Of a DNA stretch of 64,000 bases, positions 1 through 64,000 are shown piece by piece; within the stretch, counting starts at the first letter, position 1, and the number at the start of each line of letters is the position of its first letter. The stretch is from Pseudomonadota bacterium. GTDB taxonomy: Bacteria; Myxococcota_A; UBA796; GCA-2862545. Location of the stretch: assembly GCA_023954855.1 (NCBI GenBank), contig JAGSGY010000013.1, forward strand, positions 1-64,000. The letters run 5' to 3'. Made by a program: the position numbers and the translations under genes. The notes below the pieces were generated by a model. That model worked only from the letters and a program-made list of their open reading frames with translations, was not told where the DNA came from and did not search any database.

Positions 1-32
1 AAGTCGCCGACCCACCCGGAGATTTGTATCAG

Positions 33-776
33 ATGAGACGACTCGAAAGCCACGACTGGTGGCCCGAGCTTGTGAAGCTGAAGGATGAGAAGTCCCTTCG
101 CGAGCTTGCGGAACAGTTCAGTGTGACTCCAGGCGCCATTACCTCAGCACTGCGTAGACAGGGAATCAGCCGTGTTCCGGCCCCTCCCGGTCCCCGCAAG
201 CACCGTCGGGCGGCAGCAGCCCCGGCGGCGACTCGGACACGAGGTGCGATGCACCAGATCGAGGCGATTCACGACGAAGTGGGCACAGTCCCCGACGACG
301 TGATTGCCGAGAAAGCTGGGGTTAGCCGGCGAACTGTGGCGAACTATCGACAGAAACACGGGATCGCCGGATACCGCGGAAAGCGGCGTCGTCGCAATCG
401 CAAGTCCGCGGTCGACGCCTACGTTCACCTGCTCGGAACCCAGCCAGACGCGAACATTGCGGAGCTTGCGGGGGTGAGCGGCAACGCCGTCCGCGCGTAC
501 CGGGTCCGCCGTGGCATTCCGTCCTGGCGCGAGAGCAATGGCAAGGGCGAGGGCGGCGATAGCATTGCTACGCAACCCCAGCCCGCAGCAGAGGCTCCGA
601 AGGCAGCCCCTGCGATTGCGACACCTGCTGCCCCACGTGGACAGAGCGTGTGGAGAGTGGTGTTTGCGGATGAAGCCGTGAAGTTCGTCGCTGCCTCGAC
701 GCTAAGCGGCGCGGCACTCGCCGCTGAGGCCCGGGGTGATGTGCAGTCCCTCGAGCGCGTCGGCGACATGCTCTAG
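33..776 (+). CDS. Triple helix-turn-helix DNA-binding protein, function unknown
   Basis: A 247-residue basic protein with three successive HTH-like segments: about residues 8-42 (ends GAITSALRRQGIS), 72-118 (AEKAGVSRRTVANYRQ) and 126-165 (AELAGVSGNAVRAYR). An Ala/Pro-rich linker and a 50-residue C-terminal tail follow. Each HTH has the pattern 'A-x-x-x-x-V-(S/T)-x-x-x-(V/I)', as in homeodomain-like recognition helices, so I infer DNA binding. ATG at 33 is chosen over TTG at 24 because GGAGA at 18-22 is correctly spaced only for 33. It converges on the lipoprotein gene at 816-2333, with a strong hairpin between. I recognise no named family, and no neighbour suggests a target. Confidence 0.75.
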   Translation: MRRLESHDWWPELVKLKDEKSLRELAEQFSVTPGAITSALRRQGISRVPAPPGPRKHRRAAAAPAATRTRGAMHQIEAIHDEVGTVPDDVIAEKAGVSRRTVANYRQKHGIAGYRGKRRRRNRKSAVDAYVHLLGTQPDANIAELAGVSGNAVRAYRVRRGIPSWRESNGKGEGGDSIATQPQPAAEAPKAAPAIATPAAPRGQSVWRVVFADEAVKFVAASTLSGAALAAEARGDVQSLERVGDML

Positions 777-785
777 CTTTAGGTT

Positions 786-813
786 GCCTTGCCCCGAAGC
801 GTCGGGGCAAGGC
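786..813. terminator. Hairpin terminator between convergent genes
   Basis: A perfect 11-bp stem (786-796 with 803-813, GCCTTGCCCCG / CGGGGCAAGGC) encloses a 6-nt loop. It sits between the stop codons of two convergent genes and probably serves both. There is no clear T-run on either side, so the mechanism is inferred from stem strength and position. Confidence 0.7.
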
Positions 814-815
814 CG

Positions 816-2333
816 CTATTCGTATGCAGACAGGTCGACCTGTAGGCTGTACTCGCCGTCTGCATTGGTGAGGGCCTGGCCGAGGGCGGAGCCATCGTCT
901 GCGTAGATCTGCACGACTGCGAAGGCGAGGGGAAGATCGCGCTCGCCGTCATTCCACTCGACCGCGCCGGTCATCGCCTCGCCAGAGACGGCGGCGACCT
1001 GGAAGTTGTCGTCGTCTAGGTTTCCGATGGACTGCCGCTGACGTGTCGCGGCCAGATCGGTACGGTCGGCAGGCGGGGTCAGCAGGAGGTTGAGGTCGAC
1101 TGCCGGCACGTCAATGTCGAAGCGGCCCTCTGCATCCGTCTGAACACTGAAGTAGCGCTGGTCGAACGCGGTCTCGGTGGCGCGTAGCGTCGCGAACGGG
1201 AGGGGGGCTCCGATCTCGTCGACTGCCATTCCCGAGAGGGGGACGAGGCCAGGGAGCGAGACCGTTCCGAGGTCCTGTGGGCCCGTGAGGTCCAGCGAAC
1301 CGAGGGACACTGGAGACAGTCCGACTTCAGCCGGTGGCAGCAACTCGACTCGGTACGTGCCGCTCACGACGCGCGCATCGAAGTTGCCCGCAGAGTCGGC
1401 GGGAACGTCGACGGTGACCTGGGCGTCGATGCCCGTGTAGCCGCTGAGCGTCTCGCTCACGAGGCGCACGGTCGCGTTCGCAACCCCACTTCCCGTGGTG
1501 CGAACCAAACGGCCGCCCACCGACACGAGGTCGAGAGATCCGTAGGCCATGTCGAGGGGCATTCCGCTCGGCCCAAGCTCAAACTCGACGCTCGTGAGCT
1601 GCGGGTCGCGCCCATTGTTCCGGCCTTCCGCTACCAAGTGGTAGGTGCCGGCGCCCGCGTGCAGCGTGTATCGGCCCTGTGCGTCCGTGAACGTGGATGG
1701 GCCCGAGGTTCCGAGGACGGTGCGGAGCTTCACCTCGACGTCTGAGAGGGGCGCGCCCCCTTCGCTCAAGACACGTCCCCAGACGGGATGTCCAGCACCG
1801 ATGTCGATGTCGCGCGCGACGGTCTCGACCAGGTCGAGGCCGGCTTCGGTGTACAGGGGGTACGCTGGGTCATCGGGGACGATGGCGAGCTCGTACATGC
1901 CTGGGGCTGCGGTGGCCAGGTAGAAGCCGTCGTCTTCGGTGCGGACCGTGGTGCCCATGACTGTGTTGGGCTTGCGAAGCATGATGCTCGCGAGCACACC
2001 TCCGTCTGTGCCCGGCAAGCTCGCGGTCGGAGCATATGGAGTTGTGGCGTAGCCGGTGGCGTAGCCGTGAAGTTCAACGGCGGGTAGGAGCAGGGCCTGC
2101 AGGTCACTACGAGCGGCCGTGGTGAACGTGTGCGGCGGAATGTCGATGGGGTCGCCACTACGGTCGACCAGACCGCTGGGTGGGAGGACGTCCACGCGAA
2201 GGGTGGTGGCCTGCATCGAGGCGTCGCCATCCTCGGTTGGCTCCCCGATGGCTCCGTTGGCGTCCGCAGAGATCTCGGACTCGTTCCCACCACATGCGAT
2301 GAGGAACATGCTCAGGAGGAGTGCGCGCTTCAT
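816..2333 (-). CDS. Lipoprotein with tandem carboxypeptidase-regulatory-like domains
   Basis: 505 residues. The N-terminus has a lipoprotein signal (MKRALLLSMFLIAC; lipobox Leu-Ile-Ala-Cys), so the protein is expected to be anchored in the envelope. The remainder is a chain of beta-sandwich units of the carboxypeptidase-D regulatory/Cna-B type. These are recognisable by repeated 'G-x-V...G-x-P-L...V...T-D-(A/E)-x-G-R-(Y/F)...' patterns near residues 185-235, 275-345, 360-415 and 440-500. No catalytic domain is present, so a structural or adhesive role is inferred. Its start overlaps the stop of the upstream lipoprotein gene by 4 bp (ATGA at 2330-2333). It is the last gene of a minus-strand operon headed by the Ser/Thr kinase. 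Confidence 0.8.
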   Translation of the reverse strand: MKRALLLSMFLIACGGNESEISADANGAIGEPTEDGDASMQATTLRVDVLPPSGLVDRSGDPIDIPPHTFTTAARSDLQALLLPAVELHGYATGYATTPYAPTASLPGTDGGVLASIMLRKPNTVMGTTVRTEDDGFYLATAAPGMYELAIVPDDPAYPLYTEAGLDLVETVARDIDIGAGHPVWGRVLSEGGAPLSDVEVKLRTVLGTSGPSTFTDAQGRYTLHAGAGTYHLVAEGRNNGRDPQLTSVEFELGPSGMPLDMAYGSLDLVSVGGRLVRTTGSGVANATVRLVSETLSGYTGIDAQVTVDVPADSAGNFDARVVSGTYRVELLPPAEVGLSPVSLGSLDLTGPQDLGTVSLPGLVPLSGMAVDEIGAPLPFATLRATETAFDQRYFSVQTDAEGRFDIDVPAVDLNLLLTPPADRTDLAATRQRQSIGNLDDDNFQVAAVSGEAMTGAVEWNDGERDLPLAFAVVQIYADDGSALGQALTNADGEYSLQVDLSAYE

Positions 2334-2746
2334 GGGACCTCCACTTGCCAGATGATCTCGACGTCGTCTTCGAAGTTTCCGTCACTGATGATGCAGCGAA
2401 TCTCCTCGCCGTCGAGCTCGGGAGAGGGGTCGATAGTGAGCACCGAGGTGAAGCTTCCGAGGGAGGCCGTGGTGGTCACCATCGGAAACGGGTCGTCGGT
2501 GAACCAGTAGAACGCGAGGTCGTCGTCGTCCTCGTCGCGCGCCACCACCCAGAGGGGGAAGCCGGGGCGGTCGATGACCAGCGGCGGCATGTTGTGATGA
2601 TCACGCGGGGTGTCGATCGAGGGGGCGCGGTTCATGGGTTCCCAGACAGGCACGGGGTAGAAGCAGCCTGCAAGAAACGTTGTGCAAAGCACGTGCCACA
2701 CACTGAGGTGCGCTTGTAGCGCGCTTCTTCGTGTGTGGGTGTGCAT
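2330..2746 (-). CDS. Small lipoprotein, function unknown
   Basis: About 138 residues from the ATG at 2746. A basic start (HTHTRR) precedes a hydrophobic stretch ending in lipobox Leu-Ala-Gly-Cys, followed by a mature domain rich in Asp and Glu. The domain ends in a beta-rich segment resembling an Ig-like or cadherin-like fold (..RCIISDGNFEDDVEIIWQVEV). A GTG at 2770 is an alternative start, but neither start has a strong ribosome-binding site. The gene lies 29 bp downstream of the kinase gene and is translationally coupled (ATGA) to the larger lipoprotein that follows. Co-expression with the kinase is inferred; function is unknown. Confidence 0.7.
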   Translation of the reverse strand: MHTHTRRSALQAHLSVWHVLCTTFLAGCFYPVPVWEPMNRAPSIDTPRDHHNMPPLVIDRPGFPLWVVARDEDDDDLAFYWFTDDPFPMVTTTASLGSFTSVLTIDPSPELDGEEIRCIISDGNFEDDVEIIWQVEVP

Positions 2747-2775
2747 AGGCTTCGGCAAGATCTCGGACACGCGTG

Positions 2776-4626
2776 TCAGGGGGTCGGGTTGAAGGCGAGC
2801 TGGGGTGCCCCGTACAGGAGATTGGAGAGTAGCTGGGTGTGCACGCCCCCCGCAGCACCGCAGTCAACGATGACGCGATGATCGGCGGTGAGGTCCGGGA
2901 TCTCGATGGTCCAGCCGAGCTGCCCAAGCTGGCCGACGAGCTTGCCGTCGAGGTTCACGCCGCAGTCGGGCGGGTAGGAAGCCGGAACCTTCATGGGTAG
3001 CGAATCGAGGGGCTCGAGGGTCACAACTTGATCAAAGGGCTGCCCGGAGAGAAGGGTCTGCTCGATGATGCGGGTCTTGTGCAGCGGGTTGCGAAGTTCG
3101 AAGCGGTGCGCTCCCGGCGGCACGTTGATCGGTTCGACCTGTCGTGTGTTGCCGATCATCGCGCCATCCTCCCAGATCTCTGCGAAGAAACGGCCGGTGC
3201 GGAACTGGACTTCGACCGGCCCCTCCGGCGGTGGGGGCTCCGTGAACTTGGGATTGAGGACTCGGCGTGCCTCGATGGGAATCTCTTTCGGTGCGGGTGC
3301 GACCCTGGCCATGGCTGGCGCAGGCGACGGGACGGCAGTGGGCTCAACTTCAGCAGCGGGCGAGGGTACGGGAGCGACAGGAAGCGGTGTCGGCGGAGCG
3401 GTGATGCGGTCGAAGGGCGCTGTGGGAGCCGGTTCTTCAGGCAGCGTGATCACGGGTGTGCTGCGGGCCTCGTCGCGCCATTGCGCAGCGCCGACCACCG
3501 CCGTTGCGAGCAGTAGCGCACCGGCGACGAGTCCAAGCCAGGCGAGTGGGCGGAGCTTCGCGCGTCCCTCATCGGGGTCCATGGCGTGGAGGCCCTGCAC
3601 GAGCTCGAGAACCTCCGCATTGTCCTCGTCCATTGCGAGCAGTCGATTGAACAGGCGTAGTGCCGCGAGGTGATCGCCATCGTCGAGGTATTGGCGTCCG
3701 CGCTCGAGCAAAACGCGATGCAGATGGCTGTTGAGCCGCAGCGTGTACCCCTCGGGGTCGGCGACGTACTTCTCGAGCTGCCACTGCGGGTCGTCCGGAT
3801 CAACCGCCGTCTCGGCGAGCGACAACTCTAGAGCCTCTCGGGCCGCATGTGCGGTTGGAAAGCGCTCGTCTCGGTCGACCTGCAGCAAACGCTCGATGGT
3901 GTCGGCAAGTGAGGCCGAGAGCGTTGGCGCGAGCTCTGAGGCCGACATGCGCTGGCCTTCGATGATGTTCTTGAGAATCAGGCTCGGGTTGGAGCCCGTG
4001 AACGGAAGAAGGCCCGTGACCAGGAAGAACATGAGGGTGCCGAGCGAGAACAGGTCGGAGCGCTGATCGAGCGACTCCTCCGTGGCCTGTTCTGGGCTCA
4101 TGAAGGCGGGGGAACCCACGAGGGCACCGGTCATGGTGACCTGACTCTCGTCCAGGAAGCGCGCGATGCCGAAGTCCATCAGCTTCACAGTGCCCTCGGA
4201 GCGGACCATGACGTTGTCGGGCTTGAGATCGCGGTGCAGGATGCCGTGGTCGTGCGCGTAGCCGAGCGCGCGGGCCAAGTGAACGCCGACGATTGCTGCG
4301 ACCTCGGAAGGCATGGCGCCAACCTCTTCCATGAGGTCGCTCAGCGTCTGACCCTCGACGAACTCGGTGACGATGTAGCAGTCGTGGCAGTCGTTGCCCG
4401 AGTAGTCGAAGATCTCGAGGATGTTGTCGTGGCGCAGATGCTCGATGGCCCGCGCTTCTCGCGCAAAGCGCTTTCGATTGCGCGTGGACGACGACAGGTG
4501 GGGGTGGAGCACCTTGATGGCGACTGCGCGATCGAGGGTAGAGTGGCGCCCGAGGTAGACCGTGGCCATTCCGCCTTCGCCTACCTTCTGAAGCACTTCA
4601 TACTTGTCGAGCACGGTTCCGATCAA
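2776..4626 (-). CDS. Transmembrane Ser/Thr protein kinase
   Basis: 616 residues. An N-terminal Hanks-type kinase domain (about 1-270) carries glycine loop GEGGMATVYLG, catalytic Lys38, HRDLKPDN at 131-138, DFG at 151-153 and SPEQ at 177-180. All catalytic residues are present, so it should be active in the cytoplasm. A short helical TPR-like segment (303-345), a membrane helix (358-383), a Pro/Ala-rich linker and a periplasmic C-terminal domain (about 470-616) of PEGA-like beta character follow. The start is TTG at 4626, with GGAG 6 nt upstream. It heads the operon with two lipoproteins that could be sensory partners. A PP2C phosphatase (48690) and an FHA protein (17052) lie elsewhere in the window. 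Confidence 0.93.
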   Translation of the reverse strand: MIGTVLDKYEVLQKVGEGGMATVYLGRHSTLDRAVAIKVLHPHLSSSTRNRKRFAREARAIEHLRHDNILEIFDYSGNDCHDCYIVTEFVEGQTLSDLMEEVGAMPSEVAAIVGVHLARALGYAHDHGILHRDLKPDNVMVRSEGTVKLMDFGIARFLDESQVTMTGALVGSPAFMSPEQATEESLDQRSDLFSLGTLMFFLVTGLLPFTGSNPSLILKNIIEGQRMSASELAPTLSASLADTIERLLQVDRDERFPTAHAAREALELSLAETAVDPDDPQWQLEKYVADPEGYTLRLNSHLHRVLLERGRQYLDDGDHLAALRLFNRLLAMDEDNAEVLELVQGLHAMDPDEGRAKLRPLAWLGLVAGALLLATAVVGAAQWRDEARSTPVITLPEEPAPTAPFDRITAPPTPLPVAPVPSPAAEVEPTAVPSPAPAMARVAPAPKEIPIEARRVLNPKFTEPPPPEGPVEVQFRTGRFFAEIWEDGAMIGNTRQVEPINVPPGAHRFELRNPLHKTRIIEQTLLSGQPFDQVVTLEPLDSLPMKVPASYPPDCGVNLDGKLVGQLGQLGWTIEIPDLTADHRVIVDCGAAGGVHTQLLSNLLYGAPQLAFNPTP

Positions 4627-4667
4627 ACGTCGCTCCGACGCAGCCTGAGGCGCGCTCCTCCGCGCCC

Positions 4668-4696
4668 ACTATAGGCACGGCGAGGGCATCCGTCTG
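4668..4696 (-). promoter_or_regulatory. Candidate promoter of the kinase operon
   Basis: On the minus strand a good -10 element TATAGT (4668-4673) lies 17 bp from a weak -35 CAGACG (4691-4696), about 45 bp upstream of the kinase TTG start. The -10 match is strong and the -35 match poor. Confidence 0.35.
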
Positions 4697-4740
4697 CATG
4701 GGTTTTGCTCACGCGGGGGACAGAGGCAAGAAGGAAGGGG

Positions 4741-5592
4741 TCACAGCTGGCTGACTTCGCCCATAGGAACCACGTGCCCGCGGTCCTGGAAGATCCTGAG
4801 GATCCGGGCTGCGGTCTCTTCGACGGCTTTGTTGGTCACACTCAACACCGGCCAATCAGGGTTGCCGGCGAACAGATCGTCTGCATACTCGATCTCGGCG
4901 AGAATGTAGTCGCGATCGCCGTAGTTCGTGTTGGGTCCCATGCCGAGCGTGGCCAGACGCGACAGGCGGATCTCCTGGAGGATGCTCGGATCGATCGTCA
5001 ACGCGAAGATGCGGTCCTGGTCGACCTCGAACAGCTCCTTCGGTGGCGGACGGTCGAGCACGATCGGCACATTCGCAACCTTGAAGCCCTTGTGCGCGAG
5101 AAAGGTCGACAGGGGGGTCTTCGAGGTACGGGAGACGCCGACGAGAATGAGGTCGGCCTGGCTGAGCATGCGCGGGAGCTTGCCGTCGTCGAGCTTGACG
5201 GTGAACTCCACCGCCTCGATGCGCCGGAAGTAGCTGTCGTCGGTGGTGTGCAGCGTGCCGGGAACTCCCACGGACTCCTGGTTCAGGAAGCCCTCGAGCT
5301 CGTGAATCAGGTGGCCAAGGAGGTCGAGGTGGCGGATGCCCATCTCTTTGGCGTGGTGCTCGGCGGCCTTTCGCATCTCACGCGTCACCAGAGTCGTGAC
5401 GACCAGCGCGCCTACGTGCCTGGCCTTGCGGAACAGCGCCGTGATGTCGTCGATCTCGGTGACGTGAGGAAAGACCTTGAGGTGAACCAAGTGGCCTTTG
5501 AACTGCCGAAACGCTGCGCGCACGACGCTCTCACCGGTGATGCCGGTGCCGTCCGACAGGATAAAGACGGGCAGGGGTTTGGGAACAGTCAT
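4741..5592 (-). CDS. ppsR: Pyruvate,phosphate dikinase / PEP synthase regulatory kinase-pyrophosphorylase
   Basis: 283 residues, typical for the DUF299 family (about 270). The start matches the family (VFILSDGTGITGESVVRAA), and the P-loop-like motif GVSRTSKTPLS lies near residue 150. The family switches PEP synthase or PPDK off by ADP-dependent phosphorylation of an active-site Thr and on again by phosphate-dependent dephosphorylation. It therefore controls pyruvate/PEP interconversion in the cytoplasm. The target gene is not in this window. It is 114 bp upstream of the kinase operon on the same strand and divergent from the SCP2-like gene at 5661. Confidence 0.92.
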   Translation of the reverse strand: MTVPKPLPVFILSDGTGITGESVVRAAFRQFKGHLVHLKVFPHVTEIDDITALFRKARHVGALVVTTLVTREMRKAAEHHAKEMGIRHLDLLGHLIHELEGFLNQESVGVPGTLHTTDDSYFRRIEAVEFTVKLDDGKLPRMLSQADLILVGVSRTSKTPLSTFLAHKGFKVANVPIVLDRPPPKELFEVDQDRIFALTIDPSILQEIRLSRLATLGMGPNTNYGDRDYILAEIEYADDLFAGNPDWPVLSVTNKAVEETAARILRIFQDRGHVVPMGEVSQL

Positions 5593-5660
5593 GGCCAGGG
5601 GGCTAACCCAATTGCGGTACTTCGACCGCGCGATTAAGGCAGCTGGTGCAGGGGGAGTGA

Positions 5661-6008
5661 ATGATCACTCAGCCACAGTCTTTCTTCGATTCCATGTCCG
5701 CCGCGACCCAGACCTCGGTGTTGTTGGCCATGCCAGAGGCCACGGTGGTCGTGGTCGAGATCCGTGGAAACCATGGCGGAACATGGACGCTTTCCCACGT
5801 CGATGAGAAGCTGTCGGTCCGCTCGGGCGAGCACCGCAGTCCTGACTGTCGTTTGGTGTGCACCGCCGACGACTTCGAGGCTCTCTTGTTGGGCGAGCTC
5901 GAGGCGCAGAGCGCGTTTCTGCTCGGTCGGATCGCGGTTGAGGGTGACGTAGGCCTCGCCCTTGCACTTCGTGACGCCGTTGCTGGCCAAACTCTTCGCG
6001 CATCGTAG
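5661..6008 (+). CDS. SCP2-like sterol/lipid-binding domain protein
   Basis: 115 residues covering little more than one SCP2-type domain. The C-terminal half (CRLVCTADDFEALLLGEL..., ALLLGRIAVEGDVGLAL) fits the family pattern of a 'D-x-x-x-(L/F)-x-x-L-x-x-G' turn followed by 'G-x-(I/L)-x-(V/I)-x-G-D'. The fold binds hydrophobic ligands; the bacterial role is unclear. The start is ATG 5661, preceded by GGGGGAG. A 34-codon membrane-peptide frame begins at the base after its stop codon. Confidence 0.65.
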   Translation: MITQPQSFFDSMSAATQTSVLLAMPEATVVVVEIRGNHGGTWTLSHVDEKLSVRSGEHRSPDCRLVCTADDFEALLLGELEAQSAFLLGRIAVEGDVGLALALRDAVAGQTLRAS

Positions 6009-6113
6009 ATGGAGTTCATCTTCACCTGGCGCGAGGCTGTGGCGACCTCGATCGCGTTCGCGATCATCGGCGGCGTCACCTACTACCGATTCGTGATCCG
6101 CCCTCGACAGTGA
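6009..6113 (+). CDS. Predicted 34-residue single-pass membrane peptide
   Basis: The ATG at 6009 follows directly after the TAG of the SCP2-like gene (TAGATG), and the frame runs 34 codons to TGA at 6111. The peptide has a short polar start (MEFIFTWREA), a hydrophobic helix of about 17 residues (VATSIAFAIIGGVTYY) and a basic end (RFVIRPRQ). That is the layout of an inside-positive membrane peptide. No separate ribosome-binding site is visible, so translation would depend on termination-reinitiation. No family is recognised; chance is possible. Confidence 0.45.
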   Translation: MEFIFTWREAVATSIAFAIIGGVTYYRFVIRPRQ

Positions 6114-6194
6114 GCCAAAGCGCCGTCGCGCGACGATCGCGTGTTCCTCTGAGTCGCTGTCAATCGGCGATTGAGGCCGACGCTCACGCGAAGG

Positions 6195-6223
6195 GTTGCC
6201 CCCGGCGTTCTCATGACTAGGGT
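6195..6223 (+). promoter_or_regulatory. Candidate sigma-70-type promoter of lon
   Basis: TTGCCC (6195-6200), a 17-bp spacer and TAGGGT (6218-6223) lie about 75 bp upstream of the lon start. The same -35 hexamer and spacing occur before rpsB (53202-53230), which modestly supports the call. Confidence 0.4.
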
Positions 6224-6297
6224 AGGGGCTCTTAAGCTCCGTGTCCGACTGTCCGGTCGGGCCGCCTGTCCACGCATCCTGCCCCGAGGGAAGCTCC

Positions 6298-8718
6298 ATG
6301 GCTTTCGACAGCCCGGCTGACATCGACCCGCGCTCGCTACCTCCAGAGATGGAGGTTCCCGTTCTCGCGATTCGGAACACCGTCATCTTCCCGATGTTCG
6401 CCTTCCCTATCAATGTGGGACGTCCGCGCAGTGTTCGCGCCGTCGAAGAGGCCATCGACGAGAAGTCGCCTCTCGGCATCTTCGCGCAGCGCGACACGAC
6501 GATCGAGAACCCCGAGCCGTCGGATCTGTTTCAGACCGGCACGGTGGTCAACGTCGTCAAGCGCATGAAGGTTCCCGGCAACAAGCTGTCGGTGATCATT
6601 CACGGCATCACTCGTGTGCGCGTCAAGGAATGGAAGGGCGAGGGCACGCATCTCCGCGCCGTCGTCGAGACCTTGGTGCCCGAAGAGATCAACTCTAGTG
6701 AGATCGAAGGCCTGACCTCGACCTTGCGCGAGCTCGCACAGAAGTTCATCGACCTGTCGCCGCAGGTGGCGCCAGAGGCCGCGCTGCTGGTGCGCTCGAT
6801 CGACGAGCCCGGCATGCTCGCGGACGTGGTTGGCAGCAACCTGAACATCCCGCCCGAGGAGAAGCAGGAGCTGCTTGAGACTTTCGATATTCGCGAGCGA
6901 ATGGACCGAGTGATCGCGCTCCTGAACAAGGAAATCCAGGTCCTCGAGCTGTCCAACAAGATCCAGACCGACGTCAAGGGCGAGATGGACAAGGCGCAGC
7001 GCGACTACTTCCTGCGCGAGCAGAAGAAGGCGATCGAAAAGGAGCTTGGCGAAGTCGACGAGCGCCAAGAAGAGTTCGAGGAGATCCGCCGAAGCCTCAA
7101 GCGTGCGCGTATGCCCACAGAGGTCGAGAAGGTGGCGTTCAAGGAGCTCAAGCGCATGGCGCGGATGAGCCCGGGTGCGGCCGAGTACACCGTGTCGCGC
7201 ACCTACCTCGACTGGCTCGCAGAGCTGCCGTGGTCGGTGTCGAGCTCTGATCGTCTCGACGTGGTCGAGGCCGAGCGCATCTTGGACGAGGACCACTACG
7301 GGCTCGAGAAGGTCAAGAAGCGCATCCTCGAGTTCCTGGCGGTTCGCAAGCTCAAGAGCGACATGAAGGGGCCGATCCTCTGTCTCGTCGGACCTCCCGG
7401 CGTGGGTAAGACCTCGCTGGCCAAGTCGGTGTCGCGTGCACTCGGACGGAAGCTGCACCGCATCGCCCTCGGTGGTGTGCGTGACGAAGCCGAGATCCGC
7501 GGTCACCGCAAGACCTACATCGGCTCCATGCCCGGCAAGATCATCAAGGGTGTGAAGAAGTGCGGGACCAACAACCCCGTCTTCGTGCTCGACGAGATCG
7601 ACAAGCTTGGTGCCGACTACCGGGGTGACCCGTCCTCCGCACTGCTCGAGGTTCTTGACCCAGAGCAGAACGACACCTTCCAGGATCACTACCTGGACGT
7701 GCCGTTCGACCTGTCGAGCGTGTTGTTCATCGCCACCGCGAACGTTCCGGACACCATTCCGGGACCCCTGCGGGACCGCATGGAGATCATCCGCGTCAGT
7801 GGCTACACCCACCAAGAGAAGATGCAGATTGCGCGGCGTTACCTCGTTCCCGAGAACCTCGAAGACCACGGTCTCACCGAGGAGATGATCGAGATCAACG
7901 ACGATGCGCTCCATAAGATCGTCGAGAACTACACCTCGGAAGCCGGTGTGCGTTCCCTGAAGCGCGAGATCGCGAGCGTGTGCCGCTTCGTCGCCAAGCA
8001 ATGGGCGTCTGAAGTCGTCGACGAGAAGATCGTCGTGACCGCCGAGATGGTCGAAGAGATTCGTGGACCCATTCACTTCTGGAAGGAAGTGGCTGAGCGC
8101 ACGGCGACTCCCGGCGTCGCGACGGGCCTTGCCTGGACGGCGGCTGGCGGTGTGATCCTCTTCATCGAAGCTACGAAGATGAAGGGCAAGGGCGGGCTCA
8201 CGCTCACCGGCTCCATCGGCGACGTCATGAAAGAGTCGGTCTCGGTGGCGCGCAGCTACATTCGCTCCATGGCCGACGAGCTGGGCATCGACTCCGACTT
8301 GTTCGATGACCACGACATCCACATCCACGTGCCTAGTGGCGCGATTCCGAAGGACGGTCCCTCGGCGGGTGTCACCATGGTGACCGCCGTCACCAGCCTG
8401 CTCACGGGTCTCCCGGTGCAGCCGACGGTGGCGATGACCGGTGAGATCACGCTGCGCGGCAACGTGCTCCCGGTCGGTGGCATCAAAGAGAAGGTGCTCG
8501 CCGCCCACCGGGCGGGCATCAAGCATGTGCTCATCCCGAAGAAGAACCAGAAGGACCTCCCCGAGATTCCTGACGAAATCGCTGCAGAGCTGACCTTCAC
8601 CTTGGTCGCTCGCGTCGAAGAGGTTCTCGATGCCGCTCTCGGTGCCGACAACCTCAAGCGGGTTCGCGACGAGCTGGCCGCGAAGCGCGCTGCTGCCGAG
8701 GCTTCGGAGAGCGCGTAG
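6298..8718 (+). CDS. lon: ATP-dependent protease Lon
   Basis: 806 residues, a normal Lon length. The order is N-terminal substrate-binding domain ([23 protein letters not shown]), coiled coil, AAA+ module and protease domain. The AAA+ module has Walker A GPPGVGKT at 365-372 and Walker B LDEID around 432. The C-terminal protease domain has catalytic Ser689 (KDGPSAG) and Lys732 (GGIKEK). It degrades misfolded and regulatory proteins in the cytoplasm. ATG 6298 is chosen because GAGGGA sits 7 nt upstream; an in-frame GTG at 6241 would add 19 non-conserved residues. It is probably monocistronic, with its own terminator at 8741-8783. Confidence 0.98.
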
Positions 8719-8740
8719 TTCCTCGTGATGTGCGTCTAGG

Positions 8741-8783
8741 CCTCCCACGTGACCTCGTGTCCTGTGGGAGGTTTTGCTTTTTG
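8741..8783 (+). terminator. Rho-independent terminator after lon
   Basis: An 8-bp stem (CCTCCCAC 8741-8748 with GTGGGAGG 8764-8771) is followed at once by the T-rich run TTTTGCTTTTTG. It lies 22 bp after the lon stop codon. Confidence 0.85.
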
Positions 8784-8804
8784 TCCTTCCGTCCTCGCCA
8801 TTCA

Positions 8805-8818
8805 CTGACACTCGTCAG
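8805..8818. promoter_or_regulatory. Palindrome upstream of the propionyl-CoA operon
   Basis: CTGAC-ACTC-GTCAG is a perfect 5-bp inverted repeat 34 bp before the biotin carboxylase start, in the region where its promoter must lie. It resembles the CTGACAG half-sites at 61305-61360. A regulator-binding role is inferred only. Confidence 0.25.
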
Positions 8819-8851
8819 AGCGAGGCCTTCAGAGCGAGTTAAACGCGGGCC

Positions 8852-10366
8852 ATGAATCTTCGACCCTTCAAGCGTGTTCTGGTTGCGAATCGCGGTGAGA
8901 TCGCGGTTCGCGTGATTCGAGCCTGTCAGGAGCGCGGCCTCGAGGCTGTCGCGGTGTACTCGGAGGCCGATGTCTCCGCGCTGCACGTGCGGCTCGCCGA
9001 TGCGGCCTACCTGGTCGGGCCGGCGGCGAGCTCTGAGAGCTACCTCCGCGTCGATACCATTCTCGATGTCGCAAAGCGCTCCGGCGCCGATGCGATTCAC
9101 CCCGGCTACGGCTTCTTGTCCGAGAATGCGGCCTTCGCCCAGTCGGTGATCGATGCCGGCTTGGTCTGGATTGGTCCACCACCCTCGGCGATCATCTCGA
9201 TGGGTAGCAAGACCGGTGCGCGCCAGGTGATGTCGGCTGCTGGCGTCCCAGTGGTTCCGGGTACGCTCGAGGCCGTTCATGACGGGGACGAGGCGCTGCG
9301 CATTGCCGCGGAAATCGGCTACCCGGTCATGCTGAAAGCGTCGGCGGGAGGTGGCGGAAAGGGCATGCGTCGCGTCGACTCTGCCGACGAACTCGCATCC
9401 GCGCTGTCCCAGGCTCGCTCCGAGTCCGCGAAGTCCTTCGGCGATGACGCCGTCTACATCGAGAAGCTGGTCGTTGGGCCTCGCCACGTCGAGGTTCAGG
9501 TTCTCGCCGATGGGCACGGCACGGTGGTGCACCTCTTTGAGCGCGATTGCTCAGTACAACGTCGCCATCAGAAGGTCATCGAGGAAGCGCCCTGTCCCGT
9601 GCTCGCCGAAGAGACGCGGGAGCAGATGACGGCCGCGGCCATTCGGGCCACCCGCGCCGTAGACTACGTCGGGGCGGGCACCTGCGAGTTCCTGCTCGCC
9701 CAGGACGGCTCGTTCTACTTCCTCGAGATGAACACGCGCCTGCAAGTCGAGCATCCGATCACCGAGGCCATCACCGGTGTCGACCTCGTGCATGCACAGC
9801 TTCGCGTGGCTGCTGGCGAGCCGCTCTGGTTCGCCCAAGAGGACCTCGTCGTGAATGGTCACGCCATCGAGTGCCGCATCTATGCCGAGGATGTCACGGC
9901 GAACTTCCGGCCGTCGCCGGGCCCGCTGTTTGGCTATCGCGAACCGGCTGGGCCTCACGTCCGCTGCGACGCAGGCGTGGTCGAAGGCATGGACGTGCCC
10001 ATCCACTACGACCCGATGGTCGCGAAGATGGTGGTCTGGGGCGAAGACCGAAAGACGGCCTGTGACCGCGCGCGCCGGGCGTTGAAGGACTACCACCTGG
10101 TGGGCATCCCAACGTCGATTCCGTTCTTCTTGGCGATTCTCGACGACGAGGCCTTCCTTGCCGGGGAGTACAACACCGGCTTCATCACGCCGGAGTGGCT
10201 CGAGGAGGCGGTCGGAACGCCTGCCTTTGACGAGGATGCTGCCATTGCCGCAGCCATTGTGGCTTTCGAGGCTGATGCAGGTGCACGTCCCGAGGCCTCC
10301 ACGGGCGCGCCGAGTGCATGGAAGTGGGGACATCGCTGGGCACAGCGGAACCGGGGGATGGGATGA
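8852..10366 (+). CDS. Biotin carboxylase subunit (propionyl/acetyl-CoA carboxylase type)
   Basis: 504 residues with the full biotin carboxylase arrangement. These are the N-terminal domain (VLVANRGEIAVRVIRA), the ATP-grasp domain with the glycine-rich loop KASAGGGGKGMR, the catalytic segment around MNTRLQVEHPITE, and the C-terminal domain. It carboxylates the biotin on the carrier protein using ATP and bicarbonate. Its stop overlaps the carrier start (ATGA), and the mutase follows, so propionyl-CoA carboxylation (PccA-like) is more likely than fatty-acid synthesis. The carboxyltransferase subunit is not in the window. The carrier domain is encoded separately, unlike the usual fused PccA. No strong ribosome-binding site precedes ATG 8852. 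Confidence 0.93.
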   Translation: MNLRPFKRVLVANRGEIAVRVIRACQERGLEAVAVYSEADVSALHVRLADAAYLVGPAASSESYLRVDTILDVAKRSGADAIHPGYGFLSENAAFAQSVIDAGLVWIGPPPSAIISMGSKTGARQVMSAAGVPVVPGTLEAVHDGDEALRIAAEIGYPVMLKASAGGGGKGMRRVDSADELASALSQARSESAKSFGDDAVYIEKLVVGPRHVEVQVLADGHGTVVHLFERDCSVQRRHQKVIEEAPCPVLAEETREQMTAAAIRATRAVDYVGAGTCEFLLAQDGSFYFLEMNTRLQVEHPITEAITGVDLVHAQLRVAAGEPLWFAQEDLVVNGHAIECRIYAEDVTANFRPSPGPLFGYREPAGPHVRCDAGVVEGMDVPIHYDPMVAKMVVWGEDRKTACDRARRALKDYHLVGIPTSIPFFLAILDDEAFLAGEYNTGFITPEWLEEAVGTPAFDEDAAIAAAIVAFEADAGARPEASTGAPSAWKWGHRWAQRNRGMG

Positions 10367-10866
10367 AGTACGATGTGACGCTGGCGGACGAGACGGTTCG
10401 CATCGATGTGTCTAGGCATCCCGACGGCGGCTGGTGGGTCGCAGTGGGCGATGGACCCCGCCGCCACATTCAGGGGGGGGCCATTGGCGCCGCGGAGTTT
10501 CAGATCCGCGAAGGCGACCGGGTCCGCACGCTCGGCTTGAAGCGAACCGACCGCGGCGTGGCCATGCAGCTCGCAGGTCACGGCGTACTCGCCGACGTGG
10601 TGGACCCGCGCCGAGCCGCGCTTTCTCTCGCCGGGGGCCGCGATGCCGGTTCTGTCTCAACACAGATGCCCGGTGTCATCGTTCGGCTGCTGGTTGAAGA
10701 AGGACAGACGGTGGCCGAGGGCGACGCAGTCATCGTGGTCGAAGCCATGAAGATGGAGAACGAGCTTCGGGCCTCGAGTGCAGGGGTGGTACAGGCCATT
10801 CACGTCGCACCCGGACAGCCCGTCGAGGCTGGCGAGCTGCTGGTGTCGATCGGGGAGGAGACATGA
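10363..10866 (+). CDS. Biotin carboxyl carrier protein
   Basis: 167 residues. The C-terminal biotinyl domain (about 98-165) contains AMKMEN, with the biotin-accepting Lys at 130. The first 90 residues resemble the linker/BT-like part found between carboxylase and carrier in fused alpha subunits, so this looks like the detached C-terminal part of a PccA/AccA3-type protein. The ATG at 10363 overlaps the carboxylase stop (ATGA), and its own TGA overlaps the mutase start (ATGA at 10863), so all three genes are translationally coupled. An upstream ATG at 10318 inside the previous gene is less likely. Confidence 0.92.
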
Positions 10867-12509
10867 ACGACGAAGACCTCAAGCGTTGGCGCGAGACTGC
10901 CCGAGCCCGAGCGGTCGCACGCTTCCCAGAGCGCGAGCGGCTCGTTCGGAGCGACGGAACCCCGATCCGGGACCTCTACAACCCGATTGAGCACCCCGTT
11001 CGGCCCGAGCGCATCGGTCTTCCGGGCCAGTACCCATTCACGCGCGGCGTCCAGCCCACCATGTACCGCGCGAGCCACTGGACCATGCGGCAGTACGCGG
11101 GCTTCGGGACCGCCGCCGAGTCCAACGCACGCTACCGCTACCTGCTTGGACAGGGGACTACCGGGCTCTCCGTGGCCTTCGATCTGCCTACGCAGATGGG
11201 GTACGACTCCGACGACGAGATGTCGCTCGGCGAGGTCGGAAAGGTCGGCGTGGCCATCGATTCCATCGAAGACATGCATGTGCTCTTCGATCAGATCCCG
11301 CTCGATAAGGTCTCGACCTCGATGACCATCAATGCGACGGCCTCGACGCTGCTGGCCATGTACGCAGCCGTGGGCGAGGAGCGCGGCATCGGCGCGAATA
11401 TGCTGCGGGGGACCATCCAGAATGATGTGCTCAAGGAGTACATCGCTCGAGGGACCTACATCTACCCGCCGCGCGCTTCGATGCGCATCATCACCGACAT
11501 CTTCGGCTGGTGCCGCGAGGAGGTTCCAAGCTGGAACACGATCTCGATCAGCGGCTACCACATTCGCGAAGCTGGAAGCACCGCCGCCCAAGAGGTCGCC
11601 TTCACGCTGGCCGACGGTATTGCCTATGTCGATGCAGCCGTGGCGTCGGGTCTTGCGGTCGATGACTTCGCTCCCCGTCTGTCGTTCTTCTTCAATGCGC
11701 ACAACAACCTCCTTGAAGAGGTCGCGAAGTTCCGGGCGGCACGCCGTCTGTGGGCGACTCTGATGAAGGAACGGTTTGGCGCGAAGAGCGAGAAGAGCCT
11801 GAAGATGCGTTTTCATACGCAGACTGGCGGCTCGACGCTCACCGCCCAGCAGATCGACAACAACATCCCCCGGGTCACACTGCAGGCGCTTGCCGCGGTT
11901 CTCGGTGGGACTCAGTCCCTGCACACGAATGGGCGCGATGAGGCGCTTGCGCTGCCGACCGCGGAGAGTGCACGCCTTGCACTGCGCACCCAGCAGGTCA
12001 TCGCTTACGAGTCGGGTGTCGCCGACTTTGTCGACCCACTCGGAGGCTCTTGGGCCGTTGAAGCCCTCACCGATGAGCTCGAGGGCCAGGCCCGCGCACT
12101 GATTGACGAGATCGATGGGCTCGGCGGCATGGTGGCGGCGATTGAGCAGGGCTTCCCCCAGCGGGAGATCCAAGCGGCGGCCTACCAGGCGCAGCTCGAC
12201 ATCGACTCCGGGGCACAGTCGGTGGTCGGCGTGAACATCTTCCAAGAAGACACATCGGTCAGCCCCGAGGTTCTCACCGTCGACCCGGCTCTCGAAGCTG
12301 CGCAGGTCGCACGTATTCGCGCCGTACGCGCCAAGCGCAACGCAACGGATGCCACGGACGCCATCGATGCCCTTCAGCAGGCTGCGGCGGGTACGGACAA
12401 TGTGCTTCCGCGGATTCGGACTGCGGTCAAAGCGCGCTGCACCCTCGGCGAGATCGCCCATGCGCTCCGCGACGTCTTCGGAGAGTACGAAGAGACGCCG
12501 ATCCTCTAA
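10863..12509 (+). CDS. Methylmalonyl-CoA mutase, catalytic (large) subunit without B12 domain
   Basis: 548 residues forming the TIM-barrel and linker part of acyl-CoA mutases and ending at [10 protein letters not shown], where the cobalamin-binding domain would begin in one-piece enzymes. It is thus the separate-subunit form and needs a B12-binding partner encoded elsewhere. Residues aligning with the P. shermanii specificity set are kept: Tyr78 (RQYAGF; Tyr89), Arg196 (ARGTYIYPP; Arg207) and His233 (SGYHIREAG; His244). This favours methylmalonyl-CoA over isobutyryl-CoA or 2-hydroxyisobutyryl-CoA. With the carboxylase genes it makes the propionyl-CoA to succinyl-CoA route. It converges on the amidotransferase gene with overlapping stop codons. 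Confidence 0.93.
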
Positions 12510-13405
12510 GAGGCTTTGATCCGGAAACGCTCGGGCAAGATGGGCGCCTTCCAGCCGCGCTGGGCGCCTGCAATGCGCATCCGGAAGTCGGGGTAGAGCA
12601 GTACGGTGCTGCCATCCTCGAGTTCTTCCCAGACGTTCTCTTGGTTTGCGATCACCTCGGAAGCCACGAGGATGTGGTTGACCGGTAGTCCGGGGGGACG
12701 CACGCGTTCCATGCAGACCTTGCTCAGCTCGCTGCAGGTCTCAAAGTCGGGGCAGAAGCGCTTCTGGGTCGAGAGGAACAGGGGCATGCCGGCGCGGTGG
12801 GCGAGAAAGGTCGCACCGTTGGTCAGGATCACATTGGTGATCGGGCGCTCGAGCCCGCGCCGCTTCACCTCTTCATCGAGTGCCCACAGTGCGCGTCGAA
12901 CGACCTGCAGGACCGTGTCGGGATCGACGATGCCACGTCCACTGCGGTCCACCCCGTTGTCAGCCATCGCCGAGAGCAGGAAGTAGAACAGGCACTCGCT
13001 GTCCGTGTCGCCGAGGATCAACGGTGCGAAGCCCTCGTCGACTTGCTCGAGCATCCACTCCCGTAGGCCTTCGTCCATACCGAAGATGGTGCCGTTGTGG
13101 GCGAATAGCCAGCGGCCGTAGTGGAAGGGGTGCGCGTTCAGGTGGTCGATCGAGCCGACGGTCGCTCTGCGCACATGCACGACCATGGTGTTTGACGTCA
13201 GCCGCTGAGAGGCAGCACGGAAGCGGCCACACTCGTGTGCGGCGTTTCCGGTCTTGATGACGCACACTTCTTCTTCGGCGAACCAGCCGATGCCCCAGCC
13301 GTGGGGGTGCTTGAGAGACTGCACGGCGAGCGCGTTCTCGGCCTCCATCAGAGACTTGTGTGCGCCCGAGGGGGCAGCGCTGCGAAAGCCGAAGAGTCTA
13401 CACAT
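12506..13405 (-). CDS. Class II glutamine amidotransferase (YafJ/EgtC-like)
   Basis: 299 residues starting Met-Cys-Arg-Leu-Phe-Gly-Phe, which places the N-terminal nucleophile Cys2 exactly as in class II (Ntn) glutaminases of the YafJ/EgtC group. [10 protein letters not shown], the H-V-R-R-A-T motif and the AHNGT loop are all present. It should release ammonia from glutamine or hydrolyse gamma-glutamyl amides; the acceptor is unknown and no ergothioneine genes are adjacent. The start codon abuts the stop of the TonB receptor gene with no gap (13405/13406), suggesting coupling. Confidence 0.85.
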
Positions 13406-15514
13406 CTATAGAGCCAGCTCGATGCCGAGGTGCACGCTGCGTCCCTCGCCTTCGTAATCGTTGGGAAAACGGGCGGAGCCGTCTCCGTTGGTGCGGTTTA
13501 CGTCGTCGCGGTACACGCCGGTCCCCCACGGACTGCCGGCGAGGTTGCGTGCGCCGGCTGTCAGCTCGAGTGTACCGTTCTTTCCGAGGTCTGACGCTCG
13601 GACTTCGACGTGAACGAGGCCAAACGGCGTGCCATTGTCTACGCCGCTGTCCGGACTCCAGTCCTCGCGGGGCCGCTCGCTGTAGACCTCGCCCAGCAAG
13701 GAGGCCGTCAGTTGCTCGGCGAGATGAACGCGAGCCGCGCCCTTCACCATGTGCGGGGGAAATTCGTACTGGGTGCGGCCCGAGTTGACGCCGCCACTGT
13801 CGGCGTAGCGAGCCAGGGTGAGCGCATATGACGCGTTGATGTCGACGAAGTCCGTATCCATGCGGACCTCTGCCTCACCGCCCACAACGTGCAGCGTCGT
13901 GTCGCTGTTCTCGTACTCTTCGGGGATGGGGTTCTTGTCGATCTCGCTGCGGAGCTGTGAGTAGAACCCGTCGAGCCGCATGTCGAAGATGCCAGGCGGA
14001 GACAGGCTCAGCTCGAGCTCGATGGTGTCGGTCTTCTCAGGCTCGAGCGCGTCATTGCTGCTGGCAAACGGGCGGTCGCCCTCGGGCAGCACCACGAACA
14101 GTTCGCGGGCACTCGCCGCGCGGAAGGCCTGCCCATAGAGCAGCTTGGCTGTGACCACGGAGTTGGGCACGAAGAGAATGCCGGCGCGAGGGGAGGCTTG
14201 GAGCTTTGTTGCCGTCCATTCCTCGCTGTTCCACCGCAGGGGTTTGTGCACGCGAAGACCGCCGACAAGCTCGAGCTCCGGAAGCGCGGTCCAGGTGTAC
14301 TGCGCAAAGGCGAACGGCGTGACGATGCGGCTGTTCTCGTTGGCGCGGAACGCCGACTCGCTCGGGTTTGTCGCACCGCCCTCGTAGTAGAGGTCCGCTA
14401 GTTGCTTGATCGTGATCGTCTCGACGCCGGTCCCGGCGAGAATGCGGTGGTCGAGCCCGGGACGAATGGCGGCCTCGACGCCGCCGCCGAGACGCCGGCT
14501 CTGCTTCTCGGTCTCGACGGTGGTGACGTTCCAGGTGACTTCACCACTGGTGGGGTCGGCACTCCAACTATCAGCGCCAAAGAAGTAGGCGCCGGGATTG
14601 TCGTGTCGCTGGGAGTACGCGTACGGCGTCAGCGTGACGTCTCTTCCGAGCGGCGCGTCGTAGCGGAGCTCTACGCCCGTGTTGTGGTACCAGAGCCCGA
14701 AGTTGTCGAGGTCCTTGGCGAGTGAGTCGGCCGGGGACACGACCTCGTTCGGCAAGAAGACGTGCCGGTGGTCGGTGTGAAACAGGTGGGCCCGCAGCTT
14801 GCCGATTTCGACCTTGGCGCCGAGGTTTAGCGTTCGCTTCGGGTCGTATCCGGTGATGTCGCTGCGTCCGCGAGGTGTCTGGTCTAGGCCATCTCCCAGC
14901 GTGTCGGCGATGCGCGCGTAGCCGGAAATGCGCATGTCGACGCCCGCGAGTCGTTGCCTGCCACCGGCACTGACGGTGAGGTCGGTGCGGAAGTTACTGC
15001 CGACCGTCCAGCGAGCACGCACACCATCGAGGTTGCTGGCGTCGAAGGTGCGTATGCTGACGACGCCTGCGAAAGCGTTGGTACCGTAAATCACCGAACC
15101 CGGGCCCTTGATGACCTCGATCTGGGCGACGTTGTTGATCGGCAGGTACTCGTCGAGGAACGCGTGGTTGTACACACCGTCGTAGACGGGCATGCCGTCC
15201 ACGAGCAACAGCACCTTGTTGTTGTCTGAGCTGACGACGCCGCGCACGGCAGCTAGGTCGCGTCCCTCGAGGGAGTCCCAGACGTAGACGCCGGGCAGGC
15301 TTCGCAAGGCATCCGAGACGGTGCGAAACCCGAGGTCTCGGATGTCGTCGGAGGTGTAAAGGGCCACGATGCCAGGGGCTTTGTCGAGCGTCTGGGCATA
15401 TCGTGATGCGACGGTCACCAGCTTCTCATCCATCGCGAACAGTTCGCTCTCGTCCGGTTCCTCGAAGGGGTTGACCGGTGCGGCGAGTGCGAGCGTCGTG
15501 AGCAGTGTGAGCAT
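13406..15514 (-). CDS. TonB-dependent outer-membrane receptor
   Basis: 702 residues. A short signal peptide (MLTLLTTLALAAP) is followed by the plug domain (about 30-160: TVSDALRSLPGVYVWDS, ...NKVLLLVDGMPVYDG, ...VIKGPGSVIYGTNAFAGVVSI). A beta-barrel of about 530 residues ends in ...VHLGIELAL. An acidic DESELFAMDEKLVTVASR stretch after the signal resembles a TonB box region. The ligand cannot be told; the plug resembles siderophore/vitamin receptors of the FepA/BtuB class. It lies 6 bp downstream of the FKBP gene in a minus-strand cluster (FHA, FKBP, receptor, amidotransferase). Confidence 0.9.
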   Translation of the reverse strand: MLTLLTTLALAAPVNPFEEPDESELFAMDEKLVTVASRYAQTLDKAPGIVALYTSDDIRDLGFRTVSDALRSLPGVYVWDSLEGRDLAAVRGVVSSDNNKVLLLVDGMPVYDGVYNHAFLDEYLPINNVAQIEVIKGPGSVIYGTNAFAGVVSIRTFDASNLDGVRARWTVGSNFRTDLTVSAGGRQRLAGVDMRISGYARIADTLGDGLDQTPRGRSDITGYDPKRTLNLGAKVEIGKLRAHLFHTDHRHVFLPNEVVSPADSLAKDLDNFGLWYHNTGVELRYDAPLGRDVTLTPYAYSQRHDNPGAYFFGADSWSADPTSGEVTWNVTTVETEKQSRRLGGGVEAAIRPGLDHRILAGTGVETITIKQLADLYYEGGATNPSESAFRANENSRIVTPFAFAQYTWTALPELELVGGLRVHKPLRWNSEEWTATKLQASPRAGILFVPNSVVTAKLLYGQAFRAASARELFVVLPEGDRPFASSNDALEPEKTDTIELELSLSPPGIFDMRLDGFYSQLRSEIDKNPIPEEYENSDTTLHVVGGEAEVRMDTDFVDINASYALTLARYADSGGVNSGRTQYEFPPHMVKGAARVHLAEQLTASLLGEVYSERPREDWSPDSGVDNGTPFGLVHVEVRASDLGKNGTLELTAGARNLAGSPWGTGVYRDDVNRTNGDGSARFPNDYEGEGRSVHLGIELAL

Positions 15515-15520
15515 CGGGGC

Positions 15521-16438
15521 TTACTCTACTCCGGTCAGCTCGACTTCGAACAGTAGGGTCGCGTTCGGAGGAATGACGGGCGGGAATCCTCGGTCACCGT
15601 AGCCGAGCTCAGGCGACACCCTGAGCATGCGGCGCTCGCCGACGCGCATGCCCTCGACGCCCTGATCCCAGGCCTGAATCACGCGTCGGCCGCCGATCTT
15701 GAAGTCCAGCGTCTTTGGGCTGTTGTAGGAGCTGTCGAAGAGCTTTCCGTCTTCGAGCCAGCCGCTGTACTCCATCTTCGCGGTCTGGCCCTTCTTGACC
15801 GGGTCGCCGGAGCCGGTGGCGAGTACGGCGTACTGCAGGCCCGTTGGGAGGCTCTGCCACTCCGAGACCTCAGGGGGTGCGTCGGGCGGAATGCGCAGCG
15901 GGCCCACCTCGACGAGCTCGATCTCGAAGAGGAGCACGTGGTTCGGCGGCACCCGGGGCGGCCGTCCTCCGGGTCCGTAATGCAGCTCGGGTGGCAGTCG
16001 AAGCAGACGCTTTCCGCCAGGACGCATCGTCGCGAGGCCTTCGTCCCACCCCGGCACCACGGATCCGACTCCGAGGACGAACTCGAAAGACTCAGGGCGC
16101 TTGTAGCTCGAGTCGAGGACCTTGCCGGACTCGAGCCACCCGGTGTACTCGACCGTGACGACCGCGTGTTTGGCGGGCGCGTCTCCCGTTCCCTCGACGA
16201 GATCCGCGTAGGCGAGGCCCGACTCGGTGGTCTCCCAGACATCTTCGGCTGGCATCGAGGAAGGGGAGCGCGGAATGGTTCGCCGGACGGGCTTCGGCTG
16301 GGCCGCGGGCTCCAGTGGAGCGAGGGTGGCGCCTGGCTCGGGGGTGTCCGGCTGGGCTGGGTCGATGATGACGACGGCTGCAGCGAGCAACGCGAGCACG
16401 GAGGCCCCACCGATGGCGAGGGCGCGAGAGTTGGGCAC
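15521..16438 (-). CDS. Exported tandem FKBP-type peptidyl-prolyl isomerase
   Basis: About 305 residues from the GTG at 16438, which has GGAG 7 nt upstream and sits 2 nt past the stop of the FHA gene; an ATG at 16480 would overlap that gene by 40 bp. An N-terminal membrane or signal helix (ALAIGGASVLALLAAAVVII) precedes two FKBP domains. Each has the family signature: VEYTGWLESGKVLDSSY...VPGWDEGLATM... and MEYSGWLEDGKLFDSSY...IQAWDQGVEGM...GYGDRGFPPVIPPNATLLFEVEL. It should isomerise Xaa-Pro bonds of envelope proteins and may assist the neighbouring receptor. Confidence 0.93.
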   Translation of the reverse strand: MPNSRALAIGGASVLALLAAAVVIIDPAQPDTPEPGATLAPLEPAAQPKPVRRTIPRSPSSMPAEDVWETTESGLAYADLVEGTGDAPAKHAVVTVEYTGWLESGKVLDSSYKRPESFEFVLGVGSVVPGWDEGLATMRPGGKRLLRLPPELHYGPGGRPPRVPPNHVLLFEIELVEVGPLRIPPDAPPEVSEWQSLPTGLQYAVLATGSGDPVKKGQTAKMEYSGWLEDGKLFDSSYNSPKTLDFKIGGRRVIQAWDQGVEGMRVGERRMLRVSPELGYGDRGFPPVIPPNATLLFEVELTGVE

Positions 16439-16440
16439 GG

Positions 16441-17052
16441 TCAGTCTCCGAAGAACAGGGCGGTGAGCAAGCCCGCGCATCCGGTCGCGAGAGTCATCAA
16501 GCCAACGGCCACCGAGCCGAGAATCGACAGCAGCACCCGAGGGTTGGACAGGGCTCCGGACCGCGCCCGGTAGTAGAGGTGGTAGATCTCGCGCAGTGGG
16601 CCCGCCTTGGCGAGAGTCTTCGAGAAGGCCTGGCGCTGCAGCTCGGCGGCAATGCCGCTGCCCATGGAGTTGCCTGGACGAGGTGCGTGGCTAGTCGGAC
16701 CGGAGGCGATTGCGGCTGGAGCGTCTTCCTGCCATTGAAGGTCGAAGGCCGCACCCTCGGGGCTTCCGATGAAGATGCGGTCACCGGCGCTTGCTGTAAT
16801 CGGGGCTTCGACAGGCCAGAGGTGGGTCTGCCCCCGCTGCATGAGGAACAGTCCGAGCCCCTGCTGCGTCGGCTGCACTGTGAAGCTGCCACCGCCCATC
16901 GCGGTGATCATGGCGTGCACGGGTGCCACTCCAGGTGTGTTGAGCACAATCTGGCAGGTGCGCGCGGCGGAACCCAGCTGGATCACTCCACTGGGGAAAG
17001 GGCCGAAGCGCGTGCCACCTTGCTCAGGCGCAAGCTGCAGGAAAGTAGGCAT
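16441..17052 (-). CDS. FHA-like domain protein with C-terminal membrane helix
   Basis: About 203 residues from the ATG at 17052 (AGGA 8 nt upstream). An N-terminal FHA-like beta-sandwich covers roughly 5-115 (GTRFGPFPSGVIQLGS..., GVAPVHAMITAMGGGSFTVQP). The pattern 'G-x-x-x-x-x-H-A' stands where canonical FHA domains have Ser-x-x-His. A linker and a C-terminal hydrophobic helix (VLLSILGSVAVGLMTLATGCAGLL shortened here to its core) follow. FHA domains bind phosphothreonine, so a link to Ser/Thr kinases is possible. The conserved Arg/Ser pair is not obvious, so binding may be lost. It is the first gene of the minus-strand cluster. Confidence 0.65.
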   Translation of the reverse strand: MPTFLQLAPEQGGTRFGPFPSGVIQLGSAARTCQIVLNTPGVAPVHAMITAMGGGSFTVQPTQQGLGLFLMQRGQTHLWPVEAPITASAGDRIFIGSPEGAAFDLQWQEDAPAAIASGPTSHAPRPGNSMGSGIAAELQRQAFSKTLAKAGPLREIYHLYYRARSGALSNPRVLLSILGSVAVGLMTLATGCAGLLTALFFGD

Positions 17053-17101
17053 GGACGGCATCCTAGCGCGCTCGAACGCTTGTGACAGCACCACGCAAGA
17101 A

Positions 17102-17142
17102 GTCCGAGCGACCGCCCCGGGGTGTTGGGGAGTGGCTCGGAC
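17102..17142 (-). terminator. Hairpin downstream of the bL36 gene
   Basis: GTCCGAGC (17102-17109) pairs with GCTCGGAC (17135-17142); the loop is GC-rich and can fold further. On the minus strand it lies about 26 nt after the bL36 stop and is followed by TTCTTG, a weak T-tract. Confidence 0.45.
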
Positions 17143-17167
17143 CTCACTTGCGCGAAAGAGCGGCTTG

Positions 17168-17308
17168 TTAGCGCTTCTTTGCGGAGCCCTGGCGCGCCTT
17201 GAAACGCGGGTTGGACTTGCAGATCACGTAGACGCGCCCACGGCGACGGACCACCTGGCAGTCCTTGTGGCGCTTCTTGAGGCTCTTGAGGGAGTTGGCG
17301 ACCTTCAT
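17168..17308 (-). CDS. rpmJ: Ribosomal protein bL36
   Basis: 46 residues starting [18 protein letters not shown] and containing [21 protein letters not shown], the unmistakable bL36 signature. Only two cysteines (17 and 30) remain and the first zinc ligand position is Lys, so this is the zinc-independent (C-minus, YkgO-like) form. AGGAG lies 7 nt before the ATG at 17308. It is alone on the minus strand between the YbjN-like gene and the FHA cluster, not in a ribosomal operon. A C-plus paralogue may exist elsewhere. Confidence 0.95.
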
Positions 17309-17449
17309 GGGTGTCTCCTACCTCCCTGGGGCGCGATGGATGCGGCCGCACGGGGAGTGATGCATTCGGGAAGCCGGCTCTTAGTCCGGGGGTCTCCCAG
17401 CCGCAAGTCCTTCGCGCTAGGCTGTTGCGCCCATTCGTTTGGAGTCTTC

Positions 17450-17962
17450 ATGCGTCCGTTCCTCATTCTCGTGCTGTCGTGTCTGCTGGCGCTGCCCGCG
17501 CAGGGGGGCGAACTACTCACGCGCATGACCCAGTACATGGACGGAGCCTCGATCACCTGGACACCCGTGGAGGGGGTGCCGAACCTGGTTCGTTCGGGCA
17601 TCCCGGGGCCGTCGGGGGCGGCCTACCTCGTCTTGGTTCAGGAACTCGAGGCGCAGCATCAGATCGTCGTTTACGCGGTTGCCGAGAAGAAGGTTCCAGA
17701 GCATCGTCGGTCGGCCGTGGCCGAATACGTGTCGCGGGCCAACTACGGCTTGCCGATCGGAAACTTCGAGATCGACGTCACCGATGGCGAGCTTCGGTTC
17801 AAGACGTCTATGGATCTGGAGGGTGGCGTGTTGACCGCAAAGATGGCCGAGAACCTGCTCGTCTTGAACCTCCAGACCATGGACCGCTACACACCTGGCG
17901 CTTTGAAGGTGGCCTTTGACAACGGAAAGCCGGCTGCGATCATCGCTGAGATCGAGGGGTAG
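17450..17962 (+). CDS. Exported YbjN-like domain protein
   Basis: 170 residues. A cleavable signal peptide (MRPFLILVLSCLLALPAQG) precedes a single YbjN/secretion-chaperone-like domain. The family pattern includes '...VVYAVAEKKVPEHRRSAVAEYVSRANYGLPIGNFEID...DGELRFKTSM...'. YbjN proteins are small alpha/beta proteins linked to stress or motility phenotypes in enterobacteria. Periplasmic location is inferred from the signal. ATG 17450 has GGAG 5 nt upstream, and a -10-like TAGGCT occurs at 17418-17423. Confidence 0.75.
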   Translation: MRPFLILVLSCLLALPAQGGELLTRMTQYMDGASITWTPVEGVPNLVRSGIPGPSGAAYLVLVQELEAQHQIVVYAVAEKKVPEHRRSAVAEYVSRANYGLPIGNFEIDVTDGELRFKTSMDLEGGVLTAKMAENLLVLNLQTMDRYTPGALKVAFDNGKPAAIIAEIEG

Positions 17963-18015
17963 GGGGCTTCATCCAGCGTAAACTCGCTGCATCGATCGGC
18001 CGCACCGGATTGCGC

Positions 18016-18043
18016 TTGTCGTCAGCGAATGGCGTGCTAACCT
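18016..18043 (+). promoter_or_regulatory. Candidate promoter of the sortase-tagged protein gene
   Basis: TTGTCG (18016-18021), a 16-bp spacer and TAACCT (18038-18043) lie about 57 bp before the ATG at 18100. The element resembles TTGTCA-N18-TAGGCT upstream of the gene at 30003. Confidence 0.35.
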
Positions 18044-18099
18044 GGGCGTTGAACGCTTTCCCCGGCTGCTGCGAGGGGTCTGCTCATCGGAGACTCTCT

Positions 18100-19563
<1,464 letters not shown>

Positions 19564-19566
19564 ACC

Positions 19567-20499
19567 CTGAAGCTACTCGTCACGGGTGGCCTCAAGCCCA
19601 GTGGCTCCGTCAAGGAGCCTCTTCGCGCCGCACTGATGCTGCTCGACCTTACGTCGGGCAAGATCGTGCGGCGCCGCTGGTTGTCGGATCCCGATCGGGA
19701 ACCCCCGGGCTGCCATGCGGAAGCTACGGTGCCGGCGTGGGTCGGGTCTCGCCTGCTCGTGCCAACGCGGGCGGCGCTTTACGAGGTCGATCCGGCGACT
19801 CTGGAGTATCGCCTCGAGCAGTTTCATCCGTGGATGACCGACCTACACAGCGTGGCCCCTCGTCCGAGCGGCGGCGTGGTGCTGACCTCCACGGGAATCG
19901 ATGCCGTTCTGGAGTTTCCCGAGGAAGGTGAGCCGTTTCGGCACAATTTGGCCGAGAACCGTCCGTGCGCCAGACAAGAGGACTTTCGCAGGGTGGCATA
20001 TCCCTCGCTGAAACCGCACCTCGTCCACCCCAACTACGCCTGCTTTCGGGGTGACGAACTCTGGGTCACACGCTTCGAAGACCGGTGCGCCCGAAGCCTC
20101 TCAGGACGTGAGGTCGCGCTGCCAGAGGGCCACCCGCACGATGGCGTGCTGCGACAGGGCCTGGTCTGGTACACCACGACCACGGGGCATGTGATTGCGG
20201 TGGACCCCGACACCCTCGAGCGACGCGAGCACTACGACCTCAACGAACTCACGGGGTCACCGCGTCTTCTAGGCTGGTGCCGTGGGGTCGAGGTGGTCGG
20301 TGAGCGGGTGTACATCGGCATGACCCAACTCCGCGACAGCCAGCACCGCGAGGTGCTTCGCTGGCTTGCAAGGGGCGAGGCAGGTAGACGCCTACCCACG
20401 CGGGTGGTCGAGCTCGAGCGGGGGACGGGGCGCCTGCTCCGGTCCTTCCCCGTGGGAAACCGCGTCGGTGGAACGATTCACGGTTTGCTCGCGCTCTAG
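19567..20499 (+). CDS. Propeller-like conserved protein, probable CTG start
   Basis: About 310 residues if translation begins at CTG 19567. The first ATG (19636) would cut 23 residues that look native (KLLVTGGLKPSGSVKEPLRAA). GGGAG at 19556-19560 is spaced 6 nt from the CTG, and no ATG, GTG or TTG lies between the preceding stop and 19636. Repeated 'V-W/L-V...D-x-x-(T)-(L)-E' strands (ALYEVDPATLEYR, VIAVDPDTLERREHY) suggest a beta-propeller. I do not recognise a named family and cannot assign a role. No signal peptide is seen, so it is probably cytoplasmic. The 3' end overlaps the convergent CobW gene by 4 bp. Confidence 0.75.
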   Translation: MKLLVTGGLKPSGSVKEPLRAALMLLDLTSGKIVRRRWLSDPDREPPGCHAEATVPAWVGSRLLVPTRAALYEVDPATLEYRLEQFHPWMTDLHSVAPRPSGGVVLTSTGIDAVLEFPEEGEPFRHNLAENRPCARQEDFRRVAYPSLKPHLVHPNYACFRGDELWVTRFEDRCARSLSGREVALPEGHPHDGVLRQGLVWYTTTTGHVIAVDPDTLERREHYDLNELTGSPRLLGWCRGVEVVGERVYIGMTQLRDSQHREVLRWLARGEAGRRLPTRVVELERGTGRLLRSFPVGNRVGGTIHGLLAL

Positions 20500-21374
20500 T
20501 CCCGTCGAATCACGACAACCCGGCCGACGAGCTCGTCTGGAACTGGCTTTGGCGGGATCGTAATCTCGATTCGGGGACCCACGCCCTGCACCACGCGGAC
20601 GCCGGCCTCGGTGCGGATGAACCCCTTCGCTCGCAGGGCTTGCTCGGCAGCCACGGCTTCGAGCACGTCCGCCTCGTCCACCACGCCCGGAAACGAGAGC
20701 TCATGGGTTCCGAAGTGCTCGTGGGTATGAGCGCCGACGGTCGCCGCCGGGTCACGCCGGGCGCGCCGAAGCTCTTCGGGGTCGGGCGGGAACAGCGCTG
20801 ATCCGGGAACGCGGCCGAAGGTGGCTTCGATGACCGGCTGGCCACCCGTCAGCTCCTCCAGTCGCTCCTTGCATGCGGCGGCGACGGTGTCGTCGACGAG
20901 ATCGCGCTTGTTGAGGACCAGCAGGTCCGCGGCCTCGATCTGGGCTTCGGAGGTCTCGTCGAGCTCTTCGGTGATCGAGAACCGATCCGCGTCGACGACC
21001 ACGGCGACGACCTCATCGCTGATGAGGTCCGAGAGTGGAGCCCGCCAGAACTGAATGACCAGCTCGCCGGGAAGGGCGACGCCTGAGGTCTCGAGCACGA
21101 GGCGGTCCGGCTTCACGGTGGTGAGTAGGGCCTCGAGGGTCTCGGAAAGTGCATCCGAGAGCTTGCAGCACACGCAGCCGCCGTCCAGCTCGACAAAGCC
21201 TTCTTCGCCGGCGTCGAGCAGCGCTCTGTCGATGCCCGTGTCTCCGAACTCGTTCGAGACGATGGCGAGGCGAACTCCGTCGCGCTGGGCCTCTTCCAGC
21301 AGGTGCTGTACGAGCGTCGTCTTTCCTGCACCGAGGAAGCCGGAGACGATCAGAGCGGGAATGGGGGTCTGCAT
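20496..21374 (-). CDS. CobW/P47K-family G3E GTPase (metal chaperone)
   Basis: 292 residues. The Walker A motif GFLGAGKTTL is at the N-terminus, the family metal-binding motif GGCVCCKL follows near residue 67, and the guanine-specificity motif NKRD is near residue 147. The CobW C-terminal domain (about 195-292) follows. The Cys-x-Cys-Cys motif binds transition metals, commonly zinc or cobalt, for GTP-dependent delivery to client enzymes. No client gene or Zur-like site is evident nearby. It is followed closely by the sulfotransferase gene on the same strand (6-bp gap). Confidence 0.9.
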   Translation of the reverse strand: MQTPIPALIVSGFLGAGKTTLVQHLLEEAQRDGVRLAIVSNEFGDTGIDRALLDAGEEGFVELDGGCVCCKLSDALSETLEALLTTVKPDRLVLETSGVALPGELVIQFWRAPLSDLISDEVVAVVVDADRFSITEELDETSEAQIEAADLLVLNKRDLVDDTVAAACKERLEELTGGQPVIEATFGRVPGSALFPPDPEELRRARRDPAATVGAHTHEHFGTHELSFPGVVDEADVLEAVAAEQALRAKGFIRTEAGVRVVQGVGPRIEITIPPKPVPDELVGRVVVIRRD

Positions 21375-21380
21375 ATGAGG

Positions 21381-22403
21381 CTACTCGCGGAGGAGGACGT
21401 CGCAGTAGAATCGGACCTTCTTGAGGGTCCGTCCCAGCGTGTTCTGATGGATGTTCTTGCGTAGGACAAGCAGGGCGCGCCGCTCTACGCTGTATCGGTC
21501 CCACTTGGTGACCTTGCGTTGGGCCTGGGCCGCGGCATCCTCGTCGACACCGTTCAACGGCTCGAACAGGGCCTCGCGAGGGGTGCCGAAGCGCTCGAGG
21601 TCTTCGTCGTCTAGCCGCTGCACCATGGCTTCGAGTTGAGCGATGCGGTCGCGATTGCCGGCCACCTGCTTTGCCCACTTGTGGACCGAGGACGTCGTAG
21701 GACGGTTGTGCTGGGCCACGCCGATGGGGTCGCCCAGGCCCTTGCCCTCGACCTTCTTGCTCCCGTACTCGATGAGCTCGTCGGAGTAGGGAATCTCCGC
21801 CGCCGCACAGATGGCCCGGAGGTGCGTCTCGGGGTCAGCCACTAGGCTCTCGTACTGGACGTGGTGAAAGCGCTTGGGTGGGTCTGCCAGAAATGCACTG
21901 ATGGCCGGAACGTACCGCTGCACGATGGGATTGAAGGCCTCCGCGGCCGCCCAGTCGTCGTCGAAGAAGCTCTTCGCGAAGGACGAGAAAATCGCGAACG
22001 GATGCCGGGTGAGCACGATGAACACGGCGTCTGGATACAGGCGCTTCAAGAACGGAAGCACCAGCGCGTACGCCGGTGTTTTATCCAGGAAGTACCGCTT
22101 TCCAGTGGGCTCGAGCATCCGTCCATACAGGGTGTCGCTGTAGGCGCGGAGTGCTTCGAGATAGTCCTGTTCGCCGCCGGGAAGCTCGTCGACGAAGGCC
22201 CGTGCACCCTGGTGAGCCTGGAAGGGGTCGTAGGAGGCCTTGTCGGGGTAGGCGTAGTAGCCGAGGTGCGCGAGCGGGGTCATCAGGTGCGGCTCTGGCC
22301 GCGTGTAGATGTCCGGATGCATGTTGAGCATACGCATCAGCAGCGTTGTCCCGGAGCGCGGCGCGCCGATGACAAAGAAGAGTCGCTGGGACATGTCCGG
22401 CAT
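21381..22403 (-). CDS. PAPS-dependent sulfotransferase family protein
   Basis: 340 residues. The PAPS 5'-phosphosulfate loop (GAPRSGTTLLMRML) is at the N-terminus, and the 3'-phosphate-binding segment (VIFVLTRHPFAIFSSF-like, read here as FIVLTRHPFAIFSSF) is near residue 130. The remaining length fits a single sulfotransferase domain. The acceptor is unknown; carbohydrate or lipid sulfation at the envelope is possible. The start is ATG 22403 with GGAGG 7 nt upstream. It is divergent from the methyltransferase gene at 22464, sharing a 60-bp intergenic region. Confidence 0.88.
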   Translation of the reverse strand: MPDMSQRLFFVIGAPRSGTTLLMRMLNMHPDIYTRPEPHLMTPLAHLGYYAYPDKASYDPFQAHQGARAFVDELPGGEQDYLEALRAYSDTLYGRMLEPTGKRYFLDKTPAYALVLPFLKRLYPDAVFIVLTRHPFAIFSSFAKSFFDDDWAAAEAFNPIVQRYVPAISAFLADPPKRFHHVQYESLVADPETHLRAICAAAEIPYSDELIEYGSKKVEGKGLGDPIGVAQHNRPTTSSVHKWAKQVAGNRDRIAQLEAMVQRLDDEDLERFGTPREALFEPLNGVDEDAAAQAQRKVTKWDRYSVERRALLVLRKNIHQNTLGRTLKKVRFYCDVLLRE

Positions 22404-22463
22404 GTCGGGGCCTCCAAGCGTGGCGGACTAACCCGGTAGCTCATCGTCGGATACGCTTGCGTC

Positions 22464-23177
22464 GTGACTGAGCTCTATACATCCGGCCGCTACCTCGACG
22501 AGAACCCCGACTGGCACGACCGCGGCGGGGTGCTCAAGGCCGAGGTGCTGGCGAATCTCGCCCTGGCACACGCGCTTCGTCCCGAGAAGGTCGTCGATGT
22601 GGGCTGCGGCGGGGGACTCGCGCTCCGCTCGTTCAAGGACATGGTCGAGCTGCGGGGATGGTCAGGCGTCGACTTCGAGGGGTGGGACATCGCGTCCGCT
22701 GCCATCGACAGGGCGCGCCGGCACACGACCGCGGGTCTACGCTTTCATGTCGGCGACTGGCTGGCGTCCGGGGAGACGGCGGATCTCGTGCTCTGCGTGG
22801 ACGTGTTCGAGCACGTTGCCGATGACCGGACCTTCCTGCGCCGGCTGGCCGGGCAGACCGAGTTTGCCTTGTTTCGAATCCCCCTCGACGACTGCCGCTG
22901 GAACCGGGCGCGTCCGGAGAGATTGAGGGAGCTAGAGCGTCGCTACGGCCACCTGCATCACTACCATCGCAAAGCGGCGCTCGAGCGGCTTACCGCCGCC
23001 GGCTTCGAACCCCTTGGAGGGGTCTACCATCGCGTGCCCCCAGATCTCATGCGTCTGCGGTCCGTCGCCATGGACGCGCTACGTCGGCGGCTGTTCGCGC
23101 GTTGGCCACACCTGACGGTACGCACACTCGGCGGCTGGAGCCTCGTGGTCTTGGCTCAGTCCACGGTGAAGGCGTAG
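22464..23177 (+). CDS. Class I SAM-dependent methyltransferase
   Basis: 237 residues. The SAM-binding glycine motif VVDVGCGGGLALRSF is near residue 45, the acidic strand-2 segment (GWDIASAAIDRARR) near 73, and DLVLCVDVFEHV is the post-motif near 105. The layout resembles UbiG/small-molecule methyltransferases; the substrate is unknown. GTG 22464 is the start. The last 22 bp overlap the convergent alkyltransferase-like gene. Confidence 0.85.
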   Translation: MTELYTSGRYLDENPDWHDRGGVLKAEVLANLALAHALRPEKVVDVGCGGGLALRSFKDMVELRGWSGVDFEGWDIASAAIDRARRHTTAGLRFHVGDWLASGETADLVLCVDVFEHVADDRTFLRRLAGQTEFALFRIPLDDCRWNRARPERLRELERRYGHLHHYHRKAALERLTAAGFEPLGGVYHRVPPDLMRLRSVAMDALRRRLFARWPHLTVRTLGGWSLVVLAQSTVKA

Positions 23178-23500
23178 CGAAAGCGCTTGAGATCGACGCG
23201 ACCCTTGGCGCTAAACACCACACCTTCGGCTTCGAGTCGGAGCTGTTGTTCGGACGGACGATCCACGTCCCCTCGGTGGGAGATCATGCCCTTGGCGTTG
23301 ATGACCCGATGCCAGGGCACGTCGTCATCATCGGGCCGCACGCGCAGGCCAGCGAGAGCAAATCCGACCTGTCGAGCGGCGCGGACGGTCCCGAGAGCCG
23401 CTGCAACTTGACCGTAGGTGACCACCGTTCCCGATGGGACTTCACGCACTTTCTCGTAGACGCGGTTCCAAAAGCCTGGCCGTACGACGCGCTCTTCCAT
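23156..23500 (-). CDS. Alkyltransferase-like (ATL) DNA repair protein
   Basis: 114 residues from ATG 23500 (GGGAG 6 nt upstream). The protein is the DNA-binding domain of O6-alkylguanine-DNA alkyltransferases: VPSGTVVTYGQVAAALG, ARQVGFAL, and VPWHRVINAKGMIS. Trp replaces the reactive Cys of the P-C-H-R-V motif, the hallmark of ATL proteins. These bind and flip O6-alkylguanine without repairing it and hand the lesion to nucleotide excision repair. Length is typical for ATLs (about 100-115). Confidence 0.9.
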   Translation of the reverse strand: MEERVVRPGFWNRVYEKVREVPSGTVVTYGQVAAALGTVRAARQVGFALAGLRVRPDDDDVPWHRVINAKGMISHRGDVDRPSEQQLRLEAEGVVFSAKGRVDLKRFRYAFTVD

Positions 23501-23589
23501 GCGGACTCCCTGCTCACACGTCGCACGCTGGAGTCGAGCCGACAAGGGCCCGGTGGGAGGCGGTGCTGTGGATGGATATGGGTTGGGCC

Positions 23590-24612
23590 ATGAACTGGCG
23601 CATCCTTCTTCCACTGACCCTTGCGGGCTGCTTTCTCTTCGAACCCACCGAGACCGGGCCGTCCGCGATGGTTGGACGCTTGTTGTCGCCCAGGGGAGTG
23701 CCCGTACGCGACATCGAGCTCCGCTCGCTCGAGGCCCGGAGCAAGACCGATGCTGGCGGTGAGTTCTCGGTGGTCTACAAGGAACCCAACCAGAACGTCA
23801 CGTTCATGTGGGAGGGGGCGAGCTACCGGCGCATCTACCGCTCAGCGGAGGACCATGGAAAGCGCCTGGACCTACGGCTACCCGAGGTTCGCAACGCCGT
23901 GGTCGACTGCAGCCTTCCGGAGACCTGCGATCTCAAGCTGCATTGGGATCTCGGCGATGGACTCACAGCCTCTGCGCGCGCTCGCTGCGTGCCGGGGGAA
24001 CCGTCGGCTCCTCTTCTTGGCGTCCCCAAAGGAATGCCAGCTGCGACCTGCGGGCAGGGCAGCACAGCGACGTCGCTCGGGGTGCAGGATCACGGGGAAG
24101 TTCTCCTTGTCTCACCGCCCGCAGTGCGGGTCGAGGTGCGTGTCGTGGGTGAGGGAGCGACGGACTGCTCCATCTCGATTCGCAGCCAGGTGACCCCCGG
24201 GCTTGCGGCAGAGTTCGATCTGCTCGGCACGGGCACTGCGAGTGCGGTCTGCGCCGGCATCCCTTCGATGCCAGCCGTCGTCGGGCATGATGTGCGACAG
24301 GCCGAGCTTGCGTGGAGGCCCGAGGTTGCTTGGTTCTCCGCGCCGGCGAAGGGCGCCGTACGCCTGGTCGCAGAGGCTGGACCGCTCGCCGGCGTCGCGA
24401 CGGAGATTCCTCAAGTCGAAGGACAGCTGCGGCTTCCCGTAGGACTTCCCGCGGGTTCCTACCGTCTCATCTCGGGAGCGCAGGCCCTGCTGACCGTGGT
24501 GGAGGCCGGACCGGCCGGGGTGGTTTCCGCCAAGACGACGACCGACGGCTGGGGAGGGTCCTTGGTCCTTGAGGCACCGCTCCCCGCCGGCCGGGTACCG
24601 GTTCAGCGCTAG
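23590..24612 (+). CDS. Lipoprotein, function unknown
   Basis: About 340 residues starting MNWRILLPLTLAGC, with lipobox Leu-Ala-Gly-Cys. A carboxypeptidase-regulatory-like segment (MVGRLLSPRGVPVRDIELRS...TDAGGEFSV) covers residues 25-75 of the precursor. Beta-rich sequence with several Cys pairs follows, suggesting disulfides in the periplasm. In-frame ATGs at 23572 and 23578 are alternative starts; GGGAGG at 23555-23560 is 11 nt from the former, so the start is uncertain by up to six residues. No catalytic motif was found. The domain type matches the lipoprotein at 816-2333. Confidence 0.75.
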   Translation: MNWRILLPLTLAGCFLFEPTETGPSAMVGRLLSPRGVPVRDIELRSLEARSKTDAGGEFSVVYKEPNQNVTFMWEGASYRRIYRSAEDHGKRLDLRLPEVRNAVVDCSLPETCDLKLHWDLGDGLTASARARCVPGEPSAPLLGVPKGMPAATCGQGSTATSLGVQDHGEVLLVSPPAVRVEVRVVGEGATDCSISIRSQVTPGLAAEFDLLGTGTASAVCAGIPSMPAVVGHDVRQAELAWRPEVAWFSAPAKGAVRLVAEAGPLAGVATEIPQVEGQLRLPVGLPAGSYRLISGAQALLTVVEAGPAGVVSAKTTTDGWGGSLVLEAPLPAGRVPVQR

Positions 24613-24656
24613 CCGCGTGGCCTAGGTCTTGCAATAGACATCTTGTGGAGGTGACC

Positions 24657-26276
24657 GTGTCTGAGTCCACAGCCATGACCAAGTTTCCAGCACCGGCGCG
24701 ATGGACCTCGAGCGGGGTTCGCCGGACGTACAGCGCCGACCAGCTTGCCGAAGCGCTGGCAAAGCCCGAGCTGTGGCCGGCATCCAGCACGGTGCGGGAG
24801 TCGGCCGGGCTTCTGCCGGGCTGGAGCTTTGCCGAGTTTGCGGATGACGCTCGGGTCACCGGACAGGACGAGCAGGTGGCGGCGCGCGAGAGCGAGGCAA
24901 GGGCCGAGCGGTTGACGGGGGTGGCCGTGGACTACCTCGACGACCCCACGGTGGACGAGACGCACATCGCCCAGTGGTGGCACGGATTCCGCTTTGTGGC
25001 CTACACCACTGCCTTTCATCAGGTTCCGCAGGGGGAACGGCCGGCAGGTCCGCGGTGGCGCGTGCTCTTGGGGCTATCCCGGGCGGTGTCCATCGATGAA
25101 GGGCGCCTGCTCGCGGCATGGGCTCGTCATCCCCGTCGCGAAGCAGGGATGGTGGCGAAGACGGCGCTCGACGTGTGCCGCGTGTTTCCGGTGCCGGCTA
25201 TCTCACCCGGCGGCTACTCGTCGACGCAGGGCGCGGGCCCTCTCTTGGACCCTGATGCAGCGATTCAGGAACTTGAAGCGTGGACGCGCGAAGACGTCGA
25301 GCGAGAGGCTCGAGCGGACCTTGCGGGTTGCTTGCTCGATGAGGCCGTCCAGGCCTTCGTTGTGGCGAGAACCGATGGAGCTCAGCCCGAACGCTTCGAC
25401 TGGGCTGGAACGCAGTCCGAACCGCCGCTGTTGACGACCTCCCTTCATGCAGATGAATGCCCGCTGGGTCTGCCTTCGCTCTCAGTGCTAGGGCCGCTCT
25501 GGCCAGGTCGACTCGTGCTGCTGGTGGGCACGGCGGGCAGTGGGCGTACGGCGCTCGCCCTCCAGACGGCTGCGGCGGTCGCGGCGGCCGGACAGCCCGT
25601 ACTCTACGTGTCTCTCGATGTGGGGGTTGATGAGATGGTGGCGCGATTGCTCGCTCTTCGATCGGAACAGGCCGTCGCCTATCGCGATGTGCTCCTCGCA
25701 CGACATGACGCCGAGAATCTCGAGACCGCTTGTGCTTCGCTCGTCGAGTCGCTCAAGTCCCTACACATCTGGGCGCCACGGCATGCCGAGCGCACCGGCG
25801 ACGCGTTGGTCGAGCGGGTGAAGTCGCTGCGCCGGGCCTCGCATGGCCGCGCTCCGCTCGTCATCCTCGATCCGGTTGATGACTGGCAAGACTCCGGGGC
25901 CGCGCACCCGCTGGGCGAGCTCTTCGGCGCGTTGCGGGATGTGGCCCGGCCAGGTTGTCTTGGCGCAGACTGGCCCGGTGCCGCCGTCATCGCCTTGTCT
26001 GGCGTGCGGCAGGACCTGGCGACCGCCTTCGCTCAAGCCGATCCGACCGCCGAGCGCTGGCAGGACGCGCTGTCCAGCTCCGTTGAGGCGGGGCCGACCC
26101 GGGAGGCTGCGCTGTTGCTGGGTCTCATCTCTCGCGAGCGCAGCGAAGGATCGGAGGTACGGGCCACAACGCTCGTGGCGGCCAAGAACCGACATGGCCG
26201 TGCGGCCGTGCTCTCTTTCGACTTCAACGCTCGTCGGGGGCGCTTTTCGGAGCCGGCCGATCCGCCGCAACGATGA
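24657..26276 (+). CDS. Primase-polymerase-like / RecA-fold ATPase protein
   Basis: 539 residues from GTG 24657 (GGAGG 5 nt upstream). Residues about 85-185 look like an archaeo-eukaryotic-primase (PrimPol) domain: acidic VDYLDD 91-96, AYTTAFHQ with His121, RWRVLLGLSRAVS 133-145, and LDVCRVFPVPA, which resembles the DPxR-F-xxPA segment of phage and plasmid primases. Residues about 275-530 form a DnaB/RecA-type ATPase with P-loop GTAGSGRT 291-298 and Walker B LVILDPVDDW 401-410. The invariant P-loop Lys is Arg297. The layout recalls phage or plasmid primase-helicases, but no other replication gene is near. It overlaps the 3' end of the convergent PhyH gene by 53 bp. Confidence 0.7.
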   Translation: MSESTAMTKFPAPARWTSSGVRRTYSADQLAEALAKPELWPASSTVRESAGLLPGWSFAEFADDARVTGQDEQVAARESEARAERLTGVAVDYLDDPTVDETHIAQWWHGFRFVAYTTAFHQVPQGERPAGPRWRVLLGLSRAVSIDEGRLLAAWARHPRREAGMVAKTALDVCRVFPVPAISPGGYSSTQGAGPLLDPDAAIQELEAWTREDVEREARADLAGCLLDEAVQAFVVARTDGAQPERFDWAGTQSEPPLLTTSLHADECPLGLPSLSVLGPLWPGRLVLLVGTAGSGRTALALQTAAAVAAAGQPVLYVSLDVGVDEMVARLLALRSEQAVAYRDVLLARHDAENLETACASLVESLKSLHIWAPRHAERTGDALVERVKSLRRASHGRAPLVILDPVDDWQDSGAAHPLGELFGALRDVARPGCLGADWPGAAVIALSGVRQDLATAFAQADPTAERWQDALSSSVEAGPTREAALLLGLISRERSEGSEVRATTLVAAKNRHGRAAVLSFDFNARRGRFSEPADPPQR

Positions 26277-27003
26277 AGTGCGCGATGAACGAGGAACGGG
26301 TCCGGCGCTGTCCGACGATCGGAGTGCGGCTGCCATGGACGGTGCGCCGGTCCCACCACACAGCGTCTCCCGCGGGGATGGTTGCAAGGACTGGCTGAAC
26401 CGTGGCGAGGACTTCTGTCAGATGCTCTGATAGGGCCTCAGCCTCTGCGCGACTGTCCTCCCGTTGTAGATGGCGCTTCTCCCACACGGCCCGTCCAAGT
26501 GTATCGAGAACGGGGTCTGCCTTTCTGTGGGTGCCCGGCCAGAGGACGAGGGGACCTGATGCCTCGACGATGGTCTCAAGTGCGATCCAGACGGCCACCA
26601 TTGCGCCGTCGGCCTGGTGTGGGTGGTCGTCGCGGTGCGGGGTCGAGCCCAGGCTGCTTTCATAGAACGCCGTTTGGTGTAGCTTCGCAGGCGCGCCGAG
26701 TACGGCACTTGCGCACTCGAGGAGTCTTGCCGAGGCAATGAGAGCCGACGCGGCATCGGAGACCTCCGGGTAGTCCACGAGGGTGTGTGGGTTGAGCAGC
26801 GGGTTGACAACTGCACCGTCGGTTGAGAACTGGTGGGACTCCCACCTCGCATTGTGCTGGCGCCGAAGCGGCTCTGTGGCGTGTTTCAGACGCAAGGTGA
26901 ACGCTCTGCGGAGCGCCTCGATATGCGCCTCTGGAGCCAGCTTAGGTGTGTGCGCATAGCCGTGGGTCGCGAGGGCATCGCGAAGCGCATCGAGTCCATT
27001 CAT
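26224..27003 (-). CDS. PhyH-like Fe(II)/2-oxoglutarate oxygenase
   Basis: 259 residues. The PhyH-family iron triad is visible: His123-x-Asp125 (TPHRDDHPHQ) and His223 (RTVHGSRTP), with Arg233/234 placed to bind 2-oxoglutarate. GPLVLWPGTHRK near 150-160 is also typical. A hydroxylation or halogenation-type reaction on a small molecule is expected; the substrate is unknown. It is transcribed away from the sigma-54 promoter region at 27130. Confidence 0.8.
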   Translation of the reverse strand: MNGLDALRDALATHGYAHTPKLAPEAHIEALRRAFTLRLKHATEPLRRQHNARWESHQFSTDGAVVNPLLNPHTLVDYPEVSDAASALIASARLLECASAVLGAPAKLHQTAFYESSLGSTPHRDDHPHQADGAMVAVWIALETIVEASGPLVLWPGTHRKADPVLDTLGRAVWEKRHLQREDSRAEAEALSEHLTEVLATVQPVLATIPAGDAVWWDRRTVHGSRTPIVGQRRTRSSFIAHFIVAADRPAPKSAPDER

Positions 27004-27051
27004 GTTGCGAGTGTACGCGCTGTGTTCGTGCGCGGCTTGTGCTGAGCGGTT

Positions 27052-27070
27052 TCACACACTTGGTGTGCGA
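27052..27070. promoter_or_regulatory. Inverted repeat, candidate enhancer-binding-protein site
   Basis: TCACACAC-TTG-GTGTGCGA is an inverted repeat with 8-bp arms and one mismatch pair, centred about 70 bp upstream of the -24 element at 27130. Position and symmetry fit a binding site for a sigma-54 activator; this is inference. Confidence 0.4.
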
Positions 27071-27129
27071 GATCCTCCAGTTTTAAAGGCCGGATCGGTG
27101 TGGTGGGGCAGCGCTGCAAGGAGGGCCGG

Positions 27130-27145
27130 TGGCACGGAGCTTGCT
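27130..27145 (+). promoter_or_regulatory. Sigma-54 (-24/-12) promoter
   Basis: TGGCACGGAGCTTGCT matches the consensus TGGCACG-N4-TTGCW at every defined position. A transcript from it would start near 27154-27157, leaving a leader of about 22 nt that includes AGGAGGG just before ATG 27178. Confidence 0.85.
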
Positions 27146-27177
27146 CTCTAGTAGGTGAATACCTCTAGGAGGGTCCC

Positions 27178-27726
27178 ATGGGACGCAAGCGGATTTATGC
27201 CTACTGTCTGACTGAGCTCAACCGCCTCTCTCGCGCGAATCAGATCTTCGAGAATGCTCTCGCCAAGATGATGGACTCCGCGCACGCGCCGCTGATGAAG
27301 GTGACGCTGGGTGAGCAGCTCGCCGTGAATACGCGCATCGGAGTGGCCCTACTCAAGGTCCACACGGCCCTCGAACACCCGCTCTCTCCCCAGGAAGATG
27401 CGGGTGCGAGCGGCATCGCCGCAGAGGCCCTGGTCTCGTGCAAGCTTGAGGACCCTGCGGTGCGCGACATTGCGCTCGCCCAGGCTGCTGTGCGCATGGA
27501 CCACTGGGAACTCGCCGGCTACACCGGACTCACCGCCTTCCTACGGCAGGTCATGCAAGATGACGCAGCCGACCAGATCGACAAGATCATCGAACTGCTG
27601 GGCATGGCCGATCGCCACATCGAGGCCCTTCGCCCGTCGCTCACCGAGCTGTCGCACGATGACGAGGCCCATGGTCATGAGACGCGCTCGCCGGAGAGCC
27701 GCGAACAGAAGATCATGATCGGCTAG
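27178..27726 (+). CDS. Ferritin-like (DUF892-type) four-helix protein
   Basis: 182 residues, almost wholly helical, with paired segments LTELNRLSRANQIFENALAKMM, ...GASGIAAEALVSCK, ...HWELAGYTGLTAFLRQVMQDDAADQIDK, which I quote only in part. The second half, with 'H-W-E-L-A-G-Y' then a helix with 'D-D-A-A-D-Q', resembles the YciE/YciF (DUF892) ferritin-like family. Not all iron-ligand Glu/His residues are evident, so iron binding is unproven. Such proteins are stress-induced. Here expression is expected to require sigma-54 and an activator (promoter at 27130-27145). AGGAGGG precedes ATG 27178. Confidence 0.65.
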   Translation: MGRKRIYAYCLTELNRLSRANQIFENALAKMMDSAHAPLMKVTLGEQLAVNTRIGVALLKVHTALEHPLSPQEDAGASGIAAEALVSCKLEDPAVRDIALAQAAVRMDHWELAGYTGLTAFLRQVMQDDAADQIDKIIELLGMADRHIEALRPSLTELSHDDEAHGHETRSPESREQKIMIG

Positions 27727-27740
27727 GCGGCCTCGGACCG

Positions 27741-28736
27741 TCAGCCGCCGATGGTCGTCATCGTGCCCTCGAAGGGCCTGTAGCGATCCCCAACCTCGTG
27801 GGCCTCGTGGCCCGCGACCTTGCCCCAGACCATTCGCCGAATGGTCTGCTCGAGCTCGGCATCCGTCGCACCCTCGCGCATCATGTCGCGCAGGGAAGGG
27901 GTGTCGTCTCGGGAGAGACAAGTGCGGAGCTCGCCGTTTGCCTGAAGACGCAGGCGGTTGCAGGCCTCGCAGAAGTGTCCCGTCATCGGTGAGATGAAGC
28001 CGACGATGAGGCCGCTCTCGCGGACTCTCCAGTTCTTGGCGGGACCCGCGCCTGCGACGCGGTCGGCGGGCTCGAGGGTCACGTGCTTGGACAATCGCTC
28101 GCGCAGATCGGCAGCTGGAACGTGTGTGCGATGGGCCGTCCCGAAGGGCATCTTCTCGATGAAACGCACCTGAGTGGTGTCCGCGTGCTCGGCGAAGAAC
28201 TTCACTAGCTCGGGAACTTCGTCTTCGTTCTCGCCGGCGACGACGACGCAGTTGATCTTGATCGGCGTCAGGCCCGCTGTGCGCGCAGCATCAATGCCCT
28301 CGAGAACCCGAGCGAGGCTGCCGCCCCGAGTGATGCGCTCGAAGGTCTCGGCGTTGAGGGTGTCGAGGCTGATGTTGACCCGTGAGAGCCCTGCATCCGC
28401 CAGCGCCTGCGCATGGCCTGCGAACAAGTGGGCGTTGGTCGTCATGGCGATGTCGGACAGGCCCATCTTGCCGAGCAAGCGGACGAGCTGGACGAGGTCC
28501 TTCCGCACGGTGGGTTCGCCACCCGTCAGGCGTATGCGCTCGATACCCATGCCGGCGAAGAGGCCAACCAGACGGGCAATTTCTTCATAGCGGAGCACTT
28601 CGTTGCGCCGCATGAACTGCACGCCTTCGGCGGGAAGGCAGTACACGCAGCGGTAGTTGCATCGGTCGGTGACGCTCACCCGTAGGTAGGTGTGCACGCG
28701 ATCGAATGGGTCCATCAGCGGGCCGGACTCCGGCAT
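27741..28736 (-). CDS. moaA: GTP 3',8-cyclase (molybdenum cofactor synthesis)
   Basis: About 331 residues. The radical-SAM motif CNYRCVYC follows LRVSVTDR near residue 25. The second 4Fe-4S site (CEACNRLRLQANGELRTC) lies in the C-terminal third, and the protein ends in Gly-Gly, the conserved C-terminal tail essential in MoaA. It converts GTP to 3',8-cyclo-7,8-dihydro-GTP, the first step of molybdopterin synthesis. The start is uncertain: ATG 28736 (weak GGAAG) or GTG 28766, which overlaps the mrp stop as GTGA. It is in one operon with mrp, whose family serves in Fe-S cluster handling, fitting a cluster enzyme. Confidence 0.95.
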   Translation of the reverse strand: MPESGPLMDPFDRVHTYLRVSVTDRCNYRCVYCLPAEGVQFMRRNEVLRYEEIARLVGLFAGMGIERIRLTGGEPTVRKDLVQLVRLLGKMGLSDIAMTTNAHLFAGHAQALADAGLSRVNISLDTLNAETFERITRGGSLARVLEGIDAARTAGLTPIKINCVVVAGENEDEVPELVKFFAEHADTTQVRFIEKMPFGTAHRTHVPAADLRERLSKHVTLEPADRVAGAGPAKNWRVRESGLIVGFISPMTGHFCEACNRLRLQANGELRTCLSRDDTPSLRDMMREGATDAELEQTIRRMVWGKVAGHEAHEVGDRYRPFEGTMTTIGG

Positions 28737-28762
28737 GGTCTTCCGCTGGCGGACGGGGAGCG

Positions 28763-29881
28763 TCACTCGGCCGCCGTCGGAAGCTTCTCGGTGATGCGCT
28801 TGGCGATGTGGCTGAAGTTGTGCGCGAGTTCGTCGCTGCCAAGAACCGCGGGGGTTCCATCGTCGCCGGCCTTGCGAATGGCCGTCTGTAGAGGAATCTC
28901 GGCGAGCAACTCAGTGGCGTACTTCTCGGCTGCGCGCTTGCCGCCGTCCTGTCCGAACACGTAGTCGCGTGTGCCGTCGGGGAGGGGGTAGTAGGCCATG
29001 TTCTCCACGAGGCCGAGCAGCGGGACGTCGAGCTTGCGGAACATCGAGATGCCGCGAATGGCATCGGCCAGGGCGATGTCCTGTGGCGTCGTCACGATCA
29101 CGGCGCCAGCGAGCGGCACGGCTTGGATGAGCGACAGTTGGGCGTCGCCGGTTCCGGGGGGAAGGTCGACGATCAGGTAGTCGAGCTCGCCCCAGTCGGT
29201 GTCCTGAATGAACTGCCGGAGCAGACCCATGATCATCGGACCGCGCCAGATGATGGCCTCTTCAGGGTCGACCACCAGGCCGATCGAGATGCACTTCACG
29301 CCGTGCGCCACGACGGGCTGGATGCGCTTCTCTTTGTTGACGACCGGGCGGGTGTGCACGTTCATCATCGTCGGAAGACTCGGTCCGTAGACGTCAGCGT
29401 CCATCATGCCGACTTTGTGGCCAAACTGGGTGAGTCCGACCGCGAGGTTGCTCGCGATGGTCGACTTGCCGACACCGCCCTTGCCAGAAGCCACGGCGAC
29501 GATGTGCTTGACGCCGGGGATCGTCTTCTTGTGGATTGCACCACCATGGGGCTGCATACCGCCGCCCTCCATGCCCTTTACGGGAGGCGCCTTTGGCTTC
29601 GGCGGACCGCCCGTTCCACCTTTGGGCATGACCAGGCGTGCGAACGGCTGGATGTCTCCAGTGACCCCCAGCTCGCGCAGGTTGGCGACGACCGCCGCCT
29701 GAATGTCCGAGCGATCTTGCTTGGTGTGCTGGCTCGTGAAAGCCAGGTCGAAGCGCAGCGTGCCCTCTTCGACGCGGGGCCGTTGCACCATCTGCGCAAG
29801 CCACACGCTGCGGCCAGAGACCGGATCGCGGACGCGAGTCGCGGCGGGTTGGAGAAGGTCGAGCGGGTTGATTTCGCCCAT
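28763..29881 (-). CDS. Mrp/NBP35-family P-loop ATPase (Fe-S carrier type)
   Basis: 372 residues. An N-terminal MIP18/DUF59-like domain spans about 1-90. A Gly/Pro-rich linker and the ATPase follow, with deviant Walker A GKGGVGKST at 133-141 and the family segments VYGPSLPTM and DYLIVDLPPGTGD. Mrp/ApbC proteins carry and transfer 4Fe-4S clusters. The usual Cys-x-x-Cys after VENM is absent here (VENMAYYPLPDGTRDY), so bridging-cluster binding may be lost. The gene precedes moaA and probably shares its transcript. Confidence 0.92.
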   Translation of the reverse strand: MGEINPLDLLQPAATRVRDPVSGRSVWLAQMVQRPRVEEGTLRFDLAFTSQHTKQDRSDIQAAVVANLRELGVTGDIQPFARLVMPKGGTGGPPKPKAPPVKGMEGGGMQPHGGAIHKKTIPGVKHIVAVASGKGGVGKSTIASNLAVGLTQFGHKVGMMDADVYGPSLPTMMNVHTRPVVNKEKRIQPVVAHGVKCISIGLVVDPEEAIIWRGPMIMGLLRQFIQDTDWGELDYLIVDLPPGTGDAQLSLIQAVPLAGAVIVTTPQDIALADAIRGISMFRKLDVPLLGLVENMAYYPLPDGTRDYVFGQDGGKRAAEKYATELLAEIPLQTAIRKAGDDGTPAVLGSDELAHNFSHIAKRITEKLPTAAE

Positions 29882-29953
29882 GGATGGGCTCCTTGGGAGG
29901 GGAAGGGCACGTCACTATCCCGGAGTGCGGTCCGGGTACAGTGCGCATGGTCG

Positions 29954-29983
29954 TTGTCAGCGGGTGAGCCCGTCGGCTAGGCT
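29954..29983 (+). promoter_or_regulatory. Candidate promoter of the exported-protein gene at 30003
   Basis: TTGTCA (29954-29959), an 18-bp spacer and TAGGCT (29978-29983) end 19 bp before the ATG at 30003. Confidence 0.4.
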
Positions 29984-30002
29984 TCGGTCGACCGAGGAAT
30001 GC

Positions 30003-30869
30003 ATGCGCAAGCTGGTCCTTCTAAGCACACTGCTCTCATCCACCGCCCTTGCTGCGTTTCCCGAGGACATCGTCCTCTCGGAGATGACGGAGTATCGCGG
30101 TGTACGTATCGGCCAAGGCGACCTGAGCGACGCGTACAAGACGCTGGTGATGGAGCTCGGCACCGCCGTGGCGAATCAGCCTATCAACCCGGCCGAGACC
30201 GTCGGCGCCTTTGGCTTTGACGTGGGGATCGTGAACACCTTCGCGTTCATCAACTCCCGCACCAAAGACGGCGTGGTCTCTCCGTGGGAACGCGCTCATC
30301 CTGGTGAGAACCCGAACACCTACCTGTTCTCGCCGGGCCTTCAGATCCGAAAGGGCCTGCCCATGTCGCTTGAGATCGGCGCCCGGGGTTCCTGGATCGG
30401 CAACAGCCGGCAGGCCGTGTTCTCTGGATTCGGGCGCTTTGCGCTCGTCGAGGGCTACAAGCCCGCCCCCGACATCAGCGTGCATGCCGGCTACTCCGGC
30501 TACCTTGGCAACCCCGAGCTCGATCTCGGAGTCTTCGACGCGGGCGCGACGCTCGGCAGTACCTGGTCCTTCGGCTCGTACCCGGGCATCAACCAGGCCC
30601 AGATCTCGCTGTTCGCCGACTTCTCTGTGCTTCGCATGAGCGCTGTGCACCGACTCGATGACGCCACAGCCGAGACCATCGGCGCCGCCAAGTACTACTC
30701 CGGGCCCAGCACAGCTCCGGATGCCGACAGCTACGAAGCGGGAATCACGATGCCGCGCGTCGGCGGCGGCCTTCAGGTCACCAACGGCAACGCGCACATT
30801 CGACTGACGGGAGCCTGGGTTCCCTCGACGATCCCCACCCTCAACGTGGGCATGGGCTTTACCTACTGA
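30003..30869 (+). CDS. Exported beta-barrel-like envelope protein
   Basis: 288 residues. A signal peptide (MRKLVLLSTLLSSTALA) is followed by alternating hydrophobic/polar strands with many Gly and aromatic residues (LQIRKGLPMSLEIGARGSW, FGRFALVEGYK) and a terminal aromatic (GMGFTY). That fits an outer-membrane barrel of about 12 strands. I recognise no specific family. GAGG lies 5 nt before ATG 30003. Its TGA overlaps the probable CTG start of the next gene, so the two are likely co-translated and may act together in the outer membrane. Confidence 0.72.
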   Translation: MRKLVLLSTLLSSTALAAFPEDIVLSEMTEYRGVRIGQGDLSDAYKTLVMELGTAVANQPINPAETVGAFGFDVGIVNTFAFINSRTKDGVVSPWERAHPGENPNTYLFSPGLQIRKGLPMSLEIGARGSWIGNSRQAVFSGFGRFALVEGYKPAPDISVHAGYSGYLGNPELDLGVFDAGATLGSTWSFGSYPGINQAQISLFADFSVLRMSAVHRLDDATAETIGAAKYYSGPSTAPDADSYEAGITMPRVGGGLQVTNGNAHIRLTGAWVPSTIPTLNVGMGFTY

Positions 30870-33133
30870 TCGCGGGCCTTCTGGTCTCGCTGGCTCTCGG
30901 AGCCCCGCAGGTCGTCATCCGCGCAGAGGTCGGTCCCGATCTCGACTACGTGTCCGGCACCCTTGAGGTCGCGGCGGCGCAGGTCACGGTGGTGGACCCT
31001 CTCGCCGACTTGCCGCTGCCCGCAGACGACCGCACGTCGATGCGCACTTTCCCGGCGCTGATCGAGCAGGGCAGGGTGACTTGGACAGAAGTCGCTCCCG
31101 GAAAGTTTGCCTTTCACGCGTATTTGCCTCGCCGCTACGGCGCGGTGGGAGCGACGCGGCATGGCCTGTTCGCCAATGGTGCTTGGTACCCACAGCCCGT
31201 GATCGACGGCAACACGCTTCCGGAACTCGAGTGGAGTGTTCAGGTCACGGGCCCCAGTCATGTGGTCATGGCGCTCGGGAACTCTGTGGGGGGAGAGGAG
31301 GTCCGCTGGGAGGGCACGGCGGAGCGCGCCTCTCTCGCGGTCATTCCGCACGGCGTGATCGAAGAAGTCGGTGACACGGGGGTCTATGCAGTCGCTCGCC
31401 GCCGAGTCAGGAAGGTTCTGATCCGTGAGCTCGATACGCTGATCAGCGAGGCGGTCCCCGAAGCACACCGTGGGCAGGCTGTTGTCGTTCAAGCACCCCT
31501 TCGCCGACGTCTCGCCAGATCGGGGCCAGGCCAAGCCCTGGTGTCGGACCGTGCGTTTCGCGTTTTTCCAGGTATGCGGCGTTTCCACCGGGTCGGCGTC
31601 GCTCGAGAGGTCTTGCCCGCCCTCGTTCCGCTGTCTGGGCCTGTCGAGCGCGAGTGGGTTGGGGCGAGCTGGGCCGAGGACTACGCGGAGGAACTCTCTG
31701 GCACGAGTGCCTCTGACCTGTCTCGATGGGCACGCTGGCTTCCGAGTATCGACTTCCTGCTCAACTCGCGCACGATGCCGTTCTACGGCGAGATCCTCGA
31801 GCGTCGCTACGTCGAGGATGACCTGCGTGACGACCTTGGCGAGATGTATGCGCCGCACTACCCGGGGCCTGCGGTGGTGCAGCTTCTCGATGATGTGGGC
31901 GGGGAACCATCACGTCGTGCCGCGATGGAGGTCTTGCTGTCGGGTGCGGCACTTTCCGAGGCCATTCCCGCCGGCGAGCCGGGGGCTGATCTGCTCGCTG
32001 GATGGGCCGAGGCGGTTCCGCGCCAGGACTACCAACTCCATGTCGATCGGAGTGTCGCGGTGCTTCGCGATGCGCCGGACGACGCCCCGGCGGAGGTGGT
32101 GCGGATTCGCGTGGATGGGGAGGAGCATCTTTGGCTCGCCGGGCCCGGGCCTGACTTGTGGACCCTGGAAGCCAATCCGCGTCGCGTCACGATTGATCCG
32201 GGAGCCCATCTCAAGCAGCTCACGCGGGTCGGAGACCATTGGCCGCCCAAGTTTCGCCTCGTCGGCGGCGGGTGGATCGACAACATCAACCTCTCGGACC
32301 GGTGGGCGGTCGCCGCTCTCTCTGCCACGGTGAGGCGAAGCGGTGACCTTCGCAACAGCCTCACTGGAACCCTGGCGACCAATCAGAACGACCTCGCGCG
32401 GTTGCGGGTGGCGTTTGCCCATCGATTTGGTCGCCAGCTCGACGGAGTGCGCCGAAGCCATCGCGTCGCGATCTCGGTCACGTCGGGCTTTCACCACCCC
32501 TGGTACCGAGAGGACACGGGCACCCATGGCAACTTCGGTGGGGGTGTTTCTTGGGGGTGGTCGACTCGGGTCGCGTCGACGTTCCCCCTGCGGGGCAGCT
32601 ACCTCTCTGCGGGTAGCTCCGTAGGCTACGCGCCTCAAACGGGCGAACAGTGGGCGGGTTTCGCGATGGGCGGTGGCACGGTCCTGTCCTGGCACCCTCG
32701 GTTTGCTCTCGCGCTCGGGGGGAGCTTGAGTGGGGCGGCCGGAACGGGCGAGGGCCGCAAGCGGGACCTCGGCGGCGTTGGCGGCGTGCGCGGTCTGGAT
32801 CCCACAGAGGCCCCCGAGGGACCTCTTCGCACCGTGCAGAGGATGCAGGTTCGCTGGGCACCTATTCGCCAAGCGAGTGTTCCGGTGCTTCTGGCATGGG
32901 GATCCGAGCTTCAGCTGGCGGCCGGGGCTGAGGTTGCGCAGCTCCTGGAGCGAGACCAGGTCACCCACGGCGCAGGTCTAGTCGCCGGCGCTTACGTGAT
33001 CGGCGAAGTGCTCGGCTTCGAGCCGCGCGGTGTCGGGCTGACGTTCGGATTGCCTCTCTACGATGGGCAGCGCTGGGTGCCGCTCCGCGAGGCGACCCCG
33101 ACGGTCTACCTGCGATGGGGACCCAATCTCTGA
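30866..33133 (+). CDS. Large exported protein: M1-peptidase-like N-part with outer-membrane barrel
   Basis: About 755 residues if started at CTG 30866 (CTGA overlap with the preceding stop). The first standard start, GTG 30950, would remove a convincing signal peptide (IAGLLVSLALGA). Residues about 25-430 recall M1 (gluzincin) aminopeptidase architecture, but no HExxH zinc motif exists. The nearest equivalent reads FHRVGVAREVL, so activity is doubtful. From about 450 onward Gly/aromatic-rich strands end in VYLRWGPNL, typical of a barrel. Function is unknown; a surface or assembly role is inferred from context only. Confidence 0.65.
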   Translation: MIAGLLVSLALGAPQVVIRAEVGPDLDYVSGTLEVAAAQVTVVDPLADLPLPADDRTSMRTFPALIEQGRVTWTEVAPGKFAFHAYLPRRYGAVGATRHGLFANGAWYPQPVIDGNTLPELEWSVQVTGPSHVVMALGNSVGGEEVRWEGTAERASLAVIPHGVIEEVGDTGVYAVARRRVRKVLIRELDTLISEAVPEAHRGQAVVVQAPLRRRLARSGPGQALVSDRAFRVFPGMRRFHRVGVAREVLPALVPLSGPVEREWVGASWAEDYAEELSGTSASDLSRWARWLPSIDFLLNSRTMPFYGEILERRYVEDDLRDDLGEMYAPHYPGPAVVQLLDDVGGEPSRRAAMEVLLSGAALSEAIPAGEPGADLLAGWAEAVPRQDYQLHVDRSVAVLRDAPDDAPAEVVRIRVDGEEHLWLAGPGPDLWTLEANPRRVTIDPGAHLKQLTRVGDHWPPKFRLVGGGWIDNINLSDRWAVAALSATVRRSGDLRNSLTGTLATNQNDLARLRVAFAHRFGRQLDGVRRSHRVAISVTSGFHHPWYREDTGTHGNFGGGVSWGWSTRVASTFPLRGSYLSAGSSVGYAPQTGEQWAGFAMGGGTVLSWHPRFALALGGSLSGAAGTGEGRKRDLGGVGGVRGLDPTEAPEGPLRTVQRMQVRWAPIRQASVPVLLAWGSELQLAAGAEVAQLLERDQVTHGAGLVAGAYVIGEVLGFEPRGVGLTFGLPLYDGQRWVPLREATPTVYLRWGPNL

Positions 33134-33150
33134 GAGAACGCCGGTTCTCT
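33133..33150. promoter_or_regulatory. Perfect hairpin between the barrel gene and dksA
   Basis: AGAGAAC-GCCG-GTTCTCT (7-bp arms) overlaps the last base of the stop codon and lies just before a -10-like TAGCTT (33155-33160). It could be a weak terminator or an operator at the dksA promoter; the sequence does not decide. Confidence 0.4.
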
Positions 33151-33196
33151 GTGCTAGCTTTTCGCCATGGTTCGGGCCGTGCCCGGGAGGTTTCTG

Positions 33197-33577
33197 ATGA
33201 AGGACGAGTACCTGGCGGAAGATGAGCTTGGGACCCTGAAGGGCATGCTGGACGAGCAGCTCGAGTCCCTGATGTCCCAGTCGCGCGAAGCGGTGAGTGC
33301 GCTGACCGCGGTCCGCGAGAACGACGCCGATCCGCTCGACCTCGCGGTCAGCGAGTCGAACCGAGACTTCACCCTGCGCCTCGCCGATCGCGAGCGGAGG
33401 CTTCTCGCGAAGATTCGCTACTCGCTCGGTCGAATTCAGGCGGGAGAGTACGGCGTCTGCGAGAGCTGCGGCGACGCGATCACCTACAGCCGCTTGATGG
33501 CGCGTCCTGTCGCGACCTTGTGCATCGACTGTAAGACCGAGGCCGAGCAGCTCGAGCCCCGTCGGCGGGTGTTCTAG
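33197..33577 (+). CDS. dksA: DksA/TraR-family transcription regulator
   Basis: 126 residues. A helical coiled coil (about 1-75, including NDADPLDLAVSESNRD with the tip acidic residues) precedes the C4 zinc finger: CESCGDAI and LCIDCK. Both the spacing and the 'S-N-R-D-F-T-L-R-L-A-D-R-E' segment are classic for DksA. It binds in the RNA polymerase secondary channel and works with ppGpp in the stringent response. ATG 33197 has GGGAGG 6 nt upstream; an earlier in-frame ATG at 33167 lacks one. Confidence 0.9.
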   Translation: MKDEYLAEDELGTLKGMLDEQLESLMSQSREAVSALTAVRENDADPLDLAVSESNRDFTLRLADRERRLLAKIRYSLGRIQAGEYGVCESCGDAITYSRLMARPVATLCIDCKTEAEQLEPRRRVF

Positions 33578-33633
33578 CTCTCATCTCGCTTGCAGGGCGC
33601 TCCCGCGCTAGGTGACCGGCTGTCGGAGGGGCA

Positions 33634-34377
33634 TTGCTCAAGCGCGCCATTATCGTCGGAGCCTCGAGCGGGATGGGAGAGGCGCTCGCGCGTCGACTCG
33701 CCCGCGAAGGCTACAAGGTCGGGCTGGTGGCCCGTCGCCAAGAAGAGCTCGACCGCATTGCCGGCGAGATCAATGGCAGCGGTGCTCCGCGAGCCTTCAC
33801 CGCGGCGCACGACGTCACCGATACCCAAGGTGCGCGCGACTGCTTTGACGCCCTCGTCCAGCGGCTCGATGGTCTCGACGCGCTGATCTACACCGCGGGA
33901 GTGATGCCGCCGGTTGGCGCCGAGGAGTTCGACCCCGCCAAGGATCGCAGCATCGTCGAGGTGAATGTGATTGGGGCGATGACCTGGCTCGACCTGGGTG
34001 CAGAGCGGTTTCAGATTCAAGGCGCCGGCACTCTCGTCGGTGTGGGCTCGGTCGCGGGTGACCGGGGGCGGCGCGGGCAGCCAGCCTACGCAGCCTCGAA
34101 GGCAGCGCTCCACACGTTCATGGAAGCGCTTCGCAACCGTCTCGCGACCAAGGGCGTTCAGGTGCTGACGATCAAGCCCGGACCGACGCACACACCGATG
34201 ACCGCCGACATCGAGAAGATGCCGATGGCCATTGATGCGGACCAGTCTGCCGACGGCATCTTCCGCGCGATGGCTCGTGGCGCAGATACTGCGTACGTAC
34301 CGATTCAGTGGCTGCCCATCATGGCAGTCATCAAGTCCATTCCGTCGGTCGTATTCCGACGCATGCCGCTCGACTGA
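33634..34377 (+). CDS. Short-chain dehydrogenase, DprE2-like
   Basis: 247 residues from TTG 33634 (GGAGG just upstream). Classical SDR: the nucleotide motif VGASSGMGEALARRL lies at the N-terminus, and catalytic Ser and Tyr-x-x-x-Lys (PAYAASKAAL) near residues 142-159. The C-terminus (VPIQWLPIMAVIKSIPSVVF, then RRMP) matches the membrane-associated tail of DprE2, the NADH-dependent 2-keto-pentose reductase of decaprenylphosphoryl-arabinose synthesis. The next gene, 10 bp downstream, is DprE1-like. The pair therefore probably epimerises a polyprenyl-phosphate sugar; the actual sugar is unknown. Confidence 0.82.
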   Translation: MLKRAIIVGASSGMGEALARRLAREGYKVGLVARRQEELDRIAGEINGSGAPRAFTAAHDVTDTQGARDCFDALVQRLDGLDALIYTAGVMPPVGAEEFDPAKDRSIVEVNVIGAMTWLDLGAERFQIQGAGTLVGVGSVAGDRGRRGQPAYAASKAALHTFMEALRNRLATKGVQVLTIKPGPTHTPMTADIEKMPMAIDADQSADGIFRAMARGADTAYVPIQWLPIMAVIKSIPSVVFRRMPLD

Positions 34378-34387
34378 GGAGGGGATA

Positions 34388-35995
34388 ATGTCGGACGGAA
34401 CCGAGAGAGCGTTGGTGGAGCTCGAAGGGCGTCAGGGCTGGGGAATGTCCAGCCAAGCGCTGTGTCGCGTGCTCTACCCCAAGCATCCCGATGATGTGGT
34501 CGAGGCGTTCAAGACTGCCGAACAGCATGGCCTGTCTATCCACTGCTGGGGCAACGGCCGAAGCTACGGGGATGCCGCGCTGAACGAGGGCAACCTGTTG
34601 CTCGACTTCAGCCGCATGAACCGGATTATCGACTGGGACAAGGACAGCGGCATCGTCAAGGCGCAGCCTGGCGTGACCCTGAACCGGCTCTGGGAGACAC
34701 TTCTCGCCGATGGCTACTGGCTGCCGGTGGTGACCGGTACGCAGTACACCACCCTCGGTGGCGTGGTGGCGGTGAACGCCCACGGCAAAAACAACTTCAA
34801 GTACGGCCCCTTCGGCGACCACGTGCTTGCCTTTGAGATGGTGACTGCGGACGGGCAACTCCGCGAGGTGACGCGAGAATCCGATCCGGAGCTCTTCCAC
34901 GCTGCAATCGGTGGCTTCGGCTGGCTCGGCGTATTCGTCTCGATCACGCTCCAGATGAAGAAGGTCCACAGCGGCCGCATCAAGGTGCTTCCGTTCCTTG
35001 AGGAGGATCTCGAGGGCATGTTCCGCGGCTTTGAACGCTGCAATGCCGAGGACTGGGACTACGTAGTCGGATGGATTGATGCCTTCCCCGGCGGCCGCGC
35101 CCTCGGTCGAGGACAGATTCACGCCGCTCGCTACTACGCCGAGGGTGAGGATCCGGAGGCCGTGCCTTCGCTCGCACTCGACCGTCAGCATCTGCCGAGT
35201 CGCTTCTTCGTGGTCATTCCCAAGGCGTGGCTGTGGTGGTTGGCGAAGCCGTTCGCTCATCGCTGGGGCATGCGCTTGGTGAACCTGGCGCGCTTTCTGT
35301 CGATGAAGATCGGTGACCACGATGTGCACCCGCAAGAGCACGCGCGGTTCAACTTTCTGCTGGACTACGTGCCGAACTGGAAGTGGATCTACAAGCCGAC
35401 CGGCCTGATCCAGTTCCAGTTCTTCCTGCCGAAGGATGAGGCGCGTCGTGTGATTCGTCGGGCCCTCGAGATGGGGCAAGAGCGCGCGCTCGAGTCGTGG
35501 TTGGTCGTCATGAAGCGGCATCGCGCCGACCCGTTCTGGCTGTCGCACGCGGTCGATGGCTACAGCTTCGCCATGGACTTTCAGGTCACCGACAAGAACC
35601 GCCAGGCGCTCTGGGACCTCACCCAGGAGTACGCCGAGATGGTGGTCAAGGCCGGAGGGCGCTTCTACTTGGCCAAGGACAGCACCGTGAGCGGCGCCCA
35701 CGTTCGGCGCTCGTTGGGTGACTCGGTCCTCGGCCGCTTCTTCGCGCTCAAGCGTCGCCTCGATCCCAACAGCACCCTGATGGGTAGTCAGCTTCGGCGT
35801 GTCTTTGGTGGACTTGGCGAAGAACTGGCCGACCTTGGGGATGCGGCTGCAAAGCTTGAGGACACGCCCGGCGAGCCGACCGTGCCGGCCCAGACGTCTG
35901 AAGTAGCGGGCCTGCCCACTGAGCTCCGCGAAGCAGCGGCCGCGCCTACTTCGCCCACGCTTGCCCCAGCCGAAGAAGCGCTCCCTCCGGAGTAG
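34388..35995 (+). CDS. FAD-linked oxidase, DprE1-like
   Basis: 535 residues. An N-terminal FAD-binding PCMH domain carries GNGRSYGDAALNEGN and GTQYTTLGGVVAVNAHGKN, the His in HGKN being the flavin-contact position of DprE1 and ALO-type oxidases. A substrate domain and a Pro/Glu/Ala-rich C-terminal tail of about 60 residues follow. DprE1 oxidises the 2'-OH of decaprenylphosphoryl-ribose, and the SDR partner then reduces it with inverted stereochemistry. Adjacency to a DprE2-like gene supports that role. GAGGAGGGG precedes ATG 34388. It is convergent with the NlpC/P60 gene, 6 bp away. Confidence 0.85.
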   Translation: MSDGTERALVELEGRQGWGMSSQALCRVLYPKHPDDVVEAFKTAEQHGLSIHCWGNGRSYGDAALNEGNLLLDFSRMNRIIDWDKDSGIVKAQPGVTLNRLWETLLADGYWLPVVTGTQYTTLGGVVAVNAHGKNNFKYGPFGDHVLAFEMVTADGQLREVTRESDPELFHAAIGGFGWLGVFVSITLQMKKVHSGRIKVLPFLEEDLEGMFRGFERCNAEDWDYVVGWIDAFPGGRALGRGQIHAARYYAEGEDPEAVPSLALDRQHLPSRFFVVIPKAWLWWLAKPFAHRWGMRLVNLARFLSMKIGDHDVHPQEHARFNFLLDYVPNWKWIYKPTGLIQFQFFLPKDEARRVIRRALEMGQERALESWLVVMKRHRADPFWLSHAVDGYSFAMDFQVTDKNRQALWDLTQEYAEMVVKAGGRFYLAKDSTVSGAHVRRSLGDSVLGRFFALKRRLDPNSTLMGSQLRRVFGGLGEELADLGDAAAKLEDTPGEPTVPAQTSEVAGLPTELREAAAAPTSPTLAPAEEALPPE

Positions 35996-36001
35996 GGCCC
36001 C

Positions 36002-36733
36002 CTAGTTTCCCGCCCAGGCGTCGATTTCGTCCGGGGCGACGGTCGCGAACCCGCGCCAGAGCTCGCCAGCTAGCCGCTTGGTCCCCGGCCGGTCTGAGCG
36101 ATAGCGGGCGCGAAGGTAGTCGTTCTTCACGGTGCCGTCGGCTGCAGTCTGCACGCTCGGCTCGAGCAGGTTCATGCGCAGCTGGGTGCGGCCCTGGCTG
36201 GTGCCGGCGTGGGCGACCACGATGGTGCCGTCCTCCTCGACCGTCATGACGACGCCGACGTGGGTCAGCTCGTCGTCGAACTTGCCGTTCCCATTGCGGT
36301 CGTATGTGTTGTCGAAGAAGGCAAGGTCGCCGAGGGTGGGCACCTTCCGTTTGTGGGTCGCACCGATGTCCTTCGCTGCGGCCCACAGTGAGGCGGTGTT
36401 GCCCGTCAGGCCCACTCCCGCACGGTCGTACACAGCGCACACAAAACCCGAGCAGTCGTCACGAAACCCGCGAGGCGTGTGCTTTAGGTAGTGTTCCGCA
36501 GCGTCGGCGACGGCGTGCCCCAGGTCCGTGGCTTCGGCCTTGGGATGGGTGCCCTCAGCAGGAGAGGTCGCTTCGACCTCGCGAGGAGCCTCGTCGCGCG
36601 CGACGAGATCGACTGGCTCGTCAGCCGGCGGAACCGGAACGTGTGACCCCACCGAGGCCAGCGGCCCAGGCACAGCAATGCCCTTCGACGCGCAGCCGAC
36701 GGTGATCAGCGAGAAGAGGAGAACGGAGCGCAT
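36002..36733 (-). CDS. NlpC/P60-type lipoprotein peptidase
   Basis: 243 residues. A lipoprotein signal (MRSVLLFSLITVGC) and a low-complexity linker to about residue 70 precede an NlpC/P60-like domain. Cys is in FRDDCSGFVCAVYDRAG and His in LTHVGVVM, the expected nucleophile and base for cleaving peptidoglycan stem peptides. Between them, after DLAFFDNT, lies DRNGNGKFDDE, a calcium-loop-like (EF-hand/dockerin) insertion. Substrate and regulation are inferred from the family. Confidence 0.82.
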   Translation of the reverse strand: MRSVLLFSLITVGCASKGIAVPGPLASVGSHVPVPPADEPVDLVARDEAPREVEATSPAEGTHPKAEATDLGHAVADAAEHYLKHTPRGFRDDCSGFVCAVYDRAGVGLTGNTASLWAAAKDIGATHKRKVPTLGDLAFFDNTYDRNGNGKFDDELTHVGVVMTVEEDGTIVVAHAGTSQGRTQLRMNLLEPSVQTAADGTVKNDYLRARYRSDRPGTKRLAGELWRGFATVAPDEIDAWAGN

Positions 36734-36835
36734 GGGCTTAGGGCGGAGGGCGAGAGGGGGCCAGGGAGGCAGGGGGGAAGGGCCCCTAGTATGCTACGCC
36801 CCAACGCGGAAGGAAAGCGCGATGCGGAGGACAAC

Positions 36836-37876
36836 ATGACGGTCTCGGTGCCCGCGCTCTTTGAGGGGATCCCGGATCTCCACCTCGAATGGGCCATGGA
36901 GCGATTCACTCGTATCGAGCTGGACTCGGGCGTGCGGCTGATCGAAGAAGGCGAGAGCGATGAAGACATGCTCATCCTCGAGTCTGGAGGTTTGGATGTC
37001 CTTACTGGGGACACCCACCTGGGCACCGCTGTTCCAGGCGACCTGGTCGGAGAGGCGGCGCTGTTTGGTTACCCGGTGCGCACCGCGTCCGTGGTGACGT
37101 CCTCCCCGTGCAGCATCCTCTTGCTCAATCGCGCGGGATACCAGGAGCTTCGGGAGTCATCGAGCCCGGTGGCTTGGCGCCTCGAACAGCGTGCCCTCGA
37201 CTTGGTGACCGATCGACTGCGGACCGTGGGCGAGCGAATCGGGAAGGCATCTGAAGGCACACCGGTCTCCAGTCACGCGACCCAGGGCTTGTTTCAGCGG
37301 GTGTCGCGGATGTTCGGCGCGGGAGGACAGAAACGGACCGACCACCTCGACCTCCCGTTCGTGCTTCGACAGACACGCATGTTTTCGGACGCGCCCCCAG
37401 ACGCCCTTCGCATCGTCGGTGAGCAGATGGAACAGTTTGGTTTCGGGCCCGGCGCCTTCCTCTGCACGCAGGGCGAGCTCGGGGAGACCTTCTTTGTGCT
37501 CGCAAGCGGCAAGGTCGAGGTTCTGATTGGAACGCCCGATGGCGGCGTGGAGCCTCTCGCTCAGCTGCAGCCCGGCGCGTCGTTTGGCCAAATGGCACTG
37601 GTCTCGGACGAACCTCGCATGGCCTCCTGTGTCGCCGTCGACAAAGTCACCGTCGCCACACTCTCGCGCGAGGCCTTTCAGGCTCTGCGCGCACGCGACG
37701 ACCTCGCCGGAAGTGTGCTTCGCGTCGCGTTGTTGCGGTCGCTGTCCGAGCAGCTCGCCTACGCCAACGGCCAGCTAGCCCAACTCGACTGGGTTGCGCG
37801 AAGCCGCTCGAAGGGCGATGTGCGTCGCCTGATGATGGCGTCGGCTGGAGTCGAGGCCAATCTCGGCGGCCGCTAG
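36836..37876 (+). CDS. Tandem cyclic-nucleotide-binding domain protein
   Basis: 346 residues from ATG 36836 (GGAGG 5 nt upstream). Two CRP-like nucleotide-binding domains sit at about 5-130 and 190-310. The first phosphate-binding cassette reads VGEAALFGYPVRTASVV with Glu and Arg kept; the second reads FGQMALVSDEPRMASCVAV with Gln for Glu. No HTH or effector domain follows, only a helical tail. It may be a cAMP/cGMP-responsive adaptor; partners are unknown. Confidence 0.82.
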   Translation: MTVSVPALFEGIPDLHLEWAMERFTRIELDSGVRLIEEGESDEDMLILESGGLDVLTGDTHLGTAVPGDLVGEAALFGYPVRTASVVTSSPCSILLLNRAGYQELRESSSPVAWRLEQRALDLVTDRLRTVGERIGKASEGTPVSSHATQGLFQRVSRMFGAGGQKRTDHLDLPFVLRQTRMFSDAPPDALRIVGEQMEQFGFGPGAFLCTQGELGETFFVLASGKVEVLIGTPDGGVEPLAQLQPGASFGQMALVSDEPRMASCVAVDKVTVATLSREAFQALRARDDLAGSVLRVALLRSLSEQLAYANGQLAQLDWVARSRSKGDVRRLMMASAGVEANLGGR

Positions 37877-37903
37877 GTCGTCTGCTCGAAGAAGAGGGAC
37901 GCT

Positions 37904-39496
37904 GTGAACATCCTCGGAGTCGCCGACGGCCTACACGCAGGGGCCGCGCTCACCGTTAACGGCAAGCTGGTGGCAGTTGCTCACCAGCAGCGGCTCGACC
38001 GCGTTGCCGCCTCGAACGCTTTCCCGTGGCAGGCCATCGAGCAGGTGCTCGAAGATGCCGGTGTCGCCCCGGGCGACGTGGATCTCGTGGGGGTCGCCGG
38101 CCGATTCTCGCCCCCATTCGCGGTCCGTCGTCATCCAAGCCTACGGGCGCTGGCGAGGGATCCGTTCTCGCCCGTCCATGATGCTCGTGTGTTCGCTCAC
38201 GCTCTTCTGCGCCACTCTGGGCTCGGCGCACTCGAGGCGGATCGCGCTGGTGATTGGCTTGCCGCGCGCTTCGCCGAAAGAGATATCCGCCCGCAGCGCG
38301 TCATTTTGGTGGGCATGCACCGTGCCTTGGCTGAAGCCGCCTACCGTCTGCAGGACGATGACACCGACGTGCTGGTGATCACGCTTCACCCCAAGGGCGA
38401 TGGTGTCGCCCTCGCGGTCCATGTCGGGAACAGCGCACAGCTCGACCGGTATTGGACCCAGCGCGGGTTCGCGAGCCTGCATCTTCATCTCGGACGTTGC
38501 GCGGCTACCCTCGGCCTGCGCGCGGGGGTGGATGATGCGCGCCTCTGGGGTCTTGCTGGACAGGGGGAGCCCACCGAAGAACTCGGGATTCTGCTCGACC
38601 GCCACCTGTCCACCGACGGCCTCAAGCTCTCGCGGCGAAGCTACCTGGTGCCGGCGCGGCGCAAGGACCGGGTCTACCAGGCGCTGGCCGATGCGAATCC
38701 GGCCGATGCCGCAGCGAGTATCCAAGCGAACCTCCGGCGAACCGTCGTCGAGCTTGTGCGCAAGCACGTCGCGCACTGGGGGATTCGCACGGTGGCTCTC
38801 GGTGGCCAGGTGTTCGACAATCCACGCCTCGTCGCTGCCGTAGCCGAGATGGACGAGGTGGAGCGTGTTCTTGCAGGGCCCGAACCTGGGTGGGGCTCCC
38901 TGGCTATTGGCGCTGCGACCATGCTCGCGGGCAAGCCTCCCCGCATCGCACCTTCGCTGGGCTTCGATGCCGGAACGCCCACCAAGAAGCAGATTAAGTC
39001 CGCAGTCGTCGCCCTCAAGAATGGCCAGGGTGTGGCCCACTTCTCGGGTCGGGCCGGGTTCGGCACCGAGGGGCAGGGGAGTCGGGCGGCGCTCGTTCGC
39101 GCTGATGACGCAGCCGCCGTCGAGCGGCTTCGCACGGCGCTGGGGCGCCCAGAACACGAGGAACCCCTCGTGATCCTACTCTCCGCCGAGGCCGACTGCT
39201 TTCGGGCGAGCGACAAGATGCGGCTCCCGCTGGCTTACGGAAGCGCCGCTCCGCTGATCGACAACAAGCACGCCACGAGCATGCTCGGAGCACTGTCGCG
39301 CGACAGCCGAGCGCGGGTCTGCGTAGCCTCTGACGGGGCTGTCAAGCAGCTGCTCGACGGCGTGGCCAAGCACGGCATCCACGCACTCGCAGCTTTCCCG
39401 CTCGCGATGGGCTCCGAGCCGACCCTCTCCCGGGCAGAGGCCGCCAGTCGACTCGCCGCCGAGGCTGGCCTTCACGCCTTGGTTGCCGGTGGCTGA
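37904..39496 (+). CDS. Carbamoyltransferase-family (NodU/TobZ-like) protein, degenerate
   Basis: 530 residues from GTG 37904. The N-terminal Kae1-like fold begins MNILGVADGLHAGAALTVNGKL, like NodU/CmcH. A C-terminal part (KNGQGVAHFSGRAGFGTEGQGSR) matches the YrdC-like carbamoyltransferase module including the 'G-R-x-x-G-x-E' segment. In active members the iron-binding stretch is 'D-H-H-x-x-H-A'; here it reads GMHRALAEAA, with only one His. The enzyme may be inactive or differently metallated. Downstream is a membrane protease whose start overlaps this stop. Confidence 0.75.
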   Translation: MNILGVADGLHAGAALTVNGKLVAVAHQQRLDRVAASNAFPWQAIEQVLEDAGVAPGDVDLVGVAGRFSPPFAVRRHPSLRALARDPFSPVHDARVFAHALLRHSGLGALEADRAGDWLAARFAERDIRPQRVILVGMHRALAEAAYRLQDDDTDVLVITLHPKGDGVALAVHVGNSAQLDRYWTQRGFASLHLHLGRCAATLGLRAGVDDARLWGLAGQGEPTEELGILLDRHLSTDGLKLSRRSYLVPARRKDRVYQALADANPADAAASIQANLRRTVVELVRKHVAHWGIRTVALGGQVFDNPRLVAAVAEMDEVERVLAGPEPGWGSLAIGAATMLAGKPPRIAPSLGFDAGTPTKKQIKSAVVALKNGQGVAHFSGRAGFGTEGQGSRAALVRADDAAAVERLRTALGRPEHEEPLVILLSAEADCFRASDKMRLPLAYGSAAPLIDNKHATSMLGALSRDSRARVCVASDGAVKQLLDGVAKHGIHALAAFPLAMGSEPTLSRAEAASRLAAEAGLHALVAGG

Positions 39497-40232
39497 GCAA
39501 GAGCCCAAGGCGATTCTTCGCGAAGTGGTGCTGGTCTGGCTCGCGACGTTGCTCCTGATTCGGCTCGTCGTCATGGCGGCCGACGCCGGCGCCCCAGAAC
39601 TGGTGAAGGCTGCAGTGCCGCTGTTGTTCATGTACGCGCCAGTTTGGTGGCTGCAGCGAACCGGTCGCGATCCGGATGTCTATCCGCTCGCTCTGCCGGC
39701 CTTCTCGGACCGGGCGCCGTACATCGAGGCGCTGAAGCTGAATGCGCTCATCATCGGGCTGATCTTGCTTCCGTGGCTCGCCGGCTACCACTATTGGCAG
39801 ACGAGTTGGCTTCCGTCGATCATGGAGTCCCTTGGATTCAGCCCGAGGAGCATTCCCGAGGTCGAGTACCAGGGAACGTGGCCGTCCAGCCCGCTGCTGC
39901 TGATCGCGTACCACCTGTTCTTTGTGGCCATTCCCGAGGAACTCTTCTACCGAGGCTACGTCCAGAGTCGGCTCGACGAGGTGTGGCCTCCGCGCTGGCG
40001 TCTGTTTGGCGCGGATATCGGCTGGGGTCTGATTGCGGCCTCGGCGATCTTCGCATTGGGGCATTCGATCGTCTCGCTTCAGTGGTGGCATCCCTTCATC
40101 TTCTTCCCGAGCTTGGTCTTCGGTTGGATGCGCTGCCGCACCGGCACGATCGTCGCTGGCGCGCTGTTTCACGCGTGGTCCAACGTGCAGGTGACGACGC
40201 TCGACACCTTGTACGGTATCGTTCCTCCGTGA
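39489..40232 (+). CDS. CPBP-family intramembrane metalloprotease
   Basis: About 247 residues with several membrane helices. The CPBP (Rce1/Abi) motifs are complete: EELFYRGY (motif 1, EExxxR), FALGHSIV (motif 2, FxxxH) and HAWSN (motif 3). These are the glutamate/histidine residues that bind the catalytic metal in the membrane. Substrate is unknown. The start is GTG 39489 (overlapping the previous gene's TGA by 8 bp) or TTG 39483. Confidence 0.9.
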   Translation: MAEQEPKAILREVVLVWLATLLLIRLVVMAADAGAPELVKAAVPLLFMYAPVWWLQRTGRDPDVYPLALPAFSDRAPYIEALKLNALIIGLILLPWLAGYHYWQTSWLPSIMESLGFSPRSIPEVEYQGTWPSSPLLLIAYHLFFVAIPEELFYRGYVQSRLDEVWPPRWRLFGADIGWGLIAASAIFALGHSIVSLQWWHPFIFFPSLVFGWMRCRTGTIVAGALFHAWSNVQVTTLDTLYGIVPP

Positions 40233-40338
40233 ACCGCTCGCCGAGGGTGGGGTCGAATCAACGGGTCAGAGCAACGGTCCGTAGCTGTCCGGCGCTGTCG
40301 CCGTTATAGGTCCGGGTCGCGAGGTCATCGGAGAGTCT

Positions 40339-42120
40339 TTGGAACCCTGTCCCTTCTGCAACACACCTGTCGATGGGGACTTGATCCGCTTCGGTGGAAC
40401 TTGTCCCAGCTGCTTCGGAGAGATCCCAGGCGAAGAGGCCGCTACGGATCCCGGCGAGGCCGTGAAGGCCGCGCAGGTCCAGCAAGACGAAGCACGTGTC
40501 CGACGTCGCATGATGGTCCCGGCCATCATGGGCGCGCTCGCGTTGCTCGCGCTGGGTTCTGCCGCATGCCTGATCGGCTTGCGAACCGCCAGCACCCAGA
40601 CCGAACTCGCGATCGATGCCGCTCTTGCGGATGTCGAGGACGAGGTCACGGTGGATCCCGATGCGCCGAAGAAGGGCGAAGGCAGGCTTGTCGTCGAGCC
40701 TGTCGTGGTCGACGAGGCCACCGGCCGCGTGGGCTACGTCGATCCTCGTACCGGCGAGGAAGTCTCTGTCGATGAAGCCACGGGCACCGTGACGCTCATC
40801 GACGAAGTCGCTGGCGTGAAGCGGGTCATCAACGCGGCGACCGGTGAGGCCGAGGTTTACGATCTCGAGACCGGTGAGCGGGCGATGGTCGACCAAACCA
40901 CCGGCATGGCCGTCGTGCGCGACGAAGAAGCGGGAACCGCACGCGTCGTCGACCCTCGCACTGGAATCACCACCGTCGTCGACGAAGAGACGGGTGCTCC
41001 GACACACGTCATCAACCCTGTCACGGGTGAGACACAGGGTGTCGACGAGGGAACGGGCTTCCTGGTGGTCGAAGATCCAAACACGGGCACCAAATCGGTG
41101 GTGAACACAGCGACGGGAATCGTCGCGGACGTCGACTCCCGCACGGGTGTTGCTGAGCTGGTGAACCCCGAAGATGGCAGCGCGCTGCTGTTTGACCCCG
41201 AGACCGAAGAAGTCGCGACGGTCGACCCCACCACTGGCGTCGCGTCGTTTGTGGATGAAGAGGCTGGCACGACGACTGTCGTCGATCCCCGGTCCGGAGC
41301 GACGGCCGAGGTCGATGGCAGCACGGGCTCGGCGACGCTCGTCAACCCGCGTACCGGCCAGACCACGATCGTGAACCCCGAAGAGGGCACGGTCGCCAAG
41401 ATCGACCCCCTCACGGGAACGGCCATCACGGTGGCTCCGACCGTCGAGGTGAGCGACGAGGATCTCGAGGGGATCGCGGCACTGCCCGACGGACGCCTGC
41501 CGTCTGACGAAGAGCTTGCCGGCCTGGGCGAAGATCTCGATGATCTTCCTGAAGGGCGCATTCGCTCAAAGTCTGAGCTGACCGAGAACTTCCAGATTGG
41601 TGAGCTCGGAACCGCGCCAGACGCGGGCCAAGGCACCACCTCGGGCACCCGCGTCGTCGAGGGCGGCGCGTCCGTGGGCTCTGGACTCTCATCCGGTCCT
41701 CGCGAGGCGACGGTCAAGGTCGATGCTTCGACGGACGTCACGACGACCAAGGCCTCGCAGTACACCGTGCTGGGCCTCACGCCCGACGTGTCGATCTCGC
41801 GGCGCGAGCAGCTCGGCATCCGTCTCGAGGACGACCAGGCCATCATCGCGATGATCAAGCGCGTCATGGACACCGAGATTCCGCGACTTCGGGTTTGCTA
41901 CGAGCGCCGGCTCAAGCAGGCGCCGGAGCTCAAGGGACGCTGGGCCCTCAGATTCACGGTGCGTGCCGACGGCTACACCGAGGCGGCGACCGTGAACGGA
42001 CTCGACAGTCGTGACGACCAGCTCGAGGCCTGCGTGGTCGAGAAGTTGAAGAGCTGGCAGTTCCAGAAGATCCGTGAAGACCAGCCGATCAAGAAGACCG
42101 TCACCTTCCGTCCGAGCTAG
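40339..42120 (+). CDS. AgmX/PglI-type membrane protein with decapeptide-repeat domain
   Basis: 593 residues from TTG 40339. The order is a zinc-ribbon-like N-terminus with two Cys-Pro-x-Cys pairs (CPFC 4-7, CPSC 22-25) in the cytoplasm, and a membrane helix at about 58-80. A block of 24 ten-residue repeats follows (125-365, consensus D-P-x-T-G-x-x-x-V-V), then a low-complexity linker. The C-terminal AgmX/PglI domain (about 505-593) has RVCYERRLKQAPELKGRW and LEACVVEKLKSWQF. AgmX/PglI domains occur in myxobacterial envelope and gliding-associated proteins and resemble TonB-type energy-coupling ends. The repeat block should form a periplasmic solenoid. Confidence 0.85.
   Translation: MEPCPFCNTPVDGDLIRFGGTCPSCFGEIPGEEAATDPGEAVKAAQVQQDEARVRRRMMVPAIMGALALLALGSAACLIGLRTASTQTELAIDAALADVEDEVTVDPDAPKKGEGRLVVEPVVVDEATGRVGYVDPRTGEEVSVDEATGTVTLIDEVAGVKRVINAATGEAEVYDLETGERAMVDQTTGMAVVRDEEAGTARVVDPRTGITTVVDEETGAPTHVINPVTGETQGVDEGTGFLVVEDPNTGTKSVVNTATGIVADVDSRTGVAELVNPEDGSALLFDPETEEVATVDPTTGVASFVDEEAGTTTVVDPRSGATAEVDGSTGSATLVNPRTGQTTIVNPEEGTVAKIDPLTGTAITVAPTVEVSDEDLEGIAALPDGRLPSDEELAGLGEDLDDLPEGRIRSKSELTENFQIGELGTAPDAGQGTTSGTRVVEGGASVGSGLSSGPREATVKVDASTDVTTTKASQYTVLGLTPDVSISRREQLGIRLEDDQAIIAMIKRVMDTEIPRLRVCYERRLKQAPELKGRWALRFTVRADGYTEAATVNGLDSRDDQLEACVVEKLKSWQFQKIREDQPIKKTVTFRPS
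40711..41433 (+). repeat. 24 tandem decapeptide repeats
   Basis: Each unit is 30 bp (one has an extra codon, at the tenth copy) and encodes (D/N)-(P/E)-x-(T/A)-G-x-x-x-V-V. DNA identity between copies is low while the protein pattern is strict, showing selection on structure rather than recent duplication. Confidence 0.9.
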
Positions 42121-42545
42121 AGCCTCACGCTGTAGATGACGGCGTGTTCGCCGACGCCGTAGTAGTCGGCGCGGCGCCCGGATTCGGTCCAACCTGCCTC
42201 TTCATAGAGTCGGCGGGCAGCGGCGTTGCCCGCCCTCACCTCCAAGAAGGCGCGGAGGACACCCTCGGCCCGCCAAGTCAGGGTCGCTGTCGCGAGGAGC
42301 TCTCGCCCGAAGCCGCGACGGCGAGCGTCGGGGTGAACCACGACCGTGAGCACCTCGGCCTCATCGACCACAACGGAGCTGATTAGGTGGCCGTGGATGT
42401 GGCCCTCCACCTCGACCACGAGTGCGCGAACGGTTCGAAGCGCAAGCTGGGCTTGAACGCTCGCGGCTGTCCATGGGTGAAAGGCGCCGGCGCCCTCGAC
42501 GGCCGCAATCGCCTCGGCGTCCGACGCGACCGCTCGCCGGATCAC
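42117..42545 (-). CDS. rimI: Ribosomal-protein-alanine N-acetyltransferase (RimI-like)
   Basis: 142 residues, one GNAT domain. The acetyl-CoA loop is at VHPDARRRGFGRELL (R/Q-x-x-G-x-G/A type). The RimI-typical C-terminal stretch LEVRAGNAAARRLYEEAGW, followed by RADYY, is present. RimI acetylates the N-terminal Ala of ribosomal protein bS18 and is often near tsa genes; tsaD is 4 kb and tsaB 17 kb away here. Its start overlaps the stop of the SurA-like gene (ATGA at 42542). Confidence 0.88.
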   Translation of the reverse strand: MIRRAVASDAEAIAAVEGAGAFHPWTAASVQAQLALRTVRALVVEVEGHIHGHLISSVVVDEAEVLTVVVHPDARRRGFGRELLATATLTWRAEGVLRAFLEVRAGNAAARRLYEEAGWTESGRRADYYGVGEHAVIYSVRL

Positions 42546-43045
42546 AGCGCTTTCGGCGCGATCTCGCGGATCACCACGCGCTCACGGGCACCTGCGAATG
42601 CCGCCGCCGCGGCGGCTTGAAATGCAGGGTCCTCAGCAGGCACCTCGAGATTCCGCTTGATGAACTTCTCGACCACCAGTCGCCGCCTTAGGATGGCCGA
42701 CAAGTCCTTCTCTGTCATGCCCCGGTTCTCGAGGAAGGCATCGAAGGACTCGTAGGTCTCGAAGCTGTCACGCACAGCGTCGAGTCGGCTCGACACTTGC
42801 TCCGGTCGCGGTGCGTACACGCTCACATCACCTGCGAGTTCGCGCACGGCGGCGGTGTCGATGGCTCGGCCCAGCGAGGCTTCCCAAATCGGCATGGCCT
42901 GTGCGTCGCGGGTAGCGAGGACCGTGAGAAGGTCGACATCCGAGCTCAGCACGAGCTGGTCTCCGACGACTGCGACGACGCGGTCAAGAGGTTCGGCGGC
43001 GGCGCTACCCCAGAGGAGCGTGGCGATGAAGAGCAAGCGGTGCAC
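42542..43045 (-). CDS. SurA N-terminal-domain-like periplasmic chaperone
   Basis: About 167 residues from GTG 43045, with a signal peptide (MHRLLFIATLLWGSAAA) and mature start EPLDRVVAVVGDQLVLSSDVDL, the signature of SurA N-domains. The helical remainder (ENRGMTEKDLSAILRRRLVVEKFIKR) also fits, but no parvulin isomerase domain follows. It is a chaperone-only form, probably helping outer-membrane protein folding. No clear ribosome-binding site is visible at the GTG. It is coupled to rimI and divergent from the selenoprotein gene. Confidence 0.8.
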   Translation of the reverse strand: MHRLLFIATLLWGSAAAEPLDRVVAVVGDQLVLSSDVDLLTVLATRDAQAMPIWEASLGRAIDTAAVRELAGDVSVYAPRPEQVSSRLDAVRDSFETYESFDAFLENRGMTEKDLSAILRRRLVVEKFIKRNLEVPAEDPAFQAAAAAAFAGARERVVIREIAPKAL

Positions 43046-43114
43046 GACGTCATCGTAACGCGGGTGCGCGATGCCCTCGTGGGATCGGGATACCATGTGG
43101 CCGCTGGAGGCTTC

Positions 43115-44674
43115 GTGAATCGTTTCTGCCACTTCCTCTCGACTGGAATGGTCGCGCTCGCTGCATGCGGAGAGCCGACGAGTGAGGTTGCGAGCCCTGG
43201 AGCCACAGCCCCCGCCGGTGAAGCAGCGCTGACGGTGGTCTACACGGCCCATGGTGAGGGTGAGATTGAGCCCTGTGGTTGACCGCGTCATCCTCTGGGC
43301 GGTCTGTCCAGGCGAAGTCAGTGGGTCGAGGACGCGCGCTCGTTGGGTGCAGTCGTCTATGTGAACGCCGGGAACGCGCTAGCCCCGCCTTCTAGGAACA
43401 ACCATGGGTCGATCGGGGATGCAGAGCGCATCAAGGCCGAGCTCATCCTCCAGACAGCCGCAGCGGACCAGATCGATGCGATGGCTCTCGGCGAAGAAGA
43501 TTGGCGTCTAGGTCTGGACTGGCTTCGGCAGCGGTCCGCAGAGCTTGCATTGCCCGTGCTGGCTGCCAATCTCGAGTGTGATGGCGTCGCGCCGTTCCCG
43601 GCGAGCCGAGTCGTCGAGCGTGCTGGGCTGAAGGTGGGCATTGTCGGTGTGACGAGTGGACAGGTTCCCGGCTGCATCGTTTCCGACCCCATCGCCGCCG
43701 CCGGTCGCGTAGCGGATGGCCTCAGGGCCGAGGTCGACGTGGTGGTGGGCTTACTGCCCCTCCGGCTGACCCGGATTGAGGAAGGAGCGGATCTCGGGAT
43801 CGACCTCGCGGTGAGCGGGGGTGAGCCCGTGAAGTACGAAGACCTGGTTCCGTGGCGGGGTGGGTACAAGGCGGCCTCGGGGGGCCAGACCAAGCATCTG
43901 GGTGCCGTCGGTCTCTACCCGAGTCCAGGCGCGACGGGTTGGGCCCCCGATCCATCACTGGTCTTGCTTCGTGAGATCGAGAAGACGCAGGCGCTTCGTG
44001 ATCGCGTTGCCGATCGGCTTGAGAAGGCCAACGACGAAGGGCGGCGTAGCCGCTACGGCGAGATGATCGCCAAGTACGACGCCGATCAAGAGGAACGCCG
44101 GGCGAAAGTCGCGGCGTTGGCGGGAGACAGCGGCGTGGGCAATCGGCTCGTCAACAAGCTGGTCCCTCTCGATGAGGCGATCTCGGATCACCCAGAGACT
44201 CTGGAGCGCGTGACTTCAGCGAAGGCTCGGGTCACTGCGGCTGCCACCGGGGGAGCGGACGTCACCGAGCTGGTCAACGTCCCACACCTCATCCCGGGAG
44301 ACGGACCGTTTGTGGGAGCCGACGCCTGCCAGTCGTGTCACACCGAGCAGCACACCCAGTGGCGTCGGACCTCTCATGCCAGAGCGTACAAGGGCCTTGT
44401 GGACGTCGATAGGGCCATGGACCCGGAGTGCTACTCCTGCCACGTCACCGGGGCGGACTCCGAGCACGGACCGCGCGAGCCGATGCTGGTCGGTCCGTTC
44501 CGCGATGTGCAGTGCGAAGCCTGTCATGGGCCCGGGCGTGCCCACATTGCAGCACCGGCAACGGTACGAATGGTGAAGAGCCCAGATGAATCTCTGTGCA
44601 TCACCTGCCATGATGGTGAGCGAGACATGGGGCGCTTCGAGCTGGAGCGCTACCTCAAGAGGGTGTCGCATTGA
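43115..44674 (+). CDS. UshA-like tetraheme cytochrome lipoprotein with selenocysteine (UGA at 43280)
   Basis: 519 residues if the in-frame TGA at 43280-43282 is read as Sec56. GTG 43115 (GGAGG 4 nt upstream) starts a lipoprotein signal ending in LAAC. The next segment, VVYTAHGEGEIEPCG-Sec-P then LGGLSRR, matches the 'EPCGC...LGGLARR' stretch of UshA-like metallophosphatase relatives, with Sec at the second Cys. The phosphatase motifs are degenerate (GEEDW where GNHE-like would be). A coiled coil spans about 285-335, and four heme sites follow: CQSCH 405-409, CYSCH 439-443, CEACH 467-471 and CITCH 495-499. Periplasm-facing electron transfer is inferred. A SECIS-like hairpin lies at 43295-43311. 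It is coupled to the P1 peptidase gene (TTGA). Confidence 0.88.
43280..43311 (+). promoter_or_regulatory. UGA(Sec) codon and bacterial SECIS hairpin
   Basis: The UGA is at 43280-43282. CUGGGCGGUCUGUCCAG (43295-43311) folds into a 6-bp stem (one G-U) with loop GGUCU. The loop's first G is separated from the UGA by 18 nt. As I recall the E. coli fdhF element, both loop and spacing are the same. Downstream codons remain in frame and conserved. Confidence 0.88.
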
Positions 44675-45546
44675 GCTTTCCGACGCTGATCTCTGGCGTG
44701 TTCGCCGGACACTGGACCTCCCCAGAGAGGACCACCGGCTGCACGGCGTTTCTTTTTCCAGGCGGCGCGACCGCGGGTGTGTGCGTCCCCGGAAGCGCGA
44801 CGGGTACGCGAGAGATGGGGGCTCTCGAGTCCGGTCATCTTGCGCCTGAGATTCACGGGCTCTGCCTGTCAGGTGGCTCCGCGTTTGGGTTGGCGGCCGC
44901 AGACGGCGTCATGCGTACGCTCGCCGAGCAGGGCATCGGCTTCGACACGTCCAATGGGCCAGTTCCGATCGTGCCGGCGGCGATTCTCTACGACCTCTCC
45001 ACCGGGACGGTGCGTCCCGACGCGGCATCGGGCCGGGCAGCTGCCGAGAGCGCTTCATCGCGGCCCTTGGCCGAAGGGCGGGTCGGCGCTGGCGCCGGAG
45101 CCAAGGTCGGTAGCGTGACGGGCTCCGCGGTCCCCGGTGGCTTTGGCTGCTCGACCTATGCCGTAGGGGAGTGGACTGTAGGCGCCGCCGTCGCTGTGAA
45201 CGCTCTGGGCAGCGTTCGCGACCCCGAGACGGGCGCGTGGGTCGCTGGAGGGCCGCCCACGGACTTGCGTCGACCGGGCAGTCCACGAGAGCAGACGACA
45301 CTTGCCGTCGTCGTGACGGATGCGCCCCTCGACAAGGGTGCGGCCACGGTGCTCGCACGCATGGCAAGTGCCGGGCTTGCCCGCACGCTTTACCCCGCGT
45401 ACACCGCATTTGATGGTGACGTGGTGTTCGCGGTCTCACCTGCCAAGGGCCCCTGTGTCGACCCGATGGATCTGACCCGGCTCGGCCATGCGGCGGCGAT
45501 CGTCGTGGCCCGGGCGATTGTGCGAGCGGTCAGTCGAGCATCGTGA
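44671..45546 (+). CDS. P1-family (S58, DmpA/NylC-like) Ntn peptidase
   Basis: 291 residues from TTG 44671, which overlaps the preceding stop (TTGA). The family patterns are HGLCLSGGSAFGLAAADGVM, GAGAGAKVGSV, GGFGCSTY and then REQTTLAVVVTDAPLDK. By comparison with NylC (…N-T-T-L…) the self-cleavage site and new N-terminal nucleophile should be the first Thr of Gln-Thr-Thr-Leu. These enzymes act as aminopeptidases or amide hydrolases after autoprocessing into two chains. Location is probably cytoplasmic, with no signal peptide. The 3' end overlaps the convergent flavoprotein gene by 17 bp. Confidence 0.9.
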   Translation: MSFPTLISGVFAGHWTSPERTTGCTAFLFPGGATAGVCVPGSATGTREMGALESGHLAPEIHGLCLSGGSAFGLAAADGVMRTLAEQGIGFDTSNGPVPIVPAAILYDLSTGTVRPDAASGRAAAESASSRPLAEGRVGAGAGAKVGSVTGSAVPGGFGCSTYAVGEWTVGAAVAVNALGSVRDPETGAWVAGGPPTDLRRPGSPREQTTLAVVVTDAPLDKGAATVLARMASAGLARTLYPAYTAFDGDVVFAVSPAKGPCVDPMDLTRLGHAAAIVVARAIVRAVSRAS

Positions 45547-46642
45547 TCGCGTCGGACACCTGGGCGTGTCCGATCTGGAGCAGAAAGTCGTTGCGGCGAC
45601 CGTAGCTCTTCGCGCCCAACACGAAGAAACGTGGCTCGGGGTTTCGAAGCACTTCGGCGCCCTGGGATACCTGATCGAGGCAGTCTCCTCCGCTACCCGA
45701 GGCGGCGAGCAGGGCCGCTGCGAGCTTCATCGGTCCTTCGGAGGCGTAGCAGAGGTGGACCTGCAGCTCCCGGGTTGGAGCGAGGTCCGGACGAAAGCCG
45801 GTGCACGCCACCAGGGTGTCCACTTGAACGGTCCGTCCATCCTCGAGGTTGATGACGAGGTCCTCGTTGTCGTGGCTCACCGACTCCACGCGAGCGCCGG
45901 GGAGATGTTCGGTCTTCGCGACCGCCTCCCGGGCGGCCACCCAGAGCCCATGTCGCTCGGCCAGAGCGTCGTCGGCCGGTGAGTGGAATGAGGGTGTCTC
46001 GGTACCGCACAGCCAGGTCACCTGGCGGCCCTCTGCGAGGAGTTCGAGCACCAAGGTGCATCCCGTCGCTCCGGATCCGAGTACCGCGACCCGTTCGCCG
46101 GGCACGCTCGTAGCGTGGTGGATTCCATAGAGGATGCGTCCTTCCGCAGCGGCTGCGCGCTCTCCCTTGGCCACGACGCCACCGATGCCCACCGGATTCG
46201 GCTGGCCGACCACGCCAGAGCAATCCAGGACTGCGTCGACGGTCACCACGCGCTCACCGTCAGCGCAGTCGAAGAGGAGGCGAAAGGGGAGCGGGCCGCG
46301 CGTGCCTCCGCCGATGGCCTCGGTCTTGCGTAAGCTCGAGCGAGTGACGCCATGAAGCCTGTGACCCTCGTGGACGTTCAGCGTGGCGGCGATCGGCTTC
46401 AGGTAGTGCTCGACCATGTCGGCCCCGGTGGGGCAGGCCTCGAGTTCGGTGAGGGTACAGAGCTGGCGGCCGAGTTCCGTCGTGTTCATCTTCCACGGCG
46501 TGAAGAGGCGAACGTGCCCCCAGTCCAAGAGGGCTTGACCCACGGCTCCACGCTCGAAGACGTCGACCGTGTGGCCGGCGTTTTGCGCGGCGAGTGCGGC
46601 TTCGATGCCGATAGGGCCTGCTCCGATGACTGCGATTCGCAT
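45530..46642 (-). CDS. FAD-dependent oxidoreductase (pyridine-nucleotide type)
   Basis: 370 residues from ATG 46642 (AGGAG 5 nt upstream). The FAD Rossmann motif MRIAVIGAGPIGIEAALAA is at the N-terminus and the NAD(P)H motif VAVLGSGATGCTLVLELL near residue 185. The ATGTRPD-like C-terminal segment VACTGFRPDLAP is near 290. The domain order resembles thioredoxin-reductase or flavin-monooxygenase-like enzymes; no Cys-x-x-Cys redox pair is seen. Substrate is unknown. It is divergent from tsaD, 78 bp away. Confidence 0.85.
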   Translation of the reverse strand: MRIAVIGAGPIGIEAALAAQNAGHTVDVFERGAVGQALLDWGHVRLFTPWKMNTTELGRQLCTLTELEACPTGADMVEHYLKPIAATLNVHEGHRLHGVTRSSLRKTEAIGGGTRGPLPFRLLFDCADGERVVTVDAVLDCSGVVGQPNPVGIGGVVAKGERAAAAEGRILYGIHHATSVPGERVAVLGSGATGCTLVLELLAEGRQVTWLCGTETPSFHSPADDALAERHGLWVAAREAVAKTEHLPGARVESVSHDNEDLVINLEDGRTVQVDTLVACTGFRPDLAPTRELQVHLCYASEGPMKLAAALLAASGSGGDCLDQVSQGAEVLRNPEPRFFVLGAKSYGRRNDFLLQIGHAQVSDAITMLD

Positions 46643-46720
46643 AGATGCTCCTGCGGCTCTGTATACCGACTGCCAGGTGCGTTTCACGCGCGAAGAGGAC
46701 GCGGGGGTTAATCGCTGCGC

Positions 46721-47686
46721 ATGAATGTCCTCGGAATCGAGTCCAGCTGCGACGAGACCGCCGCCTCTGTGGTGGGGGCCACGGGCGTGCTCTCGGATGT
46801 GGTGCATAGCCAAGTCATCCACGCCGAGTACGGGGGCGTCGTTCCCGAGCTCGCAAGCCGTGCTCACGTCGAGAAGATGGGAACGGTGGTTCGCGCTGCA
46901 CTCAGCGAGGCCGGCATCGAGCGACCAGATGCGGTCGCGGCAACCGCCGGGCCTGGCTTGATTGGCGCAGTGCTCGTGGGCCTGTCGTTTGCGAAGGGGC
47001 TCGCCGCGGCGTGGGATGTCCCATTCCTGGGCATCAACCACCTCGAAGGGCACCTGCTCTCGGCATTGCTCGAAGACCCCGCCCCGGCGTTCCCATTTCT
47101 CGGGCTGGTGGTCAGTGGCGGGCACTCCACCGTGTACCTGGCACGTGACGTGGGCAACTACACCGTGCTCGGTGAGACCATCGACGATGCCGCCGGTGAG
47201 GCCTTCGACAAGACCGCCCGCATGATGCGCCTTGGCTACCCGGGTGGGCCCGTCGTGGACCGGCTCGCTGCCGAAGGCAATCCCAAGGCCGTGAAGTTCC
47301 CCAGGCCAAGACCCGGCGACCTGGACTTCTCGTTCTCAGGACTCAAGACCGCCGTTCGCACCCACGTGCAGAAGAAAGACCGGGCCAGCGATGTCGACGT
47401 CTGCGCGTCCTTTCAGGCGGCAGTGGTCGACTGTCTTCTCGGACGCGTGAAGGAGGCCGCAGAGCGCACCGGTGTGCGGCGTCTCGCACTCGCGGGCGGT
47501 GTGGCCGCGAATAGTGAGCTCCGCCGGCGTGCACTGGAGCTCGATCTCGATGTCTTTGTTCCCCCAAAGAATCGCTGTACCGACAACGGCGCGATGATCG
47601 CGAACGCAGGGCGGCAGCGCCTCATCCGCGGCGAACGCCATGCAATGGACCTGGGCGCTCGCCCCGGCTGGAGGGTCGATGAGTGA
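46721..47686 (+). CDS. tsaD: tRNA N6-adenosine threonylcarbamoyltransferase
   Basis: 321 residues, standard for TsaD/Kae1. The start MNVLGIESSCDETAASVV, metal ligands HLEGH (INHLEGHLL) and VSGGHSTVYL, and the C-terminal GGVAANSELRRR and NGAMIANAG are all present. It transfers threonylcarbamoyl from TC-AMP to A37 of tRNAs reading ANN codons, together with TsaB (59649 in this window), TsaC and TsaE. Its stop lies inside the rsmA start region (8-bp overlap), so the two are one operon. Confidence 0.97.
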   Translation: MNVLGIESSCDETAASVVGATGVLSDVVHSQVIHAEYGGVVPELASRAHVEKMGTVVRAALSEAGIERPDAVAATAGPGLIGAVLVGLSFAKGLAAAWDVPFLGINHLEGHLLSALLEDPAPAFPFLGLVVSGGHSTVYLARDVGNYTVLGETIDDAAGEAFDKTARMMRLGYPGGPVVDRLAAEGNPKAVKFPRPRPGDLDFSFSGLKTAVRTHVQKKDRASDVDVCASFQAAVVDCLLGRVKEAAERTGVRRLALAGGVAANSELRRRALELDLDVFVPPKNRCTDNGAMIANAGRQRLIRGERHAMDLGARPGWRVDE

Positions 47687-48524
47687 AGAACTCCATCCGG
47701 CGGTTCTACTTCGCGCCCTCGAACAGCGGGCACGCAAGCGCTTTGGCCAGCACTTCCTGGCGCGGCCATCGATTGTGTCTCGCATCGTGCGTGGGGCTCG
47801 AGTCTCCGAAGGGGACTCCGTCCTCGAGATTGGACCCGGTCTTGGCGTATTGACGCGGGAATTGATGCGAACTGGGGCCTCGGTGACCGCTGTAGAGCTC
47901 GACCGCGACCTCGCGGCTTTCCTGCGCGAGCGCGAGCCCGACCTCCGGCTCATCGAGGGGGATGCCATGGTGGTGGACCTCGACGAGGCCATCCCGGATC
48001 CGCCGGCCAAGGTCGTGGCGAACCTTCCGTACAACGTCGGCACGCAGCTTGTGCTGCGTCTGATCGACGAGCCCGCCAAGGTCTCCTCGATCACGGTGAT
48101 GCTCCAGAAGGAAGTTGTGCAGCGGATGCTCGCGGAGCCAGGGAACCGGACCTATGGGGCCCTGACCGTTCAAATTGCCGTGCGCGGTCAAGCGAGCTGG
48201 GTCTTGGGCGTCCCGCCGGAGGCGTTCCATCCGCCACCGAAGGTCGACTCGGCGGTGGTCCGGATTGACCTCTACGAGGCTCCTCGCACCGGAGCGGTCA
48301 CTCCAGAGCAGTTCGACAGGGTCGTTCGCGCCTGCTTTACCCAGCGGCGAAAGACCTTGATCAACAGCCTCTCCACGATGATTGGCAAGGAACGGGCCCG
48401 AGCGGCTGCCGAGCGCGCAGAGCTTCCGGAGCGCATTCGCGGTGAGGCACTCGACGTCGAGGCCTTTGTACGGCTCGCCGAGGCTGTGTACGCGATTTCC
48501 GCGGAGCAAGGCGACGAGGCCTAG
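47679..48524 (+). CDS. rsmA: 16S rRNA (adenine1518/1519-N6)-dimethyltransferase
   Basis: 281 residues from ATG 47679 (GGAGGG just upstream). Family motifs: KRFGQHFLARPSIVSRIV, the SAM site VLEIGPGLGVLTREL, and the catalytic NLPYNVGTQ with HPPPKVDSAV later. It methylates A1518 and A1519 in helix 45 during 30S assembly. It overlaps tsaD by 8 bp. Confidence 0.97.
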   Translation: MSEELHPAVLLRALEQRARKRFGQHFLARPSIVSRIVRGARVSEGDSVLEIGPGLGVLTRELMRTGASVTAVELDRDLAAFLREREPDLRLIEGDAMVVDLDEAIPDPPAKVVANLPYNVGTQLVLRLIDEPAKVSSITVMLQKEVVQRMLAEPGNRTYGALTVQIAVRGQASWVLGVPPEAFHPPPKVDSAVVRIDLYEAPRTGAVTPEQFDRVVRACFTQRRKTLINSLSTMIGKERARAAAERAELPERIRGEALDVEAFVRLAEAVYAISAEQGDEA

Positions 48525-48689
48525 AGCCGCCTGTAGCCCTGCAGTCACGGTGGTTTGGTCTGCTCGTTTGGCGCGTACCCGACCCGGACAAGAGGCTTGC
48601 GCGGGCGTCCTCCCCCTGTTTCCGTTAAGAGCCCACGTTTCCAGGCGTTTTTTCTGACGCTTGAACTGCAGACCTCCACAGGAGCGGGA

Positions 48690-49445
48690 ATGCGCATCGC
48701 GTCCGTTGGCATGACCGACGTTGGCCTCAAGCGGGGCCACAACGAGGACAACTACTTGATCAACGAGGAGCTCTCGCTCTTCGTGGTTGCCGACGGCATG
48801 GGCGGTCACGCGGGTGGCGAGTACGCTAGCGCCATCTGCGTGAACACGATCGAAGAGATCGTCACTTCCATCGAGCTTCACGACGATATCCCCGTGGACT
48901 CGGACGACCCTGTCGAGGTTACCCGCGAGCGTCTGCGCTACGCCATTCGTCTTGCCGGCCGTCGCATCTTCGAGAAGGCGCGTGAGGAGCGGGAGTTCCA
49001 CGGCATGGGCACGACCGCCGTCGCGGTTCTCGTGGCTGCCGGAAAGGCCTTCGTGGCCCATGTGGGCGATAGCCGCGTCTATCGCAAGCGCGGGGATAGC
49101 TTCGAGCAGGTCACCGAGGATCACTCGCTGGTCAACGAGAAGCTCAAGGCAGGTCTCATCACCGCCGAAGAAGCCAAGAACCACAAGATGCGCAACGTCA
49201 TCACCCGCTCGCTTGGCTACCAAGAGGACGTTGAGGTCGACCTGTCGGTGTTCGACGTCGAGAAGGGCGATCACTTCCTGCTCTGCAGCGACGGCTTGTC
49301 CGGCCACGTCGATGGCGAGGAACTCGGCCTGCAGATCGGCTCCTCGCTTCAAGACTCCGCGCGTCACCTCATCGAGATGGCCTGCGAGCGTGGCGGCGAG
49401 GACAACATCACCGTCGTGATCTTCCGGGCGGAGTCCAACGCTTGA
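48690..49445 (+). CDS. PP2C-family Ser/Thr protein phosphatase
   Basis: 251 residues, a single catalytic domain. All the metal-ligand motifs are present: RGHNEDNYL, VVADGMGGHAGGE, GMGTTAVAVL, AHVGDSRVYR, LLCSDGLSGHV and GGEDNITVV. It should dephosphorylate Ser/Thr-phosphoproteins in the cytoplasm and may oppose the kinase at 2776-4626, though they are not linked. GGAGCGGGA precedes ATG 48690. The stop overlaps the M23 start (TTGA). Confidence 0.95.
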   Translation: MRIASVGMTDVGLKRGHNEDNYLINEELSLFVVADGMGGHAGGEYASAICVNTIEEIVTSIELHDDIPVDSDDPVEVTRERLRYAIRLAGRRIFEKAREEREFHGMGTTAVAVLVAAGKAFVAHVGDSRVYRKRGDSFEQVTEDHSLVNEKLKAGLITAEEAKNHKMRNVITRSLGYQEDVEVDLSVFDVEKGDHFLLCSDGLSGHVDGEELGLQIGSSLQDSARHLIEMACERGGEDNITVVIFRAESNA

Positions 49446-50353
49446 GCGATGCGAGCGCCGAGGCGATGAAGCGACTGCGCGTCCAGGTCTGGGCGTTCGG
49501 GGGCCTCTCGGCTGCGCTCTTGGTCGCACTCGCGGTCGTGGTCCCGCGTAGCAACGCCTATCCAGAATTGGTCGAAGAGAATCTCGAGCTGAAAGGCTCG
49601 CTGGAGCAGATGGGTGCTCGTGTCGACGAGATGGACCGTCTATTGCTTCGGCTTCGCCTGTACGACGCACAGCTGCGCTCGCTGACCGATCCGCTCGGGC
49701 CGTCGGGTCCACTGCACCATGCGCTGGGCGAGGGCGAGGCGGTTGATCCCGTTCGGCCTGCACTCGACGGTCTGGCCGACGCCATCGAAGACACCGACGT
49801 CGACCCCGCGAGTGGGGACTTCCCGGATCTCCGTCCGGCTGAGGCTTGGGCGGCAGCCCTCGATGCTCGCGCCGACACCTTCCTGTCGACCATGGAAGCC
49901 GCAGAGCCCGATGTTTCCTGGATCGTCGAGGAACTCGAGGGGCTTCGGGCCCTCGAAGAAGCGCTGCCTAGCAAGTGGCCGGCCATGGGACAGCTCACGT
50001 CGACCTTCGGGTACCGCCGTGACCCCCTCGATCGCAGGCAGTGGGCTTTCCACAGCGGCCTCGACATTTCAAACAAGCGGGGCACGCCGATCTACGCGGC
50101 GGCCCCCGGAAGAGTGCTCGAGTCGCGCACCGTCTCCGGGTACGGCAAGAAGGTCTTGCTCGACCATGGGTTCGGAATCACCACGACCTACGCCCACTGC
50201 AGCGTGCTTCACGTTGAAGAGGGCGACCTCGTCGAGCGTGGGCAGCTTGTCGGCAGGGTCGGATCGACGGGTCGCGTGAGCGGTCCCCATCTCCACTTCG
50301 AGGTTCGTCTCGACGGCCAAGCAGTGGACCCGCTCGACTACATCGAGCGCTGA
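49442..50353 (+). CDS. M23-family membrane-anchored peptidoglycan endopeptidase
   Basis: 303 residues from TTG 49442 (GGAG 8 nt upstream). An N-terminal membrane helix (VWAFGGLSAALLVALAVVV) and a coiled-coil region (about 40-65) precede the LytM domain (about 180-300). Zinc ligands are His-x-x-x-Asp in FHSGLD and His in GPHLHFEV, with GYRRDPLDRRQWAFHSG before them. It cleaves peptide cross-links of peptidoglycan in the periplasm, or acts as an activator if degenerate; here all ligands are kept. Confidence 0.93.
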   Translation: MSDASAEAMKRLRVQVWAFGGLSAALLVALAVVVPRSNAYPELVEENLELKGSLEQMGARVDEMDRLLLRLRLYDAQLRSLTDPLGPSGPLHHALGEGEAVDPVRPALDGLADAIEDTDVDPASGDFPDLRPAEAWAAALDARADTFLSTMEAAEPDVSWIVEELEGLRALEEALPSKWPAMGQLTSTFGYRRDPLDRRQWAFHSGLDISNKRGTPIYAAAPGRVLESRTVSGYGKKVLLDHGFGITTTYAHCSVLHVEEGDLVERGQLVGRVGSTGRVSGPHLHFEVRLDGQAVDPLDYIER

Positions 50354-50460
50354 ATGGGGCAGGGCGTTGGGCTCTGCACCAAAAAGAAGGGTTGTCTGGC
50401 GCTGTCCTGTGTGCAGGTTGGGCCGCCAACGAGTAAGTACGTGGCCCTTACGGAGACGGT

Positions 50461-53190
<2,730 letters not shown>

Positions 53191-53201
53191 GGTCGTGGCG
53201 C

Positions 53202-53230
53202 TTGCCCCTTCGAACAGGGCGTGCTAATCG
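53202..53230 (+). promoter_or_regulatory. Candidate rpsB-tsf promoter
   Basis: TTGCCC (53202-53207), a 17-bp spacer and TAATCG (53225-53230) lie about 170 bp before rpsB. This leaves a long leader containing the two hairpins at 53348-53394. Confidence 0.4.
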
Positions 53231-53347
53231 CACCGGCGCTGGGTTTCCAGCGACTAAGACGCACACCGGAACCTGCAGTCGTCCTCGGTGCCTCGCAAGA
53301 GGTCGGGCGACGCACCGGTGGACGAACAACCAAACCACCCTTCGGGG

Positions 53348-53394
53348 CCAGCCTGAATACCGAAAGATCCCAGGCTGGGATCGCCGCAAGGCGA
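53348..53394 (+). promoter_or_regulatory. Two-hairpin rpsB leader, possible S2 autoregulation
   Basis: Hairpin 1: CCAGCCTG (53348-53355) pairs with CAGGCTGG (53371-53378) around a 15-nt loop. Hairpin 2 follows 2 nt later: TCGCC-GCAA-GGCGA (53381-53394), a 5-bp stem with a GNRA tetraloop, ending 14 nt before ATG 53409. Autogenous control of rpsB-tsf by S2 is established in E. coli; that these hairpins serve it here is inference. Confidence 0.5.
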
Positions 53395-53408
53395 CAGGAA
53401 AGAAAAAG

Positions 53409-54266
53409 ATGAACGTCTCGCTCCGCGACCTCCTTGAGTCTGGTGTCCACTTCGGCCACCAAACCCGTCGCTGGAACCCGAAGATGAAGCCGTACATTTA
53501 CGGCTCCAAGAACGGCATCCACATCATCGACCTGCAGCAGACCGCTCGCGGCCTCGTTGAGGGCGCTCGCTTCCTCTCCGCCAAGGCGGGACAGGGTGGC
53601 CAGATCCTCTTCGTCGGCACCAAGCGCGCCGCCCGCGACATCGTCGCCGAAGAGTCGGCACGCTGTGGCATGCACTACGTCAACCACCGCTGGCTCGGTG
53701 GCACGCTGACGAACTTCCAGACCGTGAAGAAGTCGATCGAGCGTCTCACGCAGCTCGAGTCGGCCCGCGATGAGGGTCGCTTCGACCTCCTCTCCAAGAA
53801 GGAGGCTCTCGAGCTCTCCCGCGAGATCGCGAAGATGGACCGCAACCTCGGTGGAATCAAGGCCATGAAGGGCCTCCCCGCGGCACTGTTCATCATCGAC
53901 CCCCGCAAGGAGCACATCGCCATCGACGAAGCCCGCAAGCTCGGCATTCCGGTGGTGGCGCTCTGCGACACCAACTGCGACCCCGGTGGCGTGGACTACG
54001 TCATCCCCGGCAACGACGACGCCATCAAGAGCATTCGTCTGTTCACGGGCGCTCTGGCCGACGCCATCCTCGAGGGCCGTCAGTCCTCGACCAAGCGTCA
54101 GACTGAAGTCTACGTTGGTAAGAAGGAAGTCGAAGCTCCGGTTGAGGTCATCAAGCGTGGCGCTCCCGCTGCCGAAGCTCCCGCTGCCGAGGCTCCTGCT
54201 GCCGAGGCTCCTGCTGCCGAGGCTCCCGCTGCGGACGCCGCTCCGGCTGCGACGCCCGAGGCCTAG
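53409..54266 (+). CDS. rpsB: Ribosomal protein uS2
   Basis: 285 residues starting [22 protein letters not shown], with [23 protein letters not shown] and [17 protein letters not shown]. The last 35 residues are an Ala-Pro-Ala-Ala-Glu repeat tail absent from E. coli S2. ATG 53409 has AGGAAAG upstream. It is followed by tsf as in most bacteria and sits behind a structured leader. Confidence 0.98.
54162..54236 (+). repeat. Five 15-bp tandem repeats in the rpsB 3' end
   Basis: Five copies of GCTCC(C/T)GCTGCCGA(A/G), each coding Ala-Pro-Ala-Ala-Glu (last copy Asp). The near-identity at DNA level suggests recent expansion of the S2 tail. Confidence 0.9.
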
Positions 54267-54273
54267 TCGCTTT

Positions 54274-54321
54274 GAGCCCTTCGGGGCTCGCTACTCTTCC
54301 AAACTTCGCCCCGAAAGGGGC
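54274..54321 (+). promoter_or_regulatory. Hairpin pair between rpsB and tsf
   Basis: GAGCCC-TTCG-GGGCTC (54274-54289) and GCCCC-GAAA-GGGGC (54308-54321) are two stable stems with UNCG and GNRA loops and no T-run. They probably protect mRNA or tune tsf expression rather than terminate. Confidence 0.45.
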
Positions 54322-54338
54322 CCTGCCGAGGTGAACCC

Positions 54339-54983
54339 ATGGGCATGGCCGAAATCAAGGAGCTGCGCGCCCGTACTGGCGCTGGCATCCTCGACTGCAA
54401 GAAGGCGCTCGCCGCCAACGAGAACAACATCGACGCAAGCGTGGACTGGCTGCGTGCTAAGGGCATCTCCAAGGCCGCGAAGAAGTCGAGCCGCGCCGCG
54501 ACCGAAGGCTCCGTGATGTCCTACATCCACGCCGGCGGCAAGATTGGCGTCCTGCTCGAGGTCAACTGCGAGACGGACTTTGTCGCCAAGAACGACTCCT
54601 TCCAGGACCTCGTCCGCGACATCGCCATGCACATTGCTGCTGCGGGTCCGGACTACGTCAGCCGTGAAGAGGTCCCTGCGGACGTCGTCGCGAAGGAAAA
54701 GGCCGTCCAGATCGCTCGCGTGGTCGAAGAGGGCAAGCCCGAGCACATCGCCGAGCGCATCGTCGAAGGCCGCATCGGCAAGTTCTTCTCGGACATCTGC
54801 TTGCTCGAGCAGAAGTTCGTCAAGGATGACTCCAAGACGGTCGAGCAGCTGCTCACCGACCAGGTGGCTCGCATTGGCGAGAACATCAAGGTTCGGCGCT
54901 TCTCGCGCTTCGTCCTCGGCGAAGGGCTTGAGAAGAAGGCGGACAACTTCGCAGAGGAAGTTGCCGGCATGACCGGCACCTGA
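54339..54983 (+). CDS. tsf: Elongation factor Ts
   Basis: 214 residues, the short EF-Ts form lacking part of the E. coli core duplication. The N-terminal UBA-like helices (IKELRARTGAGILDCKKAL) and the TDFVAKND motif that contacts EF-Tu are present. It recycles EF-Tu-GDP. GAGG is 7 nt before ATG 54339; ATG 54345 is an alternative. A strong terminator follows. Confidence 0.97.
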   Translation: MGMAEIKELRARTGAGILDCKKALAANENNIDASVDWLRAKGISKAAKKSSRAATEGSVMSYIHAGGKIGVLLEVNCETDFVAKNDSFQDLVRDIAMHIAAAGPDYVSREEVPADVVAKEKAVQIARVVEEGKPEHIAERIVEGRIGKFFSDICLLEQKFVKDDSKTVEQLLTDQVARIGENIKVRRFSRFVLGEGLEKKADNFAEEVAGMTGT

Positions 54984-54990
54984 TGAAACG

Positions 54991-55016
54991 GGGCGACTTC
55001 GGTCGCCCTTTTTTTT
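54991..55016 (+). terminator. Rho-independent terminator after tsf
   Basis: GGGCGAC-TTCG-GTCGCCC (54991-55008) is a 7-bp stem with a UUCG loop, followed by eight T residues. It lies 8 nt after the tsf stop and separates rpsB-tsf from pyrH. Confidence 0.95.
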
Positions 55017-55059
55017 GCCTTCAATTTAGACACTTCAGTTCTAGTGCGGTGGGGGAAGC

Positions 55060-55776
55060 GTGAAGTTGGCCTACAAGAGCATTCTGCTCAAGCTCTCGGG
55101 TGAGATGCTTGCTGGTGACGGCAAAGAGGGGATCAACCAGGAAACGCTTGCCCGCGTTGCCGAAGAGATCCACCACCTCTCCGACTCTGGACTCCAAGTC
55201 TCGATCGTGATCGGCGGCGGAAACATCTTCCGCGGACTCGCGGGAGCTGCCAAGGGCATGGACCGCGCGCAAGCCGATTACATGGGCATGCTCGCGACCG
55301 TCATCAACTCACTCGCGCTCCAGGACGCCCTCGAGCGTCGCGGCTGCTACACCCGCGTCATGAGCGCAGTGCAGATGCACCAGGTGAGTGAGCCGTACAT
55401 CCGTCGTCGGGCCATTCGGCACCTCGAGAAGGGGCGTGTCGTCATCTTCGGTGCAGGTACTGGCAACCCGTACTTCTCGACGGATACTGCCGCTGCATTG
55501 CGCGCCGCCGAGATCGGGTGCGACATCATCCTCAAGGCTACCAAGGTCGACGGCGTCTATGACAAGGACCCGATGATCCACGATGATGCGGTTCGCTTCG
55601 ACAAGCTGAGCTACCTCGATGTCCTGTCTCGAGGCCTTCGGGTGATGGACTCGACGGCGATCACGATGTGCATGGAGAACCAAGTGCCGATCAGGGTTCT
55701 CGATCTCAACGTGCGCGGAAACATTGCCAAGGCCGTCGCCGGTGAGCCCGTCGGTACCCTGGTGACGTCGGACTGA
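55060..55776 (+). CDS. pyrH: UMP kinase
   Basis: 238 residues from GTG 55060 (GGGGGAAG upstream). Amino-acid-kinase fold: [43 protein letters not shown] and [14 protein letters not shown]. It phosphorylates UMP to UDP for nucleotide synthesis. It opens the pyrH-frr-uppS-cdsA-rseP-tsaB run. Confidence 0.97.
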
Positions 55777-55830
55777 CTTTCACCGGGCGCGGTGTGGTGT
55801 TACGGCCCAAAATCGAACGGAGCAGGCGCG

Positions 55831-56391
55831 ATGGATGAGTATCTAGAGGCGATGGCTGAGGACATGACCAAGGCTCACGAAGCCTTGATTGCGGCGCTTG
55901 CGAAGATTCGCACGGGACGGGCCTCTCCGGCGCTCGTTCAGGGCGTGATGGTTCACGTCGCCTCCTACGGTACGGCGATGCCGCTGAACCAGCTCGCGAC
56001 GGTGCAGGCCGCCGATGCGCGTCTGCTGGTGATCACTCCTTGGGACAAGACCACGCTGACGGACATCGAGCGCGGCATCATCGCCGCTGACCTCGGTCTG
56101 AACCCGTCGAGCGACGGTCAGATTGTCCGTCTGCCAGTCCCCGCCCTCACGGCCGAGCGTCGACAGGACCTCGTGCGCCAGGTGCGCCGCAGTGGCGAGG
56201 AGATGAAGGTCCGCCTTCGCCACGTGCGCCGCGAGTACAACGACATCTTCAAAGACGCGCAGAAAGACGGCGACATCTCCGAAGACGAAGAGCGCCGCCT
56301 GCTCGGAAAGGTCCAGGTCGCCACCGACGCTGCCATCTCCAAGGTGGAGGTCGCTCTGGGTGAGAAGGAGGCCGAGGTCCTGGAGGTCTGA
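55831..56391 (+). CDS. frr: Ribosome recycling factor
   Basis: 186 residues: IRTGRASPALV near 30, the beta-domain ITPWDKTTLTDIERGI, then LPVPALTAERRQDLVRQV and the final long helices. It splits post-termination ribosomes with EF-G. GGAG lies 8 nt before ATG 55831. Its TGA overlaps the uppS ATG by one base. Confidence 0.97.
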   Translation: MDEYLEAMAEDMTKAHEALIAALAKIRTGRASPALVQGVMVHVASYGTAMPLNQLATVQAADARLLVITPWDKTTLTDIERGIIAADLGLNPSSDGQIVRLPVPALTAERRQDLVRQVRRSGEEMKVRLRHVRREYNDIFKDAQKDGDISEDEERRLLGKVQVATDAAISKVEVALGEKEAEVLEV

Positions 56392-57125
56392 TGACCACGA
56401 CCCCCTCGGTTCCGCGGCATGTCGCGATCATCATGGACGGCAACGGCCGCTGGGCGCAGCAGCGAGGTTTGCCGCGTACAGATGGCCACTCTGCGGGCGC
56501 AGACTCGGTGCGTGAGGCAGTACGGGCTTGCGGCGCACTCGGCGTGCAATACCTTACGCTGTACAGCTTCTCGACCGAGAACTGGGGTCGTCCCGAAGAC
56601 GAAGTGCACGCGCTCATGGCCTTGCTCGAGCGCTACCTTCGCGACGAGCTTGGTGAACTCTTGGAGCAGAAGGTCCGTCTCCGCGCGATCGGAGAGCTTC
56701 AGAGGCTCCCGCCGACAGTTCGCACCCTCATCGAGCAAGTGTCTGCGGCCACCGCTCACAATGACCGTCTGCATCTGACGCTGGCGCTGTCGTACGGCAG
56801 CCGCGCGGAGCTTGTTCATGCGGTACAGGGGCTCGCGCGTCAGGTACAGACCGGCGAACTGAGCCCCGACGACATTGACGAGACGGCGGTGTCGAACGCG
56901 CTCTACACCGCTGGCATCCCCGACCCCGAGCTTCTGGTACGGACCAGCGGCGAACTCCGGCTGTCGAACTTCCTGCTCTGGCAGGTGGCCTATGCCGAGC
57001 TGTACGTCACCGACGTGCTGTGGCCTGACTTCAGGCGCCCCCACCTCGAGGTCGCGCTCGACGCCTTCGCTCGCCGTCAGCGGCGGTTCGGTAAGACGGG
57101 CGACCAGATCGGAGAGTCCGCGTGA
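56391..57125 (+). CDS. uppS: Isoprenyl (undecaprenyl) diphosphate synthase
   Basis: 244 residues. The cis-prenyltransferase motif HVAIIMDGNGRWA is at the start, with YSFSTENWGRP and the C-terminal RTSGELRLSNFLLWQ and YVTDVLWPDF. It makes the lipid carrier for cell-wall precursors. The lipid carrier links functionally to the DprE-like pair at 33634-35995. Its stop overlaps the cdsA GTG start (GTGA). Confidence 0.97.
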   Translation: MTTTPSVPRHVAIIMDGNGRWAQQRGLPRTDGHSAGADSVREAVRACGALGVQYLTLYSFSTENWGRPEDEVHALMALLERYLRDELGELLEQKVRLRAIGELQRLPPTVRTLIEQVSAATAHNDRLHLTLALSYGSRAELVHAVQGLARQVQTGELSPDDIDETAVSNALYTAGIPDPELLVRTSGELRLSNFLLWQVAYAELYVTDVLWPDFRRPHLEVALDAFARRQRRFGKTGDQIGESA

Positions 57126-57940
57126 AGACTCGGTTGATCGTTGGCCTTGGCGGCCTGGCTGTACTGCTCCCGGCGCTGATCTGGGGCGGGGAACTCGCCG
57201 TGCAGATTATCGGGGCCATTGCGGTCCTCGTTTGCGCCGAAGAGTTCGCGTCCATGGCCTTCAAAGAGGACAAGTGGGCGGCGTTCGGCTGGCTGTCTCT
57301 CACCGCCGGCTCCTCACATCTCGCGTTGGTCCACCTCGGCACCGACGTCGTCGGGTGGCTGTTCCCGATGATTGTCGTGGCGACGATGGCGTTCGTCATG
57401 CTGCGGCCCGGCCCGAGTCTCGAGGCTGCGGCGGATCGAGTCGGTCGCTACGTGCTGGGGCAGGTGTGGATCGGGTTCTTCCTCGCCTCTCTCGTGATTC
57501 TGCGCGGCTTTGACTTCGGTCTTGGCTGGGTCTTCGTAGTGCTCGCAGTTGCATGGTGTGGTGACACGGGTGCGTACTTTGCCGGGCGCTCGCTCGGAAA
57601 ACACAAGCTCTACGAGCGCGTGAGTCCCAAAAAGACCTGGGAAGGCTTCTTTGGTGGGCTCGCGGGTGGCGTCGGCGGGCTGTTCGCCGTCCGCGCGATT
57701 GGTGCCACCTACGGTTGGACCGACCTCACGCCTCTCGACTGCGTGGTTCTCGGCGTTGCACTGGGCTCTGCTGCCGTGGCTGGCGACCTGTCCGAGAGCC
57801 TCATGAAGCGAGCGTTCAAGGTGAAGGACTCCGGCTGGATCATGCCCGGCCACGGTGGGCTGCTCGACCGGATTGACTCAGTCGTATTCGTCGCGCCGCT
57901 GTTGGTTGGATACCTTCGAGTCATCAAGGGTATCGGGTGA
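57122..57940 (+). CDS. cdsA: Phosphatidate cytidylyltransferase
   Basis: 272 residues with about seven membrane helices and the family signature near the C-terminus (KRAFKVKDSGWIMPGHGG and LLDRIDSVVF), plus SPKKTWEGFFGG. It makes CDP-diacylglycerol for phospholipids in the inner membrane. Start GTG 57122. It is directly followed by rseP (4-bp overlap); the usual dxr gene between them is missing. Confidence 0.96.
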   Translation: MKTRLIVGLGGLAVLLPALIWGGELAVQIIGAIAVLVCAEEFASMAFKEDKWAAFGWLSLTAGSSHLALVHLGTDVVGWLFPMIVVATMAFVMLRPGPSLEAAADRVGRYVLGQVWIGFFLASLVILRGFDFGLGWVFVVLAVAWCGDTGAYFAGRSLGKHKLYERVSPKKTWEGFFGGLAGGVGGLFAVRAIGATYGWTDLTPLDCVVLGVALGSAAVAGDLSESLMKRAFKVKDSGWIMPGHGGLLDRIDSVVFVAPLLVGYLRVIKGIG

Positions 57941-59652
57941 TCGCAGCTATCGGCGGAACGGGCATCGGCGCACTAGCGCTCGGCGGAATCGCTGGCATCT
58001 TCATGATTGGCTTCCTCGTGGTGGTTCACGAGTTCGGCCACTTCATCATCGCCAAGTGGTTCGGCATCGGTGTGCCCGTGTTCTCCGTGGGCATGGGGCC
58101 CCGCCTCTGGGGCTTCGAGTGGCGTGGCACGGACTACCGGCTGTCGGCAGTTCCGGTCGGCGGGTACGTGCAGATGTCTGGCGCCGACCCATTCGGTGAT
58201 CCCGACTGGGATGCCGACTTGCCCGACGACGAGAACTTCATGAAGAAGCCCGTCTGGCAGCGGCTTCTCGTCATGTTAGGCGGGCCGCTGTTCAACCTGG
58301 CGACGCCGTTTGTGCTGTTTACGGCGGTGTTGATGCTGGGCATGCCGCACGCCGACACGGTGTTTGGCGAGGTGTATCCAGGCTCCACCGCAGAAGGGCT
58401 GGGGCTTGCCGCCGAGGACCGGGTCGTCTCGGTCAATGGCGAGACGGTGGATACCTGGGCCGAGATGCGCGATGTCATCGAGACGGCCGGGGCCGGAAAC
58501 GACATCGCGCTCGTCGTCGAACGCGCAGGCTCTTCTGTACCGATCACGATTCCGGCTGGGCAGACCGCCTGGTACGAAGAACAGTTCGACTCGCCAGCGA
58601 TGGGCATCACACACCGCCGTCAGTCGGCCCGCATCGGCGTCGACGACCCGAGCAGCCCGGCAGGTCTCGCCGGTTTGCAGGTGGGGGACGGCATTGTCGC
58701 CGTAGATGGTCAGCCCACGCAGACCTACCGGAGCCTGCTCGACGCACTAGACGGTCAGCGCCACGAAATCGCCGTGAAGCGGCAGGTGGGCGATGCCCTC
58801 GAGGACCTCTCGCTGGTGCTCGAAGCCGGTGACTGGCAGCCGGCCGGCGACGATCTCTGGGCAAACCGGTTCGGACTGGTTCCCGTCGAGGTCTTCGTCT
58901 GGGACTTTCATGTGACCGACGACACAGGTCCCGCGCCTGCTGAGCAGCAGGGCATCGAGGTCGGCGATCGCATCTTCGCCATCGATGGGGTGCAGGTGGC
59001 CGCGTTCCATCAGCTCTCGCAGGCCGTTCGAGCGACCGCGCCTGACACTACAGACGCGACGACCGTCGCGCGTGCGCTGGACCTGACCGTGATTCGGGGA
59101 GGGGAGCGACAGACGGTCCGGTTTACGCCTCGCATGGACCGCCAGCTCGTTCCCGGCGGCGTCACCTATGTGCCGCGCATCGGCGTTCGATTGCTCCCAG
59201 ACGCCACCCTCGAGGGCGGCAGCGTGCCCGTCTACTACGGCCCGTTTCAGGCGGCCCGACGCTCGGTCCCGCAAGTCGCCGATGCGTTTCGCGACTCGAT
59301 CAAGGGCCTGGCCTCACTGCTGACGGGCGAGACGCGGATCAAGGAGGGGCTCGGCGGTCCCGTCGCCATCTTCGCGATTGCCGCTCAAGCGGCTGAGCGT
59401 GGGATTCACGTCTACGTGCGCCTCATCGGCATCTTCAGCATCAGCCTCGGCTTGATCAACCTGCTGCCGATTCCAGTGCTCGATGGCGGGCAGATCTTGT
59501 TTTACACGCTCGAGGGTGTCCGCGGTCGACCGCTTCCGATGATCATTCGGGAGCGCATCCAGATGGCGGGCGTGCTGTTCCTCGTCGGGCTCATGCTCCT
59601 GGTCACGGTGTTTGATGTGAACTCCTTCTTGTTCAACGGCGGGCAGCGATGA
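57937..59652 (+). CDS. rseP: Site-2 intramembrane metalloprotease RseP
   Basis: 571 residues against about 450 in E. coli. Zinc motif HEFGH at 31-35 in the first helix, and the LDG-type motif NLLPIPVLDGGQI in the C-terminal helices. Three PDZ-like units lie between: GEVYPGSTAEGLGLAAEDRVVSV-type, DDPSSPAGLAGLQVGDGIVAVDG-type and EQQGIEVGDRIFAIDG-type, one more than usual. It cleaves anti-sigma factors and other single-pass proteins in stress signalling. GTG start at 57937. Confidence 0.95.
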   Translation: MIAAIGGTGIGALALGGIAGIFMIGFLVVVHEFGHFIIAKWFGIGVPVFSVGMGPRLWGFEWRGTDYRLSAVPVGGYVQMSGADPFGDPDWDADLPDDENFMKKPVWQRLLVMLGGPLFNLATPFVLFTAVLMLGMPHADTVFGEVYPGSTAEGLGLAAEDRVVSVNGETVDTWAEMRDVIETAGAGNDIALVVERAGSSVPITIPAGQTAWYEEQFDSPAMGITHRRQSARIGVDDPSSPAGLAGLQVGDGIVAVDGQPTQTYRSLLDALDGQRHEIAVKRQVGDALEDLSLVLEAGDWQPAGDDLWANRFGLVPVEVFVWDFHVTDDTGPAPAEQQGIEVGDRIFAIDGVQVAAFHQLSQAVRATAPDTTDATTVARALDLTVIRGGERQTVRFTPRMDRQLVPGGVTYVPRIGVRLLPDATLEGGSVPVYYGPFQAARRSVPQVADAFRDSIKGLASLLTGETRIKEGLGGPVAIFAIAAQAAERGIHVYVRLIGIFSISLGLINLLPIPVLDGGQILFYTLEGVRGRPLPMIIRERIQMAGVLFLVGLMLLVTVFDVNSFLFNGGQR

Positions 59653-60296
59653 AGGTTCTCGCGCTCGACACGGCCGGCCCGGTCATCGGCGTCGCCCTGC
59701 GGGTAGATGGCGTGACAGAGGTCCGCACGTCGCGGGTTCAGCGTGGCTCCGAAGGCCTACTGGTGCCTTGGGTCCAGGAACTTTGCGCCGAAGCCGGAAC
59801 CACACTCTCTGAGCTCGACGCCGTCGCCACCGCTGTGGGGCCTGGCGCATTCACCGGTCTGCGTGTGGGTCTTGCGACGGCGACGGGTCTGGCGTTCGGG
59901 GCTGGAATTCCCGTGGTCTCGGTATCGTCGCTCGCATCGAGGGCCGCGGACCATCCCGGTCGGGTGCTCTGCATGCTCGACGCGCGAAAGTCACGGGTGT
60001 ACGCCCAGTGGTTCCAGGACGGGGTCGCGAGTTCTGACCCTGTGGATTGGCCGCCCGATCAGGTGCTCGAAGGGGTCGCGCCTGGCTTCGTAGCTACAGG
60101 GGAGGGGGCGAGCGTGTATCGCGAGCTCGTGGTCGCCGCGGGCGGTGCCCTCGCCGAGACGTGGGAGAGCCCTGCGGTGGACGTGCTGGCCCGAATGGGT
60201 GAGGAGGCGTTCGCACGCGGAGAGGGAACCGATCCCGTCCTCGTGCGCCCTGTCTACCTGAGAGCGCCAGACGCGCGCCCTCCCAAGTTCATCTGA
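59649..60296 (+). CDS. tsaB: tRNA threonylcarbamoyladenosine synthesis protein TsaB
   Basis: 215 residues: MKVLALDTAGPVIGVAL, then VGPGAFTGLRVGLATATGLA, as in TsaB. It is the inactive ASKHA partner that binds TsaD (46721) and TsaE in t6A synthesis. It overlaps the rseP stop by 4 bp (ATGA). Confidence 0.94.
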   Translation: MKVLALDTAGPVIGVALRVDGVTEVRTSRVQRGSEGLLVPWVQELCAEAGTTLSELDAVATAVGPGAFTGLRVGLATATGLAFGAGIPVVSVSSLASRAADHPGRVLCMLDARKSRVYAQWFQDGVASSDPVDWPPDQVLEGVAPGFVATGEGASVYRELVVAAGGALAETWESPAVDVLARMGEEAFARGEGTDPVLVRPVYLRAPDARPPKFI

Positions 60297-60303
60297 GGAA
60301 GCC

Positions 60304-61308
60304 ATGTCGCAGGATCTGCGTATTGCCGTCGCCGGTGCCACCGGTGCACTAGGCAAAGAGGTTCTCACCGTTCTCGCGTCCACGAGCTGGGCACCTGAAA
60401 CGGTGACGCCGCTCGCCAGTGAGCGAACGACCGTGTCCTTCATCGAGTACAACGACCGGCAGATCGCCGTCGACGACCTCGGATTCGAAGCCCTTGAAGA
60501 CATGGACGTGGTCTTCCTGGCGGTGCCCGAGCACGTTGCTCTCGAAGCCGGCGAGCGTGCTGCAGAGGGCGGTGCGTTCGTTGTGGACTGCTCGGGAGCC
60601 TTCTCGGATGACCCCATGGTCCCGATGGTGGTGCCTTGGGTGAACCCCGAGCGCCTTGCTGAGCCTGCACCCAAGGGCATCTTCTCGATGCCGCTTCCCG
60701 AAGTGACGCTGATGGGGCCGATTCTCTCAGCCCTCGGTCGCGCCGGCATTCTCGGTGAGGTCGACGCGACCATCATGGTGCCTGCAAGCGCACGCGGACG
60801 CGGTGGAGTCGACGAACTCTCCAAGCAGGTCATCGCGCTGTTCTCGGCGAACAGTCCGCCACGCAAGGTGTTCCCGGACGGTCTGGCGTTCGACTTGATC
60901 CCGGCCATCGGGATGGTTGGCGACAATGGTTGGACCGATCGCGAGGCGCTCATCTCGCGCCAGGTGAGCCAGATCCTCGGCATCGAGATTCCCGTGCGGG
61001 TGACGCTCGTCGGGGTTCCAGTGTTCTCGGGCATGTCCGTAAACCTGTCGATCCGGACGCCCCGCGCAACCCCGCCTGATCTCGTGGAGCGGGTTCTGAC
61101 GGATGCCGGCTTGGTGAAGCCGGAGATGGCTGGCATCCGCTACCTCCCTCGCCCGCGGCGGGTGGATGGCCAGCCCTTCGTGAACGTCGGCCGTATTCGC
61201 GAGTTCCCCACGGGTGGCGGCCTTCAGATCTTCGCAGCCTTCGACAACCTGCGGGGCACGGCGACGGCGGCCGTGGCCATCGCCGGGGCGATGCTCAAGA
61301 CGCGCTGA
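60304..61308 (+). CDS. usg: Usg-like, aspartate-semialdehyde-dehydrogenase-family protein without catalytic Cys
   Basis: 334 residues with an NADP-binding start (IAVAGATGALGKEVLTVL) and full ASADH-type dimerisation domain. The catalytic 'P-N-C-(S/T)' segment is replaced (GIFSMPLPEVTLMGP), so no semialdehyde dehydrogenase activity is expected. This is the hallmark of Usg/USG-1 proteins, which sit next to truA in E. coli and relatives. Here truA lies one gene downstream, supporting the call. The role of Usg is not known. Confidence 0.8.
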   Translation: MSQDLRIAVAGATGALGKEVLTVLASTSWAPETVTPLASERTTVSFIEYNDRQIAVDDLGFEALEDMDVVFLAVPEHVALEAGERAAEGGAFVVDCSGAFSDDPMVPMVVPWVNPERLAEPAPKGIFSMPLPEVTLMGPILSALGRAGILGEVDATIMVPASARGRGGVDELSKQVIALFSANSPPRKVFPDGLAFDLIPAIGMVGDNGWTDREALISRQVSQILGIEIPVRVTLVGVPVFSGMSVNLSIRTPRATPPDLVERVLTDAGLVKPEMAGIRYLPRPRRVDGQPFVNVGRIREFPTGGGLQIFAAFDNLRGTATAAVAIAGAMLKTR

Positions 61309-61360
61309 CAGTCTGTCAGGCTCCGCCAGCCGCGCCGATGCACGCCTGACAGGATGTCGG
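61305..61360. promoter_or_regulatory. Paired CTGACAG palindromes
   Basis: Site 1 is the perfect palindrome CTGACAGTCTGTCAG (61305-61319). Site 2 is the imperfect CTGACAGGATGTCGG (61346-61360). Their centres are 41 bp apart, about four helical turns, 68-123 bp before the start of the downstream gene. This suggests a dimeric regulator bound on one face of DNA; site 1 overlaps the usg stop codon. Confidence 0.5.
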
Positions 61361-61427
61361 CTTGTGGCTGCGGAAGCGCGCGCGAGGGGCCTTCCTGGGG
61401 TGGTATGACCCTTGCAAGGAGGTTGGC

Positions 61428-63722
61428 ATGCTCCCGCTTTCCCTCGCATTCTTGGCCTTCGCCACGCCCCCGACCGATGTCCCATGGTCGACGAGCGCTG
61501 GCAGTTCGGTGGTTTCCCAGTTCGGCGCGAGTTCCGACGCGAGCTGGGCCTCGATGATGTCGAACAATGCGGCATTCTTGGACATGGGCTCCTGGGAGAT
61601 TCACTCCCCACCCTGTTCGGCCACCGCCTCGACCGTCAGCGACGACGCGCTCTGGGCAGCCTGTGACGGAGTGGTTCATCGCTACGAGCTGCTGTCGGGC
61701 GCTCTGGTCGAGGATAGCGAGGAGGCCTGGAGCCTCGGCGCGGACGTGCTCGGTCTCTGGCACGACGGCGATGGGCTGTACGCGATGACCAAGGGCTCGA
61801 CGGGCCTGGATGAGGTGCATCGGCGGGTCGACGGTGTCGTCAACTCCGGCAACTATCCCGTGGGCGTCCGGGAGGGCCTCTGGGAAGGACGCCTCACGAC
61901 GGGCCGTCTCGTGCTCTGGCACGGCGATGATGACCTCACGACCGTGACCCTCGCGGCGGGGTCCTCGGTGGCATCGACGGCGGTTGGAGGCACGGCCTTC
62001 GACGACCTCGCGATGTCCTACAATGGGCTTCCATACCTAGTGAGCCACGACACGCAGACGGTGCTCGAGCTGGTGACGGCGACGAACTTCGTGGTGGCGC
62101 TCGGCGGCCTGGACGGGCCGACTTCGCTGGCGCTCAACCAAGATCTGACCGACCCTTGGGCGCTGCTTGCCAGCAATGCCGGACTCGAGGTTCGCGACGC
62201 GAACACCGGCCTCGGAGCGGTCACCGCCACGCTCTCCCCGGGCCTCGGCACCATCACGGACATGTTGGTGGTCGATGGGGTGGGTCTGCTTGGGCATTCG
62301 GACGGGACCTTGGCGGTGGCAACGGCGCGTCCCTGGGTCGACGCGACGGTGAGCCCGTCCACGGCCACTGAAGGCGACCAGGTCACCGTCTCGTTCACCG
62401 TCGACACGGCCGCTGACTGGGAGCTTGTGCTCGATCGCACCGTGCTCGACTCGGGAACGACGACCGCAGGCACCGTCGTCACGAGTGATGTCCTCGTGGA
62501 TGACTCGTTCGTCGAGGGTGCCACGGGGCTCTGGGTCTACGCGACCTCGGGGCTCGAGACCGGGCACGACCGCGTGGACGTGTTCGTCGACGCACCTCCG
62601 CCGGCGCCCACCCTCGAGGTGGGATTTGCGGACAGCGCGCTGGTCGTCACCCTGTCAGGCATCGACGATGCCGACCTGGACCACTTCGTGGTGTACGCCT
62701 CAGAGACGGCCTTCGACGCGAATGACTTCGCGACCGGCGGGCCCGCAGACTTCGACACAGACGACGCACTTGAACTCCCCGTGGCAGTGTCTGGTGAACC
62801 GGGAGAGGCCGTTGAGCTTCGCCTGGCACCGCTCACGAACGGGGTGAGCTATACGATTGGCGCACGCGCAGTGGATGCGAGCGGCCAGGAGGGACCGATG
62901 AGCGAGACGCAGACCGGCACACCGCAGGAGACCTTCTCGGCTTCTGAACTCGCCGGCGAGACCGGCGGCGTGTCGTGCTCGACCGCTCCGGGTATGGGCT
63001 GGTGGTTCCTCGGTGGACTCGTAGGCTTGCTCGGACGTCGACGCTCGCTGGTGGTCGGTGGACTGCTGGCCTCGACGGCCGCGAGTGCTGGTAACCCTCT
63101 ATGCGCGCCCGGTAAGAACGCGGATGGAGAGGGCAAGGGCGACATGACCCCGACCTGCGCTGACTTCGAACTCCGCTACGGCAGCCGCACCGTCGAGGAC
63201 GAGTCTGTGCAAGCGGTGTACGGCAACAAGGCCCACGGCATCCTCATGCTCGAAGCGGGCCCGCAGTTCTTCCGCGTGGTCGAACTGGACCTGGGCTTCG
63301 GCCTCTACCGCAAGTTCGACCGGGCGACCTCGGCGAGCGGTGGCGAGTCCGAGGTCACGACGATGTTCACCCTCTGGCCCGTGTCCCTCGGCGGAACCCT
63401 ACGCCTACAGGTCTTCGATGAGCAGCTGGTCGTGCCTTTCGTGCGCGGTGGGTTTGACTACATCATGTTCGGCGAGCGCTGGGATGACGGCGCTGGCGGC
63501 AAGAATGCCGTGAAGGGCGCGAAGTTCGGAAACCACTACGGCTTCGGTGCGAACATCCTCCTCGACCCGTTTGCGCCGGGGCGCGCATCGCTCCTCGAGG
63601 CCCAAACCGGCATCAACGATACCTTCCTGACCATCGAGTACCGAAAGACGAACGTCAAGCCCGGCGAAGGCTTCGACCTGTCGGGAAGCAATGTCAGCGT
63701 GGGCATCAAGCTCGACTACTGA
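61428..63722 (+). CDS. Fusion: propeller/FN3-like exoprotein with internal sorting tag plus outer-membrane barrel
   Basis: 764 residues from ATG 61428 (AAGGAGG upstream). A short signal-like start is followed by propeller-like repeats (about 60-300) and Ig/FN3-like domains (to about 505). A MYXO-CTERM-type tag comes next: ETGGVSCS with Cys517, a hydrophobic stretch and RRR 537-539. Instead of ending, the frame goes on into a second signal-like segment (LVVGGLLASTAASA, 541-554). Then comes a barrel-like domain of about 210 residues (FELRYGSRTV..., LDLGFGLYRKFDR, ending GIKLDY). Processing into two envelope proteins is inferred. It lies between usg and truA, which are usually adjacent. Confidence 0.75.
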   Translation: MLPLSLAFLAFATPPTDVPWSTSAGSSVVSQFGASSDASWASMMSNNAAFLDMGSWEIHSPPCSATASTVSDDALWAACDGVVHRYELLSGALVEDSEEAWSLGADVLGLWHDGDGLYAMTKGSTGLDEVHRRVDGVVNSGNYPVGVREGLWEGRLTTGRLVLWHGDDDLTTVTLAAGSSVASTAVGGTAFDDLAMSYNGLPYLVSHDTQTVLELVTATNFVVALGGLDGPTSLALNQDLTDPWALLASNAGLEVRDANTGLGAVTATLSPGLGTITDMLVVDGVGLLGHSDGTLAVATARPWVDATVSPSTATEGDQVTVSFTVDTAADWELVLDRTVLDSGTTTAGTVVTSDVLVDDSFVEGATGLWVYATSGLETGHDRVDVFVDAPPPAPTLEVGFADSALVVTLSGIDDADLDHFVVYASETAFDANDFATGGPADFDTDDALELPVAVSGEPGEAVELRLAPLTNGVSYTIGARAVDASGQEGPMSETQTGTPQETFSASELAGETGGVSCSTAPGMGWWFLGGLVGLLGRRRSLVVGGLLASTAASAGNPLCAPGKNADGEGKGDMTPTCADFELRYGSRTVEDESVQAVYGNKAHGILMLEAGPQFFRVVELDLGFGLYRKFDRATSASGGESEVTTMFTLWPVSLGGTLRLQVFDEQLVVPFVRGGFDYIMFGERWDDGAGGKNAVKGAKFGNHYGFGANILLDPFAPGRASLLEAQTGINDTFLTIEYRKTNVKPGEGFDLSGSNVSVGIKLDY

Positions 63723-63724
63723 CG

Positions 63725-64000
63725 TGACGCGCTTTGCGATCCGCGTGGAGTACGTCGGCACGGCGTTCTCGGGCTGGCAGGTGCAGCCGGGGGAGCGGAC
63801 GGTCCAGCTCGTCATCGAGCAGGCGCTTGAGCGACTGGTTCAGCATCCAACCAGGGTGACGGTGAGCGGCCGTACGGACTCGGGTGTGCATGCGCTTGGC
63901 CAGGTCGCCTCCTTCGTGACGACGGCGTCTCGGAGTGCGCGAGCTGTCCGCGACGGGCTCAACGCCAACCTGCCCTCCGACGTCGCCGTCGTGGACGCGT
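63725..64000 (+). CDS. truA: tRNA pseudouridine38-40 synthase, 5' part
   Basis: The first 92 codons are present and the gene is cut by the window's right edge. RFAIRVEYVGTAFSGWQVQPG and SGRTDSGVHALGQ, with the catalytic Asp, are diagnostic. It modifies U38-U40 in the anticodon stem. The GTG at 63725 starts 2 bp after the previous stop. Confidence 0.95.

What the first reader, a model, noticed from the sequence alone, without database searches (positions are those of the whole stretch)
43115..44674. Selenocysteine in an UshA-like tetraheme lipoprotein, with an fdhF-like SECIS
The frame from 43115 stops at TGA 43280 and continues in the same frame to 44674, carrying the rest of a recognisable protein. 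The TGA sits in Cys-Gly-UGA, where relatives read Cys-Gly-Cys before a 'LGGL-x-R-R' stretch. A hairpin at 43295-43311 has loop GGUCU 18 nt after the UGA; as I recall, both loop and spacing match E. coli fdhF. Named UshA-like (seleno)protein families exist in annotation databases, so the family may be known. This example, fused to a four-heme cytochrome with decayed phosphatase motifs, deserves study as a redox enzyme with a Cys-Sec pair.
Basis: partly seen in the sequence, partly recalled or inferred. Interest (0 to 1): 0.9.

Follow-up and report, generated by a model that had tools for sequence, protein, structure and literature searches.

The report
Known-family selenoprotein: UshA-like tetraheme lipoprotein
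The gene almost certainly reads an in-frame stop codon as the 21st amino acid, selenocysteine, in a secreted four-heme protein, but the protein is a divergent member of a selenoprotein family already named in databases, whose chemical job appears untested.

Summary
The frame 43115-44674 is broken only by TGA 43280-43282, and the genome carries selA, selB, selD and tRNA-Sec. In 52 family genes, this one included, the same codon of the same PCG-x motif is TGA; in 17 other homologues it encodes Cys. The hairpin 43294-43312 (loop GGUCU, 18 nt after the UGA) meets the published bacterial SECIS rules. Alone it is statistically weak. Its conservation is not: the second Gly codon is GGT in 51 of 52 UGA genes against 11% in the same genes, and the leucine is always CTN. 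Sequencing error, pseudogene and plain termination are very unlikely.

The family is known: NCBIfam NF041198 "UshA-like (seleno)protein" (PCGU), reported as COG0737 CxU in 2008. The four-heme fusion is part of that model. This protein scores 243 bits, under the 275-bit cut-off, as do 32 other listed full-length UGA genes, so annotation probably truncates many.

The predicted fold is a 5'-nucleotidase/SoxB domain that has lost its mapped metal ligands, plus a cytochrome c554-type tetraheme domain. Most likely it is an exported lipoprotein oxidoreductase in which a Cys-Gly-Sec centre trades electrons with the hemes. Substrate unknown; the redox step is inferred.

The parts
43115..44674 (+). Whole coding sequence of the UshA-like tetraheme selenoprotein, 519 residues with U56 (GTG start is the likeliest; no strong ribosome-binding site seen)
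   Evidence: about 57% identical to the same-genus relative
43115..43168 (+). Lipoprotein signal peptide ending in lipobox LAAC (Cys18)
   Evidence: lipobox-like LAGC/LVAC/LVGC/LGAC at the matching place in most relatives inspected
43274..43282 (+). Cys54-Gly55-Sec56 (TGT GGT TGA), the CxU motif
   Evidence: P-C-G-U/C invariant in all 46 aligned homologues; TGA in 52 genes, Cys codon in 17
43294..43312 (+). bSECIS hairpin, loop GGUCU at 43301-43305, 18 nt after the UGA
   Evidence: GGT at the loop codon in 51/52 UGA genes; stem pairing and Arg-codon covariation
43217..44185 (+). 5'-nucleotidase/SoxB-like metallophosphoesterase-fold domain with the metal ligands replaced, including a long helical hairpin (boundaries approximate)
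   Evidence: AlphaFold model pLDDT 92, pTM 0.90; Z about 30 to 5'-nucleotidases over about 270 residues; ligand columns
44327..44341 (+). CxxCH heme site 1 (CQSCH)
44429..44443 (+). CxxCH heme site 2 (CYSCH)
44513..44527 (+). CxxCH heme site 3 (CEACH)
44597..44611 (+). CxxCH heme site 4 (CITCH)
44671..45546 (+). Downstream neighbour: peptidase family S58 protein, TTG start overlapping the stop of the selenoprotein gene
   Evidence: Pfam PF03576, 128 bits; synteny kept in the same genus

Best explanation
The gene encodes an exported lipoprotein of 519 residues in which UGA 43280 is decoded as selenocysteine, directed by a bSECIS hairpin 18 nt downstream and the genome's own SelA/SelB/SelC/SelD. 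The N-terminal domain has the fold of 5'-nucleotidases and SoxB but has lost the di-metal phosphoesterase ligands. In their place a Cys-Gly-Sec motif lies in the loop after the first strand, where the first metal-binding loop of the phosphatases lies. The C-terminal domain is a cytochrome c554-like tetraheme module. The most likely working is redox: the Sec/Cys pair reacts with a small or protein-bound substrate outside the inner membrane and passes electrons to, or takes them from, the four hemes, which connect it to the respiratory chain. Sec decoding is shown as far as sequence can show it; the lipoprotein and heme assignments follow from motifs; electron exchange between Sec and heme, its direction and the substrate are inferred.
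For: Single in-frame TGA in an otherwise open, homologous frame. selA 506 bits, selB 301 bits, selD 253 bits, all over curated cut-offs; tRNA-Sec 61.9 bits with anticodon TCA. 52 UGA genes with constant 18-nt spacing to the loop, and Cys in 17 others. The loop codon is GGT in 51/52 UGA genes against 11.2% of Gly codons in the same genes; in 11 Cys genes it is GGC 7, GGT 3, GGG 1. In the main stem class the Arg codon on the 3' side is AGR in 18 of 20 genes where base 17 is U, though AGR makes up 5% of Arg codons; it is CGN in 17 of 22 others, Fisher p 1.2e-5 without correction for descent. The same genome has a SelW-like gene with C-V-V-TGA and an AhpC-like gene with TGA-T-S-C, so Sec decoding is in general use. 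Fold. Invariant columns are PCG(U/C), GG and the heme ligands. All eight mapped ligand positions are replaced in this protein. Lipobox conserved.
Against: No protein-level evidence of Sec. Hairpin energy alone is ordinary. No redox partner gene next door; neighbours are S58 peptidase, tsaD, rsmA and similar. Four UGA relatives have no CxxCH after the Sec within the sequence fetched, so the Sec site may not always need an attached heme domain. Model coordinates could not be read, so the distance from Sec to the hemes was not measured. Some relatives keep a few phosphatase ligands.
Confidence: 0.72

Rival explanations
1. Selenoprotein, but the CGU motif is a metal or metalloid-binding site (or keeps a phosphoesterase/SoxB-type hydrolase role on a sulfur substrate) rather than a centre that exchanges electrons with the hemes.
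For: The motif lies on the loop that carries the first metal ligands in 5'-nucleotidases; the fold is also that of SoxB, a sulfur-handling hydrolase; some relatives keep Asp and His ligands.
Against: In this protein all mapped di-metal ligands are replaced (H, E, N, E, E, P, G, P), and DxH and NH are lost almost throughout the aligned family; replacing Cys by Sec and carrying four hemes both point to redox chemistry.
Confidence: 0.2
2. The TGA is a true stop, a sequencing error or a decayed gene; the downstream part is a separate or dead gene.
For: Hairpin alone no better than shuffled sequence; TGA plus loop pattern is at chance level in the window; a TTG-started ORF exists at 43343.
Against: TGA at the identical codon in 52 genes from separate assemblies, conserved protein on both sides (EIEPCG before, PxxPxGGL after), Cys in the rest, full Sec machinery. 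An ORF from 43343 would lack the first strand, the motif and any export signal for a c-type cytochrome.
Confidence: 0.02
3. UGA is read through as another residue (Cys or Trp) by a suppressor or an altered code.
For: Cys is the alternative residue in homologues.
Against: TGA serves as an ordinary stop in this genome, including the end of this gene; tRNA-Sec, SelB and a conserved SECIS are present.
Confidence: 0.02

Closest known systems
NCBIfam NF041198 UshA-like (seleno)protein, UshA_like_PCGU
   Same: Whole-length match (profile 16-513 of 519, E 4e-72), same PCGU motif, heme domain inside the model
   Different: 243 bits, below the curated cut-off of 275; belongs to a more divergent branch together with most of its order
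COG0737 UshA-like selenoprotein of the Global Ocean Sampling survey (2008)
   Same: CxU motif in a COG0737 protein, 76 Sec and 92 Cys sequences reported (PMC2398784)
   Different: The passages read mention no heme domain; not compared sequence by sequence here
5'-nucleotidases (E. coli UshA, T. thermophilus 2z1a, CD73) and SoxB
   Same: Fold of the N-terminal domain, Z about 29-31 over about 270 residues
   Different: Di-metal ligands replaced; CGU motif added; the partner domain is a tetraheme cytochrome
Cytochrome c554 of Nitrosomonas (1bvb) and the multiheme protein 6i5b
   Same: CxxCH arrangement, profile E 3e-20 and 1e-27
   Different: Here joined to an UshA-like Sec domain
NF049981 UshA-like (seleno)protein family 2
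   Same: Weak N-terminal match, 29.7 bits
   Different: Far below its 140-bit cut-off; its motif is given as CxxU (PMC13188914)

Membership tests
NF041198 UshA-like (seleno)protein (PCGU) | Score over the curated cut-off of 275 bits | tested here: not met
   243 bits, 235 in the genome search. Of the full-length UGA genes listed, 33 including this one are below and 19 above; heme-bearing UGA genes from both sides fall in one tree group, so I treat this as a divergent branch of the same family, not as a formal hit of the model
NF041198 UshA-like (seleno)protein (PCGU) | Sec or Cys in the P-C-G-U/C motif | tested here: met
   PCGU; invariant in the alignment
NF041198 UshA-like (seleno)protein (PCGU) | Full-length match including the heme-binding part | tested here: met
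   profile 16-513 of 519
Bacterial selenoproteins (Sec by UGA recoding) | selA, selB, selC, selD in the genome | tested here: met
Bacterial selenoproteins (Sec by UGA recoding) | bSECIS within the published limits | tested here: met
   against limits in PMC13188914; bSECISearch itself not run
Bacterial selenoproteins (Sec by UGA recoding) | Sec present in the protein | not testable with these tools
   needs mass spectrometry or 75Se labelling
UshA/5'-nucleotidase enzymes | Di-metal ligands DxH, GD, GNH, H, GHxH | tested here: not met
   window residues H, E, N, E, E, P, G, P at those places
UshA/5'-nucleotidase enzymes | Metallophosphoesterase fold | tested here: met
   predicted model
Multiheme c-type cytochromes (c554 type) | Four CxxCH motifs in a Cytochrome_C554-like domain | tested here: met
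   Pfam PF13435 49.4 bits; four CxxCH

The most novel reading that the evidence does not exclude
A selenol in a repurposed phosphatase fold exchanges electrons directly with four attached c-type hemes on the cell envelope: a selenocysteine-to-heme redox enzyme class, conserved across a bacterial order and class, whose substrate (perhaps a sulfur or selenium compound) is unknown.
Probability: 0.4. Interest if true: 0.6.

Novelty: new member of a known kind. Interest (0 to 1): 0.36.

Why it matters
The Sec reading is solid, and the family is widespread in the relatives searched, with no biochemically tested function found in the papers read. It joins selenium chemistry to multiheme electron transfer in one chain, so its activity can be tested directly. 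In practice, the existing family model's cut-off misses at least 33 full-length UGA genes in this lineage. Those genes are probably annotated as truncated cytochromes or nucleotidases, which hides much of this lineage's selenoproteome.

Tried and rejected
The hairpin as stand-alone proof was rejected: its energy is ordinary, the TGA-N18-GGTCT pattern is at chance, and Rfam gave nothing above its gathering thresholds, only a chance-level hit in the permissive scan. The idea that the tetraheme fusion is special to this gene was rejected: 48 of the 52 UGA genes have four CxxCH. A functional clue from gene neighbours was sought and not found: tsaD and rsmA lie downstream in two relatives, an HMGL-like gene lies beside a third. 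Papers on this protein's function were sought without success.

Full report
What was checked. The frame starting GTG 43115 runs to the stop at 44672-44674 with one interruption, TGA 43280-43282. Translation with TGA as Sec gives 519 residues: a short signal with a lipobox (LAAC, Cys18)...EIEPCGUPRHPLGGLSRR..., and four CxxCH motifs near the C-terminus.

Is the TGA a Sec codon? The genome (6.1 Mb, 178 contigs, 97% complete) contains selB (301 bits), selA (506) and selD (253), all over curated cut-offs, and a tRNA-Sec with anticodon TCA (61.9 bits; ARAGORN agrees). It also contains a SelW-like gene with C-V-V-TGA and an AhpC-like gene with TGA-T-S-C, two motifs known for selenoproteins, so Sec decoding is in general use.

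Relatives. A search of 142 related genomes with NF041198 found matches in 129. Sixty-nine genes were read in detail, this one included. In 52 the codon is TGA; in 17 it encodes Cys, as PCGC or (once) ACGC. In a maximum-likelihood tree the label Sec/Cys needs two changes in all: one large Sec group of 49 that includes this protein, and a small group of three that have no CxxCH after the Sec in the sequence fetched. A sequencing error or pseudogene cannot explain this.

The SECIS. The hairpin 43294-43312 has seven pairs, loop GGUCU, 18 nt of spacing, and -10.9 kcal/mol. This meets the published bSECIS limits (PMC13188914). The E. coli SECIS sequence quoted in PMC3834832 contains the same GGTCT. 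By itself the hairpin proves little: z is -0.39, and TGA-N18-GGTCT occurs three times in the window against 2.2 expected. The loop also encodes Gly-Leu of a conserved protein motif. The evidence is in the silent positions: the loop Gly codon is GGT in 51 of 52 UGA genes against 11.2% of Gly codons in the same genes, the preceding Gly codon is GGC in 51 of 52 (the other is ambiguous), and Leu is CTN in 52 of 52. In 11 Cys genes the same codons vary. In the stem of the main class, pairs 18-30, 19-29 and 21-27 are kept in 42 of 42 and 20-28 in 40 of 42. At pair 17-31, AGR arginine codons (5% of Arg codons) are chosen in 18 of 20 genes with U at 17, and CGN in 17 of 22 others (Fisher p 1.2e-5, not corrected for descent).

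The protein. AlphaFold gives pLDDT 92 and pTM 0.90. The N-terminal domain matches 5'-nucleotidases and SoxB (Z about 29-31 over about 270 residues), with a long helical hairpin, then a domain related to cytochrome c554 (profile E 3e-20 to 1bvb; Pfam 49 bits). Against the nucleotidase ligands DxH, GD, NH, H and GHxH this protein has H/E, N, E/E, P and G/P. Across the aligned family DxH and NH are almost gone as complete motifs, while Asp of GD and the later His residues survive in a minority. What is invariant instead is P-C-G-(U/C), a Gly-Gly and the heme ligands. The motif lies in the loop after the first strand, where the first metal ligands of the nucleotidases lie.

How it most likely works. 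An exported lipoprotein whose Cys-Gly-Sec centre does redox chemistry on an unknown substrate and exchanges electrons with four hemes. Shown by sequence: Sec codon, machinery, SECIS conservation, fold prediction, loss of metal ligands, heme motifs. Inferred: redox catalysis, Sec-heme electron exchange, its direction, the substrate. Gene neighbours do not help: S58 peptidase, tsaD, rsmA.

What is already known. The family was listed as COG0737 UshA-like CxU with 76 Sec sequences in 2008 (PMC2398784), as UshA-like protein in a 2022 review (PMC9312934) and as NF041198 in a 2026 review (PMC13188914). The NF041198 model spans the heme part, so the fusion is not new. This protein scores 243 against a cut-off of 275. 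In one search, 19 full-length UGA genes lie above the cut-off and 33 listed ones below it, this one included. It is therefore a divergent branch of a known selenoprotein family that current annotation rules probably miss. I rate it a new member of a known kind.

Noticed in passing
L176 (own genome C87:1710-1916, - strand): SelW-like Rdx protein with in-frame TGA in C-V-V-TGA: a second selenoprotein candidate of the same genome.
   Followed up: partly
L184 (own genome C65:5333-5644, - strand); also C144:2291-2659 and C95:23887-24267: Three AhpC/TSA-family matches each with one in-frame TGA; the first reads AAFW-TGA-TSC, a UxxC redoxin motif. The other two were not read.
   Followed up: partly
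L091, L092, L093, L094: Shorter UGA relatives with no CxxCH after the Sec codon, still with GGC GGT CTN at 18 nt. L091-L093 (same phylum) form a separate tree branch; L094 sits among the heme forms and may have lost the domain or have it split off.
   Followed up: partly
L091 (G074:C3:3536-4654): The NF041198 match in this gene is reported with two in-frame TGA codons; only the PCGU one was examined.
   Followed up: no
L017-L023, L028, L092 compared with window 43294-43312: Two variants of the same SECIS: a CUG/UCC-type stem without bulge, and a CUC- or CUU-type with GCC whose stem can shift by one position (bulged C and extra closing pair), nearly all holding GGUCU.
   Followed up: partly
window 46721-48524; L059; L097: The selenoprotein gene lies upstream of tsaD and rsmA here and in a same-family and a same-class relative, suggesting a long-standing location.
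   Followed up: partly
own genome C132:44137-44925 (L048, L049): Two adjacent heme-domain matches to NF041198 without the UshA part, next to an AhpC/TSA-type match (C132:45031-45303).
   Followed up: no
window 40339-42120 (+): 593-residue protein with many degenerate repeats of the type 'VDEATGTVTLIDE' and no Pfam match.
   Followed up: no
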